From an uncultured Flavobacteriaceae bacterium (GTDB lineage Bacteria > Bacteroidota > Bacteroidia > Flavobacteriales > Flavobacteriaceae), in assembly GCA_943787365.1 (NCBI GenBank), contig CALSMD010000001.1:434001-498000 (forward strand): a DNA stretch of 64,000 nt. The letters run 5' to 3'. The notes beneath the pieces were generated by a model that had not been told where the DNA came from, did no database searches, and worked only from the letters and a program-made list of their open reading frames with translations. How positions within the stretch are numbered: the first letter of the stretch is position 1; every line of letters begins with the position of its first letter. Below are positions 1-64,000 of the stretch, piece after piece. A program made the translations under genes and the position numbers.

Positions 1-455
1 ACAACTTCAACAGCCTCCTCGCCTACTTTTTGAGCTATTTTATTAAGACCCTTTTCAAACAATTCAGAGACATAGGATGTTTCTGAGGAAGCATTCTCTT
101 TCCGATCCGTGATGATCGTTTCGAGTTCCGATAAAAACCCATAAGATTCGTTATTGGATTCTCCCCAACAGGTATCAGATCCTTTGTGACAAGTTGGTCC
201 TTGTGGCGTAGCTTGGATTAACAAAGTGTCCTTATCACAATCATTCTGTAAACTTTTGAAGCTTAGAAAATTTCCACTCTCCTCCCCTTTTGTCCAAAGG
301 CGTTGTTTACTGCGACTAAAAAAAGTCACCTTATTTGTTTCCAAAGTTTTGGCAACCGCTTCAGCATTCATATAGCCGAGCATTAAAACGGTTTTCGTGG
401 TTGCGTCTTGAATAATTGCAGGAATTAACCCGTCACTGTTATACTTGATGTCCAT
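1..455 (-). CDS. hisIE: HisIE, phosphoribosyl-AMP cyclohydrolase/phosphoribosyl-ATP pyrophosphatase (partial, C-terminus beyond window)
   Basis: Minus-strand reading from ATG at 455 gives [35 protein letters not shown]...; 1-nt overlap with the hisF stop; his operon context. Confidence 0.93.
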   Translation of the reverse strand, partial: MDIKYNSDGLIPAIIQDATTKTVLMLGYMNAEAVAKTLETNKVTFFSRSKQRLWTKGEESGNFLSFKSLQNDCDKDTLLIQATPQGPTCHKGSDTCWGESNNESYGFLSELETIITDRKENASSETSYVSELFEKGLNKIAQKVGEEAVEV

Positions 456-1210
456 TAGAGTCGTATGTTAATTTGATTTGTTTGTAATTCTTTTTTTAAA
501 TCGTTTATCGCAATTTCACCGAAATGAAATACACTGGCTGCCAAGGCAGCATCTGCTTTTCCTTCTTTAAACACCTCCACAAAATGCTGCATCGTTCCAG
601 CACCTCCAGAAGCAATAATCGGAATATTGACCGTTTCTGACAATTGCGCTAAGGCTTCATTTGCAAAACCTGTTTTAACTCCATCATTATTCATTGAGGT
701 AAATAAGATTTCACCAGCGCCACGGCTTTCCACCTCTTTGGCCCATTCAAATAAATCCAAATCTGTTGGGATCGTTCCACCTGCCAAATGCACCAGCCAT
801 TTACCGTCCACTTCCTTAGCATCAATAGCCACCACAATACATTGATTTCCAAAAGCATTTGAAAGTTCGTTAATCAACTCTGGTCGTTTGATAGCGGCAG
901 AATTCACACCTACTTTATCAGCTCCTGATTTTAGGAGTGTTTCAACCCCTTCTTTGGTACTCACACCGCCGCCAACAGTAAAAGGGATGTCTATTTGTTC
1001 TGCCACATTCCGAACCATTTCTATGGTGGTCGAGCGTGATTCTAAGGTCGCTGAAATATCTAAAAACACCAGTTCATCCGCGCCGTTCTCAGCATATTGT
1101 TTTGCCAAGGCTACCGGATCGCCTGCATCTCTGAGGTTTAAAAAATTTACCCCTTTCACAGTTCGTCCATTTTTAATATCTAAGCATGGAATAATTCGTT
1201 TTGCTAACAT
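455..1210 (-). CDS. hisF: Imidazole glycerol phosphate synthase subunit HisF
   Basis: [23 protein letters not shown]... HisF signature. Confidence 0.98.
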
Positions 1211-1212
1211 AA

Positions 1213-1941
1213 TTATGAACGGTTGAGTTGATAGGTTTCTAATTGTTTTAAACTGATATTCCCTTCGTAAATGGCTTTTCCAATAATGACACCTTCACAG
1301 CCTAAATCGGCTAATTTAGGCAACTCATCAAAGTGTGAAATACCCCCCGAAGCAATTAGTTTTACAGGATTCACTGTGGATAAAATCGTTTCGTATAAAT
1401 CAAATGAAGGTCCTTGTAACATCCCATCTTTCGCAATGTCAGTACAGATCACATAAGAAATGCCTTTTGTCACATAGTCCTTTATAAAACTGAGGACTTC
1501 TTTGTCACTTTCCTCCTGCCAACCTTGAATTGCAATTTTTTGATCCAAACAATCCGCACCTAAAATAATTTTATCAGCACCATAAGTTTCTAACCAATTT
1601 AAAAATAGCGAAGGATTTTTGACGGCAATACTACCCCCTGTGATCTGGTGTGCGCCAGAATCAAAGGCGATTTTTAAATCTTTGTCAGATTTTAAGCCCC
1701 CACCAAAATCAACCTTTAAATTTGTTTTAGTTGCAATGGATTCTAAAATTTTATGATTGATGATGTGCTGTGCTTTGGCACCATCCAAATCCACCACATG
1801 TAGATGTTCGACACCGACATCTTCAAACATTTTAGCAACTTCTAAAGGGTTTTCATTATAGACTTTTTTAGTGCTATAATCGCCTTTAGTCAGGCGTACA
1901 CATTGCCCGTTGATCAGGTCTATTGCAGGTATAATTCGCAT
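1213..1941 (-). CDS. hisA: ProFAR isomerase HisA
   Basis: [22 protein letters not shown]...; operon context. Confidence 0.98.
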
Positions 1942-1942
1942 A

Positions 1943-2524
1943 CTATAAGTTTAAAAAATTTTGTAATAATTGAGCCCCGTCTTTACTGCTTTTTTCAGGG
2001 TGAAATTGAACCCCATAAAAATTATCAGATTGCAAAGCCGCCGAAAAATCAAGTTCATATTCCGAGGATGCGATGGTTTGCTTTCCAATACTGGCGTAAT
2101 AACTATGAACAGAGTACATAAAACTGTTTTCAGGAATCCCTTTCAATAAATCTGACTGCAAATTCTGAATTGTATTCCATCCCATATGTGGGACTTTCAC
2201 AGTATTTGAAAACTGTTTCACATCCACATCAAATACTCCAAGCCCTTTGGTATTACTTTCTTCAGTATGATTGCATAACAATTGCATTCCCAAACAAATT
2301 CCCAGCACCTCTTGTTTGAGGTTTGGAATTAAGAGGTCTAATTTTGATTTCTTCAACATTTGCATCGCTTGACTGGCTTCGCCAACACCAGGGAAAATAA
2401 CCTTATCCGCACTTAAAATTTCCTCTACAGAATTCGAAAGCTTGGCATGAACGCCCAAACGCTGAAACGCAAATTGAATGCTCTGAATATTCCCGGCTCC
2501 GTAATCAATTATAATGACATTCAT
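1943..2524 (-). CDS. hisH: Imidazole glycerol phosphate synthase glutaminase subunit HisH
   Basis: [30 protein letters not shown]. Confidence 0.98.
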
Positions 2525-3661
2525 TTATTCTAAAGTTCCTTTGGTTGATGGTAAAATCATTTTGTTTACATCGCGTTTGACCGCCATTTTGATCGCTTTT
2601 GCAAACGCCTTAAAAATCGCCTCTATTTTGTGATGTTCGTTGCTCCCATCAGCTTTGATGTTTAAATTACACTTCGCCCCATCCGTAAAGGATTTAAAGA
2701 AGTGCATAAACATTTCCGTTGGCATTTTACCGACGTATTCACGTTTAAAATCTGCTTTCCAAACGAGCCAGTTTCTGCCCCCAAAATCAATGGCAACTTG
2801 TGCCAAACAATCGTCCATTGGCAAGCAAAAGCCATAGCGTTCAATACCTAATTTTGAGCCCAAGGCGGTGTGAAATAAATTCCCGAGTGCAATCGCCGTA
2901 TCTTCGATGGTGTGGTGTTCATCAACTTCTAAATCGCCTTTCACTTTAATATCTAAATCCATTTGACCGTGCCGCGCGATTTGATCCAACATGTGATCAA
3001 AAAAAGGAATTCCGGTGTCAATTTGACTTTGCCCTGTACCGTCTAAATTTAAAGTAATCGCAATCTTTGTTTCGTTGGTATTTCTCACAATGGACTCCAC
3101 GCGTTGCTTCGCTTTAAGGAATTCATAAATGGCTTCCCAACGGTTTGTTTCTAGAGCGATAAAAGGTGTTAATTCCTCTTGTTTGACAGAGATTTCATTT
3201 TCACCTAAATGCGTTTCGTCATTGATAAAAATGCCTTTACATCCTAAGTTTTTCGCCAGTTCTATATCTGTAAGACGATCCCCAATCACAAAAGAATTTT
3301 CTAAATCGTAAGCTTCTGAAAAGTATTCCGTTAACAAACCCGTTTGCGGCTTGCGTGTTGGTGCATTGTCTTTTGCAAAAGTACGGTCGATGAATTGTTT
3401 TTCAAAAACAATGCCTTCGTTTTTAAAGGTATCAAGGATGAAATTATGAACCGGCCAAAACGTGCTTTCTGGATATACTTCCGTTCCCAAACCATCTTGA
3501 TTGGTAATCATCACGATTTCAAAATCCAGTTCTTGACATATCTTTTTTAAATTAGAAAATACATCAGGGTAGAATTCTAATTTATCAAAGGAATCAATTT
3601 GTTCATCCGCAGGTTCACGGATGATCGTTCCATCGCGATCTATAAATAATACAGGCTTCAT
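2525..3661 (-). CDS. hisB: Bifunctional histidinol-phosphatase/imidazoleglycerol-phosphate dehydratase HisB
   Basis: N-terminal HAD motif (FIDRDGT) and C-terminal IGPD motifs ([20 protein letters not shown]). Confidence 0.98.
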
Positions 3662-4695
3662 TTTAGAGTCTTTAATAAGGTTAATAATTGTGTGTTTTCA
3701 GAAGGTGTCCCTACGGTGATTCTTAAGCAATTTTTACAATGCAATTGTGAGCTTCGGTTTCTGACCACGATCCCGTTTTTAATCAATTCATCGTAGCGTT
3801 TGTTGGCATCGTCCACTTTGATTAAGATGAAATTTGCTTCGGAAGGGTATATTTTTTCAATAAAGGAAAAAGCTTCAAATGCTTTTTTTAATCTCTTGCG
3901 TTCTTTTAAAATACGGGCGATTTGATCTGTAACTACGTCCTTATTTTGAAGTGCTTTGATCGCTGCTTCTTGCGTAAGTGTATTGATATTATACGGCGGC
4001 TTGATTTTGTTTAATACCGCAATAATTTCTTTAGAGGCATAACAAATTCCCAACCGAATCCCCGCCAAACCATAAGCTTTAGAAAGGGTTTGTGTGACTA
4101 TTAAATTTGGATACGCATTCAGCCATTGTGTCCAACTGCTTTTTTCTGTAAAATCAATATAGGCTTCATCGATGACGACCAGTCCTTTAAACGTGCTTAA
4201 AAGACGTTCTACTGCGGTACGATCGACGCTATTTCCAGAGGGATTATTCGGCGAACAGACGAACAATAATTTAGTATTTGGTTTTATGTTTTCTAGAACC
4301 GAATCAACCTCTAATTGAAAATCTGAGGTTAAGGGCACTTGAATATTTTCAATGGCATTCAAATTCGCCAAGACTTCGTACATCCCATAAGTCGGAGGCA
4401 ATGTGAGAATACTGTCTTGATTGGGTTCACAAAAGGCTCTGAAAATTAAATCCAAGACTTCATCGCTACCATTCCCCAAAAGAATTTGATTAGCGGCCAC
4501 TTCTTTTTGTTTTGAAATGAGCGCTTTCAAAGCCGTTTGCTGAGGATCTGGATATCGATTTAAAGTACTGTCAAAAGGATTTTCATTGGCATCCAAAAAC
4601 ACCATATCCGTTTGTAAGTCTTTATATTCATCACGTGCAGACGAATAGGGTTTCATCTGTTGTATGTTCTTTCGAACTAATTTATTTAGATCCAT
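3658..4695 (-). CDS. hisC: Histidinol-phosphate aminotransferase HisC
   Basis: [29 protein letters not shown]; overlaps hisB by 4 nt. Confidence 0.97.
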
Positions 4696-5980
4696 CTTCT
4701 ATAGATTTTAATCGAATTGTGACCGCGTTTTTGTGTGCCATCAGTCCTTCAGCTTCCGCCATAAGTTCGATGGTGTTTCCGATGTTTAATAAACCCTCTT
4801 TGGTAATTTCTTGAAAGGTGATGTTTTTCAAAAAACTATCTAAATTCACTCCTGAATATGCTTTTGCATAGCCATTTGTTGGCAAGGTGTGATTGGTTCC
4901 AGATGCATAATCGCCAGCACTTTCCGGCGTATATTCACCGATGAATACAGAGCCTGCATTGATGACATTATCAACAAAAAAGGAATTGTTTTCAGTACAA
5001 ATGATATAATGTTCTGGTCCATAAAAATTAATTAAATCAACCGCTTCTTGATCGGAGGCGACTAAAATCAACTTCTTATTTTCAAGAGCTTTTTCTAGGA
5101 TCGATTTACGATCTAAAAGCTGCGTTTGAATGCGTATTTGATCGGCCGTTTCTAAAAGTAGTTTCTCATCAGTTGACACTAAAACAACTTGACTGTCAAC
5201 GCCGTGTTCTGCTTGACTTAATAAATCCGAAGCGATAAAAGCAGGGTTGGCATTTTTATCTGCCATAATCAGAAGTTCACTGGGTCCTGCTGGCATATCG
5301 ATCGCCACGCCAAACTTGGTCGCCAATTGCTTCGCAACAGTGACATATTGATTGCCTGGACCAAATATTTTAGACACTTTAGGGATGCTCGATGTTCCAA
5401 ACGTCAATCCTGCAATGGCTTGAATCCCTCCTACTTTGATGATTGTTGTAATACCACACAAAGCGGCTGTGTATAGAATTTCGTTGGCAATCGCTCCTTC
5501 AGCATTTGGAGGCGTACATAACACACTATTTTTACAACCTGCAAGGGTCGCCGGTACGGCAAGCATCAATACTGTTGAAAACAAGGGTGCCGTTCCACCA
5601 GGAATGTACAAACCTACGGTTTCTATCGGGCGTTTTTCTTGCCAACACCGAACGCCAGGTTGTGTTTCTACATCCACTTTCATTGTTTTTTGGGCGTTGT
5701 GAAAGACTTCAATATTGGACTTGGCTTGTTGAATGGCTATTTTCAAATCTTTTGAAACCAAAGCTGATGCAGTCTCAATTTCTTCTTGAGACACAAAAAG
5801 AGTTTTTAAATCTACCTTATCAAATCGTTTTGTGTACTGCGCAATCGCCGTATCGCCTTCTTGTTTGACAGCTAAAAAGACCTCGTTTACAATGGTTTCA
5901 ATGGCCTCTACGGATTGTGTGGGACGTTGGAGAATTGCTTCCCAAATGGATCGCGCTGGATATTTAATTAAAGACTTCAT
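4682..5980 (-). CDS. hisD: Histidinol dehydrogenase HisD
   Basis: VGLYIPGGTAPLFSTVLMLAVPA, GPGNQYV, MPAGPSE. The track ORF extends to 6007; MKSLIKYP at 5980 is the likelier start (TAATG overlap with hisG). Confidence 0.96.
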   Translation of the reverse strand: MKSLIKYPARSIWEAILQRPTQSVEAIETIVNEVFLAVKQEGDTAIAQYTKRFDKVDLKTLFVSQEEIETASALVSKDLKIAIQQAKSNIEVFHNAQKTMKVDVETQPGVRCWQEKRPIETVGLYIPGGTAPLFSTVLMLAVPATLAGCKNSVLCTPPNAEGAIANEILYTAALCGITTIIKVGGIQAIAGLTFGTSSIPKVSKIFGPGNQYVTVAKQLATKFGVAIDMPAGPSELLIMADKNANPAFIASDLLSQAEHGVDSQVVLVSTDEKLLLETADQIRIQTQLLDRKSILEKALENKKLILVASDQEAVDLINFYGPEHYIICTENNSFFVDNVINAGSVFIGEYTPESAGDYASGTNHTLPTNGYAKAYSGVNLDSFLKNITFQEITKEGLLNIGNTIELMAEAEGLMAHKNAVTIRLKSIEDGSK

Positions 5981-6837
5981 TAGAGTACCATTTTTTCGAT
6001 TGGACATATAAGGATGCCTTGCGCACCTAAGGCTTTCAAATCGTCGATGATGTCCCAGAATTGGTTCTTATCAATCACACTGTGTACGGAGCTCCACCCC
6101 GATTCTGCTAATGGAAGTACGGTTGGACTTTTCATTCCCGGTAAGAGGTTGATAATGGCTTCTAAACTGTCATTTGGAGCGTTGAGCAATACATATTTGG
6201 ACGATTGTCCTTTGAGCACTGCTTCAATCCTAAATTTTATTTTATCTAAAATCGCTTTTTGAGGGACAGAAATTGTTGGAGAGACTGCCAAAACGGCTTC
6301 CGATTTTAGAATCACTTCTTTCTCTACTAGATTGTTTTTAAACAAAGTCCCCCCTGTAGAAACGATATCTACGATGGCTTCTGCCAATCCGATATTGGGT
6401 GCGATTTCAACAGAGCCATTAATGACATGGATGCTCGCTCTAATATTGTTTTTTTCTAAAAAGGCATTGACGGTATTGGGATAAGAGGTGGCAATTTGTT
6501 TGCCGTTCAAATCTTCGAGTGATTTGTATGCCATGTTTTTTGGAACGGCAATTGAAACTCGGCATTTTGAAAATCCTAACTTCGAAATATATTCTATGGA
6601 GTTTCCTTTTTCGACAAGAACATTGTTTCCAATAATAGCGGCATCTACAACCCCATCTTTTAAGTATTGTGGAATATCCCCATTACGGAGGTAAAAGACT
6701 TCGACAGGGAAATTAGTAGCCGTTGCTTTGAGTTGGTCTTTTCCATTATCAATGGAGATTCCAATATCTTTCAAAAGTTTCATGGAATCGTCTTTGAGGC
6801 GTCCTGACTTTTGCACTGCAATTTTTAAAGTATTCAT
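5980..6837 (-). CDS. hisG: ATP phosphoribosyltransferase HisG (long form)
   Basis: MNTLKIAVQKSGRLKDDSMKLL...; first gene of the his operon. Confidence 0.97.
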   Translation of the reverse strand: MNTLKIAVQKSGRLKDDSMKLLKDIGISIDNGKDQLKATATNFPVEVFYLRNGDIPQYLKDGVVDAAIIGNNVLVEKGNSIEYISKLGFSKCRVSIAVPKNMAYKSLEDLNGKQIATSYPNTVNAFLEKNNIRASIHVINGSVEIAPNIGLAEAIVDIVSTGGTLFKNNLVEKEVILKSEAVLAVSPTISVPQKAILDKIKFRIEAVLKGQSSKYVLLNAPNDSLEAIINLLPGMKSPTVLPLAESGWSSVHSVIDKNQFWDIIDDLKALGAQGILICPIEKMVL

Positions 6838-6853
6838 TCTTTATTAATTTAGT

Positions 6854-6888
6854 AAAAAAAAAGACCCGCTTGATTTCTCAAACGGGTC
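6854..6888 (-). terminator. Intrinsic terminator of the his attenuator
   Basis: RNA (minus): GACCCGUUUGA-GAAA-UCAAGCGGGUC followed by U9; 11-bp stem with one G-U pair, located between the leader ORF and hisG. Confidence 0.93.
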
Positions 6889-6921
6889 AGTATATAGTTT
6901 ATAATAGTATCCTACACAACT

Positions 6922-6981
6922 TTACCTCGCTTGATGGCCAGTTAAAATATGATGGTGATGGATGACTAAAAATAATTTCAT
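6922..6981 (-). CDS. hisL: his operon leader peptide MKLFLVIHHHHILTGHQAR
   Basis: 19 codons from ATG at 6981 to TAA at 6922; four consecutive His codons plus a fifth; directly upstream of the terminator and hisG. Absent from the ORF track because of its size. Confidence 0.92.
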   Translation of the reverse strand: MKLFLVIHHHHILTGHQAR

Positions 6982-7094
6982 TGTAATTATATTGAAAACA
7001 AATATTCAAAAAATAATCAGTGTAAACCTAACTTATTTTTAAGAATTATTGATTTAATAAAATAGGGTGTATAAATCAAGCTATTAATTAAAAT

Positions 7095-7907
7095 TTACTG
7101 GTTCCCTAAAATAATTGGCAATCCATTTTTTCCAGATCCAATGACAATCACTTTAGTATTTGGAGATTCAGACAACTTTACAGTCGCTTCAATTCCTTTA
7201 TCTTGTAAGATGCGATCGTTCAGAGATGCACTTAAAATTTTGTTTGCATCTGCTTTACCTTGTGCTTCAATACGTACTTTTTGAGCTTCTTTATCTGCAG
7301 TCACTAATCTAAATTCATATTCTAAAGATTCTTGCTCTTGCTTTAATTTACTCTCAATCGCATTTTTGATGGTGTTTGGAAGTTTTACATCTTCTACTAA
7401 AACACGCTTTACATTTAAAAATTGACCGTCTAATAAGTTTACGACTTCGTCAAGAATTTCTTGTTCGATCACATCACGTTTACTAGAGTACAGTTGTTCT
7501 GGCGTATAACGACCTACAACACTTCTTGCTGCTGCATTGACCGCAGGGCCTAAAAGTTCGTTCTCGTAATCCTCCCCTTTAGTTTTGATAAGGCTTCCAA
7601 GGTTTTTAAATTCTGGCTCGTACCATATGGTTCCGTTTACTTTAACTTCTAATCCGTTTACAGATAAAACATTCATTTCATCAGAGATGGATTGTTGTCT
7701 TACTTTATGGATTAACATACTGTTCCAAGGTGCTACAATTTGAAAGCCTTCGCCATATGTTTTGTCCGTTTGGATTCCATCTCCGAAACGCTCAAATAAG
7801 ACGCCTCCTTCTCCAGGTCCGATGGTCACCGCAGATTTTGATATTAAAAGAATAATAGCACCAATTATAAAGATAACTGGGAGTCCAATTTTAGGAAATT
7901 TTTGCAT
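7095..7907 (-). CDS. SPFH-domain/prohibitin-like membrane protein
   Basis: N-terminal TM; GEGGVLFERFGDGIQTDKTYGEGFQIVAPWNSM; coiled C-terminus with VTADKEAQKVRIEAQGKADANKI. Confidence 0.9.
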   Translation of the reverse strand: MQKFPKIGLPVIFIIGAIILLISKSAVTIGPGEGGVLFERFGDGIQTDKTYGEGFQIVAPWNSMLIHKVRQQSISDEMNVLSVNGLEVKVNGTIWYEPEFKNLGSLIKTKGEDYENELLGPAVNAAARSVVGRYTPEQLYSSKRDVIEQEILDEVVNLLDGQFLNVKRVLVEDVKLPNTIKNAIESKLKQEQESLEYEFRLVTADKEAQKVRIEAQGKADANKILSASLNDRILQDKGIEATVKLSESPNTKVIVIGSGKNGLPIILGNQ

Positions 7908-7925
7908 TTTGTTTGTTTTAAATTA

Positions 7926-9956
7926 TTAAATAAGTCCGTTGTATTTTCTGATGAACCATTCGATTGCTAGACTTGATAAAAGTAATAACAACCAGAATTT
8001 TATACCAATCAAAGGTACTGTTTTTTTAGTGAATTTCTGAATACTTGAAAAGCGATTGTCAGAAATTAACTGCGCCATTAATTCGTCGGTTTGAGTATCA
8101 AAAAAAGCCGTCCCTTCTGTATTGACCGCAAGTTGTTCGAGTTGCTGAACATTGGCATTTATGAATTGTTGTTCGATATTAAAATCTAAGATTTCAATTT
8201 CCCCATAAGAACGATGAGTGCCGTTATCAGCAGTAACCTCAAAGGAATAATTACCAGGCTCTAAAGCGTTTATATTTACAGTGTAACTATTTTGAACCGC
8301 TATCATAGGATACTCTAATTGTTGTCCTGTAGCATTATTTTTTAGATCAATAACTAATACTGCATTGGGATCTGGCTCGTAATTTTTATTAAAAAATTGT
8401 GCCGATATTTCTAAAGGTTGACTCCCATCATAAATAGATTCATAGTTGACGAGCAGGCGTGTGTTTTGATTTTTGATGTTTAAATACTGAATCAATTTCG
8501 CCATAAACGAATCAAATGATTTAAAATTTTGATCTTCACGGAAGGAATGCATGCGCCATTTCCACAAATTTTCTGCTAAGAGTACAGCTGTTCTTTGGGA
8601 GTTGTTTTCGTAAGTGAACCACAAGGGTTCTTTAGTCATCGTTCCATTAATCGATTTAAATAACAAAGTTTCGTGAGGAACATTTAGTGCGATGCTTCCA
8701 AATTCCGTGGTCAAAGGAGGATACGTATTAAATGTGAAATCATCTACAGAAAAATTATTAAAACTTGAATTAACGACCCCTTGATAATTTTCAGTCTGCC
8801 CCGTAATTTCTTGCTTAAAATTAGATTGAATGGAATTCAAATACGCCCATTGTGTTTGGTTGCCCCCTATAATAAAGGTGTTTAATTTTCTCTTTTCGAT
8901 AAGGTCAAAGACAGCTCTAAAACTTTGATTGGGTTGGTATAAAATTGCAAGACCATAGTTGTCATTCGTTTCTAAATACTCTATTGGCGAACAGATTTTT
9001 ACAAGCCGTTGTTTGTTGGTTTCAATCGCAGTTTTTAATGCCCCCAAATCGGGATGGGACAAAGAGGTTACTAACGCAATATTCGTGAATTCGTCAATCG
9101 TTTCTATTGCAAAAGACTTTTGATTGTTAATCTTATTTTTTTCGTTCTCAATGGGTGTTAAACTAACTTTGTATCGCTGTACTCCTACTTTCTTAGATGT
9201 GATTTTGGGAGTTAAAATGATTGAATTTTGTGCTGCTGAAAACCGAACACGTTCTTTATGAATAATTCGTCCGCGGGATTCAATTCTTAATTCCGACTGT
9301 ACAGTTGTGTTTCCAGTGTAAGAAGCGATAATTTCAACAGGGAATTTGTTGTTTAGATAGGTATATTTATTGACGTTAATTTGTTGAATTTTCAAATCCG
9401 TATGGTAAATACTGTCACCCAATATAAGAGGAAACACAACTTGTTCAAACTGTTTAGAAGCAAATTCATAAGCGTCACCAATAGTTTGATTCCCATCGGA
9501 AATTAAAACAATGGGGGCTAATTCAGATTCGTAAAGAGATTCAATATCTTGAATGCTCTTTGTGATATTTGTTTGTTTATCCTCAAAAGTGAGCTCGGGG
9601 TTTTGATTGATCTGCGTCCCAAACGGATACACTTTAACATCGTATTTAGAAGTAATTTCAGTATTTCTCAAGAGGGTTTGAACCGCCTCAGAAGCAACAC
9701 TGTCTTTATTTAAGTAATTGACAGATTGAGAATTATCAACCAGAACTGCAAGTACAGGTTTAATTATTTTACTTTCTTTTGTTTCAAACTTTGGGTTAAT
9801 GACAAGAAGTAATAATGAAAAAACCGAAATGAACCTCACTCCTGCTAAACCCCAATGAAGCCGATTTCGTTTGGATTTATATACATACTGAAAAAGCGCT
9901 ATGAATAGCGCTAAAATTCCAGATCCAATAATGTATAAAATTGTTTGTGTGGGCAT
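7926..9956 (-). CDS. Membrane-anchored VWA-like conserved protein (BatA-like topology)
   Basis: Two N-terminal TM segments, LAVLVDNSQSV and PIVLISDGNQTIGDA (VWA-like), Ig-like C-terminal part, C-terminal TM. Confidence 0.7.
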   Translation of the reverse strand: MPTQTILYIIGSGILALFIALFQYVYKSKRNRLHWGLAGVRFISVFSLLLLVINPKFETKESKIIKPVLAVLVDNSQSVNYLNKDSVASEAVQTLLRNTEITSKYDVKVYPFGTQINQNPELTFEDKQTNITKSIQDIESLYESELAPIVLISDGNQTIGDAYEFASKQFEQVVFPLILGDSIYHTDLKIQQINVNKYTYLNNKFPVEIIASYTGNTTVQSELRIESRGRIIHKERVRFSAAQNSIILTPKITSKKVGVQRYKVSLTPIENEKNKINNQKSFAIETIDEFTNIALVTSLSHPDLGALKTAIETNKQRLVKICSPIEYLETNDNYGLAILYQPNQSFRAVFDLIEKRKLNTFIIGGNQTQWAYLNSIQSNFKQEITGQTENYQGVVNSSFNNFSVDDFTFNTYPPLTTEFGSIALNVPHETLLFKSINGTMTKEPLWFTYENNSQRTAVLLAENLWKWRMHSFREDQNFKSFDSFMAKLIQYLNIKNQNTRLLVNYESIYDGSQPLEISAQFFNKNYEPDPNAVLVIDLKNNATGQQLEYPMIAVQNSYTVNINALEPGNYSFEVTADNGTHRSYGEIEILDFNIEQQFINANVQQLEQLAVNTEGTAFFDTQTDELMAQLISDNRFSSIQKFTKKTVPLIGIKFWLLLLLSSLAIEWFIRKYNGLI

Positions 9957-9995
9957 ATAATTAAATGAGCTGCGAACAGCTACTTATATAAGGTA

Positions 9996-10742
9996 TTAAG
10001 TGAGCATGCCACCATCGACGTTGATTGTTTGTCCAGTGATGTAACTTGATAAATCACTGGCGAGAAATACGCATGCATTGGCAATATCTTCAGGTGAACC
10101 GCCTCGTTTTAAAGGAATTCCAGCACGCCATCCTGCTACGGTTGCTTCGTCTAATTTAGCCGTCATTTCCGTTTCAATAAATCCTGGTGCAATCACGTTA
10201 CTTCTAATGTTTCTTGATCCAAGCTCTAAAGCTACTGATTTTGAAAAGCCGATAATACCTGCTTTAGAAGCTGCATAATTGGTTTGGCCCGCATTTCCTT
10301 TCACGCCTACGACTGAACTCATGTTTATAATAGATCCTTTACGTTGCTTTAACATCGTGCGTTGTACCGCTTTAGTCATGTTAAAAACAGACTTTAGGTT
10401 GACTTCAATCACTTTATCAAAATCATCTTCACCCATTCGCATGAGTAGATTGTCTTTTGTAATCCCGGCGTTGTTTATAAGAATATCAATCCCTCCAAAA
10501 TCCGCGAGTACGTCTTCTGCAAGTTTTTGGGCATCGTTAAAATTAGCGGCATTGCTTTGGTATCCCTTAACGGTCGTTCCAAAAGCTTGTAATTCTGTTT
10601 CTAAAGCGTTGGCAGCTTCAACAGATGCACTGTATGTAAACGCAACATTTGCGCCATGCTGAGCAAAAACGGTTGCAATTCCTTTTCCAATACCGCGACT
10701 TGCTCCTGTGATAATGGCTGTTTTTCCTTCTAATAGTTTCAT
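9996..10742 (-). CDS. fabG: 3-oxoacyl-[ACP] reductase FabG
   Basis: SDR motifs TGASRGIGKGIA, NNAGITKDNLLMRM, YAASKAG. Confidence 0.95.
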   Translation of the reverse strand: MKLLEGKTAIITGASRGIGKGIATVFAQHGANVAFTYSASVEAANALETELQAFGTTVKGYQSNAANFNDAQKLAEDVLADFGGIDILINNAGITKDNLLMRMGEDDFDKVIEVNLKSVFNMTKAVQRTMLKQRKGSIINMSSVVGVKGNAGQTNYAASKAGIIGFSKSVALELGSRNIRSNVIAPGFIETEMTAKLDEATVAGWRAGIPLKRGGSPEDIANACVFLASDLSSYITGQTINVDGGMLT

Positions 10743-11029
10743 ATAGTTCCTTCTAAAAAATTTATATATAATATCTGTAAATATTATTCATATCAAAGAT
10801 AGTAAAATGCTTTCAAATAAAATTCCTTTAAAAATGATTTGTGAATGCTATGAATAAATCAGAACGTCAAAGTAGGCTGTTAAATAGTATTTATTTCAAG
10901 CTTAAAAATCGAATTTGAGTGCACAACTATAATTTTTAAACTTAAACAGATGTCATTATATAGCTAAAATATTACGAGTTATGATTATTATTTTGTTTAT
11001 TTGTTTTAATAAATAATTAAACAAAACTT

Positions 11030-12394
11030 ATGAAAACATTGAATCTTTTTAAATTTATCCTTTTTGGATTTTTAATCACAAGTTGCTCTGACAGTAATGA
11101 ACCTACAGGATCTGGTTCTGGGTCTGACAACGAAGCAGTAACATCAATAACATTGTCAACAGCTTCTAATACAGTCAACACAAGTTCTCAAGTAGCGTTC
11201 ATCATAACAGGCAACAACTCTACTGACTTAACAAGTTTATCCTCTATAAAAGTAGATGACCTTTCTGTTTCAAACCCTTTCTCGTTTAACTTAGAAGGAA
11301 CTTACCAAGTGGTTGCTACGTATGAAGATTTAACATCAAACACACTCACAATTACTGTGACTGATGTTCCACCTACGAGTATTGAATTAAGTTTTGATCA
11401 AGATAGTTATAACAATGGAGACTCTGCCATATTTGTTGTTACAGATAACTTCAATAATACGGTCACAACGGAAGCTGAAGTGACTGTGAACGGAACGGTT
11501 ACTACAGCCAATCCCTATCCATTTACTGCTGATGGCACTTATAATTTTGAAGCTACTTACGAAGGCTTAACTTCCAATACAATAACTATTAATGTGGTAT
11601 CCGCTTCTAGTCCAAGTGACACCTCGTCATTTACAGCTTCTGGAGCTCCAACAACTTTTACTAAGAAAGCACTTTTAGAAGATTTCACAGGAACATGGTG
11701 CCCACAATGTCCACCTGCGGGCTCCGCTATTGCAAATGCAATGAGTGGAAATTCAAACATATTTGGAGTCGGCTATCATGCTGGTGGTGGCGGTAGTGAG
11801 CCAATGACCATTCCAGAAACTGCTTTCTGGTCTGGTTACTATAACGTGACTGGTTTTCCAACGGTTTATGTGAACGGTCCAGATACGCGATGGAATTATA
11901 ACAGCATGTCACAAGTGAACACCGAACTAGCAGAAACTGCGACCGTTGGTTTAGCTGTTGACGCAGCTCTTGTCGGTGGTAAACTCGATTTAGAAGTTAA
12001 AGTTGGATTTAACACAGCAGCAAATGAAGCTGTACAGTTAATGATCTATTTGGTAGAAGACAATGTTACAACCTCTACAGCGCAAGCAGGCTCTTCTCAG
12101 GGGGTCAATTATGTGCACAGAGATGTTTTAAGAGAAGTTTACACCGATCAATTAGGAGATGCTATTGAAGCTTCTAACACCATGGCTGGAGGAGTTTTGA
12201 CACGCACCCTTACGGGACTCGACTTGCCATCTAATGTAGATGATGTCGCTAATTTAAAAGTGATTGCATTTGTAAGAAACACTTATACTAAAACTTTTGT
12301 GGATTACTTTGATAACACCCATACAGATTCACCACACTACGATATTTATAATGTACAAGAAGTGCACGTTGGAGAAACGCAAGCTTTTGATTAA
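11030..12394 (+). CDS. Omp28-related lipoprotein with two N-terminal repeat domains
   Basis: Lipobox (FLITSCSD); LLEDFTGTWCPQCPPA Omp28-like motif; two related Ig-like repeats ahead of it. Confidence 0.85.
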   Translation: MKTLNLFKFILFGFLITSCSDSNEPTGSGSGSDNEAVTSITLSTASNTVNTSSQVAFIITGNNSTDLTSLSSIKVDDLSVSNPFSFNLEGTYQVVATYEDLTSNTLTITVTDVPPTSIELSFDQDSYNNGDSAIFVVTDNFNNTVTTEAEVTVNGTVTTANPYPFTADGTYNFEATYEGLTSNTITINVVSASSPSDTSSFTASGAPTTFTKKALLEDFTGTWCPQCPPAGSAIANAMSGNSNIFGVGYHAGGGGSEPMTIPETAFWSGYYNVTGFPTVYVNGPDTRWNYNSMSQVNTELAETATVGLAVDAALVGGKLDLEVKVGFNTAANEAVQLMIYLVEDNVTTSTAQAGSSQGVNYVHRDVLREVYTDQLGDAIEASNTMAGGVLTRTLTGLDLPSNVDDVANLKVIAFVRNTYTKTFVDYFDNTHTDSPHYDIYNVQEVHVGETQAFD

Positions 12395-12427
12395 ATAGTC
12401 TAATTAAAACTTAATAATGTTAAACAT

Positions 12428-12457
12428 AAAAAAGCCACTCCAGGAGTGGCTTTTTTG
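12428..12457 (+). terminator. Intrinsic terminator after the Omp28-like gene
   Basis: aaaaaagccactcc/aggagtggctttttt symmetric hairpin with T tract. Confidence 0.9.
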
Positions 12458-12569
12458 TTTAAGGACTTATATGTAAATAGTTAAGGCATTATATTTATAT
12501 AAATTAACTGTACGAAATCATTTATGATTGTATATTTAGGTATAAACCTACTTAAAACAATTTATAATT

Positions 12570-12946
12570 ATGAAAAAATTAGCCCTATTCATTTGCCTAT
12601 TTACTATTACAGTTTCATTCTCACAAACAACCAAAGAAGATTTACTCGGAAAGTGGCATCTCCTCACACTTACAATTGACGGTGAAGTATTGACCACCTA
12701 CGAAGCTATTGATTCTGAAGAGTTTTATCATGAATATTTAGAGGATTAAACGTTTATAACTACCGTTAATGACAAAAAAGACGATGGCAAGTGGGAGCTA
12801 TCTATGGACAATGAAACATTAGATATCATTTTGGGAACTAGAAGTGGGGAGCTTCATTTTAAATCTTGAAAATTTCTACTGACGAGCTGCAGCTGTTAGA
12901 TACCGATGAGGAAAATGAAATTATTTTAACTTTTAAGAAAGTGTAA
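12570..12946 (+). pseudogene. Degraded small secreted lipocalin-like protein
   Basis: MKKLALFICLFTITVSFSQTTKEDLLGKWHLLTLTIDGEVLTTYEAIDSEEFYHEYLED, then in-frame TAA (12747-12749), continues TFITTVNDKKDDGKWELSMDNETLDIILGTRSGELHF, then frame change to ILKISTDELQLLDTDEENEIILTFKKV*. Confidence 0.8.
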
Positions 12947-12991
12947 TTTTCAAAACTCTTAGAGAAAACTACAACTTAGTAAATATAGAAT

Positions 12992-13032
12992 CCCCGTTGA
13001 CACATCATTAAAATGTGTCAACGGGGGTTTTA
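12992..13032 (+). terminator. Strong hairpin/terminator
   Basis: CCCCGTTGACACAT-CATTAAA-ATGTGTCAACGGGG followed by GTTTT. Confidence 0.88.
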
Positions 13033-13033
13033 C

Positions 13034-13128
13034 TTTTTAATAAATTTAGCACAATCATACTCATCCTTCACTTTCAGTGCATTCCCTTATAAGGGACAGA
13101 TTAGCGTAAAAGAGTTGTAGAGACTGCA
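13034..13128. repeat. Direct repeat copy 1 (partner 14021-14119)
   Basis: tttttaataaatttagcacaatc...catccttcactttcag..cattcccttataagggacag.ttagc.taaaagagttgtagag..tgca shared in the same orientation. Confidence 0.88.
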
Positions 13129-13130
13129 CG

Positions 13131-13256
13131 GCAATTAGGATATTAATAGCGTTTTTATTTGGTATCTTTACAATATGGTTAATACAAGGCGGATTAATTA
13201 TTCCTATTGCTTCATCAAATGCGAGGCTATTGTTTATGTGCTTTGGCATGATATAA
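13131..13256 (+). pseudogene. C-terminal fragment of a membrane protein
   Basis: Open frame from the repeat edge: AIRILIAFLFGIFTIWLIQGGLIIPIASSNARLLFMCFGMI*, no start codon in place. Confidence 0.4.
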
Positions 13257-13295
13257 TGAAAGAATTGTTCCGGACTATTTTAGCTCAAAAAAAGA

Positions 13296-13598
13296 ATGAA
13301 AAATATGAAACTATCAGAAGAAGATATAAAAAAACAATTTAGTAACTTAAATTCTAAATGGAGTATTAAAGAAAGTTTTATACATCGTGAATTTCTTTTT
13401 AAAAATTTCACACAAGCCTTTTCTTTTATGACTTCTGTTGCATTTGAGGCAGAAAAAAGTAATCATCATCCAAATTGGGAGAACGTTTATAATTCTGTAA
13501 AAGTATCTCTGAGTACTCATGATCAAGGTGGACTCACTTCTAAAGATTTTGACATAGCAAAAAAAATGGATTCACTTTTTCAACTTTTTTCACAATAA
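13296..13598 (+). CDS. phhB: Pterin-4a-carbinolamine dehydratase (4a-hydroxytetrahydrobiopterin dehydratase)
   Basis: EKSNHHPNWENVYNSVKVSLSTHDQGGLTSKDFDIA matches the PCD family motif. Confidence 0.92.
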   Translation: MKNMKLSEEDIKKQFSNLNSKWSIKESFIHREFLFKNFTQAFSFMTSVAFEAEKSNHHPNWENVYNSVKVSLSTHDQGGLTSKDFDIAKKMDSLFQLFSQ

Positions 13599-13626
13599 TA
13601 TTTATAAACAATAAATCTTCTTCTTT

Positions 13627-13848
13627 TTATCCTCTTGTGTTTGTTGTTTTGGTGTAAGTAAGCCCATTTCCACTAAGTTTTTGTAGATTTTTTAAAACAC
13701 TTGCTTTATCGGTTTTTGAAAGAGTTGATTTAGTAACATTTCCTTTAGAATCAATAGTAACTAATTCTCCATCTGCCAGTTTATCTAGGATTTTTGTGGC
13801 TGTCTCTAAAATGAATGTCTTAGGATTATCTCCACCAACCCCGCTCCC
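13627..13848 (-). pseudogene. Start-less C-terminal coding fragment
   Basis: Minus frame GSGVGGDNPKTFILETATKILDKLADGELVTIDSKGNVTKSTLSKTDKASVLKNLQKLSGNGLTYTKTTNTRG* with no ATG; protein-like composition. Confidence 0.5.
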
Positions 13849-13937
13849 TTAAGTTGTACTTAGTGGCCGTGAACTAGGACACTATCCTAAAAACGTTTTT
13901 TACTTTCACTCATACTTCCTACCAATTTTTGATGTTA

Positions 13938-13953
13938 CCACGCTTTAGCGTGG
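13938..13953. repeat. Short inverted repeat
   Basis: ccacgct-tt-agcgtgg. Confidence 0.6.
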
Positions 13954-13974
13954 CGGTAGCGGGGAAGCAAGGCA

Positions 13975-14004
13975 CTAGTAAATACTAGCGCTAGTATTTA
14001 CTAG
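13975..14004. repeat. Perfect 30-bp palindrome
   Basis: ctagtaaatactagc|gctagtatttactag, exact self-reverse-complement. Confidence 0.95.
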
Positions 14005-14020
14005 GACTAGCAGGAGATTT

Positions 14021-14119
14021 TTTTTAATAAATTTAGTACAATCGGTACTTCTCATCCTTCACTTTCAGCACATTCCCTTATAAGGGACAGCTTAGCATAA
14101 AAGAGTTGTAGAGGTTGCA
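14021..14119. repeat. Direct repeat copy 2 (partner 13034-13128)
   Basis: Same sequence as copy 1 with a few substitutions and a small indel. Confidence 0.88.
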
Positions 14120-14170
14120 ATGTATCAAATTTTAACAATTCGTTTACAGGTAATTAAAATTTAACGGGGG

Positions 14171-14196
14171 AAAAAACTCCTAATAAAAATTAGGAG
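14171..14196 (-). terminator. Intrinsic terminator downstream of sucD
   Basis: Minus: CTCCTAAT-TTTT-ATTAGGAG-TTTTTT. Confidence 0.85.
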
Positions 14197-14224
14197 GCTA
14201 GATATTATATAAAAAAGGAATTTT

Positions 14225-15097
14225 CTAAGCCAGCACTTCCGCTACTTTCTTCCCGATTTCAGCAGGAGATTCCACAACGTGAATTCCGCATTCTCTCATG
14301 ATTTGTTTTTTGGCTTGAGCAGTATCATCGCTACCACCAACAATGGCACCAGCATGGCCCATGGTACGTCCGGCAGGAGCCGTTTCGCCAGCAATAAAAC
14401 CAACTACGGGCTTTTTACTGCCGCTGTTTTTATACCATTTGGCAGCATCTCCTTCAAGTTGTCCGCCAATTTCACCAATCATCACCACACATTCGGTTTC
14501 TGAATCGTTGATAAGCATTTCTAAAGCCTCTTTGGTTGTGGTTCCAATAATTGGGTCGCCACCAATTCCAATCGCAGTCGTAATTCCTAAACCTTGTTTC
14601 ACCACTTGATCTGCTGCTTCATAAGTTAAAGTTCCTGATTTAGAAACAACGCCAACTGTTCCTTTTTTGAAAACAAATCCAGGCATGATGCCTACTTTTG
14701 CTTCTCCAGGCGTAATCACCCCAGGACAGTTAGGACCTACCAATCGGCAGTCTTTTCCACTAATATAGTTTGAAGCCTTGATCATATCGGCTACAGGAAT
14801 TCCTTCTGTTATGGTAATAATCACTTTAATACCAGCATCGGCCGCTTCCATAATGGCATCGGCTGCAAAAGCGGGTGGTACAAAAATAATGGTTGTGTCC
14901 GCTCCTACTTGTTCCACTGCTTCTTGAACGGTATTAAAAACTGGTTTTTCTAAATGCGTTTGACCGCCTTTTCCGGGAGTTACACCACCAACAACGTTCG
15001 TTCCGTAGTCAATCATTTGAGAGGCATGAAAAGTCCCTTCACTTCCTGTAAATCCTTGAACTATTATTTTTGAATCTTTATTTACTAAAACACTCAT
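14225..15097 (-). CDS. sucD: Succinate-CoA ligase subunit alpha
   Basis: MSVLVNKDSKIIVQGFTGSEGTFHASQMIDYGT...; GPNCPGVI; GHAGAIV. Confidence 0.97.
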   Translation of the reverse strand: MSVLVNKDSKIIVQGFTGSEGTFHASQMIDYGTNVVGGVTPGKGGQTHLEKPVFNTVQEAVEQVGADTTIIFVPPAFAADAIMEAADAGIKVIITITEGIPVADMIKASNYISGKDCRLVGPNCPGVITPGEAKVGIMPGFVFKKGTVGVVSKSGTLTYEAADQVVKQGLGITTAIGIGGDPIIGTTTKEALEMLINDSETECVVMIGEIGGQLEGDAAKWYKNSGSKKPVVGFIAGETAPAGRTMGHAGAIVGGSDDTAQAKKQIMRECGIHVVESPAEIGKKVAEVLA

Positions 15098-15183
15098 GTG
15101 GTTTTGTTTTTATTGGTTTTTTAACTGCTGCAAATGTAATTTTTTGAATGGAAATCTTAAAGGTTTTAACGTTTAAAATTCTA

Positions 15184-16125
15184 TCAATTTTTCTTTTCTT
15201 TTAATTCTTGAATGATCTCTGGTAATTTACGAAGCAATGCCAATTCTTTTAGTTTGGCTCGTGCCTCTTCAATAGGCGTTCCAAAGTATGTTTTACCTCC
15301 TTCAATAGATTTTGTAACGCCTGTTTGTCCTAAGACAACTGCTTTAGCGCCAATAGTAATTCCGCTCGTGGTACCTACTTGTCCCCAAATAGTGACATCA
15401 TCTTCTACAATACAACAACCAGCAATGCCCGTTTGAGACGCAATCAAGCAATTTTTTCCGATGAGCGTGTCATGGCCCACCTGAATCAAATTATCCAATT
15501 TAGAACCTACTCCGATAGTTGTATCTCCAGTCACACCGCGATCAATGGTACATGAAGTCCCAATGTGTACATCATTCTCAATCACCACCCGACCACACGA
15601 TTGCAATTGGTCATAGCCTTCGGGACGTTTTTTATAATAGAAAGCGCTAGCTCCTAAAACTGTATTTGCATGAATGATGACATTATCTCCAATAATAGTT
15701 CCATCATATATACTCACATTAGAATGGATTGTACAATGCTTTCCAATGACCACATTGTTTCCAATAAAACAATTGGGTTGAATAGTAGTGCCAGTTCCTA
15801 TTTTGGCAGTATCAGAAATCGCTTTATGAGATGCTTGAAAAGGAGTGAAATGAGCGGTGAGTTTATTGAAATCTCTAAAAGGATCGTCAGAAATTAATAG
15901 TGCTTTTCCTTCTGGACATTCCACTTTTTTGTTGATAAGTACCACCGTTGCTTTAGAAGCAAGGGCTTTATCGTAATATTTAGGATGGTCCACAAATACG
16001 ATGTCGCCAGCAGACACCACGTGAATTTCATTCATACCCAACACTTCAAAATCTGGGTCTCCTACATACTCACAATCAATTAGCGATGCAATTGTTTTTA
16101 GGGGATGGGGCTGAACAAATTTCAT
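15184..16125 (-). CDS. LpxD-like UDP-3-O-acylglucosamine N-acyltransferase paralog
   Basis: LpxD-type N-domain followed by left-handed beta-helix hexapeptide repeats. Confidence 0.85.
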   Translation of the reverse strand: MKFVQPHPLKTIASLIDCEYVGDPDFEVLGMNEIHVVSAGDIVFVDHPKYYDKALASKATVVLINKKVECPEGKALLISDDPFRDFNKLTAHFTPFQASHKAISDTAKIGTGTTIQPNCFIGNNVVIGKHCTIHSNVSIYDGTIIGDNVIIHANTVLGASAFYYKKRPEGYDQLQSCGRVVIENDVHIGTSCTIDRGVTGDTTIGVGSKLDNLIQVGHDTLIGKNCLIASQTGIAGCCIVEDDVTIWGQVGTTSGITIGAKAVVLGQTGVTKSIEGGKTYFGTPIEEARAKLKELALLRKLPEIIQELKEKKN

Positions 16126-16216
16126 GTGTATGTATTTATTGTTTTTTAACGGTCACATGGTACATCCATATAATCATTCACCTAAGGTATCAAACCCTCG
16201 GTATGGATGTTTCATA

Positions 16217-16783
16217 TTATTCTTTAATGCGTTCTTTGTACGATCCTTTGACCGTTTCTACTTTAATTTTATCTCCTTCATTAATAAATAAAGGAACCAT
16301 CACCGTTGCACCGGTTTCAACCGTTGCAGGTTTAGTCGCATTGGTCGCTGTATTGCCTTTGATGCCGGGTTCTGTTGCAGTCACTTCAAGAATAACGCTC
16401 GCTGGTAAATCTACCGAAAGTGGTGAGCTGTCCTCTGTATTAATAAGTACTGTTACAACTTCGCCTTCTTTCATTAAATCAGGACTGTCCAAAACTGCTT
16501 TCTGGAGTTCAATTTGAGAATAATCGGCAGTATTCATAAAATGAAACGTTTCCCCATCATTATATAAAAATTGAAATTTATGAGTCTCAACTCTGACTTC
16601 CTCAATCTTGTGACCTGCTGAAAACGTGTTATCTATCACTTTTCCGTTGGTGACACTTTTCATTTTTGTTCTTACAAACGCTGGACCTTTACCAGGTTTC
16701 ACGTGTAAAAATTCAATCACTTTAAAAATATCGTGACTGTATCTTATACATAAACCATTTCTAATATCTGATGTACTTGCCAT
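16217..16783 (-). CDS. efp: Elongation factor P
   Basis: MASTSDIRNGLCIRYSHDIFKVIEFLHVKPGKGPAFVRTKMKS. Confidence 0.97.
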   Translation of the reverse strand: MASTSDIRNGLCIRYSHDIFKVIEFLHVKPGKGPAFVRTKMKSVTNGKVIDNTFSAGHKIEEVRVETHKFQFLYNDGETFHFMNTADYSQIELQKAVLDSPDLMKEGEVVTVLINTEDSSPLSVDLPASVILEVTATEPGIKGNTATNATKPATVETGATVMVPLFINEGDKIKVETVKGSYKERIKE

Positions 16784-16791
16784 ATGTGTGT

Positions 16792-17577
16792 TTAATTAGA
16801 TTTAAAATATCCTTTCATAATTCCACGATGAGAATTTTTGATGAATTGTAAAATTTCATCACGCTCTGGAGTGGCTTCCATTTCAGCTTCAATAATTTCT
16901 GAAGCTTGAGAATTGTTGTAATTTTTTTGATAAAGTAATCTGTATATATTTTGTATTTCTTTAATCTTATCTGAAGTAAACCCGCGACGTCTGAGTCCAA
17001 CAGAATTGATTCCGACATAAGATAAAGGCTCTCTTGCTGCCTTTACATACGGGGGAACATCTTTACGAACTAAAGATCCACCTGTAACAAAGGCGTGATT
17101 TCCAATGGAACAAAACTGATGTACAGCTGTCATTCCGGCCAATACAACAGAGTCACCTACTGTGGTGTGTCCAGCGAGTGTACTATTATTTGAAAATATA
17201 CAATTATTTCCAACGGTACAGTCATGCGCAATATGGCAATAAGCCATAATCAAACAATTGTCTCCGATGACGGTTTTCATTTTATCTGTAGTTCCACGAT
17301 TGATGGTGACACATTCTCTTATGGTCACGTTGTTTCCAATAACAACAGTGGTGTCTTCATCGTCGTATTTTAGATCTTGAGGCATTGCAGAAATAACAGA
17401 GCCCGGAAAAATACTACAATTTTTTCCGATGCGAGCACCTTCCATAATTGTAACGTTCGATCCAATCCAAGTCCCCTCGCCTATCACAACATTATTATTA
17501 ATCGTAGTAAAAGGTTCTATCACCACATTTTTGGCAATTTTTGCACCAGGGTGTACGTAAGCTAAAGGTTGATTCAT
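16792..17577 (-). CDS. lpxA: UDP-N-acetylglucosamine acyltransferase LpxA
   Basis: IHPGA-like start, hexapeptide repeats, TINRGT, HIAHDC, GMTAVHQFCSIG. Confidence 0.97.
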   Translation of the reverse strand: MNQPLAYVHPGAKIAKNVVIEPFTTINNNVVIGEGTWIGSNVTIMEGARIGKNCSIFPGSVISAMPQDLKYDDEDTTVVIGNNVTIRECVTINRGTTDKMKTVIGDNCLIMAYCHIAHDCTVGNNCIFSNNSTLAGHTTVGDSVVLAGMTAVHQFCSIGNHAFVTGGSLVRKDVPPYVKAAREPLSYVGINSVGLRRRGFTSDKIKEIQNIYRLLYQKNYNNSQASEIIEAEMEATPERDEILQFIKNSHRGIMKGYFKSN

Positions 17578-17605
17578 GATGTTTGTTTTTTAATCTAAAA
17601 CAGAT

Positions 17606-19009
17606 TTATTTAACTTTCGTTATTTGAGCCATTAATTCAGCTTCAGCACATAATTTACCATTGGCATAGGCATAGCCTTGCATATGACAAATCCCTCTTC
17701 TTATAGGAGTAATTAGCGTACAATTGAATATAAGCGTATCTCCTGGTACCACTTTTTGTTTGAACTTCACATTGTCCATTTTCATGAAAAAAGTAAGGTA
17801 GTTTTCTGGATCAGGAACCGTGTTTAAAACCAGTATTCCACCAGTTTGCGCCATGGCTTCAATAATCAAAACACCTGGCATTACGGGGGCTCCTGGAAAA
17901 TGTCCCACAAAGAACGATTCGTTCATTGTAACATTCTTACAGCCAATCACATGGTTTTGAGATAATTCATACACCTTATCTAAAAGTAAAAATGGTGGGC
18001 GGTGTGGCAACATATCCATAATGGCATTTATATCCATTAATGGAGGTTGATTTAAATCGATATTAGGAACATTATTACGACGTTCCATTTTAATGATTTT
18101 CGATATTTTTTTCGCAAATTGAGTATTTACAAAATGTCCCGGTTTATTTGCAATGACTTTCCCCTGAATACGGGTGCCAATAAGTGCTAAATCGCCTATA
18201 ACATCCAAAAGTTTGTGGCGTGCAGCTTCATTTGGAGAATGCAACGTAAGGTTGTCTAAAATCCCATTGGGCTTCACTGAAATAGAATCTTTGTTAAACG
18301 CTATTTTTAAGCGTTCCATAGTTTCTTTTGAAATGGGCTTGTCTACATAAACAATCGCATTGTTTAAGTCGCCGCCTTTGATCAAACCATTTTCAAGAAG
18401 CATTTCTAATTCGTGTAAAAAACTAAACGTCCGTGATTCTGAAATTTCTTCTTTGAAATTTGATAAATGCTGTAAGGTTGCATTTTGAGTCCCCAATACT
18501 TTGGTTCCAAAATCGACCATCGTTGTAACCTGATATTCATCAGAAGGAATGATGGTAATTTCACTCCCTGTTTCTTCATCGGAGTAAGAAATAACATCTT
18601 TAACGACAAATACTTCTCTGTAAGCTTCTTGTTCTTTAGTCCCTGCACCTTCTAAGGCTTCTATAAAATACTTAGAAGACCCATCCATTATTGGAGGTTC
18701 AGAGGTACTTAATTCAATGATCACATTATCAATCTCAAGCCCTACAAGAGCTGCAAGCACATGTTCGCAAGTTTGAATCGTGACACCATTTCTTTCTAAG
18801 CAAGTCCCACGTTGGGTATTGGTTACCAGATTGGCATCCGCTTTAATCATAGGTAAACCTTCTAGGTCAATTCTCCTAAAAGTATATCCGTTATTAATAT
18901 CAGCAGGAAGAAAATTTATTTCGACTTCTAGTCCAGTATGAAGTCCCACACCTTTTAAAGATACTTTTTTGGAAATCGTTGTTTGTTTCGATTCAGATTT
19001 AATGATCAT
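17606..19009 (-). CDS. lpxC-fabZ: Bifunctional LpxC/FabZ fusion
   Basis: N-terminal KGVGLHTG (LpxC) and C-terminal LPHRPPFLLLDKV...GHFPGAPVMPGVL (FabZ). Confidence 0.97.
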   Translation of the reverse strand: MIIKSESKQTTISKKVSLKGVGLHTGLEVEINFLPADINNGYTFRRIDLEGLPMIKADANLVTNTQRGTCLERNGVTIQTCEHVLAALVGLEIDNVIIELSTSEPPIMDGSSKYFIEALEGAGTKEQEAYREVFVVKDVISYSDEETGSEITIIPSDEYQVTTMVDFGTKVLGTQNATLQHLSNFKEEISESRTFSFLHELEMLLENGLIKGGDLNNAIVYVDKPISKETMERLKIAFNKDSISVKPNGILDNLTLHSPNEAARHKLLDVIGDLALIGTRIQGKVIANKPGHFVNTQFAKKISKIIKMERRNNVPNIDLNQPPLMDINAIMDMLPHRPPFLLLDKVYELSQNHVIGCKNVTMNESFFVGHFPGAPVMPGVLIIEAMAQTGGILVLNTVPDPENYLTFFMKMDNVKFKQKVVPGDTLIFNCTLITPIRRGICHMQGYAYANGKLCAEAELMAQITKVK

Positions 19010-20037
19010 GATTTAAGGGATTTTTCTAGTGTATTGACAGTCTTTACAAGTTTTGGTAGGTTCTTGAAATGCACGTATGATTTATAGTAGTCTCTAAACG
19101 AAAATGCTGGAGATCCTTGCAAGACTTCGTTGTCTTTAATATTATGTCCGATGCCCGATTGTGCTTGGATTTTTACATTGTTTCCAATGACGATATGTCC
19201 TGCAACCCCCACTTGTCCACCAATTTGACAATTAGTGCCAATTTTGGCCGAACCTGCAATACCTGTTTGAGCAGCAATCACTGTGTTCTCTCCAATCACC
19301 ACATTATGTGCTACTTGAATATGATTGTCAAGTTTCACGCCTTTTTTTATGAGAGTCGATCCAAGCGTAGCACGGTCAATAGTCGTGGCAGCTCCGATAT
19401 CTACATGGTCTTCAATAATGACATTTCCAATTTGTGGTACTTTTTGATACGCGCCAGTTTCATCGGGGGAAAACCCAAATCCATCCGCTCCAATCACTGC
19501 CGCAGAATTGATGAAACAATGCGAACCAATCACACAATCAGAATAAATTTTAACACCCGAAAACAAGGTTGTATGAGATCCGATGGTGACATTATCTCCA
19601 ATAAATGTGTTTGGATAAATTTTTACGTGATCGCCTATGACTACATTTTCACCAATATGAGAAAACGCACCAATATAAATGCCTTCGCCATAAGAGGCTG
19701 AATCCGAAATAAATATAGGAGACTCAACCCCTACTTTATTGTTTTTTATATGGTTATAATACTCCAATAGTTTAGAAAATGAACTGTAAGCATTTTCAAC
19801 TTTGATGAGTGTAGTTTCTATTTTCTGTTCAGAAACGAAGTCCTGACCAACGATGGCTATTGAGGCCTGAGTCGTATATATATAAGGAGTGTATTTTGGA
19901 TTTGCTAAAAAAGTAAGAGAGCCTTCAGCTGCTTCTTCAATTTTGGAAAGTGTATGGACTTCAACATCCGGGTTTCCAATAATTTCTCCGTTTAATATCT
20001 CTGCTATTTGTTTGGCTGTAAATTTCATTACTTGCAA
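19006..20037 (-). CDS. lpxD: UDP-3-O-(3-hydroxyacyl)glucosamine N-acyltransferase LpxD
   Basis: MKFTAKQIAEILNGEIIGNPDVEV; VIGADGFGF; IDRATLGST; QVAHNVVIGENT. Confidence 0.97.
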   Translation of the reverse strand: MQVMKFTAKQIAEILNGEIIGNPDVEVHTLSKIEEAAEGSLTFLANPKYTPYIYTTQASIAIVGQDFVSEQKIETTLIKVENAYSSFSKLLEYYNHIKNNKVGVESPIFISDSASYGEGIYIGAFSHIGENVVIGDHVKIYPNTFIGDNVTIGSHTTLFSGVKIYSDCVIGSHCFINSAAVIGADGFGFSPDETGAYQKVPQIGNVIIEDHVDIGAATTIDRATLGSTLIKKGVKLDNHIQVAHNVVIGENTVIAAQTGIAGSAKIGTNCQIGGQVGVAGHIVIGNNVKIQAQSGIGHNIKDNEVLQGSPAFSFRDYYKSYVHFKNLPKLVKTVNTLEKSLKS

Positions 20038-20052
20038 AAGTAAAAAAAATTA

Positions 20053-21282
20053 TCAAAGAATATCCTTTGGGAAGCATATATAATGCTTTGTAACTGTTTT
20101 AGAGAGTACTTTAGAAGAGAGGTGGTCCGATGCTTTAATAATATCTTTAGTTTTTCCACTCTTATATAAAATCTTAAGCCCTCCCTGTTTTGGATTGTAA
20201 GCCAAATTTTCTACATATCCATTAAACACAAAATAAGAAGCTTCATGAGCATCCAAAGCATACTCTAACATGAGGTCTTGTTTAATGGATTCCACTTTTG
20301 AATCAGAAATGGGATTGTTTTTAAATTTTATTTTTAATAGGGTTCTGTTTAAAATCATTTCAGAAAGATGGCTCAACACAAAATCGTCATGGAATTGCCA
20401 CGATTTTAATGCCGACATGACATCATAATCATCCAATAATGAAAACTGATTCAACGTAGATGCCTCAAAATTAGTAGGATTGGTGCTGCTATTTAAAAAG
20501 AACCTTAAGGCGGAACTGGCTTCTAGCTTCACTCCTTTGTGGGTTAATTCCTTGGCTCGTTTCAAGATGCGTGTAATCATTTGTTCGGCAACCAAACTTG
20601 TTTTATGAAGATACACTTGCCAATACATCAAACGGCGCGCCGTTAAAAATTTCTCAATAGAATAAATCCCTTTTTCTTCAATGACCAATTCATCTTCTAC
20701 AACATTCATCATAGAAATCAAACGTTCACTGTTGATATTCCCTTCGGAAACACCTGTATAAAAACTATCTCTTTTAAGATAATCAGAACGGTCAATGTCC
20801 AATTGTCCAGAAATGAGTTGTCCAAAAAACTTACGACTATAATCTCCTTTAAACATCGAAATAGCGACATCAAGGGCGCCCTTAAATTCTACATTTAAAA
20901 TTTCCATAAATTTTAAAGAAATTGCTTCGTGACTGATGTTTTCTACAATACTGTGTTCCATTGCATGACTGAATGGCCCATGACCAATGTCATGCAACAA
21001 AATAGCAATATACAAGCCGTTTTCTTCCGCTTCAGAAATTTGAACGCCTTTAAATCTTAAAATACGAACTGCATTTTGCATGAGGTGTAAACAGCCCAAC
21101 GCATGATGAAATCGGGTGTGGTGTGCCCCTGGATACACCAAATAGGACAAGCCCATCTGAGAAATTCGTCGCAAACGCTGAAAATATTTATGCGCGATTA
21201 AATCGAAAATTAATGTGTTAGGGATTGTAATAAATCCATAAATTGGATCGTTAAATATTTTAAGCTTGTTGTTCGTATTCAA
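20053..21282 (-). CDS. HD-domain phosphohydrolase
   Basis: YPGAHHTRFHHALGCLHL...LLHDIGHGPFSHAMEH. Confidence 0.93.
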   Translation of the reverse strand: MNTNNKLKIFNDPIYGFITIPNTLIFDLIAHKYFQRLRRISQMGLSYLVYPGAHHTRFHHALGCLHLMQNAVRILRFKGVQISEAEENGLYIAILLHDIGHGPFSHAMEHSIVENISHEAISLKFMEILNVEFKGALDVAISMFKGDYSRKFFGQLISGQLDIDRSDYLKRDSFYTGVSEGNINSERLISMMNVVEDELVIEEKGIYSIEKFLTARRLMYWQVYLHKTSLVAEQMITRILKRAKELTHKGVKLEASSALRFFLNSSTNPTNFEASTLNQFSLLDDYDVMSALKSWQFHDDFVLSHLSEMILNRTLLKIKFKNNPISDSKVESIKQDLMLEYALDAHEASYFVFNGYVENLAYNPKQGGLKILYKSGKTKDIIKASDHLSSKVLSKTVTKHYICFPKDIL

Positions 21283-21389
21283 ACTTTATAGTGTTAAATT
21301 TACATTCTGAAACTTTCTTTGAAAAGTTTTACGATGTAAAAATACTAAAATGAAAGGACTTCTATTCTTAACTAAAAAAAATATAACAG

Positions 21390-22940
21390 ATGGGTAACAT
21401 TAATATTTTATGGGTCGATGATGAAATTGAGTTTTTAAAGTCTCATATCATATTTTTAGAACAAAGAAATTATTCCGTAACACCCTGTCAAAGTGGTACA
21501 GAAGCGCTTACACTTATCAAAGAAAATGATTTTGATATTGTGTTTTTAGACGAGAATATGCCCGGGCTGTCTGGTTTAGAAACCTTATCGGAACTCAAAG
21601 AAATTAAAGCAACACTTCCGGTGGTGATGATTACAAAAAGTGAGGAAGAGTATATTATGGAAGATGCGATTGGAAATAAAATCGCCGACTATCTCATTAA
21701 GCCCGTCAACCCGAATCAAATTCTTTTATCACTTAAAAAAAACCTAGACCACAACCGATTAGTTTCTGAAAAAACATCTTCTAATTACTTGCAAGAATTT
21801 CGTAAAATCTCTATGAATTTGAATGAAATTAATTCATTTGAAGAATGGGAACAACTCTATAAAAAATTAGTGTTTTGGGAATTGGAATTAGAATCGTCTA
21901 ACGATGCCACGATGAGTGAAATATTAGACGCTCAAAAAATGGAAGCTAACCAACAATTTGGCCGCTTTATTGAGAAGTTTTATCCCGATTGGTTTGAGGA
22001 TCACCAAGCGCCCGTCATGTCCCATACCCTCTTTAAAAATAAAATTGCAGACGAGCTTAGCAACACTCAACCCAACTTGCTAATTGTGATTGACAATTTA
22101 AGATATGACCAATGGAAAATACTGGAACCTACAGTAAACACCCACTATAAAACACAAGAAGAAAGTTTATATTACAGCATTCTACCAACAGCGACTCAGT
22201 ACGCTAGAAATGCAATATTCTCAGGGTTAATGCCCAGTGAAATGGAAAAATTATATCCGCAGTATTGGAGAAATGATAACGATGAAGGGGGTAAAAATTT
22301 ATTTGAAGCGGAGTTTTTAGAAGCGCAATTAAAACGCTTAGGGCTTTCGCATTTAAAACATGAATACATTAAAATCACGAATTTAAGAGCAGGAAAAAAA
22401 CTATCTGAAACCTTTAAAACAAAAGCGCAGAACGATTTAACCGTCTTAGTATATAATTTTGTAGATATGTTGTCGCATGCAAAAACCGAAATGGAAGTTT
22501 TGAAAGAACTTGCTTCCAACGATAAAGGCTACAGATCGCTTACCAAAAGTTGGTTTCAAAACTCACCTTTGCTTGAGATTATCAAAGAAGCCAAAGAGCT
22601 TAATTTTAAACTCATTATCACGACGGACCACGGAACCATCAACGTGAAAAATCCTTCTAAAGTCGTTGGAAATAAAGACACCAGTCTAAATTTACGTTAC
22701 AAAACAGGACGAAGCATCTCCTATGAAGAAAAAGATGTGTTGGCAGTAAAAGACCCTAAATCGATTCACCTCCCTTCTGCGGCGATGAATAGCACCTTTA
22801 TTTTTGCAAAGGACAATTTGTTTTTTGCCTATCCAAATAATTACAATTATTATGTGAATTACTTTAGAAACACCTATCAACACGGTGGGATTTCTTTAGA
22901 AGAAGTCATCATTCCTTTTGTGGTTTTAAATCCTCGATAA
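21390..22940 (+). CDS. porX: PorX-like response regulator with PglZ/alkaline phosphatase-fold domain
   Basis: N-terminal receiver (WVDDEIEFLKSH, FLDENMPGLSGLE, MITKSEEE) plus PglZ-type domain (LIVIDNLRYDQW, TDHGTI). Confidence 0.92.
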   Translation: MGNINILWVDDEIEFLKSHIIFLEQRNYSVTPCQSGTEALTLIKENDFDIVFLDENMPGLSGLETLSELKEIKATLPVVMITKSEEEYIMEDAIGNKIADYLIKPVNPNQILLSLKKNLDHNRLVSEKTSSNYLQEFRKISMNLNEINSFEEWEQLYKKLVFWELELESSNDATMSEILDAQKMEANQQFGRFIEKFYPDWFEDHQAPVMSHTLFKNKIADELSNTQPNLLIVIDNLRYDQWKILEPTVNTHYKTQEESLYYSILPTATQYARNAIFSGLMPSEMEKLYPQYWRNDNDEGGKNLFEAEFLEAQLKRLGLSHLKHEYIKITNLRAGKKLSETFKTKAQNDLTVLVYNFVDMLSHAKTEMEVLKELASNDKGYRSLTKSWFQNSPLLEIIKEAKELNFKLIITTDHGTINVKNPSKVVGNKDTSLNLRYKTGRSISYEEKDVLAVKDPKSIHLPSAAMNSTFIFAKDNLFFAYPNNYNYYVNYFRNTYQHGGISLEEVIIPFVVLNPR

Positions 22941-22941
22941 T

Positions 22942-23385
22942 ATGGCTAAAGAAATTCATTTCAATCTCGAAGAACTATCAGAAGTTGCACAAACCATCCT
23001 TAAAAATGTACAGTCTAAAACACTGTTGTTTTATGGGGAAATGGGCACAGGAAAAACAACGCTCATTAGCGCAATTGTTAAAGCAATGGGTGGCACCGAC
23101 GCCGCTTCCAGTCCCACCTTTTCTATTGTGAATGAGTATAAGGTTACAGAAGATACTGTGTATCATTTTGATTTTTATAGACTCAAAAACCAATATGAAG
23201 CATTGGACATGGGAATTGAAGATTATTTTTGTTCTGGTTCATGGAACTTTATCGAATGGCCAGAAAAGATTGTAAATTTATTTCCTGAAAACGTGACTGT
23301 TTTAGAATTGTCTCTTGCAGAAGATGGCGGTAGAACTCTTAAACTATCAGAAAAAAAACTTTCTGAAGGATGGTCAAAAAAATAA
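22942..23385 (+). CDS. tsaE: tRNA t6A biosynthesis ATPase TsaE
   Basis: LLFYGEMGTGKTTLISAI, SSPTFSIVNEY, FDFYRL. Confidence 0.95.
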   Translation: MAKEIHFNLEELSEVAQTILKNVQSKTLLFYGEMGTGKTTLISAIVKAMGGTDAASSPTFSIVNEYKVTEDTVYHFDFYRLKNQYEALDMGIEDYFCSGSWNFIEWPEKIVNLFPENVTVLELSLAEDGGRTLKLSEKKLSEGWSKK

Positions 23386-23415
23386 TTGTAAATTAGATTC
23401 TTTATACCAAAGGCT

Positions 23416-24615
23416 ATGCATCAACCAACTTCCCCCTTTACAAGAGAACAATTGCTTCCAAAAGAAGAAACTTTAGAGATTACTAAAGAAAAAGGCGCCT
23501 TGTTTATTGGCATCCCAAAAGAAATATCTTTTCAAGAAAAAAGAGTGTGCCTCACGCCTGATGCCGTTTCTGCACTGACAAGCAATGGACATCGTATATT
23601 GATTGAATCTGGGGCTGGAGACAATGCTAGTTTTGAAGATCATGAATACAGCGAGGCCGGTGCTGAAATATCTAAGGACAGAGCAAAAGTATTTGCCTGC
23701 CCCATTATTCTTAAAGTTGAGCCCCCAACTCTAGAAGAAATCGCGCTTTTAAATCCAAAAGCACTTTTAATTTCTGCACTACAATTAAAAATGCAGCATA
23801 AAGAATATTTTAAGAAACTCGCCGAAAAACAGGTGACGGCACTGGGTTTTGAATTTATAAAAGACCAAGAAGGAGCGTTTACTGCGGTACGCCAACTGAG
23901 TGAAATTGCAGGCTCTGCCTCTATTTTAATTGCGTCCGAAATTATGTCCATTACCAATGAAGGCAACGGCCTGATGTTTGGAAACATCAGTGGGGTGCCT
24001 CCAACAGAAGTGGTCATTGTTGGTGCTGGAACGGTTGGTGAATTCGCAGCACGTGCTGCCATTGGATTGGGTGCAAACGTAAGAGTTTTTGATAATTCGA
24101 TCAGCAAACTTCGCGTCTTACAAGCGAATATTGGTCGGACGATTTATACTTCGACGATGCAACCTAAAAACCTTCAAAAAGCATTGATGCGTTGTGATGT
24201 TGCTATTGGAGCGGCAAAAGGAAATAACAGAGCACCTATTTTGGTGAGTGAAGCATTGGTAGAACAAATGAAGTCAGGATCTGTGATTATAGACGTGAGT
24301 ATCGATATGGGCGGCTGTTTTGAGACCAGTGAAGTCACTTCTCATGACAAACCAACTTTTGTAAAACACGATGTGATACATTATTGTGTGCCTAATATTC
24401 CGGCGCGTTATGCACGAACTTCCTCAGTGTCAATCAGTAATATATTCACACCCTATCTTTTAAAAATAGCAGAAGATGGTGGCATAGAAAATTCATTAAG
24501 ATTTGACATGGGATTAAAAAATGGATTGTACTTTTACCACGGCATTTTAACGAATAAATCAGTAGCCGATTGGTTTGATTTAGAGTATAGCGATGCCAAC
24601 CTTTTAATCTTTTAA
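23416..24615 (+). CDS. ald: Alanine dehydrogenase
   Basis: IGIPKEISFQEKRVCLTPDAV; VVIVGAGTVGEFAARAAIGLGA; DVSIDMGGCFETS. Confidence 0.93.
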   Translation: MHQPTSPFTREQLLPKEETLEITKEKGALFIGIPKEISFQEKRVCLTPDAVSALTSNGHRILIESGAGDNASFEDHEYSEAGAEISKDRAKVFACPIILKVEPPTLEEIALLNPKALLISALQLKMQHKEYFKKLAEKQVTALGFEFIKDQEGAFTAVRQLSEIAGSASILIASEIMSITNEGNGLMFGNISGVPPTEVVIVGAGTVGEFAARAAIGLGANVRVFDNSISKLRVLQANIGRTIYTSTMQPKNLQKALMRCDVAIGAAKGNNRAPILVSEALVEQMKSGSVIIDVSIDMGGCFETSEVTSHDKPTFVKHDVIHYCVPNIPARYARTSSVSISNIFTPYLLKIAEDGGIENSLRFDMGLKNGLYFYHGILTNKSVADWFDLEYSDANLLIF

Positions 24616-24624
24616 TATTTTTAC

Positions 24625-24984
24625 ATGAAACTTGCTTACCGTTTTGTCTTTTACTTTGGGGGCTTCTCCATCGGATTGTTGTTTTTGATGTTTTTTTTAA
24701 GTGGAAAAAAAACAAGTTGTGCTTATGGTCCTGACGCACGAGTCTTAAAAAACATTCAAATTAAGAGTATTAAATATTCTGAATCGGTTCAAGAGCAACT
24801 CAATAACAATGTAATTGATACCTTAACCTTAAATTCCATATTTAAAGGGGCGGATATAAATTTCAGCAAAAGTGATACCAAATCAGTTCCCTGCAAAACC
24901 TACCGCGTAGTGGGAGATGACTATGAATTGGATGTTGAAAATTGCGAACGGGTGGCAACAATCAAAACACTTATAATCCGTTAG
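24625..24984 (+). CDS. Small membrane-anchored conserved hypothetical (DUF4258-like)
   Basis: N-terminal TM then CAYGPDARVLKNIQIKSIKYSE. Confidence 0.7.
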   Translation: MKLAYRFVFYFGGFSIGLLFLMFFLSGKKTSCAYGPDARVLKNIQIKSIKYSESVQEQLNNNVIDTLTLNSIFKGADINFSKSDTKSVPCKTYRVVGDDYELDVENCERVATIKTLIIR

Positions 24985-26147
24985 ACGTTTCGTCTTCGTT
25001 TTTCTTTTTTTATGAGGGAGAGTTCTCGACTTGTTTGTCCAGCAACCGACGTGTTTTCTTCAGCCCTTCTAATGAGATAAGGCATCACATCTTTTACGGG
25101 GCCAAAAGGGACGTATTTAGCGACGTTATAGCCTTGTTCTGCCAAGTTGTAGCTAATATGGTCACTCATTCCGTAAAGCTGTCCAAACCACACACGAGAG
25201 TCATTGTTAGAAATGTTAGAGGTTTCCATTAATTCAAGTGCTAAATGGGAACTTTCCTCGTTATGCGTTCCAATAAAAAGATGGATGGAATCCAGATTAG
25301 AAAGTATATGCGTAATTGTATCATTAAACAGGGCGTCCGTGATTTCTTTGGTATCGCATATAGGCGATTTATAACCCAACTCTTTAGCACGTTTGCGTTC
25401 CTTTTCCATATAAGCGCCCCGAACCACCTTAAATCCTAGTTTAAAATTATTTTGTTTGGCTTTGGCATGAATTTCTTTAAGATAGTCCAAACGGTCCCAA
25501 CGGTAGGTTTGCAATGTGCTGTAAACGATCAAAGTATCCGTGTTGTAGGTTTGCATCAATTCTAAAATCAAATCATCTACTACATCTTGAATCCAGCTTT
25601 CTTCTGCATCAATAAGGATTTTCACATTATTCAATTTTCCTGAAGCACATACTTTTTCAAAGCGATTTTTGATGCGATTCCACTCGTCATTTTCAGAGAG
25701 TGATAAGGTTTTCTTTTCACTTATTTTCTGATATAGATCAAAACTTCCGAATGCACTCGGCTTGAATACAGCGATAGGCAAGGCTTCTTTGTCTTTAGAA
25801 AATTCAATAAGGTTTAAAATGGTTTCAAGAGCTAAATCAAATTGACTCTCCACCCCTTTTCCTTCAACGGAGTAATCTAAAACACTGTACACTTTACTGG
25901 CATACATTTTATCTATTGTTGGCACGCAATCTTGTTCATTGACCCCACCACAAAAATGGTCAAAGACAGTAGAGCGAATCAAACCTTCAACAGGAAGATG
26001 TGCTTTGAGTGCAAAGTTAGTGGCAGCAGTCCCAATACGAACAAGCGGTTCGATCGAAATCATTTTAAACAAAAAATAAGCGCGTTCCAATTCTGAATCT
26101 GATTTTAGATGAAACGCTATTTTTGTGTTATTAAAATCAACAGCCAT
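24981..26147 (-). CDS. Proline dehydrogenase
   Basis: Flavobacterial ProDH: KVVRGAYMEKERKRA, GTHNEESS, GQLYGMSD. Confidence 0.93.
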   Translation of the reverse strand: MAVDFNNTKIAFHLKSDSELERAYFLFKMISIEPLVRIGTAATNFALKAHLPVEGLIRSTVFDHFCGGVNEQDCVPTIDKMYASKVYSVLDYSVEGKGVESQFDLALETILNLIEFSKDKEALPIAVFKPSAFGSFDLYQKISEKKTLSLSENDEWNRIKNRFEKVCASGKLNNVKILIDAEESWIQDVVDDLILELMQTYNTDTLIVYSTLQTYRWDRLDYLKEIHAKAKQNNFKLGFKVVRGAYMEKERKRAKELGYKSPICDTKEITDALFNDTITHILSNLDSIHLFIGTHNEESSHLALELMETSNISNNDSRVWFGQLYGMSDHISYNLAEQGYNVAKYVPFGPVKDVMPYLIRRAEENTSVAGQTSRELSLIKKEKRRRNV

Positions 26148-26247
26148 AATAATTGCTTTTAGTTTCTCACAAATATATTTAATAGTAATTATAATATTTA
26201 TAAATTTCTACTTAATTTCACGCTTTAATATTTTGACCACCTAATTC

Positions 26248-27315
26248 ATGAAATCCATACCATCCACATCGTATTCAATTCATTTTAATGAAACATGTTA
26301 CAAAGAATTAAATTCCTATTTAGAAACTTCAAATTTTTCTAAAATATTCATCTTGGTGGATACGAATACGCACACCCATTGTTTGCCAAAATTTTTATCA
26401 AACATTGATATTGATATGACCTTAGAAATCATTGAAATGGAAGCGGGAGAAATCCATAAAACGTTGGATACTTGCACTCAAATTTGGCACAGTCTCTCTG
26501 ATTTGGACGGCGATCGAAAATCATTGATCATCAATTTGGGAGGTGGCGTTGTCACCGATTTAGGTGGATTTGTAGCATCCACATTTAAACGTGGTGTCAG
26601 TTTTATAAATGTGCCTACTTCACTCCTATCCATGGTAGATGCTTCTGTTGGAGGAAAAACAGGAGTGGACTTAGGGACGATTAAAAACCAGATTGGAGTT
26701 ATTAATTTTAGTGACATGGTCCTTGTAGATGTTTCCTTTTTAGAAACACTTCCTGCGGAAGAAATGCGCTCTGGACTTGCTGAAATGTTAAAACATGGAT
26801 TGATCAAAGATGCAGATTACTGGAACCGTTTGTGCGATTTAAAAGCATTAAATATTTCGGACTTAGAAGGCTTGATTCATGAATCTATCATTATAAAAAA
26901 TGAAGTGGTGAAGCGAGATCCAAATGAACAACGCGAGCGAAAACAATTAAATTTCGGTCACACTTTGGGGCATGCGATTGAATCCTATTGTTTGGACAAT
27001 GACAACCTTCAAACTTTACTGCACGGCGAAGCTATTGCCGCAGGAATGATTATGGAAGGCTATTTATCGATGAAGACTTGCGGACTCTCAGAAGAAGATC
27101 TCACGCAAATAAAAAATACGTTTAAAACGATTTACGGTACTGTAGTACTTTCTGAAAACGACAAAAGCTCAATAATTGAGCTTTTGAAGTATGATAAAAA
27201 GAATTCTCACGGGCAAGTTAAATATGCACTGTTAGAATCTATTGGAATTTGTAAGGTTGATGTCATTGTTGAGGATCAGTTAATCGATGAAGCCTTTTCG
27301 TATTACGCTTCATAA
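26248..27315 (+). CDS. aroB: 3-dehydroquinate synthase
   Basis: NLGGGVVTDLGGFVASTFKRGV, PTSLLSMVDASVGGKTGVD, LNFGHTLGHAIE. Confidence 0.97.
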   Translation: MKSIPSTSYSIHFNETCYKELNSYLETSNFSKIFILVDTNTHTHCLPKFLSNIDIDMTLEIIEMEAGEIHKTLDTCTQIWHSLSDLDGDRKSLIINLGGGVVTDLGGFVASTFKRGVSFINVPTSLLSMVDASVGGKTGVDLGTIKNQIGVINFSDMVLVDVSFLETLPAEEMRSGLAEMLKHGLIKDADYWNRLCDLKALNISDLEGLIHESIIIKNEVVKRDPNEQRERKQLNFGHTLGHAIESYCLDNDNLQTLLHGEAIAAGMIMEGYLSMKTCGLSEEDLTQIKNTFKTIYGTVVLSENDKSSIIELLKYDKKNSHGQVKYALLESIGICKVDVIVEDQLIDEAFSYYAS

Positions 27316-27321
27316 ACCCAT

Positions 27322-27822
27322 TTAATCACTCAAATCATTAAAAATAGAATGCATCAAACGCTTTTTGTCGTTGATACTTTCTTCTAGTGAAATCATTGTT
27401 TCTGTTCTGTAAACTCCTTCTATTTCATCTAACTTAAAGATGATTTCCTTTGCATGTGTTGTGCTTTTTGCACGAATTTTACAGAAGATATTAAATTTTC
27501 CTGTAGTGATATGAGCAACCGTTACATGTGGAATTTCATAAATACGCTCTAAAACAAATTTTGTTTGAGAAGTATTCTGCAGAAAAACACCTACATAAGC
27601 AATAAAAGAATACCCTAATTTTTGATAATCTAAGGTTAAAGAAGAACCTTTAATTATTTTAGCATCCTCCATCTTTTTTACTCTTACATGTACTGTACCT
27701 GCAGAAATTAATAATTTTTTTGCGATATCAGTGAACGGAACTCTTGTATTGTCAATCAACATATCTAATATTTGGTGATCGATTTCGTCTAATTTTACTT
27801 TAGCCAATTTATTTATTTTCAT
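27322..27822 (-). CDS. Lrp/AsnC-family transcriptional regulator
   Basis: KLDEIDHQILDMLIDNTRVPFTDIAKKL HTH and RAM domain. Confidence 0.92.
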   Translation of the reverse strand: MKINKLAKVKLDEIDHQILDMLIDNTRVPFTDIAKKLLISAGTVHVRVKKMEDAKIIKGSSLTLDYQKLGYSFIAYVGVFLQNTSQTKFVLERIYEIPHVTVAHITTGKFNIFCKIRAKSTTHAKEIIFKLDEIEGVYRTETMISLEESINDKKRLMHSIFNDLSD

Positions 27823-27880
27823 GATGGTTAATATTCAAGATAAATGCAAATTTACTAAATTTTAAACAAAAAAAGAAAGC

Positions 27881-29047
27881 TTATGTTAAATTATTGTTAC
27901 CAAACAATGATATCTTCGTTAAATCTATAGTAATGAAATCGATTTCGTGACCTTCTGACAACACCTCAAAATCAGGATGCGACACTTGTTTGAAGTCTGC
28001 ATCTATATCTAAATGTCCTTGTTTTTCATTCAAATTTCCCACAAAAACGACTTTTGGCTTAAACGTAACTACGCCAGAAGCTAACAATTCTGTATAGTGT
28101 ATGCCTATATCGTTAAATAGTTCTGGAGTTGATGGATTGAGCACTACATTTCTAACGATGACATCGTAAAACAACTTATCATTTTCTGGGATCTCAAAAT
28201 AGGGCTTGTAATGATCGCCTGATACAGTATTGTTTGCAACATAGTCTAAAGCACTTATGAGGGCTAAGGCCATGTATTTTCGTGTTTCTTCCCTGTTGTA
28301 GTCCTTTGGGAAATGACCCGCTTCAAACAGAAGGGTGGGCGTTCCATGACTCTGAAAATAATCTCCTACACAGTTGTCATTAAACCCATCGTCGTAACGT
28401 CCAATTTGATTGGGTAGGTACGGTTGTAAAGCCTGATTCATGATGTGTATAATTTCCATCGATTTCTGACGGGTAGCTGTTAAAGAGCGTTCTTCATTTT
28501 CAGAGGGTGACAGGAAGCTAAGTACAGCAGAGTTGTGTGTGTTTCCTGCACTAAAAATCGTACGTTGACCATGCATATTGAAACAAAAATGAGGTTTAAA
28601 GTCCTCATAAGCCGTTCTTAAAATTTTACTTTCAGACTGAGTCAACACCTTTGCGTCTCTATTTAAATCGATTTGATTGCCGTTTAAACGCGTATAGGCT
28701 TCTGCCCCATCTGGATTAAGGATTGGAATTATAAAAAGCGTACACGCCTCCAGAAGCGTTTTAGAATCGGGTAATTCAAAATAACTAAAGAGATCAAAAA
28801 GTGCTTTTGTGGTCGTGCTTTCGTTCCCGTGCATTTGCGACCATATCAAAATACGCTTAGAACCCGCCCCAATTTGAAGCCCATGAATTGACAATCCAGC
28901 TTCTGAAGTCCCTAAAATGGTTTGTCGAAATTGTTTCGGCAAAGATTTTAACAAGGGTTCAATATGTGAATTAGTGATATAACGGTTTCTTAAAGCTGTT
29001 GCTTTTAAGGAATTGTATTGCGATAAAAAGTAAGAGGAGTCTAGCAT
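27881..29047 (-). CDS. M14-family zinc carboxypeptidase
   Basis: WSQMHGNESTTTKAL, IIPILNPDGAEAYTRLNGNQIDLNRDA, FNMHGQRT. Confidence 0.92.
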   Translation of the reverse strand: MLDSSYFLSQYNSLKATALRNRYITNSHIEPLLKSLPKQFRQTILGTSEAGLSIHGLQIGAGSKRILIWSQMHGNESTTTKALFDLFSYFELPDSKTLLEACTLFIIPILNPDGAEAYTRLNGNQIDLNRDAKVLTQSESKILRTAYEDFKPHFCFNMHGQRTIFSAGNTHNSAVLSFLSPSENEERSLTATRQKSMEIIHIMNQALQPYLPNQIGRYDDGFNDNCVGDYFQSHGTPTLLFEAGHFPKDYNREETRKYMALALISALDYVANNTVSGDHYKPYFEIPENDKLFYDVIVRNVVLNPSTPELFNDIGIHYTELLASGVVTFKPKVVFVGNLNEKQGHLDIDADFKQVSHPDFEVLSEGHEIDFITIDLTKISLFGNNNLT

Positions 29048-29061
29048 GCGTATTTATAAGA

Positions 29062-29131
29062 TTACAAATGTAAACATTCTACCTTTTACATTTGTAAACA
29101 AAATAGATCGCTTTACTATTTACAAATGTAT
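29062..29131. promoter_or_regulatory. Cluster of three TTACA-NN-TGTAA palindromes upstream of the M14 gene
   Basis: TTACAAATGTAA (29062), TTACATTTGTAA (29086), TTACAAATGTAT (29120). Confidence 0.7.
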
Positions 29132-29298
29132 ACAAATCTTATACACGATTCAACAGTTTAGATACCCATCTGAAAGTGTATAATTGTATGTTTAATTAAT
29201 CTATTAATTATCAATGTATTACAGGCGCTTATTAAAGTTATGGTTTATTGTTTAATTAATCTATTTACACTGTTATTTGCATATAAGACACCAATGTG

Positions 29299-29335
29299 TT
29301 ACATTTGTAACCGCCTTATAATGCTACACATGTAA
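29299..29335. promoter_or_regulatory. Pair of TTACA-NN-TGTAA palindromes immediately upstream of the XRE regulator
   Basis: TTACATTTGTAA (29299) and CTACACATGTAA (29324), ending 3 bp before ATG at 29339. Confidence 0.7.
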
Positions 29336-29338
29336 ACA

Positions 29339-29743
29339 ATGATAAACACAACCGAATTCAACACCCGACTCAAAAAAATACTTGACTATTATGGTTTATC
29401 GGCTTCTGCCTTTGCTGAAATTATCACGGTACAACGCTCCAGTATCTCACATATATTAAGTGGACGAAATAAACCGAGCTTAGAATTTATCACCAAAGTG
29501 CTCAATGCCTTTCCGGACATTGAACTTTTATGGCTCTTAAGTGGTGTCGGTGAATTTCCTAAAAGCACTGCCCCACTCCCAAAAGTTGAGCCCACGCCAA
29601 TTTCTTCAAACCCTATAACTGCAAATCAAATTTCTGCAAACCCTATAACTGCAATTTCCAATGGAAACGACTCTATTGAACGCATCGTGATTTTCTATAA
29701 GGATGGAAGTTTTAAAAATTATTCAACGAATACATCTAAATAA
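29339..29743 (+). CDS. XRE-family HTH transcriptional regulator
   Basis: LKKILDYYGLSASAFAEIITVQRSSISHILSGRNKPSLEFITKVLNAFPDIELLWLLSG. Confidence 0.93.
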   Translation: MINTTEFNTRLKKILDYYGLSASAFAEIITVQRSSISHILSGRNKPSLEFITKVLNAFPDIELLWLLSGVGEFPKSTAPLPKVEPTPISSNPITANQISANPITAISNGNDSIERIVIFYKDGSFKNYSTNTSK

Positions 29744-29810
29744 TTTAGATTGCTAATTCCCTTTTGTATTTTTGTAGGATAAAACATTCGAATTTTTACA
29801 TCCAAAATAT

Positions 29811-30179
29811 ATGAAATATCTAATAATATTGAGTGCTTTAGTATTTAGCAGTTGCTACGAGGTAGAACGCAATTGTAAAGATTTTAAAACAGGAACCTTT
29901 GAGAGTACAATCACCATTGATGGGGTTGACTTTAAATCGACATTCTCTAGAACTTCGGAGCTTCAAGTGGAAACATTTAATGGCGCAATAGATTCTACCA
30001 ATGTACGTTGGATCAATGATTGTGAGATGGTTTTCAAAACTATAAACCCTAAAAATCGTGCGGAACAAAAAGACATTCACCTAAAAATTCTAACAACTAC
30101 AAAGGACAGCTACAGGTTTGAATATGGCTACGTAGGCGACACCAACAAACAACAAGGAGAAGCGAAACGTCTTAATTAA
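29811..30179 (+). CDS. Small lipoprotein, conserved hypothetical
   Basis: MKYLIILSALVFSSCYEVE lipobox; adjacent to parC. Confidence 0.75.
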   Translation: MKYLIILSALVFSSCYEVERNCKDFKTGTFESTITIDGVDFKSTFSRTSELQVETFNGAIDSTNVRWINDCEMVFKTINPKNRAEQKDIHLKILTTTKDSYRFEYGYVGDTNKQQGEAKRLN

Positions 30180-32881
30180 AATAAGGTCGTCTGCCCTTCT
30201 TCATCGCTAGCGTCAGAATCTAAATCTGATTCGGAGCTTTTTGACTTATCGATAACTTTAGTGTCTGCAACTGGATTTTCTGAGATAACTTTAGGCGCTT
30301 CCGTAGAAGTTTCCACCGATGTATCTACAACTTCTTCTCCAACAACATCTATTTCATCTGCAGGAATTTCCTCAGCTTCCTCATAAGGCAAGGATTCCAT
30401 CAGGTCAATTTGATTGACTTTTAGCTTCGTTAATTGGTTTCCTAAAGCCGAAACCCCTTTGACACTGATAAACTGTTCAAAATCGATGATTTGATCTTCA
30501 CGTCGTTCTTTACCTCTTTCTTTGGCAAACGACACTTTAGCAACAGGTCGCCAATCGGTAGAAACTATTTCTAAGACGCTAGAGGCATGTTCAGAAATAA
30601 ACACATCTTCTCTGTTTTCGTTTTCAATTAAAAAACGCTTGACATAGTGCTTTTCTTTTTCACCATCGAAATAAATAGCAGATATCGGTTTGTTGGGGAT
30701 CCATTTTTCCAAAACAATCATGTCCTCATCAAAATGGGCTGTGATCTCAGGTATAATCGTTTTAGCAATTCCAGATTGTGTAACAACCAAAATACGGTCT
30801 TCGCCTCTGAACTCTCCTACCAACTCACCACGCCCGTCCACGTTTAAACGTTGAATGGTGTCATCGAACCAAATTTTCCGAGGCTTCAGTGTGCTGACTC
30901 CTTTTTCTTTAAGCTCGATGCGTTTCACGGCATGCTTAGTAACTAGGTTTCCTTTAGAAACCCTTCCTTTTATATTGACATCTGCAAAATCGATGTCCCA
31001 TTTTAATTTCTTAATACTTCCTACTTGACGTAATAAGACCGAAACAACTTCGCCTTCTCCATTTGGATTGGCAGAAAAATACCAGACGTCAGAAGCTGGT
31101 TTTCCTGTCGTCAAATCATATTCACGATCTCGAGTTACCCCGGTGACCGCAAACCGCTTGATATAAGAAGCACCGCCTTTACCATCTTTGTAAATCATAT
31201 TATAAATGGTACGCTTATCTTTTTTCTTAAAAACAGCGACATGAATAATGTCTTTACCAACAAAGGTTTTACTATCTACTTTTGTAATCATCAATTTACC
31301 ATCTTGTGTAAACACAATAACGTCATCGATATCGCTACAATCACAAACGTATTCGTCACGTTTCAGACCTGTTCCTACAAAACCTTCTTCTCTATTGACA
31401 TAGAGTTTTGTGTTTCTAATAATAACTTTTGTCGCATCTACATCCCCAAACGTTTTGATTTCGGTTTTACGCTCTTTTCCAGCGCCGTATTCAGATCTTA
31501 AGCGTTTGAAATAATCAATCGCGTAGGTGATTAGATTTGCTAAAAACCCTTTGGTTTCCGCAATTTGATCTTCCAAAGCATCAATTTTCTGTTGGGCTTT
31601 GTCAATGTCAAACTTAGAAATTCTCTTAATTCGGATTTCTGTTAATCTAGAAATATCTTCTTCTGTGATGGCACGCTTTAAATGTTTTATATGTGGTTGA
31701 AGTCCTTTATCAATCGCACTAATTACACCTGACCACGTTTCTTCTTCTTCAATATCGCGGTAAATTCTATTTTCTATAAAGATGCGTTCTAAAGATGCAA
31801 AATGCCATTGCTCTTCAAACTCACCTAATTTAATTTCTAATTCTTGTTTTAATAATTCTACTGTATGATCTGTAGAACGTCTCAACATTTCGGTGACACC
31901 CACAAAAAGTGGCTTGTTATCCTCAATGACACATCCCAAAGGCGAAATAGACGTTTCACAAGAGGTGAACGCAAATAAGGCATCGATGGTTTTATCAGGA
32001 GATATCCCTGCTGGCAAATGCACTAAAATTTCAACTTCCGCAGCAGTGTTGTCTTCTATTTTTTTGATTCTAATTTTACTTTTCTCGTTGGCTTTAAGAA
32101 CAGAATCAATCAATGAAGAGGTTGTCGTCCCAAAAGGCACTTCAGTAATGACTAAAGTATTTTTGTTGAGTTGTGAGATTTTAGCTCTACAACGGACTCT
32201 TCCGCCTCGCAATCCATCATTATAATTGCTGAAATCTGCCACACCACCTGTAGCAAAATCAGGAAGAATGGTGAATCGTTTGCCTTGAAGGTGTTTTATA
32301 GACGCCTCAATAAGTTCAATGAAATTATGAGGCAATACTTTTGTGGACAGTCCAACGGCAATTCCTTCGGCTCCTTGTGCTAATAACAACGGAAACATGA
32401 CAGGAAGGTTGATCGGTTCTTTACGACGCCCATCATAAGAGGATTGCCATTCCGTAATTTTTGGATTGAAAACAACGTCTAAAGCAAATTTAGAAAGTCG
32501 TGCTTCAATATATCTTGAGGCCGCAGCTCTGTCTCCTGTAAGAACATTTCCCCAGTTTCCTTGCGCATCAATAAGTAAATCTTTCTGACCAATTTGAACC
32601 ATCGCATCGGCAATACTTGCATCTCCGTGAGGGTGGTACTGCATGGTATGTCCAACAATGTTAGCTACCTTATTATAGCGGCCATCATCCAAGTCTTTCA
32701 TCGAATGTAAAATACGACGCTGAACAGGTTTAAATCCGTCTTCAATAGCAGGAACTGCACGCTCTAAAATAACATAGGACGCGTAGTCTAAAAACCAATC
32801 TTTAAACATGCCCGTAACTCGGGTGATCGTTTCTTGATTGTCCGTGTTGTCATTTGTGATACCATCGTTTTCTTCTATCAT
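30176..32881 (-). CDS. parC: DNA topoisomerase IV subunit A (GyrA/ParC family)
   Basis: [49 protein letters not shown]. Confidence 0.94.
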
Positions 32882-34737
32882 ACCTCTTCTTCGATAATAT
32901 CAAGTTCAACTTTTAGATTTTCAATAATAAATTTCTGACGGTCCGGTGTGTTTTTACCCATATAAAATTGGAGTAAAGATTCAATCGTGGTGTCAGAATC
33001 CAACATCACAGGATCCAATCGGATGTCTTCCCCAATAAAATATTTAAATTCATTTGGCGATATTTCACCTAACCCCTTAAATCGAGTGATTTCAGGTTTT
33101 GGTTTTAATTTCTGAACGGCATCTCTACGTTCTTGTTCAGAATAACAATAGATGGTTTCTTTTTTATTACGTACTCTAAATAGAGGCGTTTGTAAGATAT
33201 ATAAGTGACCTTCTTTAATAATTTCTGGGAAAAACTGAAGGAAAAATGTAATCAATAACAAGCGAATGTGCATTCCATCGACATCAGCATCTGTAGCGAT
33301 GACAATATTATTGTAACGCAAATCTTCAATCGATTCTTCAATGTTTAAAGCAGCTTGTAACAGATTAAATTCTTCGTTTTCATACACAATTTTTTTGGTG
33401 AGCCCATAGCAATTTAAAGGCTTTCCTTTCAAACTAAAAACGGCTTGTGTATTGACATCTCTGGATTTGGTGATACTACCGGAAGCGGAATCACCCTCGG
33501 TTATAAATAAGGTAGACTCTAGATTACGTCCATTTTTGATATCTCCAAAATGTACACGACAGTCTCTTAGTTTTTTATTGTGTAAACTCGATTTTTTAGC
33601 ACGATCTTTCGCCATCTTTCGGATACCCGACAATTCTTTACGTTCCCGTTCGGCTTGTAAAATTTTGCGCTGAATGGCTTCGGCTGTATCTGGATTCTTA
33701 TGTAGAAAATTATCTAGCTGTGTTTTTAAAAAATCATTGATAAAGGTTCGGACGGTTGGCAGCTCGCCGCCCATATCTGTCGATCCTAATTTGGTTTTCG
33801 TTTGACTTTCAAAAACAGGCTCCATGACTTTAATTGCAATAGCAGAAATGATCGATTTCCGAACATCGGATGCTTCATAGTTTTTACCATAAAACTCACG
33901 AATGGTTTTGACCAAAGCCTCTCTAAAAGCTGCTAAATGCGTCCCTCCTTGTGTGGTGTTTTGACCGTTGACAAAGGAATGGTATTCTTCACTGTATTGC
34001 GTTTTACTATGGGTGATGGCAACTTCAATGTCTTCCGCTTTCAGGTGGATGATTGGATAGGTCATATCCGTAGCATTGGTGTTGTCTTCTAACAAATCCT
34101 TTAATCCGTTTTCACTGAAAAACTTTTCACCATTAAATAAGATGGTCAAGCCCGGATTTAAATACACGTAGTTTTTAAGCATACGTGCGACATATTCATT
34201 TCGGTACTTGTAATTTTTAAATATAACTTCATCGGGCACAAAGGATACTTTGGTTCCTTTACGTCTGGTGGTGTCGTCTAATAAATCTTGATGGTTTAAA
34301 ACTCCTGATGAAAATTCAGCGGAAGCCGATTTCCCGTCTCGCGTCGATTCCACTCTAAAAAAGGAGGACAATGCATTGACGGCTTTGGTACCAACCCCAT
34401 TTAGACCAACAGATTTCTTGAAGGCACGAGAATCGTATTTACCACCGGTATTCATTTTAGAAACCACATCAACGACTTTTCCTAACGGAATGCCTCGACC
34501 AAAATCGCGCACAATGACTTTACTGCCTTGAATGGAAATCTCAATGGATTTACCAGCACCCATGACAAATTCATCAATAGAGTTGTCTAAAACCTCTTTC
34601 AATAAAATATAAATACCATCATCAGCCGAAGAGCCATCTCCAAGTTTCCCAATATACATACCGGGGCGCATACGAATATGCTCCTTCCAATCGAGGGATC
34701 TAATGTTATCTTCTGTGTAATCTGTATTTTGAGCCAT
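32878..34737 (-). CDS. parE: DNA topoisomerase IV subunit B (GyrB/ParE family)
   Basis: [50 protein letters not shown]. Confidence 0.94.
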
Positions 34738-34813
34738 AAAGTGTTTCCTGACAGGACGCTAATATAGTACATCAGCATAAAAAATAAAACCTTTAAAACA
34801 CAAATTAATTAAC

Positions 34814-34844
34814 AAAAAAAAACCAATGTTGTTGAGAACATTGG
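34814..34844 (-). terminator. Intrinsic terminator downstream of ychF
   Basis: Minus: CCAATGTT-CTCAAC-AACATTGG-TTTTTTTTT. Confidence 0.88.
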
Positions 34845-34870
34845 CTTTCAATTTATTAGTACTTATTTTT

Positions 34871-35965
34871 TTATACATTAAAAAGGAAATGCATGACGTC
34901 TCCGTCTTTGACAGTGTAATTTTTACCTTCCACACGCATTTTCCCTGCCTCTTTCACTTTTGCTTCAGATCCTAAACTTTCAAAGTCTTCATACGCAATG
35001 ACTTCGGCACGAATAAATCCTTTTTCAAAATCGGTATGAATCACCCCAGCAGCTTGTGGTGCAGAGCTTCCTATATTGATGGTCCAAGCGCGCACTTCTT
35101 TAACACCTGCCGTAAAATACGTTTGAAGCGTTAATAATTTATACGCCGAACGGATCAGTTTTGCAGAACCTGGCTCGTCCAGTCCAATGTCTTGAAGAAA
35201 TAGTTTGCGTTCCTCATAGTCATCTAATTCATTGATGTCCGCCTCTGTTCCAACTGCAAGTACCAATACTTCTGCATTTTCATTGGCAACGTTTGTTTTG
35301 ACTAAATCTACATAGGCATTTCCTGAAACTGCCGATGCTTCATCAACATTACAGACATACATCACAGGTTTGTCGGTAATAAATTGGAGGGGTTTTACAA
35401 ATTCTAAATAATCATCTTCAGAAAATTCAAGGGCGCGAATGGAAATTCCAGCTTCTAAATTTTCTTTTATTTTTATTAAAATCACTTCTTCTTTTTGAGC
35501 GTCTTTATTGCCCGTTCGAGAAGCGCGTTTTACTTTTTCTAGTTTTTTTTCAGTGGTCTCCAAATCTTTCAATTGAAGCTCCATATCAATGGTTTCTTTA
35601 TCTCTAATCGGATCGACGGTTTCATCAACATGAATAATATTGGTGTCATCAAAACAACGCAATACGTGTAGAATAGCATCCGTTTCACGAATGTTTCCTA
35701 AAAATTGATTCCCCAGTCCTTCACCTTTACTAGCCCCTTTTACAAGTCCTGCAATATCCACAATCTCCACCGTAGCAGGAACCACTTTTTCTGGCACAAC
35801 CAATTCCTCCAGTTTTGATAAACGTGGATCTGGCACATTGACCACCCCTATATTGGGTTCAATTGTGCAAAATGGGAAATTCGCACTTTGTGCTTTAGCA
35901 TTTGATAAACAATTAAAAAGGGTTGATTTTCCAACGTTTGGCAATCCAACAATACCTGCTTTCAT
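34871..35965 (-). CDS. ychF: Redox-regulated/ribosome-binding ATPase YchF
   Basis: MKAGIVGLPNVGKSTLFNCLSNAKAQSANFPFCTIEPNIGVV. Confidence 0.97.
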   Translation of the reverse strand: MKAGIVGLPNVGKSTLFNCLSNAKAQSANFPFCTIEPNIGVVNVPDPRLSKLEELVVPEKVVPATVEIVDIAGLVKGASKGEGLGNQFLGNIRETDAILHVLRCFDDTNIIHVDETVDPIRDKETIDMELQLKDLETTEKKLEKVKRASRTGNKDAQKEEVILIKIKENLEAGISIRALEFSEDDYLEFVKPLQFITDKPVMYVCNVDEASAVSGNAYVDLVKTNVANENAEVLVLAVGTEADINELDDYEERKLFLQDIGLDEPGSAKLIRSAYKLLTLQTYFTAGVKEVRAWTINIGSSAPQAAGVIHTDFEKGFIRAEVIAYEDFESLGSEAKVKEAGKMRVEGKNYTVKDGDVMHFLFNV

Positions 35966-36310
35966 ATCTTAAAAAATTTGATTGCAAATGTAATTATTTA
36001 AATCAACATTTAATCTCTCTGTTTTGATTACTTAAATCTCCTCTTTTTTATTTTTAATCGACTAAATATTAATTTAAATCATTAAAATCAAGCCATTCTG
36101 TTTTATTGTTATTTTTTCATAAAGGCTTAAAAAATGAATTACAATATGTTTGTTTATTATATTTAATATTATTTTAAACGTTTTTTTTTATTGTATTGTC
36201 ACAAACTATACATCAATTATACTCTGTTGTTTTCAGAATAATAGATCATTAGACTACTAATTTGATTATTTTTTTACACTAATATTGAAGATTTGTTAAT
36301 TATATTAAAG

Positions 36311-36318
36311 TATATTTG
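36311..36318 (+). promoter_or_regulatory. Bacteroidetes-type -7 element TATATTTG
   Basis: Exact TAnnTTTG 30 bp upstream of the receptor start, with a TTG at suitable upstream spacing. Confidence 0.5.
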
Positions 36319-36347
36319 TTTAACTAATTATTAACAAACTATAACAA

Positions 36348-39110
36348 ATGAAAAATTTTTACATCCTAATGCTAGCCTTTGCTAGTATTAATTTTGCAAC
36401 GGCTCAAGTTACCGGTACGGTATCTGGAGCAGATGGCGCTCCTATTACAGGAGTTAATGTCGTTGAAAAAGGCACAAGCAATGGAGCAATTTCTGACTTT
36501 GATGGAAACTATCAAATCAGTGCAGCTTCAGATGCAACTCTTGTGTTTAGTTATGTAGGTTACGAGACTCAAGAAGTTTCAGTAGCAAATCAGTCGGTCG
36601 TGAATGTGACCCTTCAAGATGGTTCTTCTTTAGACGAAGTTTACCTTGTTGGATCGCGTACAGCACCAAGAAGTAATGCGGATTCTCCACTTCCTGTGGA
36701 TGTTCTACAAGCCAAAGAGCTTTCTAGAACAGGTCAAGCAACGTTTGACAAAGCATTACAGTACAGAATTCCATCATTTAACACGGTACAAACGCCAGTG
36801 AACGATGCGACTTCTTTATTAGATCCTTATGAAATCAGAAACATGGGACCTAGTAGAACGTTGATCCTTATTAATGGAAAACGTAAAAACCTAAGTGCAT
36901 TGTTGTACACACAAACCTCTCCAGGTCGTGGTGAAACAGGTGCTGACATCTCTGCAATTCCAACAGACGCTATCAAGCGTGTTGAAATTCTTCGTGACGG
37001 TGCTTCTGCACAATACGGATCGGATGCAATTGCTGGTGTAATGAACATCATCTTAAAAGACAACGTAGCAGATGGATCTGTAACTGTGAGAACAGGAATC
37101 ACTTCTGAAGGTGATGGCGAAATGTTGGGTGTTAGTGTAAATAATGGAACTGCTATCGGAGACGATAAAGGCTTTATTAACTATACTGTTGACATGTCTA
37201 AAACAAGCTTAGCTAACAGACCAGGAACAGTAGATGCTGCTGGTGAAGCTGCTGATTTTACAGCAAACACTGCTGCAGATTTAGCTTTTGTTGAGGAGTT
37301 TTTAACTCGTAATCCAGATGCAAATAACATCAATGGATCTCCTGAAACGGCTGCTTCTAAGTTTTTAATTAATGGTGGTTATGATGTTGCTGACAATACA
37401 GAGTTGTATTTTAACGCAGCATATGTATATAAGAAAGTAAATTCTTATGCAAACTACAGAACTCCTTATTGGAGAACTGCAGATGCATTTCCTTATTTAG
37501 CTGATTTTTTCCCTGGAGACAATCCTAATACAGCTGGAGGTTATGACGGATATGTACCAACCTTTGAAGGTTTATTAAATGATTACAATGGAACTGTTGG
37601 TTTAAAAACAACAATCAACGATTGGAATGTTGATTTAAGTTTCACAACTGGTGGTAATGCACAAACCTATAAGGTGAATGATTCTCATAACAGAAATGAA
37701 GTTTATGGTGTTTCTTTTAACCCTACATCAGGCGATTTTGAAGCGACTCCTTTATATGGTGCAAATAGTAAGCAATCATTTGATCCAGGTGGAACACGTT
37801 TTTCTCATAATGTAGGAAACATTGATATCAATAGAATTCTTTCTGACAAAGTAAGTATTGGTATGGGTGCTGAGTTTAGAAATGAAACATTTGAAGTGAT
37901 TGAAGGTGAATTAGCATCTTACGATGGTGGTGGTGCCGATTCTTTTGCAGGAAATAGCCCAGAAAATTCTGGTAAATTTAACCGTTATAACTTTGGGGGT
38001 TACTTCTCTTTAGATTATGATGTATCGGATGCTTTCTTATTAAGCGGTACTGTAAGAGCTGAAAACTACTCTGATTTTGGTAACACGTTTGTATACAAAT
38101 TAAGCTCACGTTTAAAATTAAGCGATAAAATTACTGCTAGAGCATCTGTGTCTTCTGGATTTAGAGCCCCTACATTACACCAGATTTATACGCAAAAAGC
38201 ACAGTATAGCTTTGTGCCTGGTCAAGGGATTCAAGTTGGTGGATTAATTAACAATGTATCGACGCAAGCAAAACTTTTAGGAATAGAAGAATTAGATGCT
38301 GAAACTTCTAATAACTTTACAATTGGTTTAGGTGGAAAATTAACAAACACCTTAAGTTTTACAGTTGATTACTACAACATTGCTGTAAAAGACCGTATCG
38401 TATTAGGTTCTGAAATTGGAGCTACAGGAGATGCTACCAACCCATTAGATCAGCTACTTACTCAAAACAACTTGAGTGATGTTAGTTATTTCTCTAACGC
38501 TTTAAACACAAGGACTTCAGGTCTTGATGTTGTAATCAGCAAAAGAGATATCAAACTAGGTACAGGTGTATTAGATCTTAACTTATCTGGAAACTATACC
38601 ATCACAAACGAAAGAGAAGGTGATGTTAAAGATATTCCCCTTGTAGCAAATGCTGGGCAATCTGTTGTGAATGCAACTCAAGAAGCTTTATTCTTTACGT
38701 CTAGACCTGAAACAAAATGGATTTTAGGAGCTAACTACGAAGTTGGTAAATTCGGATTGAATTTAAACAACACGTATTTTGGTAAAACAACATTCAAGCA
38801 ACAAGGAATGAGTAATGACTTAAGAACAGAATTTACTCCTAAGGTTGTCACTGATTTAGGTATTAACTTTAACGCGACTGATAAATTCACGATTGCATTA
38901 AACGTTAACAACCTATTTAATGTTCTTCCAGAATGGGAATTCAAAGCAGAAAATGCTGCAGGTCAAGCACTTTTAGCAGATGCTAGTCAAGTGAAAAACC
39001 AATCTAACTTAATTACATTTAACCAACGTTATTCTCAAATGACTTACGATGGTTACCACTTTAGCCAATTAGGAACGATGTTTAACTTATCGTTAAACTA
39101 CAAGTTCTAA
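36348..39110 (+). CDS. TonB-dependent outer membrane receptor with CarboxypepD_reg-like N-domain
   Basis: VTGTVSGADGAPITGVNVVEKGTSNGAISDFDGNY; plug motif GPSRTLILINGKRKN; C-terminal ...LGTMFNLSLNYKF. Confidence 0.95.
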   Translation: MKNFYILMLAFASINFATAQVTGTVSGADGAPITGVNVVEKGTSNGAISDFDGNYQISAASDATLVFSYVGYETQEVSVANQSVVNVTLQDGSSLDEVYLVGSRTAPRSNADSPLPVDVLQAKELSRTGQATFDKALQYRIPSFNTVQTPVNDATSLLDPYEIRNMGPSRTLILINGKRKNLSALLYTQTSPGRGETGADISAIPTDAIKRVEILRDGASAQYGSDAIAGVMNIILKDNVADGSVTVRTGITSEGDGEMLGVSVNNGTAIGDDKGFINYTVDMSKTSLANRPGTVDAAGEAADFTANTAADLAFVEEFLTRNPDANNINGSPETAASKFLINGGYDVADNTELYFNAAYVYKKVNSYANYRTPYWRTADAFPYLADFFPGDNPNTAGGYDGYVPTFEGLLNDYNGTVGLKTTINDWNVDLSFTTGGNAQTYKVNDSHNRNEVYGVSFNPTSGDFEATPLYGANSKQSFDPGGTRFSHNVGNIDINRILSDKVSIGMGAEFRNETFEVIEGELASYDGGGADSFAGNSPENSGKFNRYNFGGYFSLDYDVSDAFLLSGTVRAENYSDFGNTFVYKLSSRLKLSDKITARASVSSGFRAPTLHQIYTQKAQYSFVPGQGIQVGGLINNVSTQAKLLGIEELDAETSNNFTIGLGGKLTNTLSFTVDYYNIAVKDRIVLGSEIGATGDATNPLDQLLTQNNLSDVSYFSNALNTRTSGLDVVISKRDIKLGTGVLDLNLSGNYTITNEREGDVKDIPLVANAGQSVVNATQEALFFTSRPETKWILGANYEVGKFGLNLNNTYFGKTTFKQQGMSNDLRTEFTPKVVTDLGINFNATDKFTIALNVNNLFNVLPEWEFKAENAAGQALLADASQVKNQSNLITFNQRYSQMTYDGYHFSQLGTMFNLSLNYKF

Positions 39111-39134
39111 TCAATAGCTAGATTGAAACAAACG

Positions 39135-39166
39135 AAAAAGCCACGCAAAATTTGCGTGGCTTTTTT
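39135..39166. terminator. Bidirectional intrinsic terminator between the TonB receptor and ferredoxin genes
   Basis: aaaaagccacgcaaa-a-tttgcgtggcttttt, A tract and T tract on both sides. Confidence 0.9.
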
Positions 39167-39185
39167 ATATAAAAAAGTTTTTGAA

Positions 39186-40668
<1,483 letters not shown>

Positions 40669-40772
40669 CATAATATTAGCATTTTCATATATAATTATCT
40701 TTTATTAATTCAGACCTTTACAGCTTGAAAATTTAACATTAATTTGCAATTCGCTCACTCAATAAAATTCAA

Positions 40773-41834
40773 ATGAAAAAACACAATTTTAGCGCAGGAC
40801 CTTGTATCCTCCCTCAAGAAGTTTTAGAAAAATCCGCACAAGCAGTCTTAAATTTTGATGATGGTTTGTCATTAATTGAAATATCACACCGTAGTAAAGC
40901 ATTTATTGATGTGATGGAAAATGCAAGTGCTTTGGCGCTTGAATTATTAGGATTGGAAGGCAAAGGATACAAAGCCTTATTTCTTCAAGGTGGTGCAAGT
41001 ACTCAGTTTTTAGCAGTTGCTTTAAATTTATTAGAAAAGCGTGCTGCATACTTGAATACAGGTACTTGGAGCGACAAAGCTATTAAAGAAGCCAAATTAT
41101 ATGGTGATGTCTTAGAAGTAGGATCTTCTAAAGAGGCTAATTTTAACTACATACCTAAAGATTATAAAGTACCATCGGATGCAGACTACTTCCATTGTAC
41201 TTCTAACAACACCATTTTTGGAACACAAATGAAATCATTTCCAAAACTTGATATCCCTTTAGTTTGTGACATGAGTAGTGATATATTTTCTCGTACCCTT
41301 GATTTTTCAAAATTTGATTTAATATACGCTGGTGCTCAAAAAAACATGGGACCTGCAGGAACAACCTTAGTGATTGTTAAAGAAGATATTCTTGGGAAAG
41401 TAACCCGAAAAATTCCATCTATGATGGATTATAAAGTACATGCCGATAAGGAAAGTATGTTTAATACCCCTCCTGTATTTGCTGTCTATACTTCAATGCT
41501 TACACTTGAATGGCTGAAAAGCCTAGGAGGAATCGAAGCTATTGAAAAAGAAAATTTTAAAAAAGCACGTTTGATGTATTCAGAAATTGATTTGAATCCT
41601 TTGTTTAAAGGTTTTGCTGCAACTGCAGATCGATCTACAATGAATGCAACCTTTTCTCTTACCGACGATAAGCTCAAAGATTCTTTTGATGCGATGTGGA
41701 AAGAAGCGGGAATTAACGGTTTGAATGGACACAGAAGTGTTGGAGGTTACAGAGCTTCCATGTACAATGCACTTCCTTTGGAGAGTGTAGCTACTTTAGT
41801 AGACGTAATGAGTGAATTAGAACGAAAAGCATAA
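40773..41834 (+). CDS. serC: Phosphoserine aminotransferase
   Basis: HNFSAGPCILPQEVLEKSAQ; ISHRSKAF; GAQKNMGPAG. Confidence 0.97.
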   Translation: MKKHNFSAGPCILPQEVLEKSAQAVLNFDDGLSLIEISHRSKAFIDVMENASALALELLGLEGKGYKALFLQGGASTQFLAVALNLLEKRAAYLNTGTWSDKAIKEAKLYGDVLEVGSSKEANFNYIPKDYKVPSDADYFHCTSNNTIFGTQMKSFPKLDIPLVCDMSSDIFSRTLDFSKFDLIYAGAQKNMGPAGTTLVIVKEDILGKVTRKIPSMMDYKVHADKESMFNTPPVFAVYTSMLTLEWLKSLGGIEAIEKENFKKARLMYSEIDLNPLFKGFAATADRSTMNATFSLTDDKLKDSFDAMWKEAGINGLNGHRSVGGYRASMYNALPLESVATLVDVMSELERKA

Positions 41835-41837
41835 ACA

Positions 41838-42788
41838 ATGAAAATATTAGCAAACGACGGAATTTCACAAAGTGGAATCGATGACTTAACTGCAGCAGGA
41901 TTTGAAGTCCTTACAACCACTGTAGCACAAGAACAATTAGAGAATTTTATCAATACCGAAAACGTTGTGGCGCTTCTTGTACGAAGTGCAACAACCGTAA
42001 GACAAGATCTTATTGACGCCTGCCCTAACCTGAAAATTATTGGAAGAGGTGGCGTTGGAATGGACAACATTGATGTTGAATATGCACGTGAAAAAGGATT
42101 GAGTGTCATCAATACACCTGCTGCTTCTTCGGAGTCGGTAGCAGAATTGGTATTCGCACATCTATTTTCAGGCGTTCGTTTCTTATACGACTCTAACAGA
42201 ACAATGCCTTTAGAAGGGGAATCAAAATTCAAAAACCTTAAGAAGGCGTATGCCAAAGGTACTGAGTTACGTGGTAAAACTTTAGGAGTCATTGGATTTG
42301 GTAGAATTGGTCAAGCCACAGCAAAAATGGCTTTAGGTCTTGGAATGAAAGTAATTGCTTTTGATCCATTCTTAGAAAAAACAACCCTTTCTTTATCATT
42401 TCACGATGGTCAAACAGTTGATTTCCAAATCAAAACTGTCTCTAAAGAAACGGTATTAAAGGAATCTGATTTTATTACCTTACATGTACCAGCTCAAAAA
42501 GATTTCGTCATTGGCGAAGCTGAATTTGAACTTATGAAGGATGGATCTGCATTGATCAATGCCGCGCGTGGTGGGGTTGTCAATGAAGTTGCTCTTGTTG
42601 CAGCACTTGATTCAAATAAATTAGCGTTTGCTGGTTTAGATACATTTGAAAGCGAACCGACCCCCGCAGTTCAAATATTAATGAACCCAAAAATTTCTTT
42701 AACACCCCATATTGGTGCTGCAACAAATCAAGCGCAAGATCGTATAGGTTCTGAATTAGCATCTCAAATTATTTCTATACTGAAATAA
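41838..42788 (+). CDS. serA: D-3-phosphoglycerate dehydrogenase/2-hydroxyacid dehydrogenase
   Basis: GRGGVGMDNIDVEYAREKGLSVINTPAASSESVAEL; LGVIGFGRIGQ; adjacent to serC. Confidence 0.93.
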   Translation: MKILANDGISQSGIDDLTAAGFEVLTTTVAQEQLENFINTENVVALLVRSATTVRQDLIDACPNLKIIGRGGVGMDNIDVEYAREKGLSVINTPAASSESVAELVFAHLFSGVRFLYDSNRTMPLEGESKFKNLKKAYAKGTELRGKTLGVIGFGRIGQATAKMALGLGMKVIAFDPFLEKTTLSLSFHDGQTVDFQIKTVSKETVLKESDFITLHVPAQKDFVIGEAEFELMKDGSALINAARGGVVNEVALVAALDSNKLAFAGLDTFESEPTPAVQILMNPKISLTPHIGAATNQAQDRIGSELASQIISILK

Positions 42789-42814
42789 TATAAATTATTT
42801 AAGATACATCTCAC

Positions 42815-42845
42815 AAAAACCTTAACAGAGTCGTTAAGGTTTTTT
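42815..42845 (+). terminator. Intrinsic terminator after serA
   Basis: aaaaaccttaac-agagtc-gttaaggttttt. Confidence 0.88.
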
Positions 42846-42866
42846 AAGTTGTAGTATATTTGAAGA

Positions 42867-43361
42867 ATGAAAAGATTTAAAGCAAACTGGGACATTACAC
42901 AAAATTGGCAATTTCTGTTTCCCTTTCTTGGGCTTATAACATTAGGATATAGTGCGTTTAGGTTAACGTCTTTACTCCCACTTAATGCGACTTACATTAC
43001 AATTCCTGCCTCTTTAGCTGTGTTTTATATCCTGTTAAAAACAGTATTGTACGCCATCACTAAATTAGAATCCAAATGGATTGTCAATCAACGCTGGGAA
43101 CTCATTCGAATTTTTATCGTTTTTGCGATTACAGGATCTTCCTCTGTACTTGTTGGACGTCCGATCATTAAATGGTTGGGAATTACTCAAGACAATTTAC
43201 ATCCTTTACTGTATTGGATCTTATTCATTGCAATTAGCCTGTTTTTCTATCAAGTGTTATTAGTCTTAATAGGATGGATCTTTGGTCAGTTTCAGTTTTT
43301 CTGGAACTTTGAAAAGAAAATGATTCGTCGTTTTGGTTTGGGTAGATTTTTAGATGATTAA
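42867..43361 (+). CDS. Conserved membrane protein of unknown function
   Basis: Multiple TM segments; hydrophobic 164-aa ORF. Confidence 0.75.
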   Translation: MKRFKANWDITQNWQFLFPFLGLITLGYSAFRLTSLLPLNATYITIPASLAVFYILLKTVLYAITKLESKWIVNQRWELIRIFIVFAITGSSSVLVGRPIIKWLGITQDNLHPLLYWILFIAISLFFYQVLLVLIGWIFGQFQFFWNFEKKMIRRFGLGRFLDD

Positions 43362-43484
43362 AGAATATTCTTAGAAGTCATATCGTCAAATATGTAGGTA
43401 TTTTCATTTTAAAACTTAACATTTTTATTTCTTGAAATACCATAACACTTTTTCAATAGATCAAGTATTGCCAAGGACGTTCAG

Positions 43485-43775
43485 TTAATTTAAGCCATCG
43501 TTTGGAACTTTAGGTGATTTGTCAAAATAATACGTATAAATCCACATGATGGTAAATGACGGAATCACATCAGAGAACGGAAGTGCTTCTTCAATAAAAA
43601 CAAAAACTGCGGCTATTTTTCCTTTTTTACCCTTGTATAATTCAGTCATCAAATAAGATGATAAAGGCGCCCATAAAATATCAAAAAAAGGGAATACAAA
43701 AGAGACATACCCTAGTGCATCAAAACACAATCCAAGAAAGAATTTTGTTGATTTTGATTTGTTATCTAGGTTCAT
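43485..43775 (-). CDS. Small hypothetical membrane protein
   Basis: 96 aa, two TM-like segments. Confidence 0.65.
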   Translation of the reverse strand: MNLDNKSKSTKFFLGLCFDALGYVSFVFPFFDILWAPLSSYLMTELYKGKKGKIAAVFVFIEEALPFSDVIPSFTIMWIYTYYFDKSPKVPNDGLN

Positions 43776-43802
43776 AATAAGTTTGATTTAGGGTTAAAAA
43801 TC

Positions 43803-44330
43803 TTACTTTAAAATAGTATTGAAATAAGTCGTTAGTTTTTTAATTTTCGGATCGATTAAATAAGTGCAATACGGTTGTTCCCTGTTCAGATCGTAATAAC
43901 TATCGTGGTCATCCTCGGCATCGTAAAACACTTCCAAAGGCATTAATTCTGTAACAATTGGGTCTTCAAAAATATTTGAATCATTTAGAGCCTTCATAAA
44001 CTTCCTCGCTGTTTCAAACTGTTCGTCATCCGTATAAAAAATGGAGGAACGGTATTGCGTGCCTACATCATTCGCTTGACGGTTGAGGGTTGTGGGATCA
44101 TGGGTTGCAAAAAATACTTCTAATAATTCGGCATAAGAAATTAGCGTTTCATCATAATCCAGTCGAATACCCTCTGTATGCCCCGTGCGTCCTTGACAGA
44201 CTTCGCGATACGCTGGGTTTTTAATAAACCCTCCAGTGTATCCAGATTTCACGTTTTCAACTCCTTTAAGCCGATTAAATACGGCTTCGGTACACCAAAA
44301 ACAACCTCCTGCAAAAATGGCACGTTTCAT
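43803..44330 (-). CDS. msrA: Peptide-methionine (S)-S-oxide reductase MsrA
   Basis: MKRAIFAGGCFWCTEAVF; start 44330 preferred over 44351. Confidence 0.96.
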   Translation of the reverse strand: MKRAIFAGGCFWCTEAVFNRLKGVENVKSGYTGGFIKNPAYREVCQGRTGHTEGIRLDYDETLISYAELLEVFFATHDPTTLNRQANDVGTQYRSSIFYTDDEQFETARKFMKALNDSNIFEDPIVTELMPLEVFYDAEDDHDSYYDLNREQPYCTYLIDPKIKKLTTYFNTILK

Positions 44331-44422
44331 ATAAAAATAATTAGACGCCAAAGTTAGTAAACAATTAATTAAAATTAGCTCAAATTATTGCACATAAAAA
44401 CTATAAAACTTAATTTCACAGT

Positions 44423-45088
44423 ATGATTATTGCAAAACAGATACATAAATATTACGATGAGCTTCATGTTCTTAAAGGAGTTGATTTAACTATTGAAAAA
44501 GGTGAAATTGTTTCTATCGTTGGTGCCTCTGGTGCTGGAAAAACTACCTTGTTACAGATTTTAGGCACCTTGGATTTTTACTCTAAAAACCCAGAAAGTC
44601 AGTTGCTAATTAATGGAATTGATGTGGCAGCACTCTCTGATACCGCGATGGCTAAATTCAGAAATGAGCAGCTAGGGTTTATTTTTCAATTTCATCAGTT
44701 ACTGCCAGAATTTACAGCTCTTGAAAATATCTGTATTCCTGCATTTATAAAAGGAACCTCACAAAAAGAAGCCGAAACAAAGGCGCTTGAATTACTTCAG
44801 TTTTTAGGATTAGAGGAACGAAAAAATCACAAGCCAAACGAACTTTCGGGAGGAGAACAACAACGGGTCGCCGTAGCGCGGGCTTTAATCAACAGCCCTT
44901 CTGTTATTTTTGCCGATGAACCTTCGGGAAACTTAGACAGCGAATCTGCAGAACAACTCCATAAATTATTTTTTAAATTAAGAGATCGGTTCGGACAAAC
45001 TTTTGTTATTGTGACGCATAATCATGAATTAGCAGATATGGCAGATCGAAAAATAACCATGAGTGACGGACTTGTAAAAACGAACTAG
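44423..45088 (+). CDS. ABC transporter ATP-binding protein, LolD-like
   Basis: [38 protein letters not shown]. Confidence 0.93.
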
Positions 45089-45089
45089 A

Positions 45090-45863
45090 GTGTCAAAATT
45101 AAATTTTTCTGAACTCAAAGAATTTTTGGACGCTAAAGTCGTTCAGTACAATACCCCTGATTTTATTGGATCGGACCCTCTTCAAATTCCACACCGTTAT
45201 ACCTTAAAAGAAGATATTGAAATTTCAGGCTTTCTCACCGCCACCATTGCTTGGGGCAATCGAAAAAGCATTATCAACAACGCCAAACGCTTAATGAGTT
45301 TGATGGATGATGCGCCTTATCAGTTTGTAATGCAACACCAACCCAAAGATTTAGAACCCTTAAATTCCTTTGTACATCGTACTTTTAACGGGCTTGATTG
45401 TATTCAGTTTATGGAAAGTTTAAAACACATTTATACAAATCACAACGGCTTGGAAGGTGTTTTTAATACCTATGCAGAAGTCGGTAGTTTGCAAAGCGCA
45501 ATTCATCATTTAAAACAGCATTTTTTTGAAATTGATCACTTGCAACGTACTCAAAAGCACATCAGTGATCCCTTAAAAAAATCCGCTGCAAAGCGAATTA
45601 ATATGTTTTTAAGATGGATGGTTCGCCCAAATGACACCAAGGTTGATTTTGGTTTGTGGACGCAGCTCTCCCCTTCTCAGCTCTCCTGCCCTTTGGATGT
45701 ACACTCTGGAAATGTAGCCCGAAAATTAGGAATGCTTCAACGTTCACAAAATGATGCCAAAGCACTCGCGGAATTGGATGCTTCCCTTCGTAAACTTGAT
45801 CCAAATGACCCTGTGAAATATGATTTTGCCTTGTTTGGCTTAGGAGTATTCGAGAGCTTCTAA
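45090..45863 (+). CDS. TIGR02757-family protein
   Basis: ISGFLTATIAWGNRKSIINNA; HPNWxxx-free conserved Bacteroidetes family with LDVHSGNVARKLG. Confidence 0.8.
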   Translation: MSKLNFSELKEFLDAKVVQYNTPDFIGSDPLQIPHRYTLKEDIEISGFLTATIAWGNRKSIINNAKRLMSLMDDAPYQFVMQHQPKDLEPLNSFVHRTFNGLDCIQFMESLKHIYTNHNGLEGVFNTYAEVGSLQSAIHHLKQHFFEIDHLQRTQKHISDPLKKSAAKRINMFLRWMVRPNDTKVDFGLWTQLSPSQLSCPLDVHSGNVARKLGMLQRSQNDAKALAELDASLRKLDPNDPVKYDFALFGLGVFESF

Positions 45864-46765
45864 AAGTCAAATACTTTCCCGTCATCCGCAAGTAATACGT
45901 CTTTAAATACGGTTGAGGCTTCTGTTTTAAATCCTTCTAACCCTCCATATCGTGTAGAGTAATGCCCCAAAATTAATTGTTTAGCATTGGCTTTTAGCGC
46001 AATGGCGGCGGCTTGTTTGGCGGTGGAATGCTTTGTTTTGACACAGAGATGCTCGTGAGCGTCCATAAAAGTGGATTCATGATACAACACATCTACATCT
46101 TTAATAATCGGTATGATGTCCTCTTTATAAGCCGTATCGCTACAAAAAGCATAACTCTTAGGTTGGTGACCTTCGTAAGTCACTTCTGCATTCGGAACTA
46201 AAGTGCCCTCTTCGTTGACCACATCGTCGCCTTGTTTGAGTTTTCTAAAATAGGCTTTATCGATGTTGAGTGCTTCGGCTTTATCGATGTCTAACTTGCG
46301 TTCAAATGGTTTTTCTTTAAACAAAAATCCATTGGTATATATGCGATGGTCTAAGGGAATGGTGTGTACCGATACTTTTTCATCTTCATAAATCAACTCA
46401 GAAGCTTTAGAAGATAATACATGAAAAATCAATTTAAAATTAGTCCAAGAATCTGCTAGTTTCATCTGGAGGGTAATCAATTCCTTTAAGCCTTTAGGGC
46501 CGTAGATATGTAAATCCGTCTCTCGCGTCAACAACCGAAAAGTGGAAACCAATCCCACCAATCCAAAATAGTGATCGCCATGTAAATGAGAAATAAATAT
46601 GTGCTTGATCTGATTGAACTTGATTTTATGACGTCTCAACTCAACTTGAGTACCTTCGCCACAATCAATTAAAAATAAATGCCCACGAGTTTCTAAAACT
46701 TGAGAGGTGGTATGGGCTATAATTCGAGGTGTTGCACTGTAGCAACCGAGTATGGAAAGTTTCAA
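45860..46765 (-). CDS. rnz: Ribonuclease Z
   Basis: LIDCGEGTQ, HIFISHLHGDHYFGL, LYHESTF, HSTAKQAA, LGHYSTRY. Confidence 0.96.
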   Translation of the reverse strand: MKLSILGCYSATPRIIAHTTSQVLETRGHLFLIDCGEGTQVELRRHKIKFNQIKHIFISHLHGDHYFGLVGLVSTFRLLTRETDLHIYGPKGLKELITLQMKLADSWTNFKLIFHVLSSKASELIYEDEKVSVHTIPLDHRIYTNGFLFKEKPFERKLDIDKAEALNIDKAYFRKLKQGDDVVNEEGTLVPNAEVTYEGHQPKSYAFCSDTAYKEDIIPIIKDVDVLYHESTFMDAHEHLCVKTKHSTAKQAAAIALKANAKQLILGHYSTRYGGLEGFKTEASTVFKDVLLADDGKVFDF

Positions 46766-46775
46766 AGTTGTGGTA

Positions 46776-47099
46776 TTAAATTCCTAAATCACGTTCCATT
46801 TGTTCCATTTCAATATAATCGTGTGCTTCTTGAAGTGTTGGAACGACGGTGAAATCTTCTTCAAAATCATCTTGATTTAGCTGTGCACTGACCACTACAA
46901 AAGAATGATTTAATTCGCGATGCGTTTTTGACAGCGACACTAACACATCCATAGAATCTGAGTGTGCATCATTGAGTTGTAAAATCACATTGCCTTCTTT
47001 AAAACGTTCGTGGAGCACTGAGAATTTCTTAGAAAATTCCGAAAGACTTGTCTTTTCTTGAGTAATTATTGCCGTCGAATTATCCTGTTCTATAGTCAT
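46776..47099 (-). CDS. STAS-like small protein between pyrB and rnz
   Basis: 107 aa, STAS-like pattern (VILQLNDAHSDSMDVLVSLSKTHRELNHSFVVVS); operon position. Confidence 0.65.
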   Translation of the reverse strand: MTIEQDNSTAIITQEKTSLSEFSKKFSVLHERFKEGNVILQLNDAHSDSMDVLVSLSKTHRELNHSFVVVSAQLNQDDFEEDFTVVPTLQEAHDYIEMEQMERDLGI

Positions 47100-47100
47100 C

Positions 47101-48030
47101 TTATTGTTTAATTTTAGAAGCTAAAAGGTACATGACTGCCATTCGAATGGCCACTCCATTTTCAACTTGATTTAAAATAATAGCTTGACCAGAATCCGCC
47201 ACTTCACTGGTAATTTCAACTCCTCTGTTGATAGGCCCTGGGTGCATAATGGTAATTTCTTTATCCAAAGATTCTAACAAATCTTTAGTAACTCCGTACT
47301 GTTGTGTGTATTCTCTTGTGGTAGGGAAATAACTGATTTCCATGCGTTCGTTTTGAACCCGCAACATATTCGCTATATTACACCAATTTAGTGCTTTACG
47401 TAAGTTTGTCTCAACCTTCACTCCAAGCTTATCAATGTGTTTTGGAATGAGGGTTTTTGGTCCGCAAACCATCACTTCTGCTCCTTGTAATTGCAAGGCA
47501 AAGATGTTTGACAGCGCAACCCTACTGTGTAATATGTCTCCGACAATGACTATTTTCTTCCCTTTTACTTCTCCATATTTCTCTCGAATTGAATAGGTAT
47601 CTAAAAGGGCTTGTGTTGGATGTTCGTGAGCACCGTCGCCCGCATTGATGATCTGTGCATCTATATGTTTCGACAAAAAGGTCGCCGCCCCAGGATTCGG
47701 ATGGCGCATGACCACCATATCTACTTTCATAGAGAGAATGTTATTGACTGTATCGACCAGCGTTTCTCCCTTACTCACAGACGATTGTCCAGAGGAGAAG
47801 TTGATCACATCGGCAGACAAGCGTTTTTGAGCCAATTCAAAAGAGAGTTTTGTTCGGGTTGAATTTTCAAAAAATAAATTGGCAATTGTGATATCTCTAA
47901 GGGAAGGTACTTTTTTTATGGGACGATTGATCACTTTCTTAAAATGATCGGCAGTGTCAAAAATAAGGTTAATATCATCGTTGTTGAGATATTTTATTCC
48001 TAATAAATGATCTACACTCAGTTCGCTCAT
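47101..48030 (-). CDS. pyrB: Aspartate carbamoyltransferase catalytic subunit
   Basis: FFENSTRTKLSFELAQKRL, HPTQALLDTY, MHPGPINRGVEI. Confidence 0.97.
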   Translation of the reverse strand: MSELSVDHLLGIKYLNNDDINLIFDTADHFKKVINRPIKKVPSLRDITIANLFFENSTRTKLSFELAQKRLSADVINFSSGQSSVSKGETLVDTVNNILSMKVDMVVMRHPNPGAATFLSKHIDAQIINAGDGAHEHPTQALLDTYSIREKYGEVKGKKIVIVGDILHSRVALSNIFALQLQGAEVMVCGPKTLIPKHIDKLGVKVETNLRKALNWCNIANMLRVQNERMEISYFPTTREYTQQYGVTKDLLESLDKEITIMHPGPINRGVEITSEVADSGQAIILNQVENGVAIRMAVMYLLASKIKQ

Positions 48031-48033
48031 GGT

Positions 48034-48573
48034 CTAATTTTTTATCAAATAAACGGCATCTTCACCGCTTGTTTCTTTCCAGTTTACCAATACTTTTTCG
48101 TCATTAATAGCATCGACTTGTCGGCCCCTGTAATCTGGCTGAATGGGTAAGTGTCTGCTAAAACGTCGATCTATAAGGGTTAGCAATTCAATCTCATTCG
48201 GACGTCCAAACGATTGAATGGCAGTCAAAGCCGCGCGAATACTTCGCCCTGTATACAACACATCATCAATAAAAACAACACGTTTGCCTTCAATCAAAAA
48301 ATCAATTTCGGTTGAATTTGCTTCGAGAACTTTATCCGAACGTCTAAAATCATCTCTGTAAAACGTGATGTCCAACAATCCTAATTGCACATCAGGAAGC
48401 TTATATTCTTCCATTAAAAGCGTCTTTATGCGTTGAGCTAAAAAGATGCCTCTTGGTTGTAAACCAATTAAAACAGTGTTAGAAAAGTCGGTATGTTTTT
48501 CAATGAGTTGACAAGCCAATCGATGTAGAATGATGTTTACTTCCTTATTGTTAAGTAAAACTTTTGGACTCAT
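48034..48573 (-). CDS. pyrR: Bifunctional pyr operon regulator/uracil phosphoribosyltransferase PyrR
   Basis: GLQPRGIFLAQRI, VVFIDDVLYTGRSIRAAL, LIDRRFSRHLPIQPDYRGR. Confidence 0.96.
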   Translation of the reverse strand: MSPKVLLNNKEVNIILHRLACQLIEKHTDFSNTVLIGLQPRGIFLAQRIKTLLMEEYKLPDVQLGLLDITFYRDDFRRSDKVLEANSTEIDFLIEGKRVVFIDDVLYTGRSIRAALTAIQSFGRPNEIELLTLIDRRFSRHLPIQPDYRGRQVDAINDEKVLVNWKETSGEDAVYLIKN

Positions 48574-48671
48574 AGTTGTTCAACGTATTCGAAGCACAAA
48601 GGTAATTAAAAAATTGAAACCACATCGCTGCTGGAGGATTTAATGACAGTGAACCTCAACAGTACAAGGCA

Positions 48672-49007
48672 TTATTTTAAAAATGCGATGCTGTAAGGGT
48701 AAACAGGCGGTTGCTCGTCGCTTGCTCTTATGGCATTTTTGATTGGATATACAATTGATATTACTAAAATCACTAACAGACCTAGAATCCCTACTCCTAC
48801 AAAAACCAGAGGGATACATATAAAACTGTAAATCAAGAGACTAAACTGAAAATTTAGAATCATTTTCCCATGCGCATCTAAGTCTTTAATTTTTTCTTTT
48901 TGAGTGAGCCATATAATCAGCGGAATCAGAATGCTTCCAAATGCCAATACAAAAGTTGCTAATTGAGAGAGGTGCATCAGCACAATGGTTTGATTGTCTT
49001 GTTTCAT
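48672..49007 (-). CDS. DUF4870-like membrane protein
   Basis: MHLSQLATFVLAFGSILIPLIIWLTQKEK ... three TM segments. Confidence 0.8.
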   Translation of the reverse strand: MKQDNQTIVLMHLSQLATFVLAFGSILIPLIIWLTQKEKIKDLDAHGKMILNFQFSLLIYSFICIPLVFVGVGILGLLVILVISIVYPIKNAIRASDEQPPVYPYSIAFLK

Positions 49008-49056
49008 GATTTGTAGATTTATCTATAAGACTCTAAAGAATGAAAAATGTTACATT

Positions 49057-49857
49057 TTAAGAAGTCAATTCCTTGAAAACAATCACCACAGCCATGACAA
49101 TCATAAATCGAGCGAAATTAATTTTCAAGGTCGATTCACGTACATAATTTGAAATATAAGTGCCTACAAAAATTCCTAAAATAGAGAGGGCTGTAAAAAG
49201 CATGAGGAAATCCCACTCAATTTTTAAGAAGGAAACATCAGAACTAAACCCAATAAGCGAATTAAAAGTGATGATAATTAAAGAGGTAGCGACGGCTTGT
49301 TTGATGGTTAGTCTTGCAAACAAAACCAATGCTGGTACAATAATGAATCCACCGCCAGCACCTACCAAACCCGTCAAAACACCAACACCTAAGCCTATAA
49401 AAATTAATAGGACATAACTCTTTTTGGTGTTTAAATTAGATACGGTTTCTGTTTTGGATTTTTTCATCATAAAAACAGAGGATAAAATTATTATCAAACT
49501 AAAAAACAACATCAATCCCATCTTTTTTGTAATGTCAAAACTTTCAAAAGAGAACAATACATCAGGAATATTTGGAATTACAAATCGGCGTGTTAGAAAT
49601 ACAGATACCAGAGCAGGAAGCGTAAATATAACCGCTGTTTTGTATTCAACTAACTTCTTTTTCAGGTTGATAAGCGTTCCAATAGCTGCGGAAGACCCAA
49701 CGACAAACATGGAATAACTGGTAGCGATGACAGGGTTTAATTTAAATAAATAGACAAATATAGGAACGGCCAAAATAGAACCCCCTCCTCCAAAAAGACC
49801 AATAACGATCCCCGTCAAAAAGGCACCGAAAAAACCTATAAATTCTAAATAACTCAT
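49057..49857 (-). CDS. TSUP (TauE/SafE) family transporter
   Basis: GIVIGLFGGGGSILAVPIFVY, GVLTGLVGAGGGFIIVPAL. Confidence 0.93.
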   Translation of the reverse strand: MSYLEFIGFFGAFLTGIVIGLFGGGGSILAVPIFVYLFKLNPVIATSYSMFVVGSSAAIGTLINLKKKLVEYKTAVIFTLPALVSVFLTRRFVIPNIPDVLFSFESFDITKKMGLMLFFSLIIILSSVFMMKKSKTETVSNLNTKKSYVLLIFIGLGVGVLTGLVGAGGGFIIVPALVLFARLTIKQAVATSLIIITFNSLIGFSSDVSFLKIEWDFLMLFTALSILGIFVGTYISNYVRESTLKINFARFMIVMAVVIVFKELTS

Positions 49858-49862
49858 GGGTG

Positions 49863-52760
49863 CTAATTTAAGGCATTGTACAGAACCTCAATAGGATGCA
49901 GGGCTGTTTTATTCACACCGTCTCTAATTTGATGCCTGCAACTTGTGCCAGAAGCCGACACGAGAACGTCTGTATCTAAACTTCTCAACGAAGGAAATAA
50001 GCAGTCCTCTCCTATTTGCTGACTCAATTCGTAATGTTCTTTTTCATAGCCAAAAGATCCCGCCATACCGCAACATCCAGAGTCTATGGTTTCAACCTTG
50101 AAATTAGGAGGGATACCTAAAATAGTTTCGGCATACGTATTGGAGGACAATGCTTTTTGATGGCAATGTCCGTGATAATAAACGGTTTCTGTTTTTGTGG
50201 TAAACTTTGAAACGTCAATATTTTTGGCAGTCATTTCATTGGCTAGAAATTCCTCAATCGTAAACACATTTTGAGCTAAATTCTCAGCGGTAGGTTTTAA
50301 CTCCACATCGACAAGATTGGGATATTCATCCCTGAATCCTAAAATGGCAGACGGCTCAATTCCTACCAAAGGCGTCTCTTTAGAAACTAAAGTTCTAAAG
50401 GTGTTTATATTTTCTGTAGCAATGCTTTTTGCTTGGTCTAAAAATCCTTTTGAGATATAGGCTCGGGCACTTTCAGGGTGTGCAGGCATGACAACTTTAT
50501 ACCCTAATTTATTTAAGAGTAAGATTGTTTTTTTACCAATTTCTACATCGTAATGATTGGTGTATTCATCACAAAATAAATAAACGCTTCTTGGATGATT
50601 TCCCTGTTGAACGCTGTCAAACCATTGTCGTAACGTTTTAGACTGTAAGTTTGGAAGCGACCGTTTTGGATGCACGCCTGTAAGCGACTTAAACCAAGAG
50701 CTTTTTCCAATAAAATTATAAATACCTGCAAACCGACGAGCAACCGCATTTATTTTAGCATTGTGCGCAATGAGTTTACTTCGGAGTGAAACCGGATTTG
50801 TTTTTTGATACTGGTATAAAAATTCCGCTTTCAGACTTGCCATATCAACATTGGAAGGACATTCTGATTTACACGCCTTACAAGACACACAAAGGTCCAA
50901 CGCTTCTTTAATCTCTGGATGGTCAAACGGATTTTCTTTGGTGTTTTGTGTTAAAAATTCTCGTAATACATTGGCACGTCCTCGCGTAGAATCTTTTTCA
51001 TCCAAGGTCGCTCTGTAACTTGGACACATGGTTCCGCCAGCAAAACTCAATTTCCGACAATCGCCAGATCCATTGCATTTTTCTACCGTGTTTAAAATAC
51101 CTCCAGTTGATTCAAAATTGTAAAGGGTTTCTACTTTTGGAAGGGTTTTATCTGCTTCGTAACGCAAGGCAGTATCCATAGGAACGGCATTCACAATTTT
51201 CCCTGGATTGAATAATGTTAAAGGGTCCCAAGTCGATTTGATGCGTTTTAGAAGTTTATAATTTTCTTCGCCCAAAACTAACGGAATAAATTCCGATCGA
51301 ACGCGACCATCGCCGTGTTCGCCACTGAGGGCTCCTTTAAATGATTTTACCAATTTTGCAGAGGCTTCACTAATAGATCGAAACAATACCACATCGGTAG
51401 ATGATTTTAAATTTAAGATCGGTCTTAGGTGTAATTCCCCTGCCCCAGCATGTGCATAGTACACCGCTTTTTGATGGTAAGATTTCATAAGCGCCGTAAA
51501 TGCTTCAATATAGAGTGGTAAATCTTCCAAGGCGACAGCGGTATCTTCGATACAAGCAACGGCCTTGGCATCTCCTGGGATATTCGCCAACAGTCCTAAA
51601 CCTGCTTTTCTCAAGTCCCATACTTTATTGCAATCCTCCCCTTCGACTAATTTATAGGCATAACCCAAATGAGACGTTTTAAGATTCGTTTCTAAAATGA
51701 ATGCTTGTTGCTTGGCATCCTCTAAAGTATCACCTCTAAATTCCACCATAAGGATCGCTTCTGGATCGCCTTCGACAAAGAATCGGTTTTTTTGCTGGGT
51801 GATATTATCTTTGGTACAATCCAAAATGGTTTTGTCCATCAATTCGCAAGCAGAAGGTGTCTGTTTCATAGCGACTAATGTGGCCTGAAGACTTTCGGTT
51901 ATGGAATTGAAATGCGCATTTAAAACCACTTGAAAAGGTTTTGGCAGCGGCACAATTTGAAGTTTTAGTTCTGTAGTAAATGCCAGAGTTCCTTCAGAGC
52001 CACAGAGCAATTTCGAGAAATTAAAATCTTCTTCAGATTCCTCAAATACATTGGTTTGCATCAATGCATCTACGGCATAGCCTGTATTGCGTCGCGTAAT
52101 GGATGCTTTTGGATAGCCTGTCTCAATTTGTTCCCGAATGATGTGATTATCAAGCTCTGCGAAAATATGTTTGTATAAGGCGGCTTCTAACGAAGTGCCT
52201 TTTGTTTTTGATATAAATTCTTCTTTGCCAAGAGCCGAAAATTCAACGTCGCTTCCATCACTCAAAATGGCTTTGACTGCTAAAGTGTGATCGCGGGTGG
52301 CTCCATACACAATGGAAGTCGAACCACAAGAATTATTTCCGACCATCCCTCCCATCGTACAGCGATTGGCAGTCGATGTATTAGGACCAAAAAAGAAACC
52401 ATACGGTTTAAGAAATGTATTCAAATGATCTCGAACCACACCGGGTTGTACACGCACCCATTGTTCTTGGGTGTTAATTTCCAAGATCTCATTCATATAT
52501 TTAGATACATCTACCACAATTCCATCGCCGACACATTGGCCAGCTAAAGACGTTCCTGCCGCACGCGGAATAATTGACAATGCATTAGCACCCGCAAATT
52601 CAATCAAACGTTTGATGTCTTCTGTTGTTTTTGGAATGGCCACCGCATAGGGCAACTCTCTGTAGACAGATGCATCTGTGGCGTACAAGGTTTTCACAAG
52701 ATCACTGTCGTAAAGTTCTCCTGATAGCTGCTGTTTTAAAGATGTGAGATGTGTTTGCAA
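49863..52760 (-). CDS. FAD-linked oxidase/Fe-S (YdiJ/D-lactate dehydrogenase-like) protein
   Basis: FAD domain (IIPRAAGTSLAGQCVGDGIVVD), CVSCKACKSECPSNVDM, C-terminal CCG-type motif (DSGCCGMAGSFGY). Confidence 0.92.
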   Translation of the reverse strand: MQTHLTSLKQQLSGELYDSDLVKTLYATDASVYRELPYAVAIPKTTEDIKRLIEFAGANALSIIPRAAGTSLAGQCVGDGIVVDVSKYMNEILEINTQEQWVRVQPGVVRDHLNTFLKPYGFFFGPNTSTANRCTMGGMVGNNSCGSTSIVYGATRDHTLAVKAILSDGSDVEFSALGKEEFISKTKGTSLEAALYKHIFAELDNHIIREQIETGYPKASITRRNTGYAVDALMQTNVFEESEEDFNFSKLLCGSEGTLAFTTELKLQIVPLPKPFQVVLNAHFNSITESLQATLVAMKQTPSACELMDKTILDCTKDNITQQKNRFFVEGDPEAILMVEFRGDTLEDAKQQAFILETNLKTSHLGYAYKLVEGEDCNKVWDLRKAGLGLLANIPGDAKAVACIEDTAVALEDLPLYIEAFTALMKSYHQKAVYYAHAGAGELHLRPILNLKSSTDVVLFRSISEASAKLVKSFKGALSGEHGDGRVRSEFIPLVLGEENYKLLKRIKSTWDPLTLFNPGKIVNAVPMDTALRYEADKTLPKVETLYNFESTGGILNTVEKCNGSGDCRKLSFAGGTMCPSYRATLDEKDSTRGRANVLREFLTQNTKENPFDHPEIKEALDLCVSCKACKSECPSNVDMASLKAEFLYQYQKTNPVSLRSKLIAHNAKINAVARRFAGIYNFIGKSSWFKSLTGVHPKRSLPNLQSKTLRQWFDSVQQGNHPRSVYLFCDEYTNHYDVEIGKKTILLLNKLGYKVVMPAHPESARAYISKGFLDQAKSIATENINTFRTLVSKETPLVGIEPSAILGFRDEYPNLVDVELKPTAENLAQNVFTIEEFLANEMTAKNIDVSKFTTKTETVYYHGHCHQKALSSNTYAETILGIPPNFKVETIDSGCCGMAGSFGYEKEHYELSQQIGEDCLFPSLRSLDTDVLVSASGTSCRHQIRDGVNKTALHPIEVLYNALN

Positions 52761-52949
52761 TAAAAATAAATATAGAAAGTTTAAAGATATGAAAATGGAT
52801 GCCTTTTAATGTGAAAAATGAAAATAAAAGTGACTCCTACTAATTTGGAACACTTATTGAATGGATATAAAAACCCGGAAAGCGCAATTTTATATTTAAC
52901 GCTTCACAAGAAAGTTACCAATCAAATTAATATCTTTACAAAATAAGAA

Positions 52950-53624
52950 ATGCCAATACATTTTATGAATCGAAGTTTGATGCTGTTACTGTTATTAATT
53001 GGAATGCAACATGCGGTGTATTCACAGCTAGATACCAATCAAGAAACATTTCGGATCAAAGCATTAGCATTAGAGCGCAATCCGTTGTCCGATCAATTTC
53101 CTTTGACCCTATCTCCTATTGTGGGATTAACAGATAAAGGATTTGAAATCACTATGGGCATCAAACCGATTGATGGCTTTGCAAAAAAGAAATATGGCAT
53201 TACCGAAACTCGCGATGTCGTAGACCCTACTTGGGAAATCAAACAACAATTTAATGAGAACCGTAAAAATGTATCTAAGTTTGATCGCGATTACTATTTA
53301 GGCGATATTAAAACCAAATCCAAATACATTCGCATCTTGTGTCGAGATCATGAATACGAAGACGGCGATCGGATTAAATTAATGCTCAATAAAGCTATTA
53401 TTCATCCGAATATTACCCTTCGCAATTCTGCCTATATTATTGACATCGAGTTAAAAGAAGGGTTAAATACCATTGAATTTATTGCGCTTAACGAAGGAAG
53501 CTCCAGCCCTAATACCGCCCAACTGAAGGTGTACAATGAAAGTGACAGCCTTATCGGCTCCGGAGAATGGTTGTTGACCACGGGCTATAAAGCGAGCTTG
53601 ATTGTGTTGAGGGAAGCTTTTTAG
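52950..53624 (+). CDS. Secreted hypothetical protein
   Basis: Signal-like N-terminus MNRSLMLLLLLIGMQHAVYSQ; 224 aa. Confidence 0.75.
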   Translation: MPIHFMNRSLMLLLLLIGMQHAVYSQLDTNQETFRIKALALERNPLSDQFPLTLSPIVGLTDKGFEITMGIKPIDGFAKKKYGITETRDVVDPTWEIKQQFNENRKNVSKFDRDYYLGDIKTKSKYIRILCRDHEYEDGDRIKLMLNKAIIHPNITLRNSAYIIDIELKEGLNTIEFIALNEGSSSPNTAQLKVYNESDSLIGSGEWLLTTGYKASLIVLREAF

Positions 53625-53670
53625 TTTTAGATACGAGTTCTAGTAGATTGCCGCCAACACATATACAAAA

Positions 53671-53870
53671 CAAGGGAGTAAACTCCCTTGAGAAAAGGCA
53701 CTTCGATAGCTGCTACATATAGTTCACTTTGACTGGTCTGTCTGACGGTAGTCAGGCTCAGAGTTACACGCAATATTTATATTTTCTAGTTTTTAAAAAA
53801 AATCTAGTTTTAATCTATAATTCCAAAATTCAATTAAAAATCTTAAAGTCAGTCTGAGCTTGTCGAAGAC
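53671..53870. repeat. Mosaic intergenic repeat element
   Basis: caagggag-taaa-ctcccttg hairpin, ctgac-ggta-gtcag hairpin, and gtcagtctgagcttgtcgaagac (a common Bacteroidetes intergenic repeat phrase). Confidence 0.65.
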
Positions 53871-53880
53871 CCTACAATCA

Positions 53881-54357
53881 TCACATCAAATGATCCAAAT
53901 TCACCTCATTGGTTGATTTACTTTGAGACAGCGCCACATAACTTTGCACGTTACTTAAATCGGTTATAAGAGCAAGTTTGGTCAAAATAAATTGTTCGTA
54001 GTCTTCTATATCCACTAATACTAATTTTAGTAAATAATCAAAATTACCCGACACACGGTGGCACTCAACCACCTCGGAAAAACCGTCAATGGTTTTGACA
54101 AATTTTTCCAAATAACTGCGGGTATGATTTTTAAGAGAAATTCCAGCAAAAACAGTCAATTTTAAGCCCAACTTTTTCGAGTTCAAAATCGCTGCATATT
54201 TACTAATAAAGCCCCTTTTTTCTAATTTTTTAATACGATCAAAAACAGGAGTTGTGGTCATCCCTAAGAGGTCGGCGATGTTTTTTATAGTACGGTTACT
54301 GTTTTGTTGTAACAGCCTTAATATTTCAATATCGGTTTTGTTGAGTTTTTCGATCAT
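53881..54357 (-). CDS. Lrp/AsnC-family regulator divergent from the phenylalanine/tyrosine catabolic genes
   Basis: LNKTDIEILRLLQQNSNRTIKNIADLLGMTTTPVFDRIKKLEKRGFI. Confidence 0.93.
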   Translation of the reverse strand: MIEKLNKTDIEILRLLQQNSNRTIKNIADLLGMTTTPVFDRIKKLEKRGFISKYAAILNSKKLGLKLTVFAGISLKNHTRSYLEKFVKTIDGFSEVVECHRVSGNFDYLLKLVLVDIEDYEQFILTKLALITDLSNVQSYVALSQSKSTNEVNLDHLM

Positions 54358-54494
54358 TTAGAATAAAAATAGATTAATGGTTTCAAAATTATCCTTAAAA
54401 AGAATAAAACACTTTATTTTTGCTAAAATACATATAAATATTCTTATTTAGAAACTGTTTCAGTAATAAACGAATAAGTAACTCATATTATATT

Positions 54495-54502
54495 TAGATT
54501 TG
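54495..54502 (+). promoter_or_regulatory. Bacteroidetes-type -7 element TAGATTTG
   Basis: Exact TAnnTTTG about 60 bp upstream of hmgA; no clear -33 TTG at ideal spacing. Confidence 0.4.
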
Positions 54503-54562
54503 TTCTTGTCCGTTATTTAAGTATTATAATGGATAAATACATTTAATTTTTAACCACCTATT

Positions 54563-55723
54563 ATGCCTAGATATCATACGTTAGGAAAAATCCCGCCTAA
54601 GAGACACACCGTTTTTAAAGATGCAAACGATAATTTCTATTACGAAGAATTGTTTGGCACCATCGGGTTTGATGGCATGTCAACATTAATGTATCATACG
54701 CAACGTCCAACCCAAGTTAAGGCCATCTTAAAATCTTACGATGTAGCCCCAAAAATTGCGGTGTCTAAAAACATGAAATCCTTAAAACTTGAAGGCTATC
54801 AAGTAGCGCCCGTAGATGATTATTTAGAAAGTAGAACATGTGTTTTGGTCAATAAGGATTGTCAAATTAGTTTGGCAGCTCCTAAAGAATCGTTAACCAG
54901 TTATTTTTATAAAAACACCGATTCTGATGAAGTCCTATTTATCCATGAAGGCTCAGGAAAACTGAGAACTAATTTGGGGAATATAGAATTTAAGTACGGA
55001 GATTACCTAGTAATTCCACGAGGAATCATCTATCAAATTGAGTTTAACGATGCAAACAACCGTTTGTTCATCGTTGAATCCAAGAGTCCTGTTTACACGC
55101 CAAAACGCTATAGAAACTGGTTTGGTCAGCATGTAGAAGGCGCTCCCTATTGCGAAAGAGACCTCCACCCGCCTACTGAACTTGAAACGTTTAATGAAAC
55201 AGGAGATTTTATAATCAAAGTAAAAAAACAAGATACCATTCACGAATATGTGTATGCAGCGCATCCATTTAGTGTGGTTGGTTGGGACGGCTATAATTTT
55301 CCATATAAGTTTTCTATTCACGATTTTGAACCCATTACAGGGATGATTCATCAACCCCCACCCATTCATCAAACATTTGAAACAAGCAGCTTTGTCATCT
55401 GTTCATTTGTACCTAGGTTGTATGATTACCACCCAAATTCGGTGCCAGCACCTTACAATCACTCTAATATCGACTCTGATGAAGTCCTCTATTATGTAGA
55501 TGGCGATTTTATGAGTAGAAATGATATTAATAAAGGTAGTATTACCCTACACCCTGCCGGAATACCGCACGGGCCACACCCAGGAACCATGGAAAAAAGC
55601 ATTGGTAAAAAAGAAACTTTTGAACTCGCAGTAATGGTGGACACCTTTAGTCCATTGATGGTAACAGAAGAAGCAATGAATTTACAAAACGAAGATTATT
55701 ATAAATCTTGGATTACAGAATAA
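54563..55723 (+). CDS. hmgA: Homogentisate 1,2-dioxygenase
   Basis: MPRYHTLGKIPPKRHTVF; GWDGYNFPYKFSIHDFEPITGMIHQPPPIHQTFE. Confidence 0.95.
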   Translation: MPRYHTLGKIPPKRHTVFKDANDNFYYEELFGTIGFDGMSTLMYHTQRPTQVKAILKSYDVAPKIAVSKNMKSLKLEGYQVAPVDDYLESRTCVLVNKDCQISLAAPKESLTSYFYKNTDSDEVLFIHEGSGKLRTNLGNIEFKYGDYLVIPRGIIYQIEFNDANNRLFIVESKSPVYTPKRYRNWFGQHVEGAPYCERDLHPPTELETFNETGDFIIKVKKQDTIHEYVYAAHPFSVVGWDGYNFPYKFSIHDFEPITGMIHQPPPIHQTFETSSFVICSFVPRLYDYHPNSVPAPYNHSNIDSDEVLYYVDGDFMSRNDINKGSITLHPAGIPHGPHPGTMEKSIGKKETFELAVMVDTFSPLMVTEEAMNLQNEDYYKSWITE

Positions 55724-55745
55724 AAAAAATAAAAATTTGACGGAT

Positions 55746-56903
55746 ATGAGTAAAATAGAAAATGTAGAATACGGATTGGAAAAAATATTTAAAGAAGCAC
55801 AAGATTTTCTTCCGTTATTAGGGACTGATTATGTAGAATTTATTGTAGGTAATGCAAAACAAGCAGCCCACTTTTACAAAACTGCTTTTGGATTTCAATC
55901 GCATGCATATAAAGGATTAGAAACAGGATGTAAGGATTATGCATCTTATGTTGTAAAACAAGATAAAATAAGAATCGTATTAACCACTCCTCTTAATCCA
56001 GATTCATGGATGAACGAACATTTATCTAAGCATGGTGATGGAGTGAAAGTAGTTGCTTTGTGGGTAGATGACGCTAAAAAATCGTGGGAAGAAACGACCA
56101 AAAGAGGTGCGAAATCTTATATGGAACCAACGGTTGAAAAAGACGAACATGGCGAAATAGTGAGAGCTGGAATTTATACCTATGGTGAAACAGTTCACAT
56201 ATTTGTAGAAAGAAAAAACTACACAGGGGTGTTTTTACCAGGTTATAGAAAATGGGAATCAGAATACAATCCTGAACCTATGGGTCTTAAATTTATAGAC
56301 CATATGGTAGGGAATGTTGGCTGGAATGAAATGGATATCTGGGTGAAATATTACGAAGATGTTATGGGCTTTGTAAACTTCTTATCTTTTGATGATAAGC
56401 AAATTACAACAGAATACTCCGCATTAATGAGTAAAGTAATGAGTAACGGAAACGGAAGAATTAAATTTCCAATTAACGAACCTGCAGAAGGAAAAAAGAA
56501 ATCTCAAATTGAGGAATACTTAGACTTTTACAATGGCCCAGGAGTGCAACATATCGCTGTGGCCTCAAATGACATCATTGATACGGTCGCAAAAATGAAA
56601 GCTAAAGGGGTTGAGTTTTTAAGCACACCACCCGACGACTATTACAAATCTGTTCCAAAAAGACTTTCTGATCACAACCATGAATTAGCAGAAGATATTG
56701 AAAAATTAAAATCCCTTGGGATTATGATTGACGCAGATGAAGAAGGGTATTTATTACAAATATTTACCAAGCCTGTAGAAGACAGACCCACCTTGTTTTT
56801 TGAAATCATTCAAAGAATGGGTGCTAGAGGATTTGGGGCTGGAAACTTCAAAGCACTATTTGAATCTATCGAAAGAGAACAAGAAAACAGAGGAACCCTT
56901 TAA
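55746..56903 (+). CDS. hppD: 4-hydroxyphenylpyruvate dioxygenase
   Basis: DYVEFIVGNAKQAAHFYKTAFGFQ; GPGVQHIAVASNDI; GARGFGAGNFKALFESIE; start 55746 preferred over 55737. Confidence 0.96.
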   Translation: MSKIENVEYGLEKIFKEAQDFLPLLGTDYVEFIVGNAKQAAHFYKTAFGFQSHAYKGLETGCKDYASYVVKQDKIRIVLTTPLNPDSWMNEHLSKHGDGVKVVALWVDDAKKSWEETTKRGAKSYMEPTVEKDEHGEIVRAGIYTYGETVHIFVERKNYTGVFLPGYRKWESEYNPEPMGLKFIDHMVGNVGWNEMDIWVKYYEDVMGFVNFLSFDDKQITTEYSALMSKVMSNGNGRIKFPINEPAEGKKKSQIEEYLDFYNGPGVQHIAVASNDIIDTVAKMKAKGVEFLSTPPDDYYKSVPKRLSDHNHELAEDIEKLKSLGIMIDADEEGYLLQIFTKPVEDRPTLFFEIIQRMGARGFGAGNFKALFESIEREQENRGTL

Positions 56904-58676
56904 TTGGATGATTTAATGCCAAAAGCCATTCAAAAACATACCATACCGTTTAACAGCGTCACTGAAAAGTTACCGAAACATCTTCATAAGTTTATAGTAC
57001 AACAACCTTATGAAGAGTATACGGCTCAAAATCAAGCCGTGTGGAGGTACGTGATGCGTCTAAATATCAGTGCCTTAAAACAAATTGCGCATAAAAGTTA
57101 CAGCAGTGGTCTAAAAAAAACGGGGATTGATGAAGAGACGATCCCTAAAATGGAAGGCATGAATCGCATTCTAAAAGACATTGGATGGGCAGCAGTTGCT
57201 GTCGATGGATTTATTCCTCCCAATGCCTTTATGGAATTCCAGGCCTATAATGTGCTTGTGATTTCTTCAGATATTAGAACCATTGATCACATCAATTACA
57301 CCCCTGCACCCGACATCATTCACGAAGCAGCCGGTCATGCGCCCATCATTGCAAATCCAGAGTATTCGGAATACTTAAGGCGCTTAGGAGAAATTGGCTG
57401 CAAGGCCATCTCCTCACCCAAAGATGATGAGATGTATGAAGCCATTCGACTTTTATCTATTTTAAAAGAGAATCCTAATTCAACCAAAACAGAAATCCTT
57501 GAAGCGACCCAAGCCGTTAACTCCCTCCAAGAAGAAATGGGCGGACTCTCCGAAATGGCAAAAATTAGAAACCTCCATTGGTGGACGGTTGAATATGGTC
57601 TTATTGGAACGCTCGAAAATCCAAAATTATATGGCGCTGGTTTGTTATCTTCCATCGAAGAAAGTCAGTTGTGTTTAAAAAAAGAGGTCAAGAAAATCCC
57701 TTACTCTATTGAAGCAGCGGAAGTCAATTTTGATATTACCAACACACAACCTCAGTTATTTGTCATTCCTAACTTTGCAAGTCTTAGCTTTGTTTTAGAA
57801 AAATTTGCAAATACGATGGCGATACGAACAGGAGGTTTAGAAGGGTTAAAAAAATTGATTGTTTCCAAAAAACTGGGAACAATCGAATTAAGTACTGGCA
57901 TTCAAGTGTCTGGAATATTTAACAACGTTTTAGACTCCAACAACACCCCTATTTACTTTCAAACCAACAGTCTAACGGCTTTGTCTGTCAATGGAACCGA
58001 ACTGATTGGCCACGGCACAGAACACCACCCTAGTGGCTTTGGAAGTCCCGTAGGAAAATTAGAAGGCATCAATATTGCGATTGAAGATATGTCGCCAAAA
58101 GACTTGGAAGTTTATGGTATTGTGGAAGGTAAAACGACCCGTCTTAATTTTGAAGGGGGCATAAAAGTGGAAGGAGAAATTATTACAGGCAAAAGAGATC
58201 TACAAGGTAAAATCATTTTAATTACCTTTAAAAACTGTAGAGTTACCCATTTTGAAACGGTCTTATTTGATCCGAGTTGGGGTGTTTATGACATGGCCAT
58301 CGGAAAAGATATTTGCTCGGCATTCGCAGGTCCTGCGGATTCAAATTCATTTGAAGATATTTATGCCATTTCAGAAACGAAAACCGCTAAAATCATTTAT
58401 TCTGATAAAGAACAACAACTGCACAAATTGTATGAAATAGTCAAAAATAATAGAATTCAAAAAATAGTAGATTTTGATTCCTTAACAGCAGTATTTAAGG
58501 AGGTTAAATCAAACTATCCTTCAGAATGGTTAATCTTATTGGAATTGTATGAATTGGTTTATGATAAAGATTTATACTTAATGAATGGGATTCATGAGCA
58601 GTTGCTCAAATTGAAACAAAACAAACATTTCACCAAGCTGATCACTGATGGCTTGGATTTAATTATTAAAAAATAA
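56904..58676 (+). CDS. phhA: Phenylalanine 4-monooxygenase with long C-terminal extension
   Basis: Aromatic amino acid hydroxylase motif PDIIHEAAGHAPIIANPEYSEYLRRLGEIG, WWTVEYGLIG; 590 aa. Track start is TTG; ATG at 56916 is an alternative. Confidence 0.93.
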   Translation: MDDLMPKAIQKHTIPFNSVTEKLPKHLHKFIVQQPYEEYTAQNQAVWRYVMRLNISALKQIAHKSYSSGLKKTGIDEETIPKMEGMNRILKDIGWAAVAVDGFIPPNAFMEFQAYNVLVISSDIRTIDHINYTPAPDIIHEAAGHAPIIANPEYSEYLRRLGEIGCKAISSPKDDEMYEAIRLLSILKENPNSTKTEILEATQAVNSLQEEMGGLSEMAKIRNLHWWTVEYGLIGTLENPKLYGAGLLSSIEESQLCLKKEVKKIPYSIEAAEVNFDITNTQPQLFVIPNFASLSFVLEKFANTMAIRTGGLEGLKKLIVSKKLGTIELSTGIQVSGIFNNVLDSNNTPIYFQTNSLTALSVNGTELIGHGTEHHPSGFGSPVGKLEGINIAIEDMSPKDLEVYGIVEGKTTRLNFEGGIKVEGEIITGKRDLQGKIILITFKNCRVTHFETVLFDPSWGVYDMAIGKDICSAFAGPADSNSFEDIYAISETKTAKIIYSDKEQQLHKLYEIVKNNRIQKIVDFDSLTAVFKEVKSNYPSEWLILLELYELVYDKDLYLMNGIHEQLLKLKQNKHFTKLITDGLDLIIKK

Positions 58677-58679
58677 CAT

Positions 58680-59915
58680 ATGCAATCTTGGATTAAAATT
58701 GATCAAAATTCTGATTTTAGTATTTATAATTTACCCTTTGGTATTTTTTCTGAAGCCGACCACATCAAAAGAGTTGGTGTTGCTATTGGAGATAAAATAG
58801 TAGATGTATATGCCGCTTTTGAGTTGGGTGTTTTTAAAGATTTAAACTTTGATATTACCGTCTTAGAATCGAACTACTTAAATGATTTTATTGCCTTAGG
58901 GAAGTCGACGACCGTAAAAATCAGAGAATACATTCAAGCCGAATTATGTAATGAAAATTCTGTATTGAAATTACACCCTTCTGTATTTATAAAACAAAGC
59001 TCCGTACAGATGCATTTACCTGTAAAAGTCGGTGATTACACCGATTTTTATTCAAGCATAGAACACGCCACTAATATAGGCACAATGTTTAGAGATCCTG
59101 ACAATGCGTTGCTGCCAAACTGGAAACATTTACCCGTTGGTTATCACGGGCGCGCTTCCTCTATCATCGTTAGTGGTGAAAACGTACACCGTCCAAAAGG
59201 ACAGGTGGTTTTAGCTCCCAACACGGCGCCTGTTTTTCAAGCCTCTACACGAGTAGATTTTGAATTAGAAATGGGCTTTATCATCGGGAAATCTACTAAA
59301 CTTGGAGACTCTGTTTCAACAGATGCCGCTGATGAGTATATTTTTGGAAAGGTATTGTTTAACGATTGGTCGGCAAGAGACATTCAAAAATGGGAATACG
59401 TTCCCTTAGGCCCCTTTTTGGCAAAAAGTTTTGCATCTTCTATGTCGCCATGGGTGGTGACTTTAGAAGCTTTAGAACCGTTTAAAATTGACGGTCCTAA
59501 ACAAGAACCGTCTGTACTACCCTATTTGAATTTCAAGGGATCTAAAAATTACGATATTAATTTAGAAGTATCCATTCAACCAGAAAATTGCAAAGAAACC
59601 GTGGTGAGTCACTCCAATTTTAAATATATGTATTGGAATATGAACCAACAATTAGCGCACCATACCGTTAATGGTTGTAATTTGAATGTAGGAGATTTAA
59701 TGGCTTCTGGGACGATCAGTGGAAAAAGTCCTGATTCCTATGGATCCATGCTCGAGTTGTCGTGGGCAGGCTCAAAACCTGTGGAACTACTTGAAGGAGG
59801 CACGCGTAAATTTATTCAAGATAATGACTCCGTGATTATGAGAGGTCATTGTCAAAAAGGTGAAATCCGAGTCGGATTTGGAGACGTAAAATCAACACTT
59901 TTAAAAACTACTTAA
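58680..59915 (+). CDS. fahA: Fumarylacetoacetase
   Basis: VGDYTDFYSSIEHATNIGTMFR; LPVGYHGRASSIIVSG; NDWSARDIQKWEYVPLGPFLAKSF. Confidence 0.96.
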   Translation: MQSWIKIDQNSDFSIYNLPFGIFSEADHIKRVGVAIGDKIVDVYAAFELGVFKDLNFDITVLESNYLNDFIALGKSTTVKIREYIQAELCNENSVLKLHPSVFIKQSSVQMHLPVKVGDYTDFYSSIEHATNIGTMFRDPDNALLPNWKHLPVGYHGRASSIIVSGENVHRPKGQVVLAPNTAPVFQASTRVDFELEMGFIIGKSTKLGDSVSTDAADEYIFGKVLFNDWSARDIQKWEYVPLGPFLAKSFASSMSPWVVTLEALEPFKIDGPKQEPSVLPYLNFKGSKNYDINLEVSIQPENCKETVVSHSNFKYMYWNMNQQLAHHTVNGCNLNVGDLMASGTISGKSPDSYGSMLELSWAGSKPVELLEGGTRKFIQDNDSVIMRGHCQKGEIRVGFGDVKSTLLKTT

Positions 59916-59924
59916 AAAAATAGC

Positions 59925-60557
59925 ATGTCAACCATAAAATCATTTGATCCCGAATTACTAGAAACTAGAGATGTTCATAGACTACTTTCCTCTTCTATTG
60001 CTCCAAGACCGATAGCTTTTGCAAGTACCATAGACGCTAAGGGAAATGTCAACCTGAGTCCGTTTAGTTTCTTTAATGTATTTAGCTCCAACCCCCCTAT
60101 TTTGATTTTCTCGCCGGCAAGACGTGTGCGTGACAATACTACCAAGCATACTTTACAAAATGCAGAAGAAACCAAGGAAGTAGTGATCAATATTGTTGAT
60201 TTTTCGATTGTAGAGCAAATGTCAGAAACGAGTAAAGAATATGACAAAGGCGTGAATGAATTTACAGAAACAGGTTTGACGGAAGTCCCCTCGATTAAAG
60301 TGAAGCCACCTCGAGTTAAGGAATCACCCGTCTCTTTTGAGTGTGTGGTTGAAAACATTGTTTCTCTAGGAGAACATGGCGGTGCTGGTCAATTGATCAT
60401 CGCCAAAGTGGTACATATCCATGTCAAATCGGATTTATTAGATGAAAACGGTCAAATTGATTCTGAAAAATTAGACCTCGTCGCACGTTTAGGGGGCGAT
60501 TGGTACACACGAGTCACTGAAGAAAGTATGTTTAAACTAGAAAAACCTAAGGGGTGA
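59925..60557 (+). CDS. Flavin reductase-like domain protein
   Basis: SSIAPRPIAFASTIDAKGNVNLSPFSFFNVFSSNPP. Confidence 0.9.
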   Translation: MSTIKSFDPELLETRDVHRLLSSSIAPRPIAFASTIDAKGNVNLSPFSFFNVFSSNPPILIFSPARRVRDNTTKHTLQNAEETKEVVINIVDFSIVEQMSETSKEYDKGVNEFTETGLTEVPSIKVKPPRVKESPVSFECVVENIVSLGEHGGAGQLIIAKVVHIHVKSDLLDENGQIDSEKLDLVARLGGDWYTRVTEESMFKLEKPKG

Positions 60558-60561
60558 TTTT

Positions 60562-60864
60562 TTAATATTCTAAAGGTTCTTTTCTTGCATAGCGTACACG
60601 AATAATATAAATCGATTTTTCTCCAACAAGATAAGATATTCGGTACGTGTGTATTTCGTAAGTTCTAACAGTTCCTTTGTTATTTTCTTTTAGCACATCT
60701 AATTTATAAATCTCTGGATTAGTCGCCAATATTGAAGCTGATTCATAAACCTCTGTTATGATTCTTGTCGTCGTTTCAATAGATTTGGATTGTTCTAACA
60801 AATCTAAAAATGCTTGGTTAAGTTCTGCATCTGCTTGGTGCGTCCAGATTACTGTTTTCCCCAT
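60562..60864 (-). CDS. RelE/ParE-family toxin
   Basis: IWTHQADAELNQAFLDLLEQS...YEIHTYRISYLVGEKSIYIIRVRYARKEPLEY; overlaps its upstream partner. Confidence 0.85.
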   Translation of the reverse strand: MGKTVIWTHQADAELNQAFLDLLEQSKSIETTTRIITEVYESASILATNPEIYKLDVLKENNKGTVRTYEIHTYRISYLVGEKSIYIIRVRYARKEPLEY

Positions 60865-61085
60865 TGTTTAATACGTTCCTTTACTTCTTGATGTGTGTAA
60901 AACTCTCCTCTCTCTATTTGTGCAATAGATTCGTTGATTTCTTTATTGTATTGCTCAATACTAATGCGCTCTGAAGGTGCTTTTTTTCTGTACTTGAGCA
61001 TATTCTTAAAAAGCTCTATTAAAGTTGGGTCTTTGACATTATCTAATTCTTGATGTATCCATTTTAAATCTGCCTGTAAGTCCAT
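60849..61085 (-). CDS. Cognate antitoxin
   Basis: 78-aa ORF, 16-bp overlap with the toxin; RISIEQYNKEINESIAQIERGEFYTHQEVKERIKQW. Confidence 0.82.
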   Translation of the reverse strand: MDLQADLKWIHQELDNVKDPTLIELFKNMLKYRKKAPSERISIEQYNKEINESIAQIERGEFYTHQEVKERIKQWGKQ

Positions 61086-61257
61086 AATTACTATGTGTTT
61101 ATTATAACAAAGATAAAAAATTATGAATAACTAATTTACAAATTTCATTCCTAACTAAAAAGATGGAATGGATATCTTGATTTATATAAATTTTCCAAAT
61201 GGTTCGTAAGTTGGGAGGCGTCCGTACCTCTCTTGAGGGAGTCTAGCCCCAAACAGA

Positions 61258-61336
61258 ACACTTCGATCTGTCATGTTTTAGCATGACTCGTTTTGACAGA
61301 TGAGACCCTGAAACAAGTTCAGGGAGACAAGTGAAG
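61258..61336. repeat. Mosaic intergenic repeat element 2
   Basis: tcatg-ttttag-catga, atctgtca/tgacagat and ccctgaa-acaag-ttcaggg inverted repeats; gagaccctgaaacaagttcagggagac phrase. Confidence 0.65.
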
Positions 61337-61471
61337 TACATATTGTTTTTCGTCTATTTTTATTCTTTTTCTTCATACTTAATAATATCTACTAAATACT
61401 TTTTAGCCTTTAATCTCTTCTCTATTTTCTTTTTTCTTAATACTACATACTTAATACCATTCATCTTAATT

Positions 61472-62860
61472 CTATTTCCCGATACAAAAATTCGCAAAGA
61501 TATTACCTAAAAGATCATCGGAGGTGATTTCTCCTGTAATCTCTCCAAAATGATATAAAGCTTGTCGGATGTCTATAGCCAATAAATCCCCAGAGAGTTT
61601 GGCGTCCATCCCCTGCTGCACTTTTTGAACATCTGCGAGAGCTTTCAAAAGAGAATCGTAATGTCTGGAGTTGGTAATGATCGTATCGTTATTACGCAAA
61701 GCACCTGTGTTTACAAATTCCAACAACTTCGATTTTAAGCTGTCTATACCCAATCCACTTTTAGCAGACGTATAAAGCGTATGCGGATACACAAAAGAGG
61801 TTTCAATAAGCTCCTGATCGGCTTCATCCATTTTATTTGCCACGACAATCAACTGTTTATCGGGATATTGTTCTTGAATTTTTCGAATATCTGTATTAAA
61901 AAGTACAATCGTTTCTGAAGTCACTTTAGATGCGTCCAGCAAATACAACACCACTTGCGATTGCGATATTTTTTCAAATGTTTTTTTGATGCCAATACTT
62001 TCAATGGTATCTTCGGTGGCGCGAATGCCCGCCGTATCTATAAATCGGAACTTGATCCCTTCAATGGTAATTTCATCTTCAATCGCATCACGAGTGGTTC
62101 CCGCTATGTCACTGACAATGGCTTTGTCTTCGTTCAAAAGTGCATTTAACAGCGTGGACTTCCCTACATTAGGCGCGCCAATAATAGAAATAGGAATCCC
62201 ATTTTTGATGACATTTCCCGTGGAAAACGAATCAATCAAATGTTTTAACACTTTAATAATTCGTTCTAATAAATCCTCAAATTGTTTCCGATCTGCAAAC
62301 TCCACATCTTCTTCAGAAAAATCGAGTTCTAATTCAATCAACGAAGCGAAGTTTAACAACTCGTCCCGCAAGACTTTGATCTCATTACTGAACCCACCCC
62401 GCATCTGTTGCATGGCAATTTGGTGGGACGCTTTGTTATCACTGGCAATCAAATCCGCAACGGCTTCCGCCTGACTTAAATCGAGCTTAGCATTAAGAAA
62501 TGCACGGAGTGTAAATTCCCCTGGATTTGCAATGCGAGCGCCATTGCGTACAAATAATTGTATAATTTCTTGTTGTATATAAGAGCTCCCATGACAAGAA
62601 ATTTCCACCACATCCTCTCCAGTGTAGGATTTTGGATTTTTAAAAACAGATACCAATACTTCGTCCAAAATTCGTGAATTTTCTACGATATGCCCTAAAT
62701 GGATGGTATGTGTTTTTTGAGTCGTTAGTTTTTTGGCATGTATCGATTTAAAAAACGCATCTACTTTTGTAATTGCTTCAGGGCCTGAAAGTCGAATAAT
62801 AGCAATTGCGCCTGCACCGGAAGGGGTGGCTAAAGCAATAATGGTGTCGTTTTGATACAA
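61472..62860 (-). CDS. mnmE: tRNA modification GTPase MnmE
   Basis: DTIIALATPSGAGAIAIIRLSG; GAPNVGKSTLLNALLNED; C-terminal FCIGK. Confidence 0.98.
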   Translation of the reverse strand: MYQNDTIIALATPSGAGAIAIIRLSGPEAITKVDAFFKSIHAKKLTTQKTHTIHLGHIVENSRILDEVLVSVFKNPKSYTGEDVVEISCHGSSYIQQEIIQLFVRNGARIANPGEFTLRAFLNAKLDLSQAEAVADLIASDNKASHQIAMQQMRGGFSNEIKVLRDELLNFASLIELELDFSEEDVEFADRKQFEDLLERIIKVLKHLIDSFSTGNVIKNGIPISIIGAPNVGKSTLLNALLNEDKAIVSDIAGTTRDAIEDEITIEGIKFRFIDTAGIRATEDTIESIGIKKTFEKISQSQVVLYLLDASKVTSETIVLFNTDIRKIQEQYPDKQLIVVANKMDEADQELIETSFVYPHTLYTSAKSGLGIDSLKSKLLEFVNTGALRNNDTIITNSRHYDSLLKALADVQKVQQGMDAKLSGDLLAIDIRQALYHFGEITGEITSDDLLGNIFANFCIGK

Positions 62861-62952
62861 TGGATTAATTTTTTACAAAAGTATTAATATTACTTCAAAT
62901 GGGAGAAGTAATATTTTTAATTTATTTTTGTAAAAATTTAAAACACTTACAG

Positions 62953-64000
62953 ATGAAAACTCAAATCATTTCTATCCTTGTTATTGCACTCTTATTAGGT
63001 TGCAAACCCTCAACGTCAAATTCTGAAGGTACATATGAAGTGTTTGTCAAAGCTGACGGCGTTTATGATGGCTTAAGAGCTTATTTGATAAAGACTGAAA
63101 ATGGCAGAAATAAAATAAAAACCGACACTGCTATTGTTTTTAATGGGGCGTTTCGTTTTAAAGGACAAATAAAAGGGGCCGAAATGCGTGCCTTGACCAT
63201 AGACGGCGTGAGAGGGCAAACCTCAGTATTTATAGAACCCGGAAAAATTAATATAGAAATTTATAAAGACAGCATTCATAAATCTAAGGTAGAAGGCACT
63301 TATAACAATGAAGTTTTTAATGATTATAAGAATAAATACCAAGAAAAAATAGAAGCGATCGAAGCTGTGAAAGCTGTGTTCTTAAGTTCTGAAAAAGATT
63401 CAGAAGGCTTAAAAGCACTTCAAAAGAAAGGAGATTCTTTGAGAGCCCAATTGAAAAATTTCGGTTATGAATTTATCCAAGAAAATAACGATTCTGATTT
63501 TTCATTATTTATATTGGAAGGACTTACAAGTCAAAAGGGTTTTGATCTGGAATTGGCATCCAAAGCTTATAAAAGCATAGAAACTTCTATCAAAACAAAA
63601 AACGAAACGAATCAATTAATTTCAAATCGCATTAAAGAAAAAATTGAAAGCAACCCAAATAAATCGAAAATTAAAATTGGCATGAAAGCGCCTGACTTTA
63701 CTGCTCCAAATCCGCAAGGAGAACAAATCACTTTAAGTAAAATTAATGGGAAGGTTATCATTGTTGATTTTTGGGCATCTTGGTGTAAGCCTTGCCGAAT
63801 TGAAAATCCGAATTTGGTAAAACTGTATGACACCTACCATTCAAAAGGATTAGAAATTATCAGTGTTTCTCTTGAACGTGGAGATCAGAAAGCGTTTTGG
63901 ATTGAGGCCATAAAAAAAGATCAACTAAGCTGGTATAACGTCTCTAATTTGAAATTTTGGCAAGACCCCATTGCACAAGCTTACAGTGTGAATTCGATTC
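62953..64000 (+). CDS. TlpA-like thioredoxin-family lipoprotein with DUF4369-like N-domain (partial at window end)
   Basis: ATG at 62953: MKTQIISILVIALLLGCKPSTSNSEGTYEVFVKADGVYDG...; MKAPDFTAPNPQGEQITLSKINGKVIIVDFWASWCKPC; open to the window edge and missing from the ORF track. Confidence 0.93.
   Translation, partial: MKTQIISILVIALLLGCKPSTSNSEGTYEVFVKADGVYDGLRAYLIKTENGRNKIKTDTAIVFNGAFRFKGQIKGAEMRALTIDGVRGQTSVFIEPGKINIEIYKDSIHKSKVEGTYNNEVFNDYKNKYQEKIEAIEAVKAVFLSSEKDSEGLKALQKKGDSLRAQLKNFGYEFIQENNDSDFSLFILEGLTSQKGFDLELASKAYKSIETSIKTKNETNQLISNRIKEKIESNPNKSKIKIGMKAPDFTAPNPQGEQITLSKINGKVIIVDFWASWCKPCRIENPNLVKLYDTYHSKGLEIISVSLERGDQKAFWIEAIKKDQLSWYNVSNLKFWQDPIAQAYSVNSI

Follow-up and report, generated by a model that had tools for sequence, protein, structure and literature searches.

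The window analyzed in this work, a stretch of 64,000 nucleotides from an uncultured Flavobacteriaceae bacterium, carries a complete and compact his operon on its minus strand, with the gene order hisG-D-C-NB-H-A-F-IE. The first gene, hisG (5980-6837, start at 6837), was identified by the NCBIfam model TIGR00070. The remaining genes, hisD, hisC, hisNB, hisH, hisA, hisF and hisIE, occupy positions 3 to 6007; hisD to hisF were named by NCBIfam models, and hisIE, which extends past the window edge, was recognized from an open ORF. The fused hisNB gene (2525-3661) encodes a bifunctional histidinol-phosphatase/IGP dehydratase. Ahead of hisG, on the same strand, lies the 19-codon leader ORF MKLFLVIHHHHILTGHQAR (6922-6981, ATG at 6981, stop TAA at 6924-6922), in which four His codons (6949-6960) form the putative sensor. 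It is followed by an intrinsic terminator consisting of a 26-nt hairpin of 11 bp (GACCCGUUUGA-GAAA-UCAAGCGGGUC, 6888-6863) and a U9 run (nine T, 6854-6862); a terminator scan found one terminator-like site in this region, where 0.2 were expected. The first-pass annotation had described precisely this succession of a His-run leader ORF, a hairpin with U9 and hisG; each of the three was confirmed in the minus-strand reading at the coordinates given here, and the same layout is seen in the relatives examined. The leader folds with a z score of -2.9. The genus alignment also contains a conserved stretch upstream of the leader (6999-7031, minus strand), made up of TTAGGTTTA at 7031-7023 and AATATTTG at 7006-6999. 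Promoters of Bacteroidota have -33/-7 elements, and by analogy with this general consensus the two blocks probably represent a promoter of that type, which would imply a short 5' end ahead of the leader ATG.

Within the leader, several strands can compete for pairing. Strand B (GACCCGUUUGA, 6878-6888) and strand C (UCAAGCGGGUC, 6863-6873) are the 5' and 3' arms of the terminator, separated by the loop GAAA. Strand A (UCAAGCGAGGU, 6924-6934; UCAAGCG-A-GGU) comprises the end of the leader ORF and the first base of the stop codon; it is a near-copy of strand C and would serve as the 5' strand of an antiterminator, with B common to both hairpins. This near-copy, and its pairing with B over about 10 bp with one bulged A, had been noticed in the first reading of the sequence, and the pairing is indeed composed of 7 + 3 bp around the bulged A. 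Another helix, P1, joins early leader codons (UAGU-C-AUCC, 6960-6968) to the sequence immediately 3' of the leader stop (GGAUACUA, 6912-6905), holding strand A in an inner hairpin.

A His-run leader ORF was found upstream of hisG in all of the 80 closest hisG loci (L001-L080), as well as in 89 of the 90 additional Flavobacteriaceae loci from a family search, the exception (L090) being cut by a contig end; locus sampling is biased to genomes with a HisG nearest to that of the window, and some loci of both sets share an assembly. A covariance model, R1, was built from 45 diverse leaders. Matches at E values up to 0.1 were obtained in 108 of 245 genomes of the order and 116 of 392 genomes of the class, many of the weaker of which may be bare terminators. 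All 51 order- and class-level loci fetched from these searches are located directly upstream of hisG, with HisG identities down to 48%, and the distance between leader ORF and terminator is nearly fixed across the class. A covariance search of this kind had been proposed in the first-pass annotation, which had also made its reading depend on conservation of the His-codon run and of the competing pairing in relatives; the search recovered the element before hisG across the class, and both features are conserved. This form of his leader switch occurs across Bacteroidia and is absent from the RNA family libraries. In the genome from which the window originates, hisG is the only strong R1 site. 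The next-best match (C7:307150, E value of 0.07) resembles an ordinary terminator and has no His leader.

The leader ORF appears to be translated and to evolve as a coding sequence. In the alignment of leaders, all 105 gap runs in ORF columns are multiples of three, whereas gaps 3' of the stop are not, and the start and stop of the ORF are kept among relatives. Relative to a conserved Gln, codons -8, -7 and -6 encode His in 142, 144 and 143 of 145 leaders, respectively. The length of the His run varies, being mostly 3 or 4, and despite this variation the last His of the run is 6 codons from Gln in 138 of 146 leaders; the switch-proximal end of the run is fixed, and growth takes place on the opposite side. 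The UCAAGCG motif of strand A arises from codons that specify Gln-Ala-(Arg, Lys, Ser or Asn). Of 146 leaders, 140 use GCG for the Ala, as compared to 17% of the Ala codons in the ORFs of the window and 10% in 80 hisG genes. Background codon usage does not explain the strand A codons, pointing to a constraint at the nucleotide level inside the leader ORF. Individual leaders depart from this arrangement. That of L097 (MKFIQSHHHHHHICT, followed by the stop) ends before strand A and is a possible natural mutant of the switch; in L084 (QASCLCME, then stop) and L086 (QASCMCME, then stop) the ORF extends past strand A, so that a ribosome terminating there would be located 3' of A and not on it.

Both competing hairpins are supported by covariation. 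Among the 45 diverse leaders, A:B pairs are formed in 91.3% of cells, with changes on both sides in 4 of 11 pairs, and the observed measures were reached by 0 to 3 of 500 shuffles. B:C pairs are formed in 99.2% of cells, with both-side changes in 6 of 11 pairs, and the terminator is nearly invariant. In swap tests, 3 of 2,000 swaps for A:B and none of 2,000 for B:C matched the pairing of the leaders' own strands. Strands A, B and C are altered together in L141. In other families of the class they have changed jointly to CGUCUGAG (B), CUCAGGCG (A) and UCAGACG (C), the class-wide joint change being GUUUGA to GUCUGA in B, UCAAGCG to UCAGGCG in A, and UCAAACG to UCAGACG in C. Given the conservation, the choice of GCG, the spacing of His and Gln, the codon-sized gaps and the compensation in A:B, the arrangement of the three strands is not due to chance.

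P1 is likewise maintained. Across the family, pairing of its own sequences exceeded that of swapped partners, with none of 2,000 swaps doing as well. Within the genus, the register shifts between species, and for this reason a swap test was used instead of strict column-wise pair counts; here 2 of 2,000 swaps equaled the own pairing, although the strands are AT-rich and individual swapped combinations can pair as well. The combinations TAGTCATCC/GGATACTA, TTATTTAT/ATAAATAA and AATATTTA/TAAATATT substitute for one another in different species, and the pairing of the window's P1 is kept by other sequences in L003, L231 and L240. The swap tests for P1, as for strand D described below, control for composition but only in part for relatedness. 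The first-pass annotation had seen only two competing hairpins. A:B and B:C stand, but the restriction to two does not, as P1 is a third helix kept by compensatory change in genus and family, and most relatives add a further partner strand, D, beyond the hairpins described for the window. The sequence 3' of the leader stop (AATGTATTG, alignment A1 columns 64-79) is kept in many genera even with a different P1 partner; it is possibly a polymerase pause or another signal.

The element has a short ORF upstream of the his operon with four consecutive codons for the end product, His, and a covarying intrinsic terminator between this ORF and the first gene. Its parts, their conservation and covariation, the fixed spacing and the coding evolution of the ORF are established by the comparisons above. 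We conclude, with a probability of about 0.92, that it controls the his operon as a ribosome-mediated (leader-peptide) transcription attenuator; the parts of this reading that we infer are ribosome stalling, termination in vivo and the dependence on histidine. When charged His-tRNA is scarce, the ribosome would stall at the His codons, 14 nt short of strand A, leaving A free to pair with the emerging strand B; the terminator would be blocked and the his genes transcribed. When histidine is plentiful, the ribosome would reach the stop and sit on A, allowing B:C to form and transcription to end at U9. Ahead of the first ribosome, P1 could fold the leader with A inside.

Between the last His codon of the run and strand A there are 14 nt. 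When this codon occupies the ribosomal A site, a footprint of 10 to 16 nt leaves strand A entirely uncovered in 141 to 145 of 146 leaders. In the state calculation, a ribosome at the stop covers strand A, and before C is made, the probability of A:B is 0.88 with the ribosome stalled on the His run and 0 with the ribosome at the stop. In these models, antiterminator and terminator exclude one another, the former becoming available when the ribosome stalls and hidden when it reaches the stop. The A-to-B hairpin of the window has a predicted energy of -17.4 kcal/mol, compared to -17.7 kcal/mol for the terminator, these being equilibrium values for isolated RNA within an entirely computational body of evidence. 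Two predictions weigh against the attenuator reading. Once C has been transcribed, B:C is favored over A:B at equilibrium, and antitermination must therefore depend on kinetics, which is the usual situation in attenuators. In the absence of a ribosome, the predicted A:B pairing has a median of 0.07 in relatives versus 0.84 in the window's genus. P1 is therefore predicted to be a working protector at equilibrium in relatives, where it should favor termination without translation, and to be weak in the window's genus, where the untranslated state may not terminate.

Of 200 leaders from outside the genus, 142 carry a strand D that is complementary to B plus the terminator loop. Carriers are found within L009-L226 (e.g., L158, L141, L195, L210, L217 and L225), and the strand is absent from the window and the genus-mates examined. 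In 91 of the 142 cases, the 3' end of D lies 12-16 nt before the hisG start. For 58 distinct sequences, pairing of D with its own B plus loop has -10.8 kcal/mol, versus -7.4 kcal/mol for swapped partners (z of -11.3, 0/5000); the loop-centered part of D alone gives a z of -9.2, and a control region in the same swap test gave no covariation signal. G-U pairs account for 43 of 425 pairs, which suits RNA pairing. Since D is transcribed after the U-run, it cannot affect termination there. Candidate roles are control of hisG translation, mRNA stability or a trans effect exerted by the terminated leader transcript, for which attenuator RNAs and leader peptides of Sinorhizobium offer a precedent (PMC7298713). 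A tentative and rather doubtful extension of the attenuator reading is that in most Bacteroidia B plus loop chooses among A (antiterminator), C (terminator) and D near the hisG start. Under such a scheme, translation of the leader would regulate transcription and, in escaping transcripts, hisG translation or stability, and the window's genus would have a stripped-down form from which D was lost.

Three other explanations were weighed against the attenuator. The covariation of D with B plus loop and its position before the hisG start invite the view that the switch acts mainly on hisG translation, with the terminator secondary, and some attenuators are known to sequester the ribosome-binding site instead of terminating (PMC9413887). 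This is very unlikely, given the lack of D in the window's genus and the near invariance of the terminator. In addition, only 12 of 146 leaders have an equilibrium probability of B:D above 0.5, with B:D beating B:C, and the equilibrium calculation lends no support to a mechanism based mainly on repression of translation by B:D.

The terminator might instead belong to the upstream SPFH/HflK-like gene, which has the same direction and ends at 7095, some 210 nt before it, the small His-rich ORF then being a product of chance. The nearly constant leader-terminator distance upstream of hisG throughout the class, the coding evolution of the ORF and the copying of C by A through codon choices beyond background usage make this extremely improbable. 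Hardly any more credible is a tRNA-sensing T-box, a riboswitch or a protein-binding leader in place of one sensed by the ribosome. Such systems do control his genes in other phyla (PMC9413887), but they need no His-run ORF in fixed register; no Rfam family matched the window at its gathering threshold, with only weak sub-threshold matches at a relaxed E value, and the T-box (RF00230) was not matched at its gathering score or at E values up to 5. The ribosome-mediated attenuator and its competition among A, B and C, as proposed in the first reading, draw strong support from conservation, codon choice, spacing and covariation.

The Rfam families of amino acid attenuators cover His, Leu, Thr and Trp, and a gamma-proteobacterial origin with very few transfers has been suggested for them (PMC3766115). 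A class-wide his attenuator of Bacteroidia indicates that switches of this type are widespread in that class as well and escape the RNA models now in use, and the covarying strand D raises the testable question of whether a single leader peptide governs transcription as well as translation. The closest published account is a Flavobacterium psychrophilum transcriptome study from 2021, which described a structured 5' element upstream of hisG, with no Rfam match and conserved in other genera, along with clues for leader-peptide attenuation at amino acid operons (PMC9723704). It concerns the same gene in the same family; the main text of that report gives no anatomy. This is the only report on Bacteroidota his attenuators that was found, as far as the parts of the literature consulted extend. 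Candidate His attenuators have been identified by comparative genomics in the Bacillus cereus group, Peptostreptococcaceae and Erysipelotrichales (PMC9413887). These also combine a His-run leader, of three to five codons, with a terminator/antiterminator, but they belong to another phylum, where they are called acquired or separately evolved, and are set apart from the present element by description.

Comparison with the Rfam His_leader family, suggested in the first-pass annotation, upheld a resemblance in logic but not membership: RF00514 does not match the window, and the relatives L183 and L209 reach 33.9 and 33.1 bits, respectively, versus a gathering score of 49. The Trp_leader family (RF00513) was rejected as well, with 15.7 bits (E value of 1.6) for the window versus a gathering score of 41. 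The element shares with enterobacterial hisL a His run in a short leader peptide, hairpins that exclude one another and an intrinsic terminator before hisG; unlike hisL, that of the window has fewer hairpins and an antiterminator strand inside the last leader codons. The His run of hisL has 7 codons, and that of the Bacteroidia element, mostly 3-4 codons, is shorter. The 1:2, 2:3 and 3:4 pairings of trp-type attenuators have their logical counterparts in P1 (with its inner hairpin), A:B and B:C, respectively. In the E. coli trp layout, the "2" strand is located 3' of the leader ORF stop, whereas here it is the end of the ORF itself. The working principle is that of the textbook his and trp attenuators, and the Bacteroidia form has an architecture of its own.
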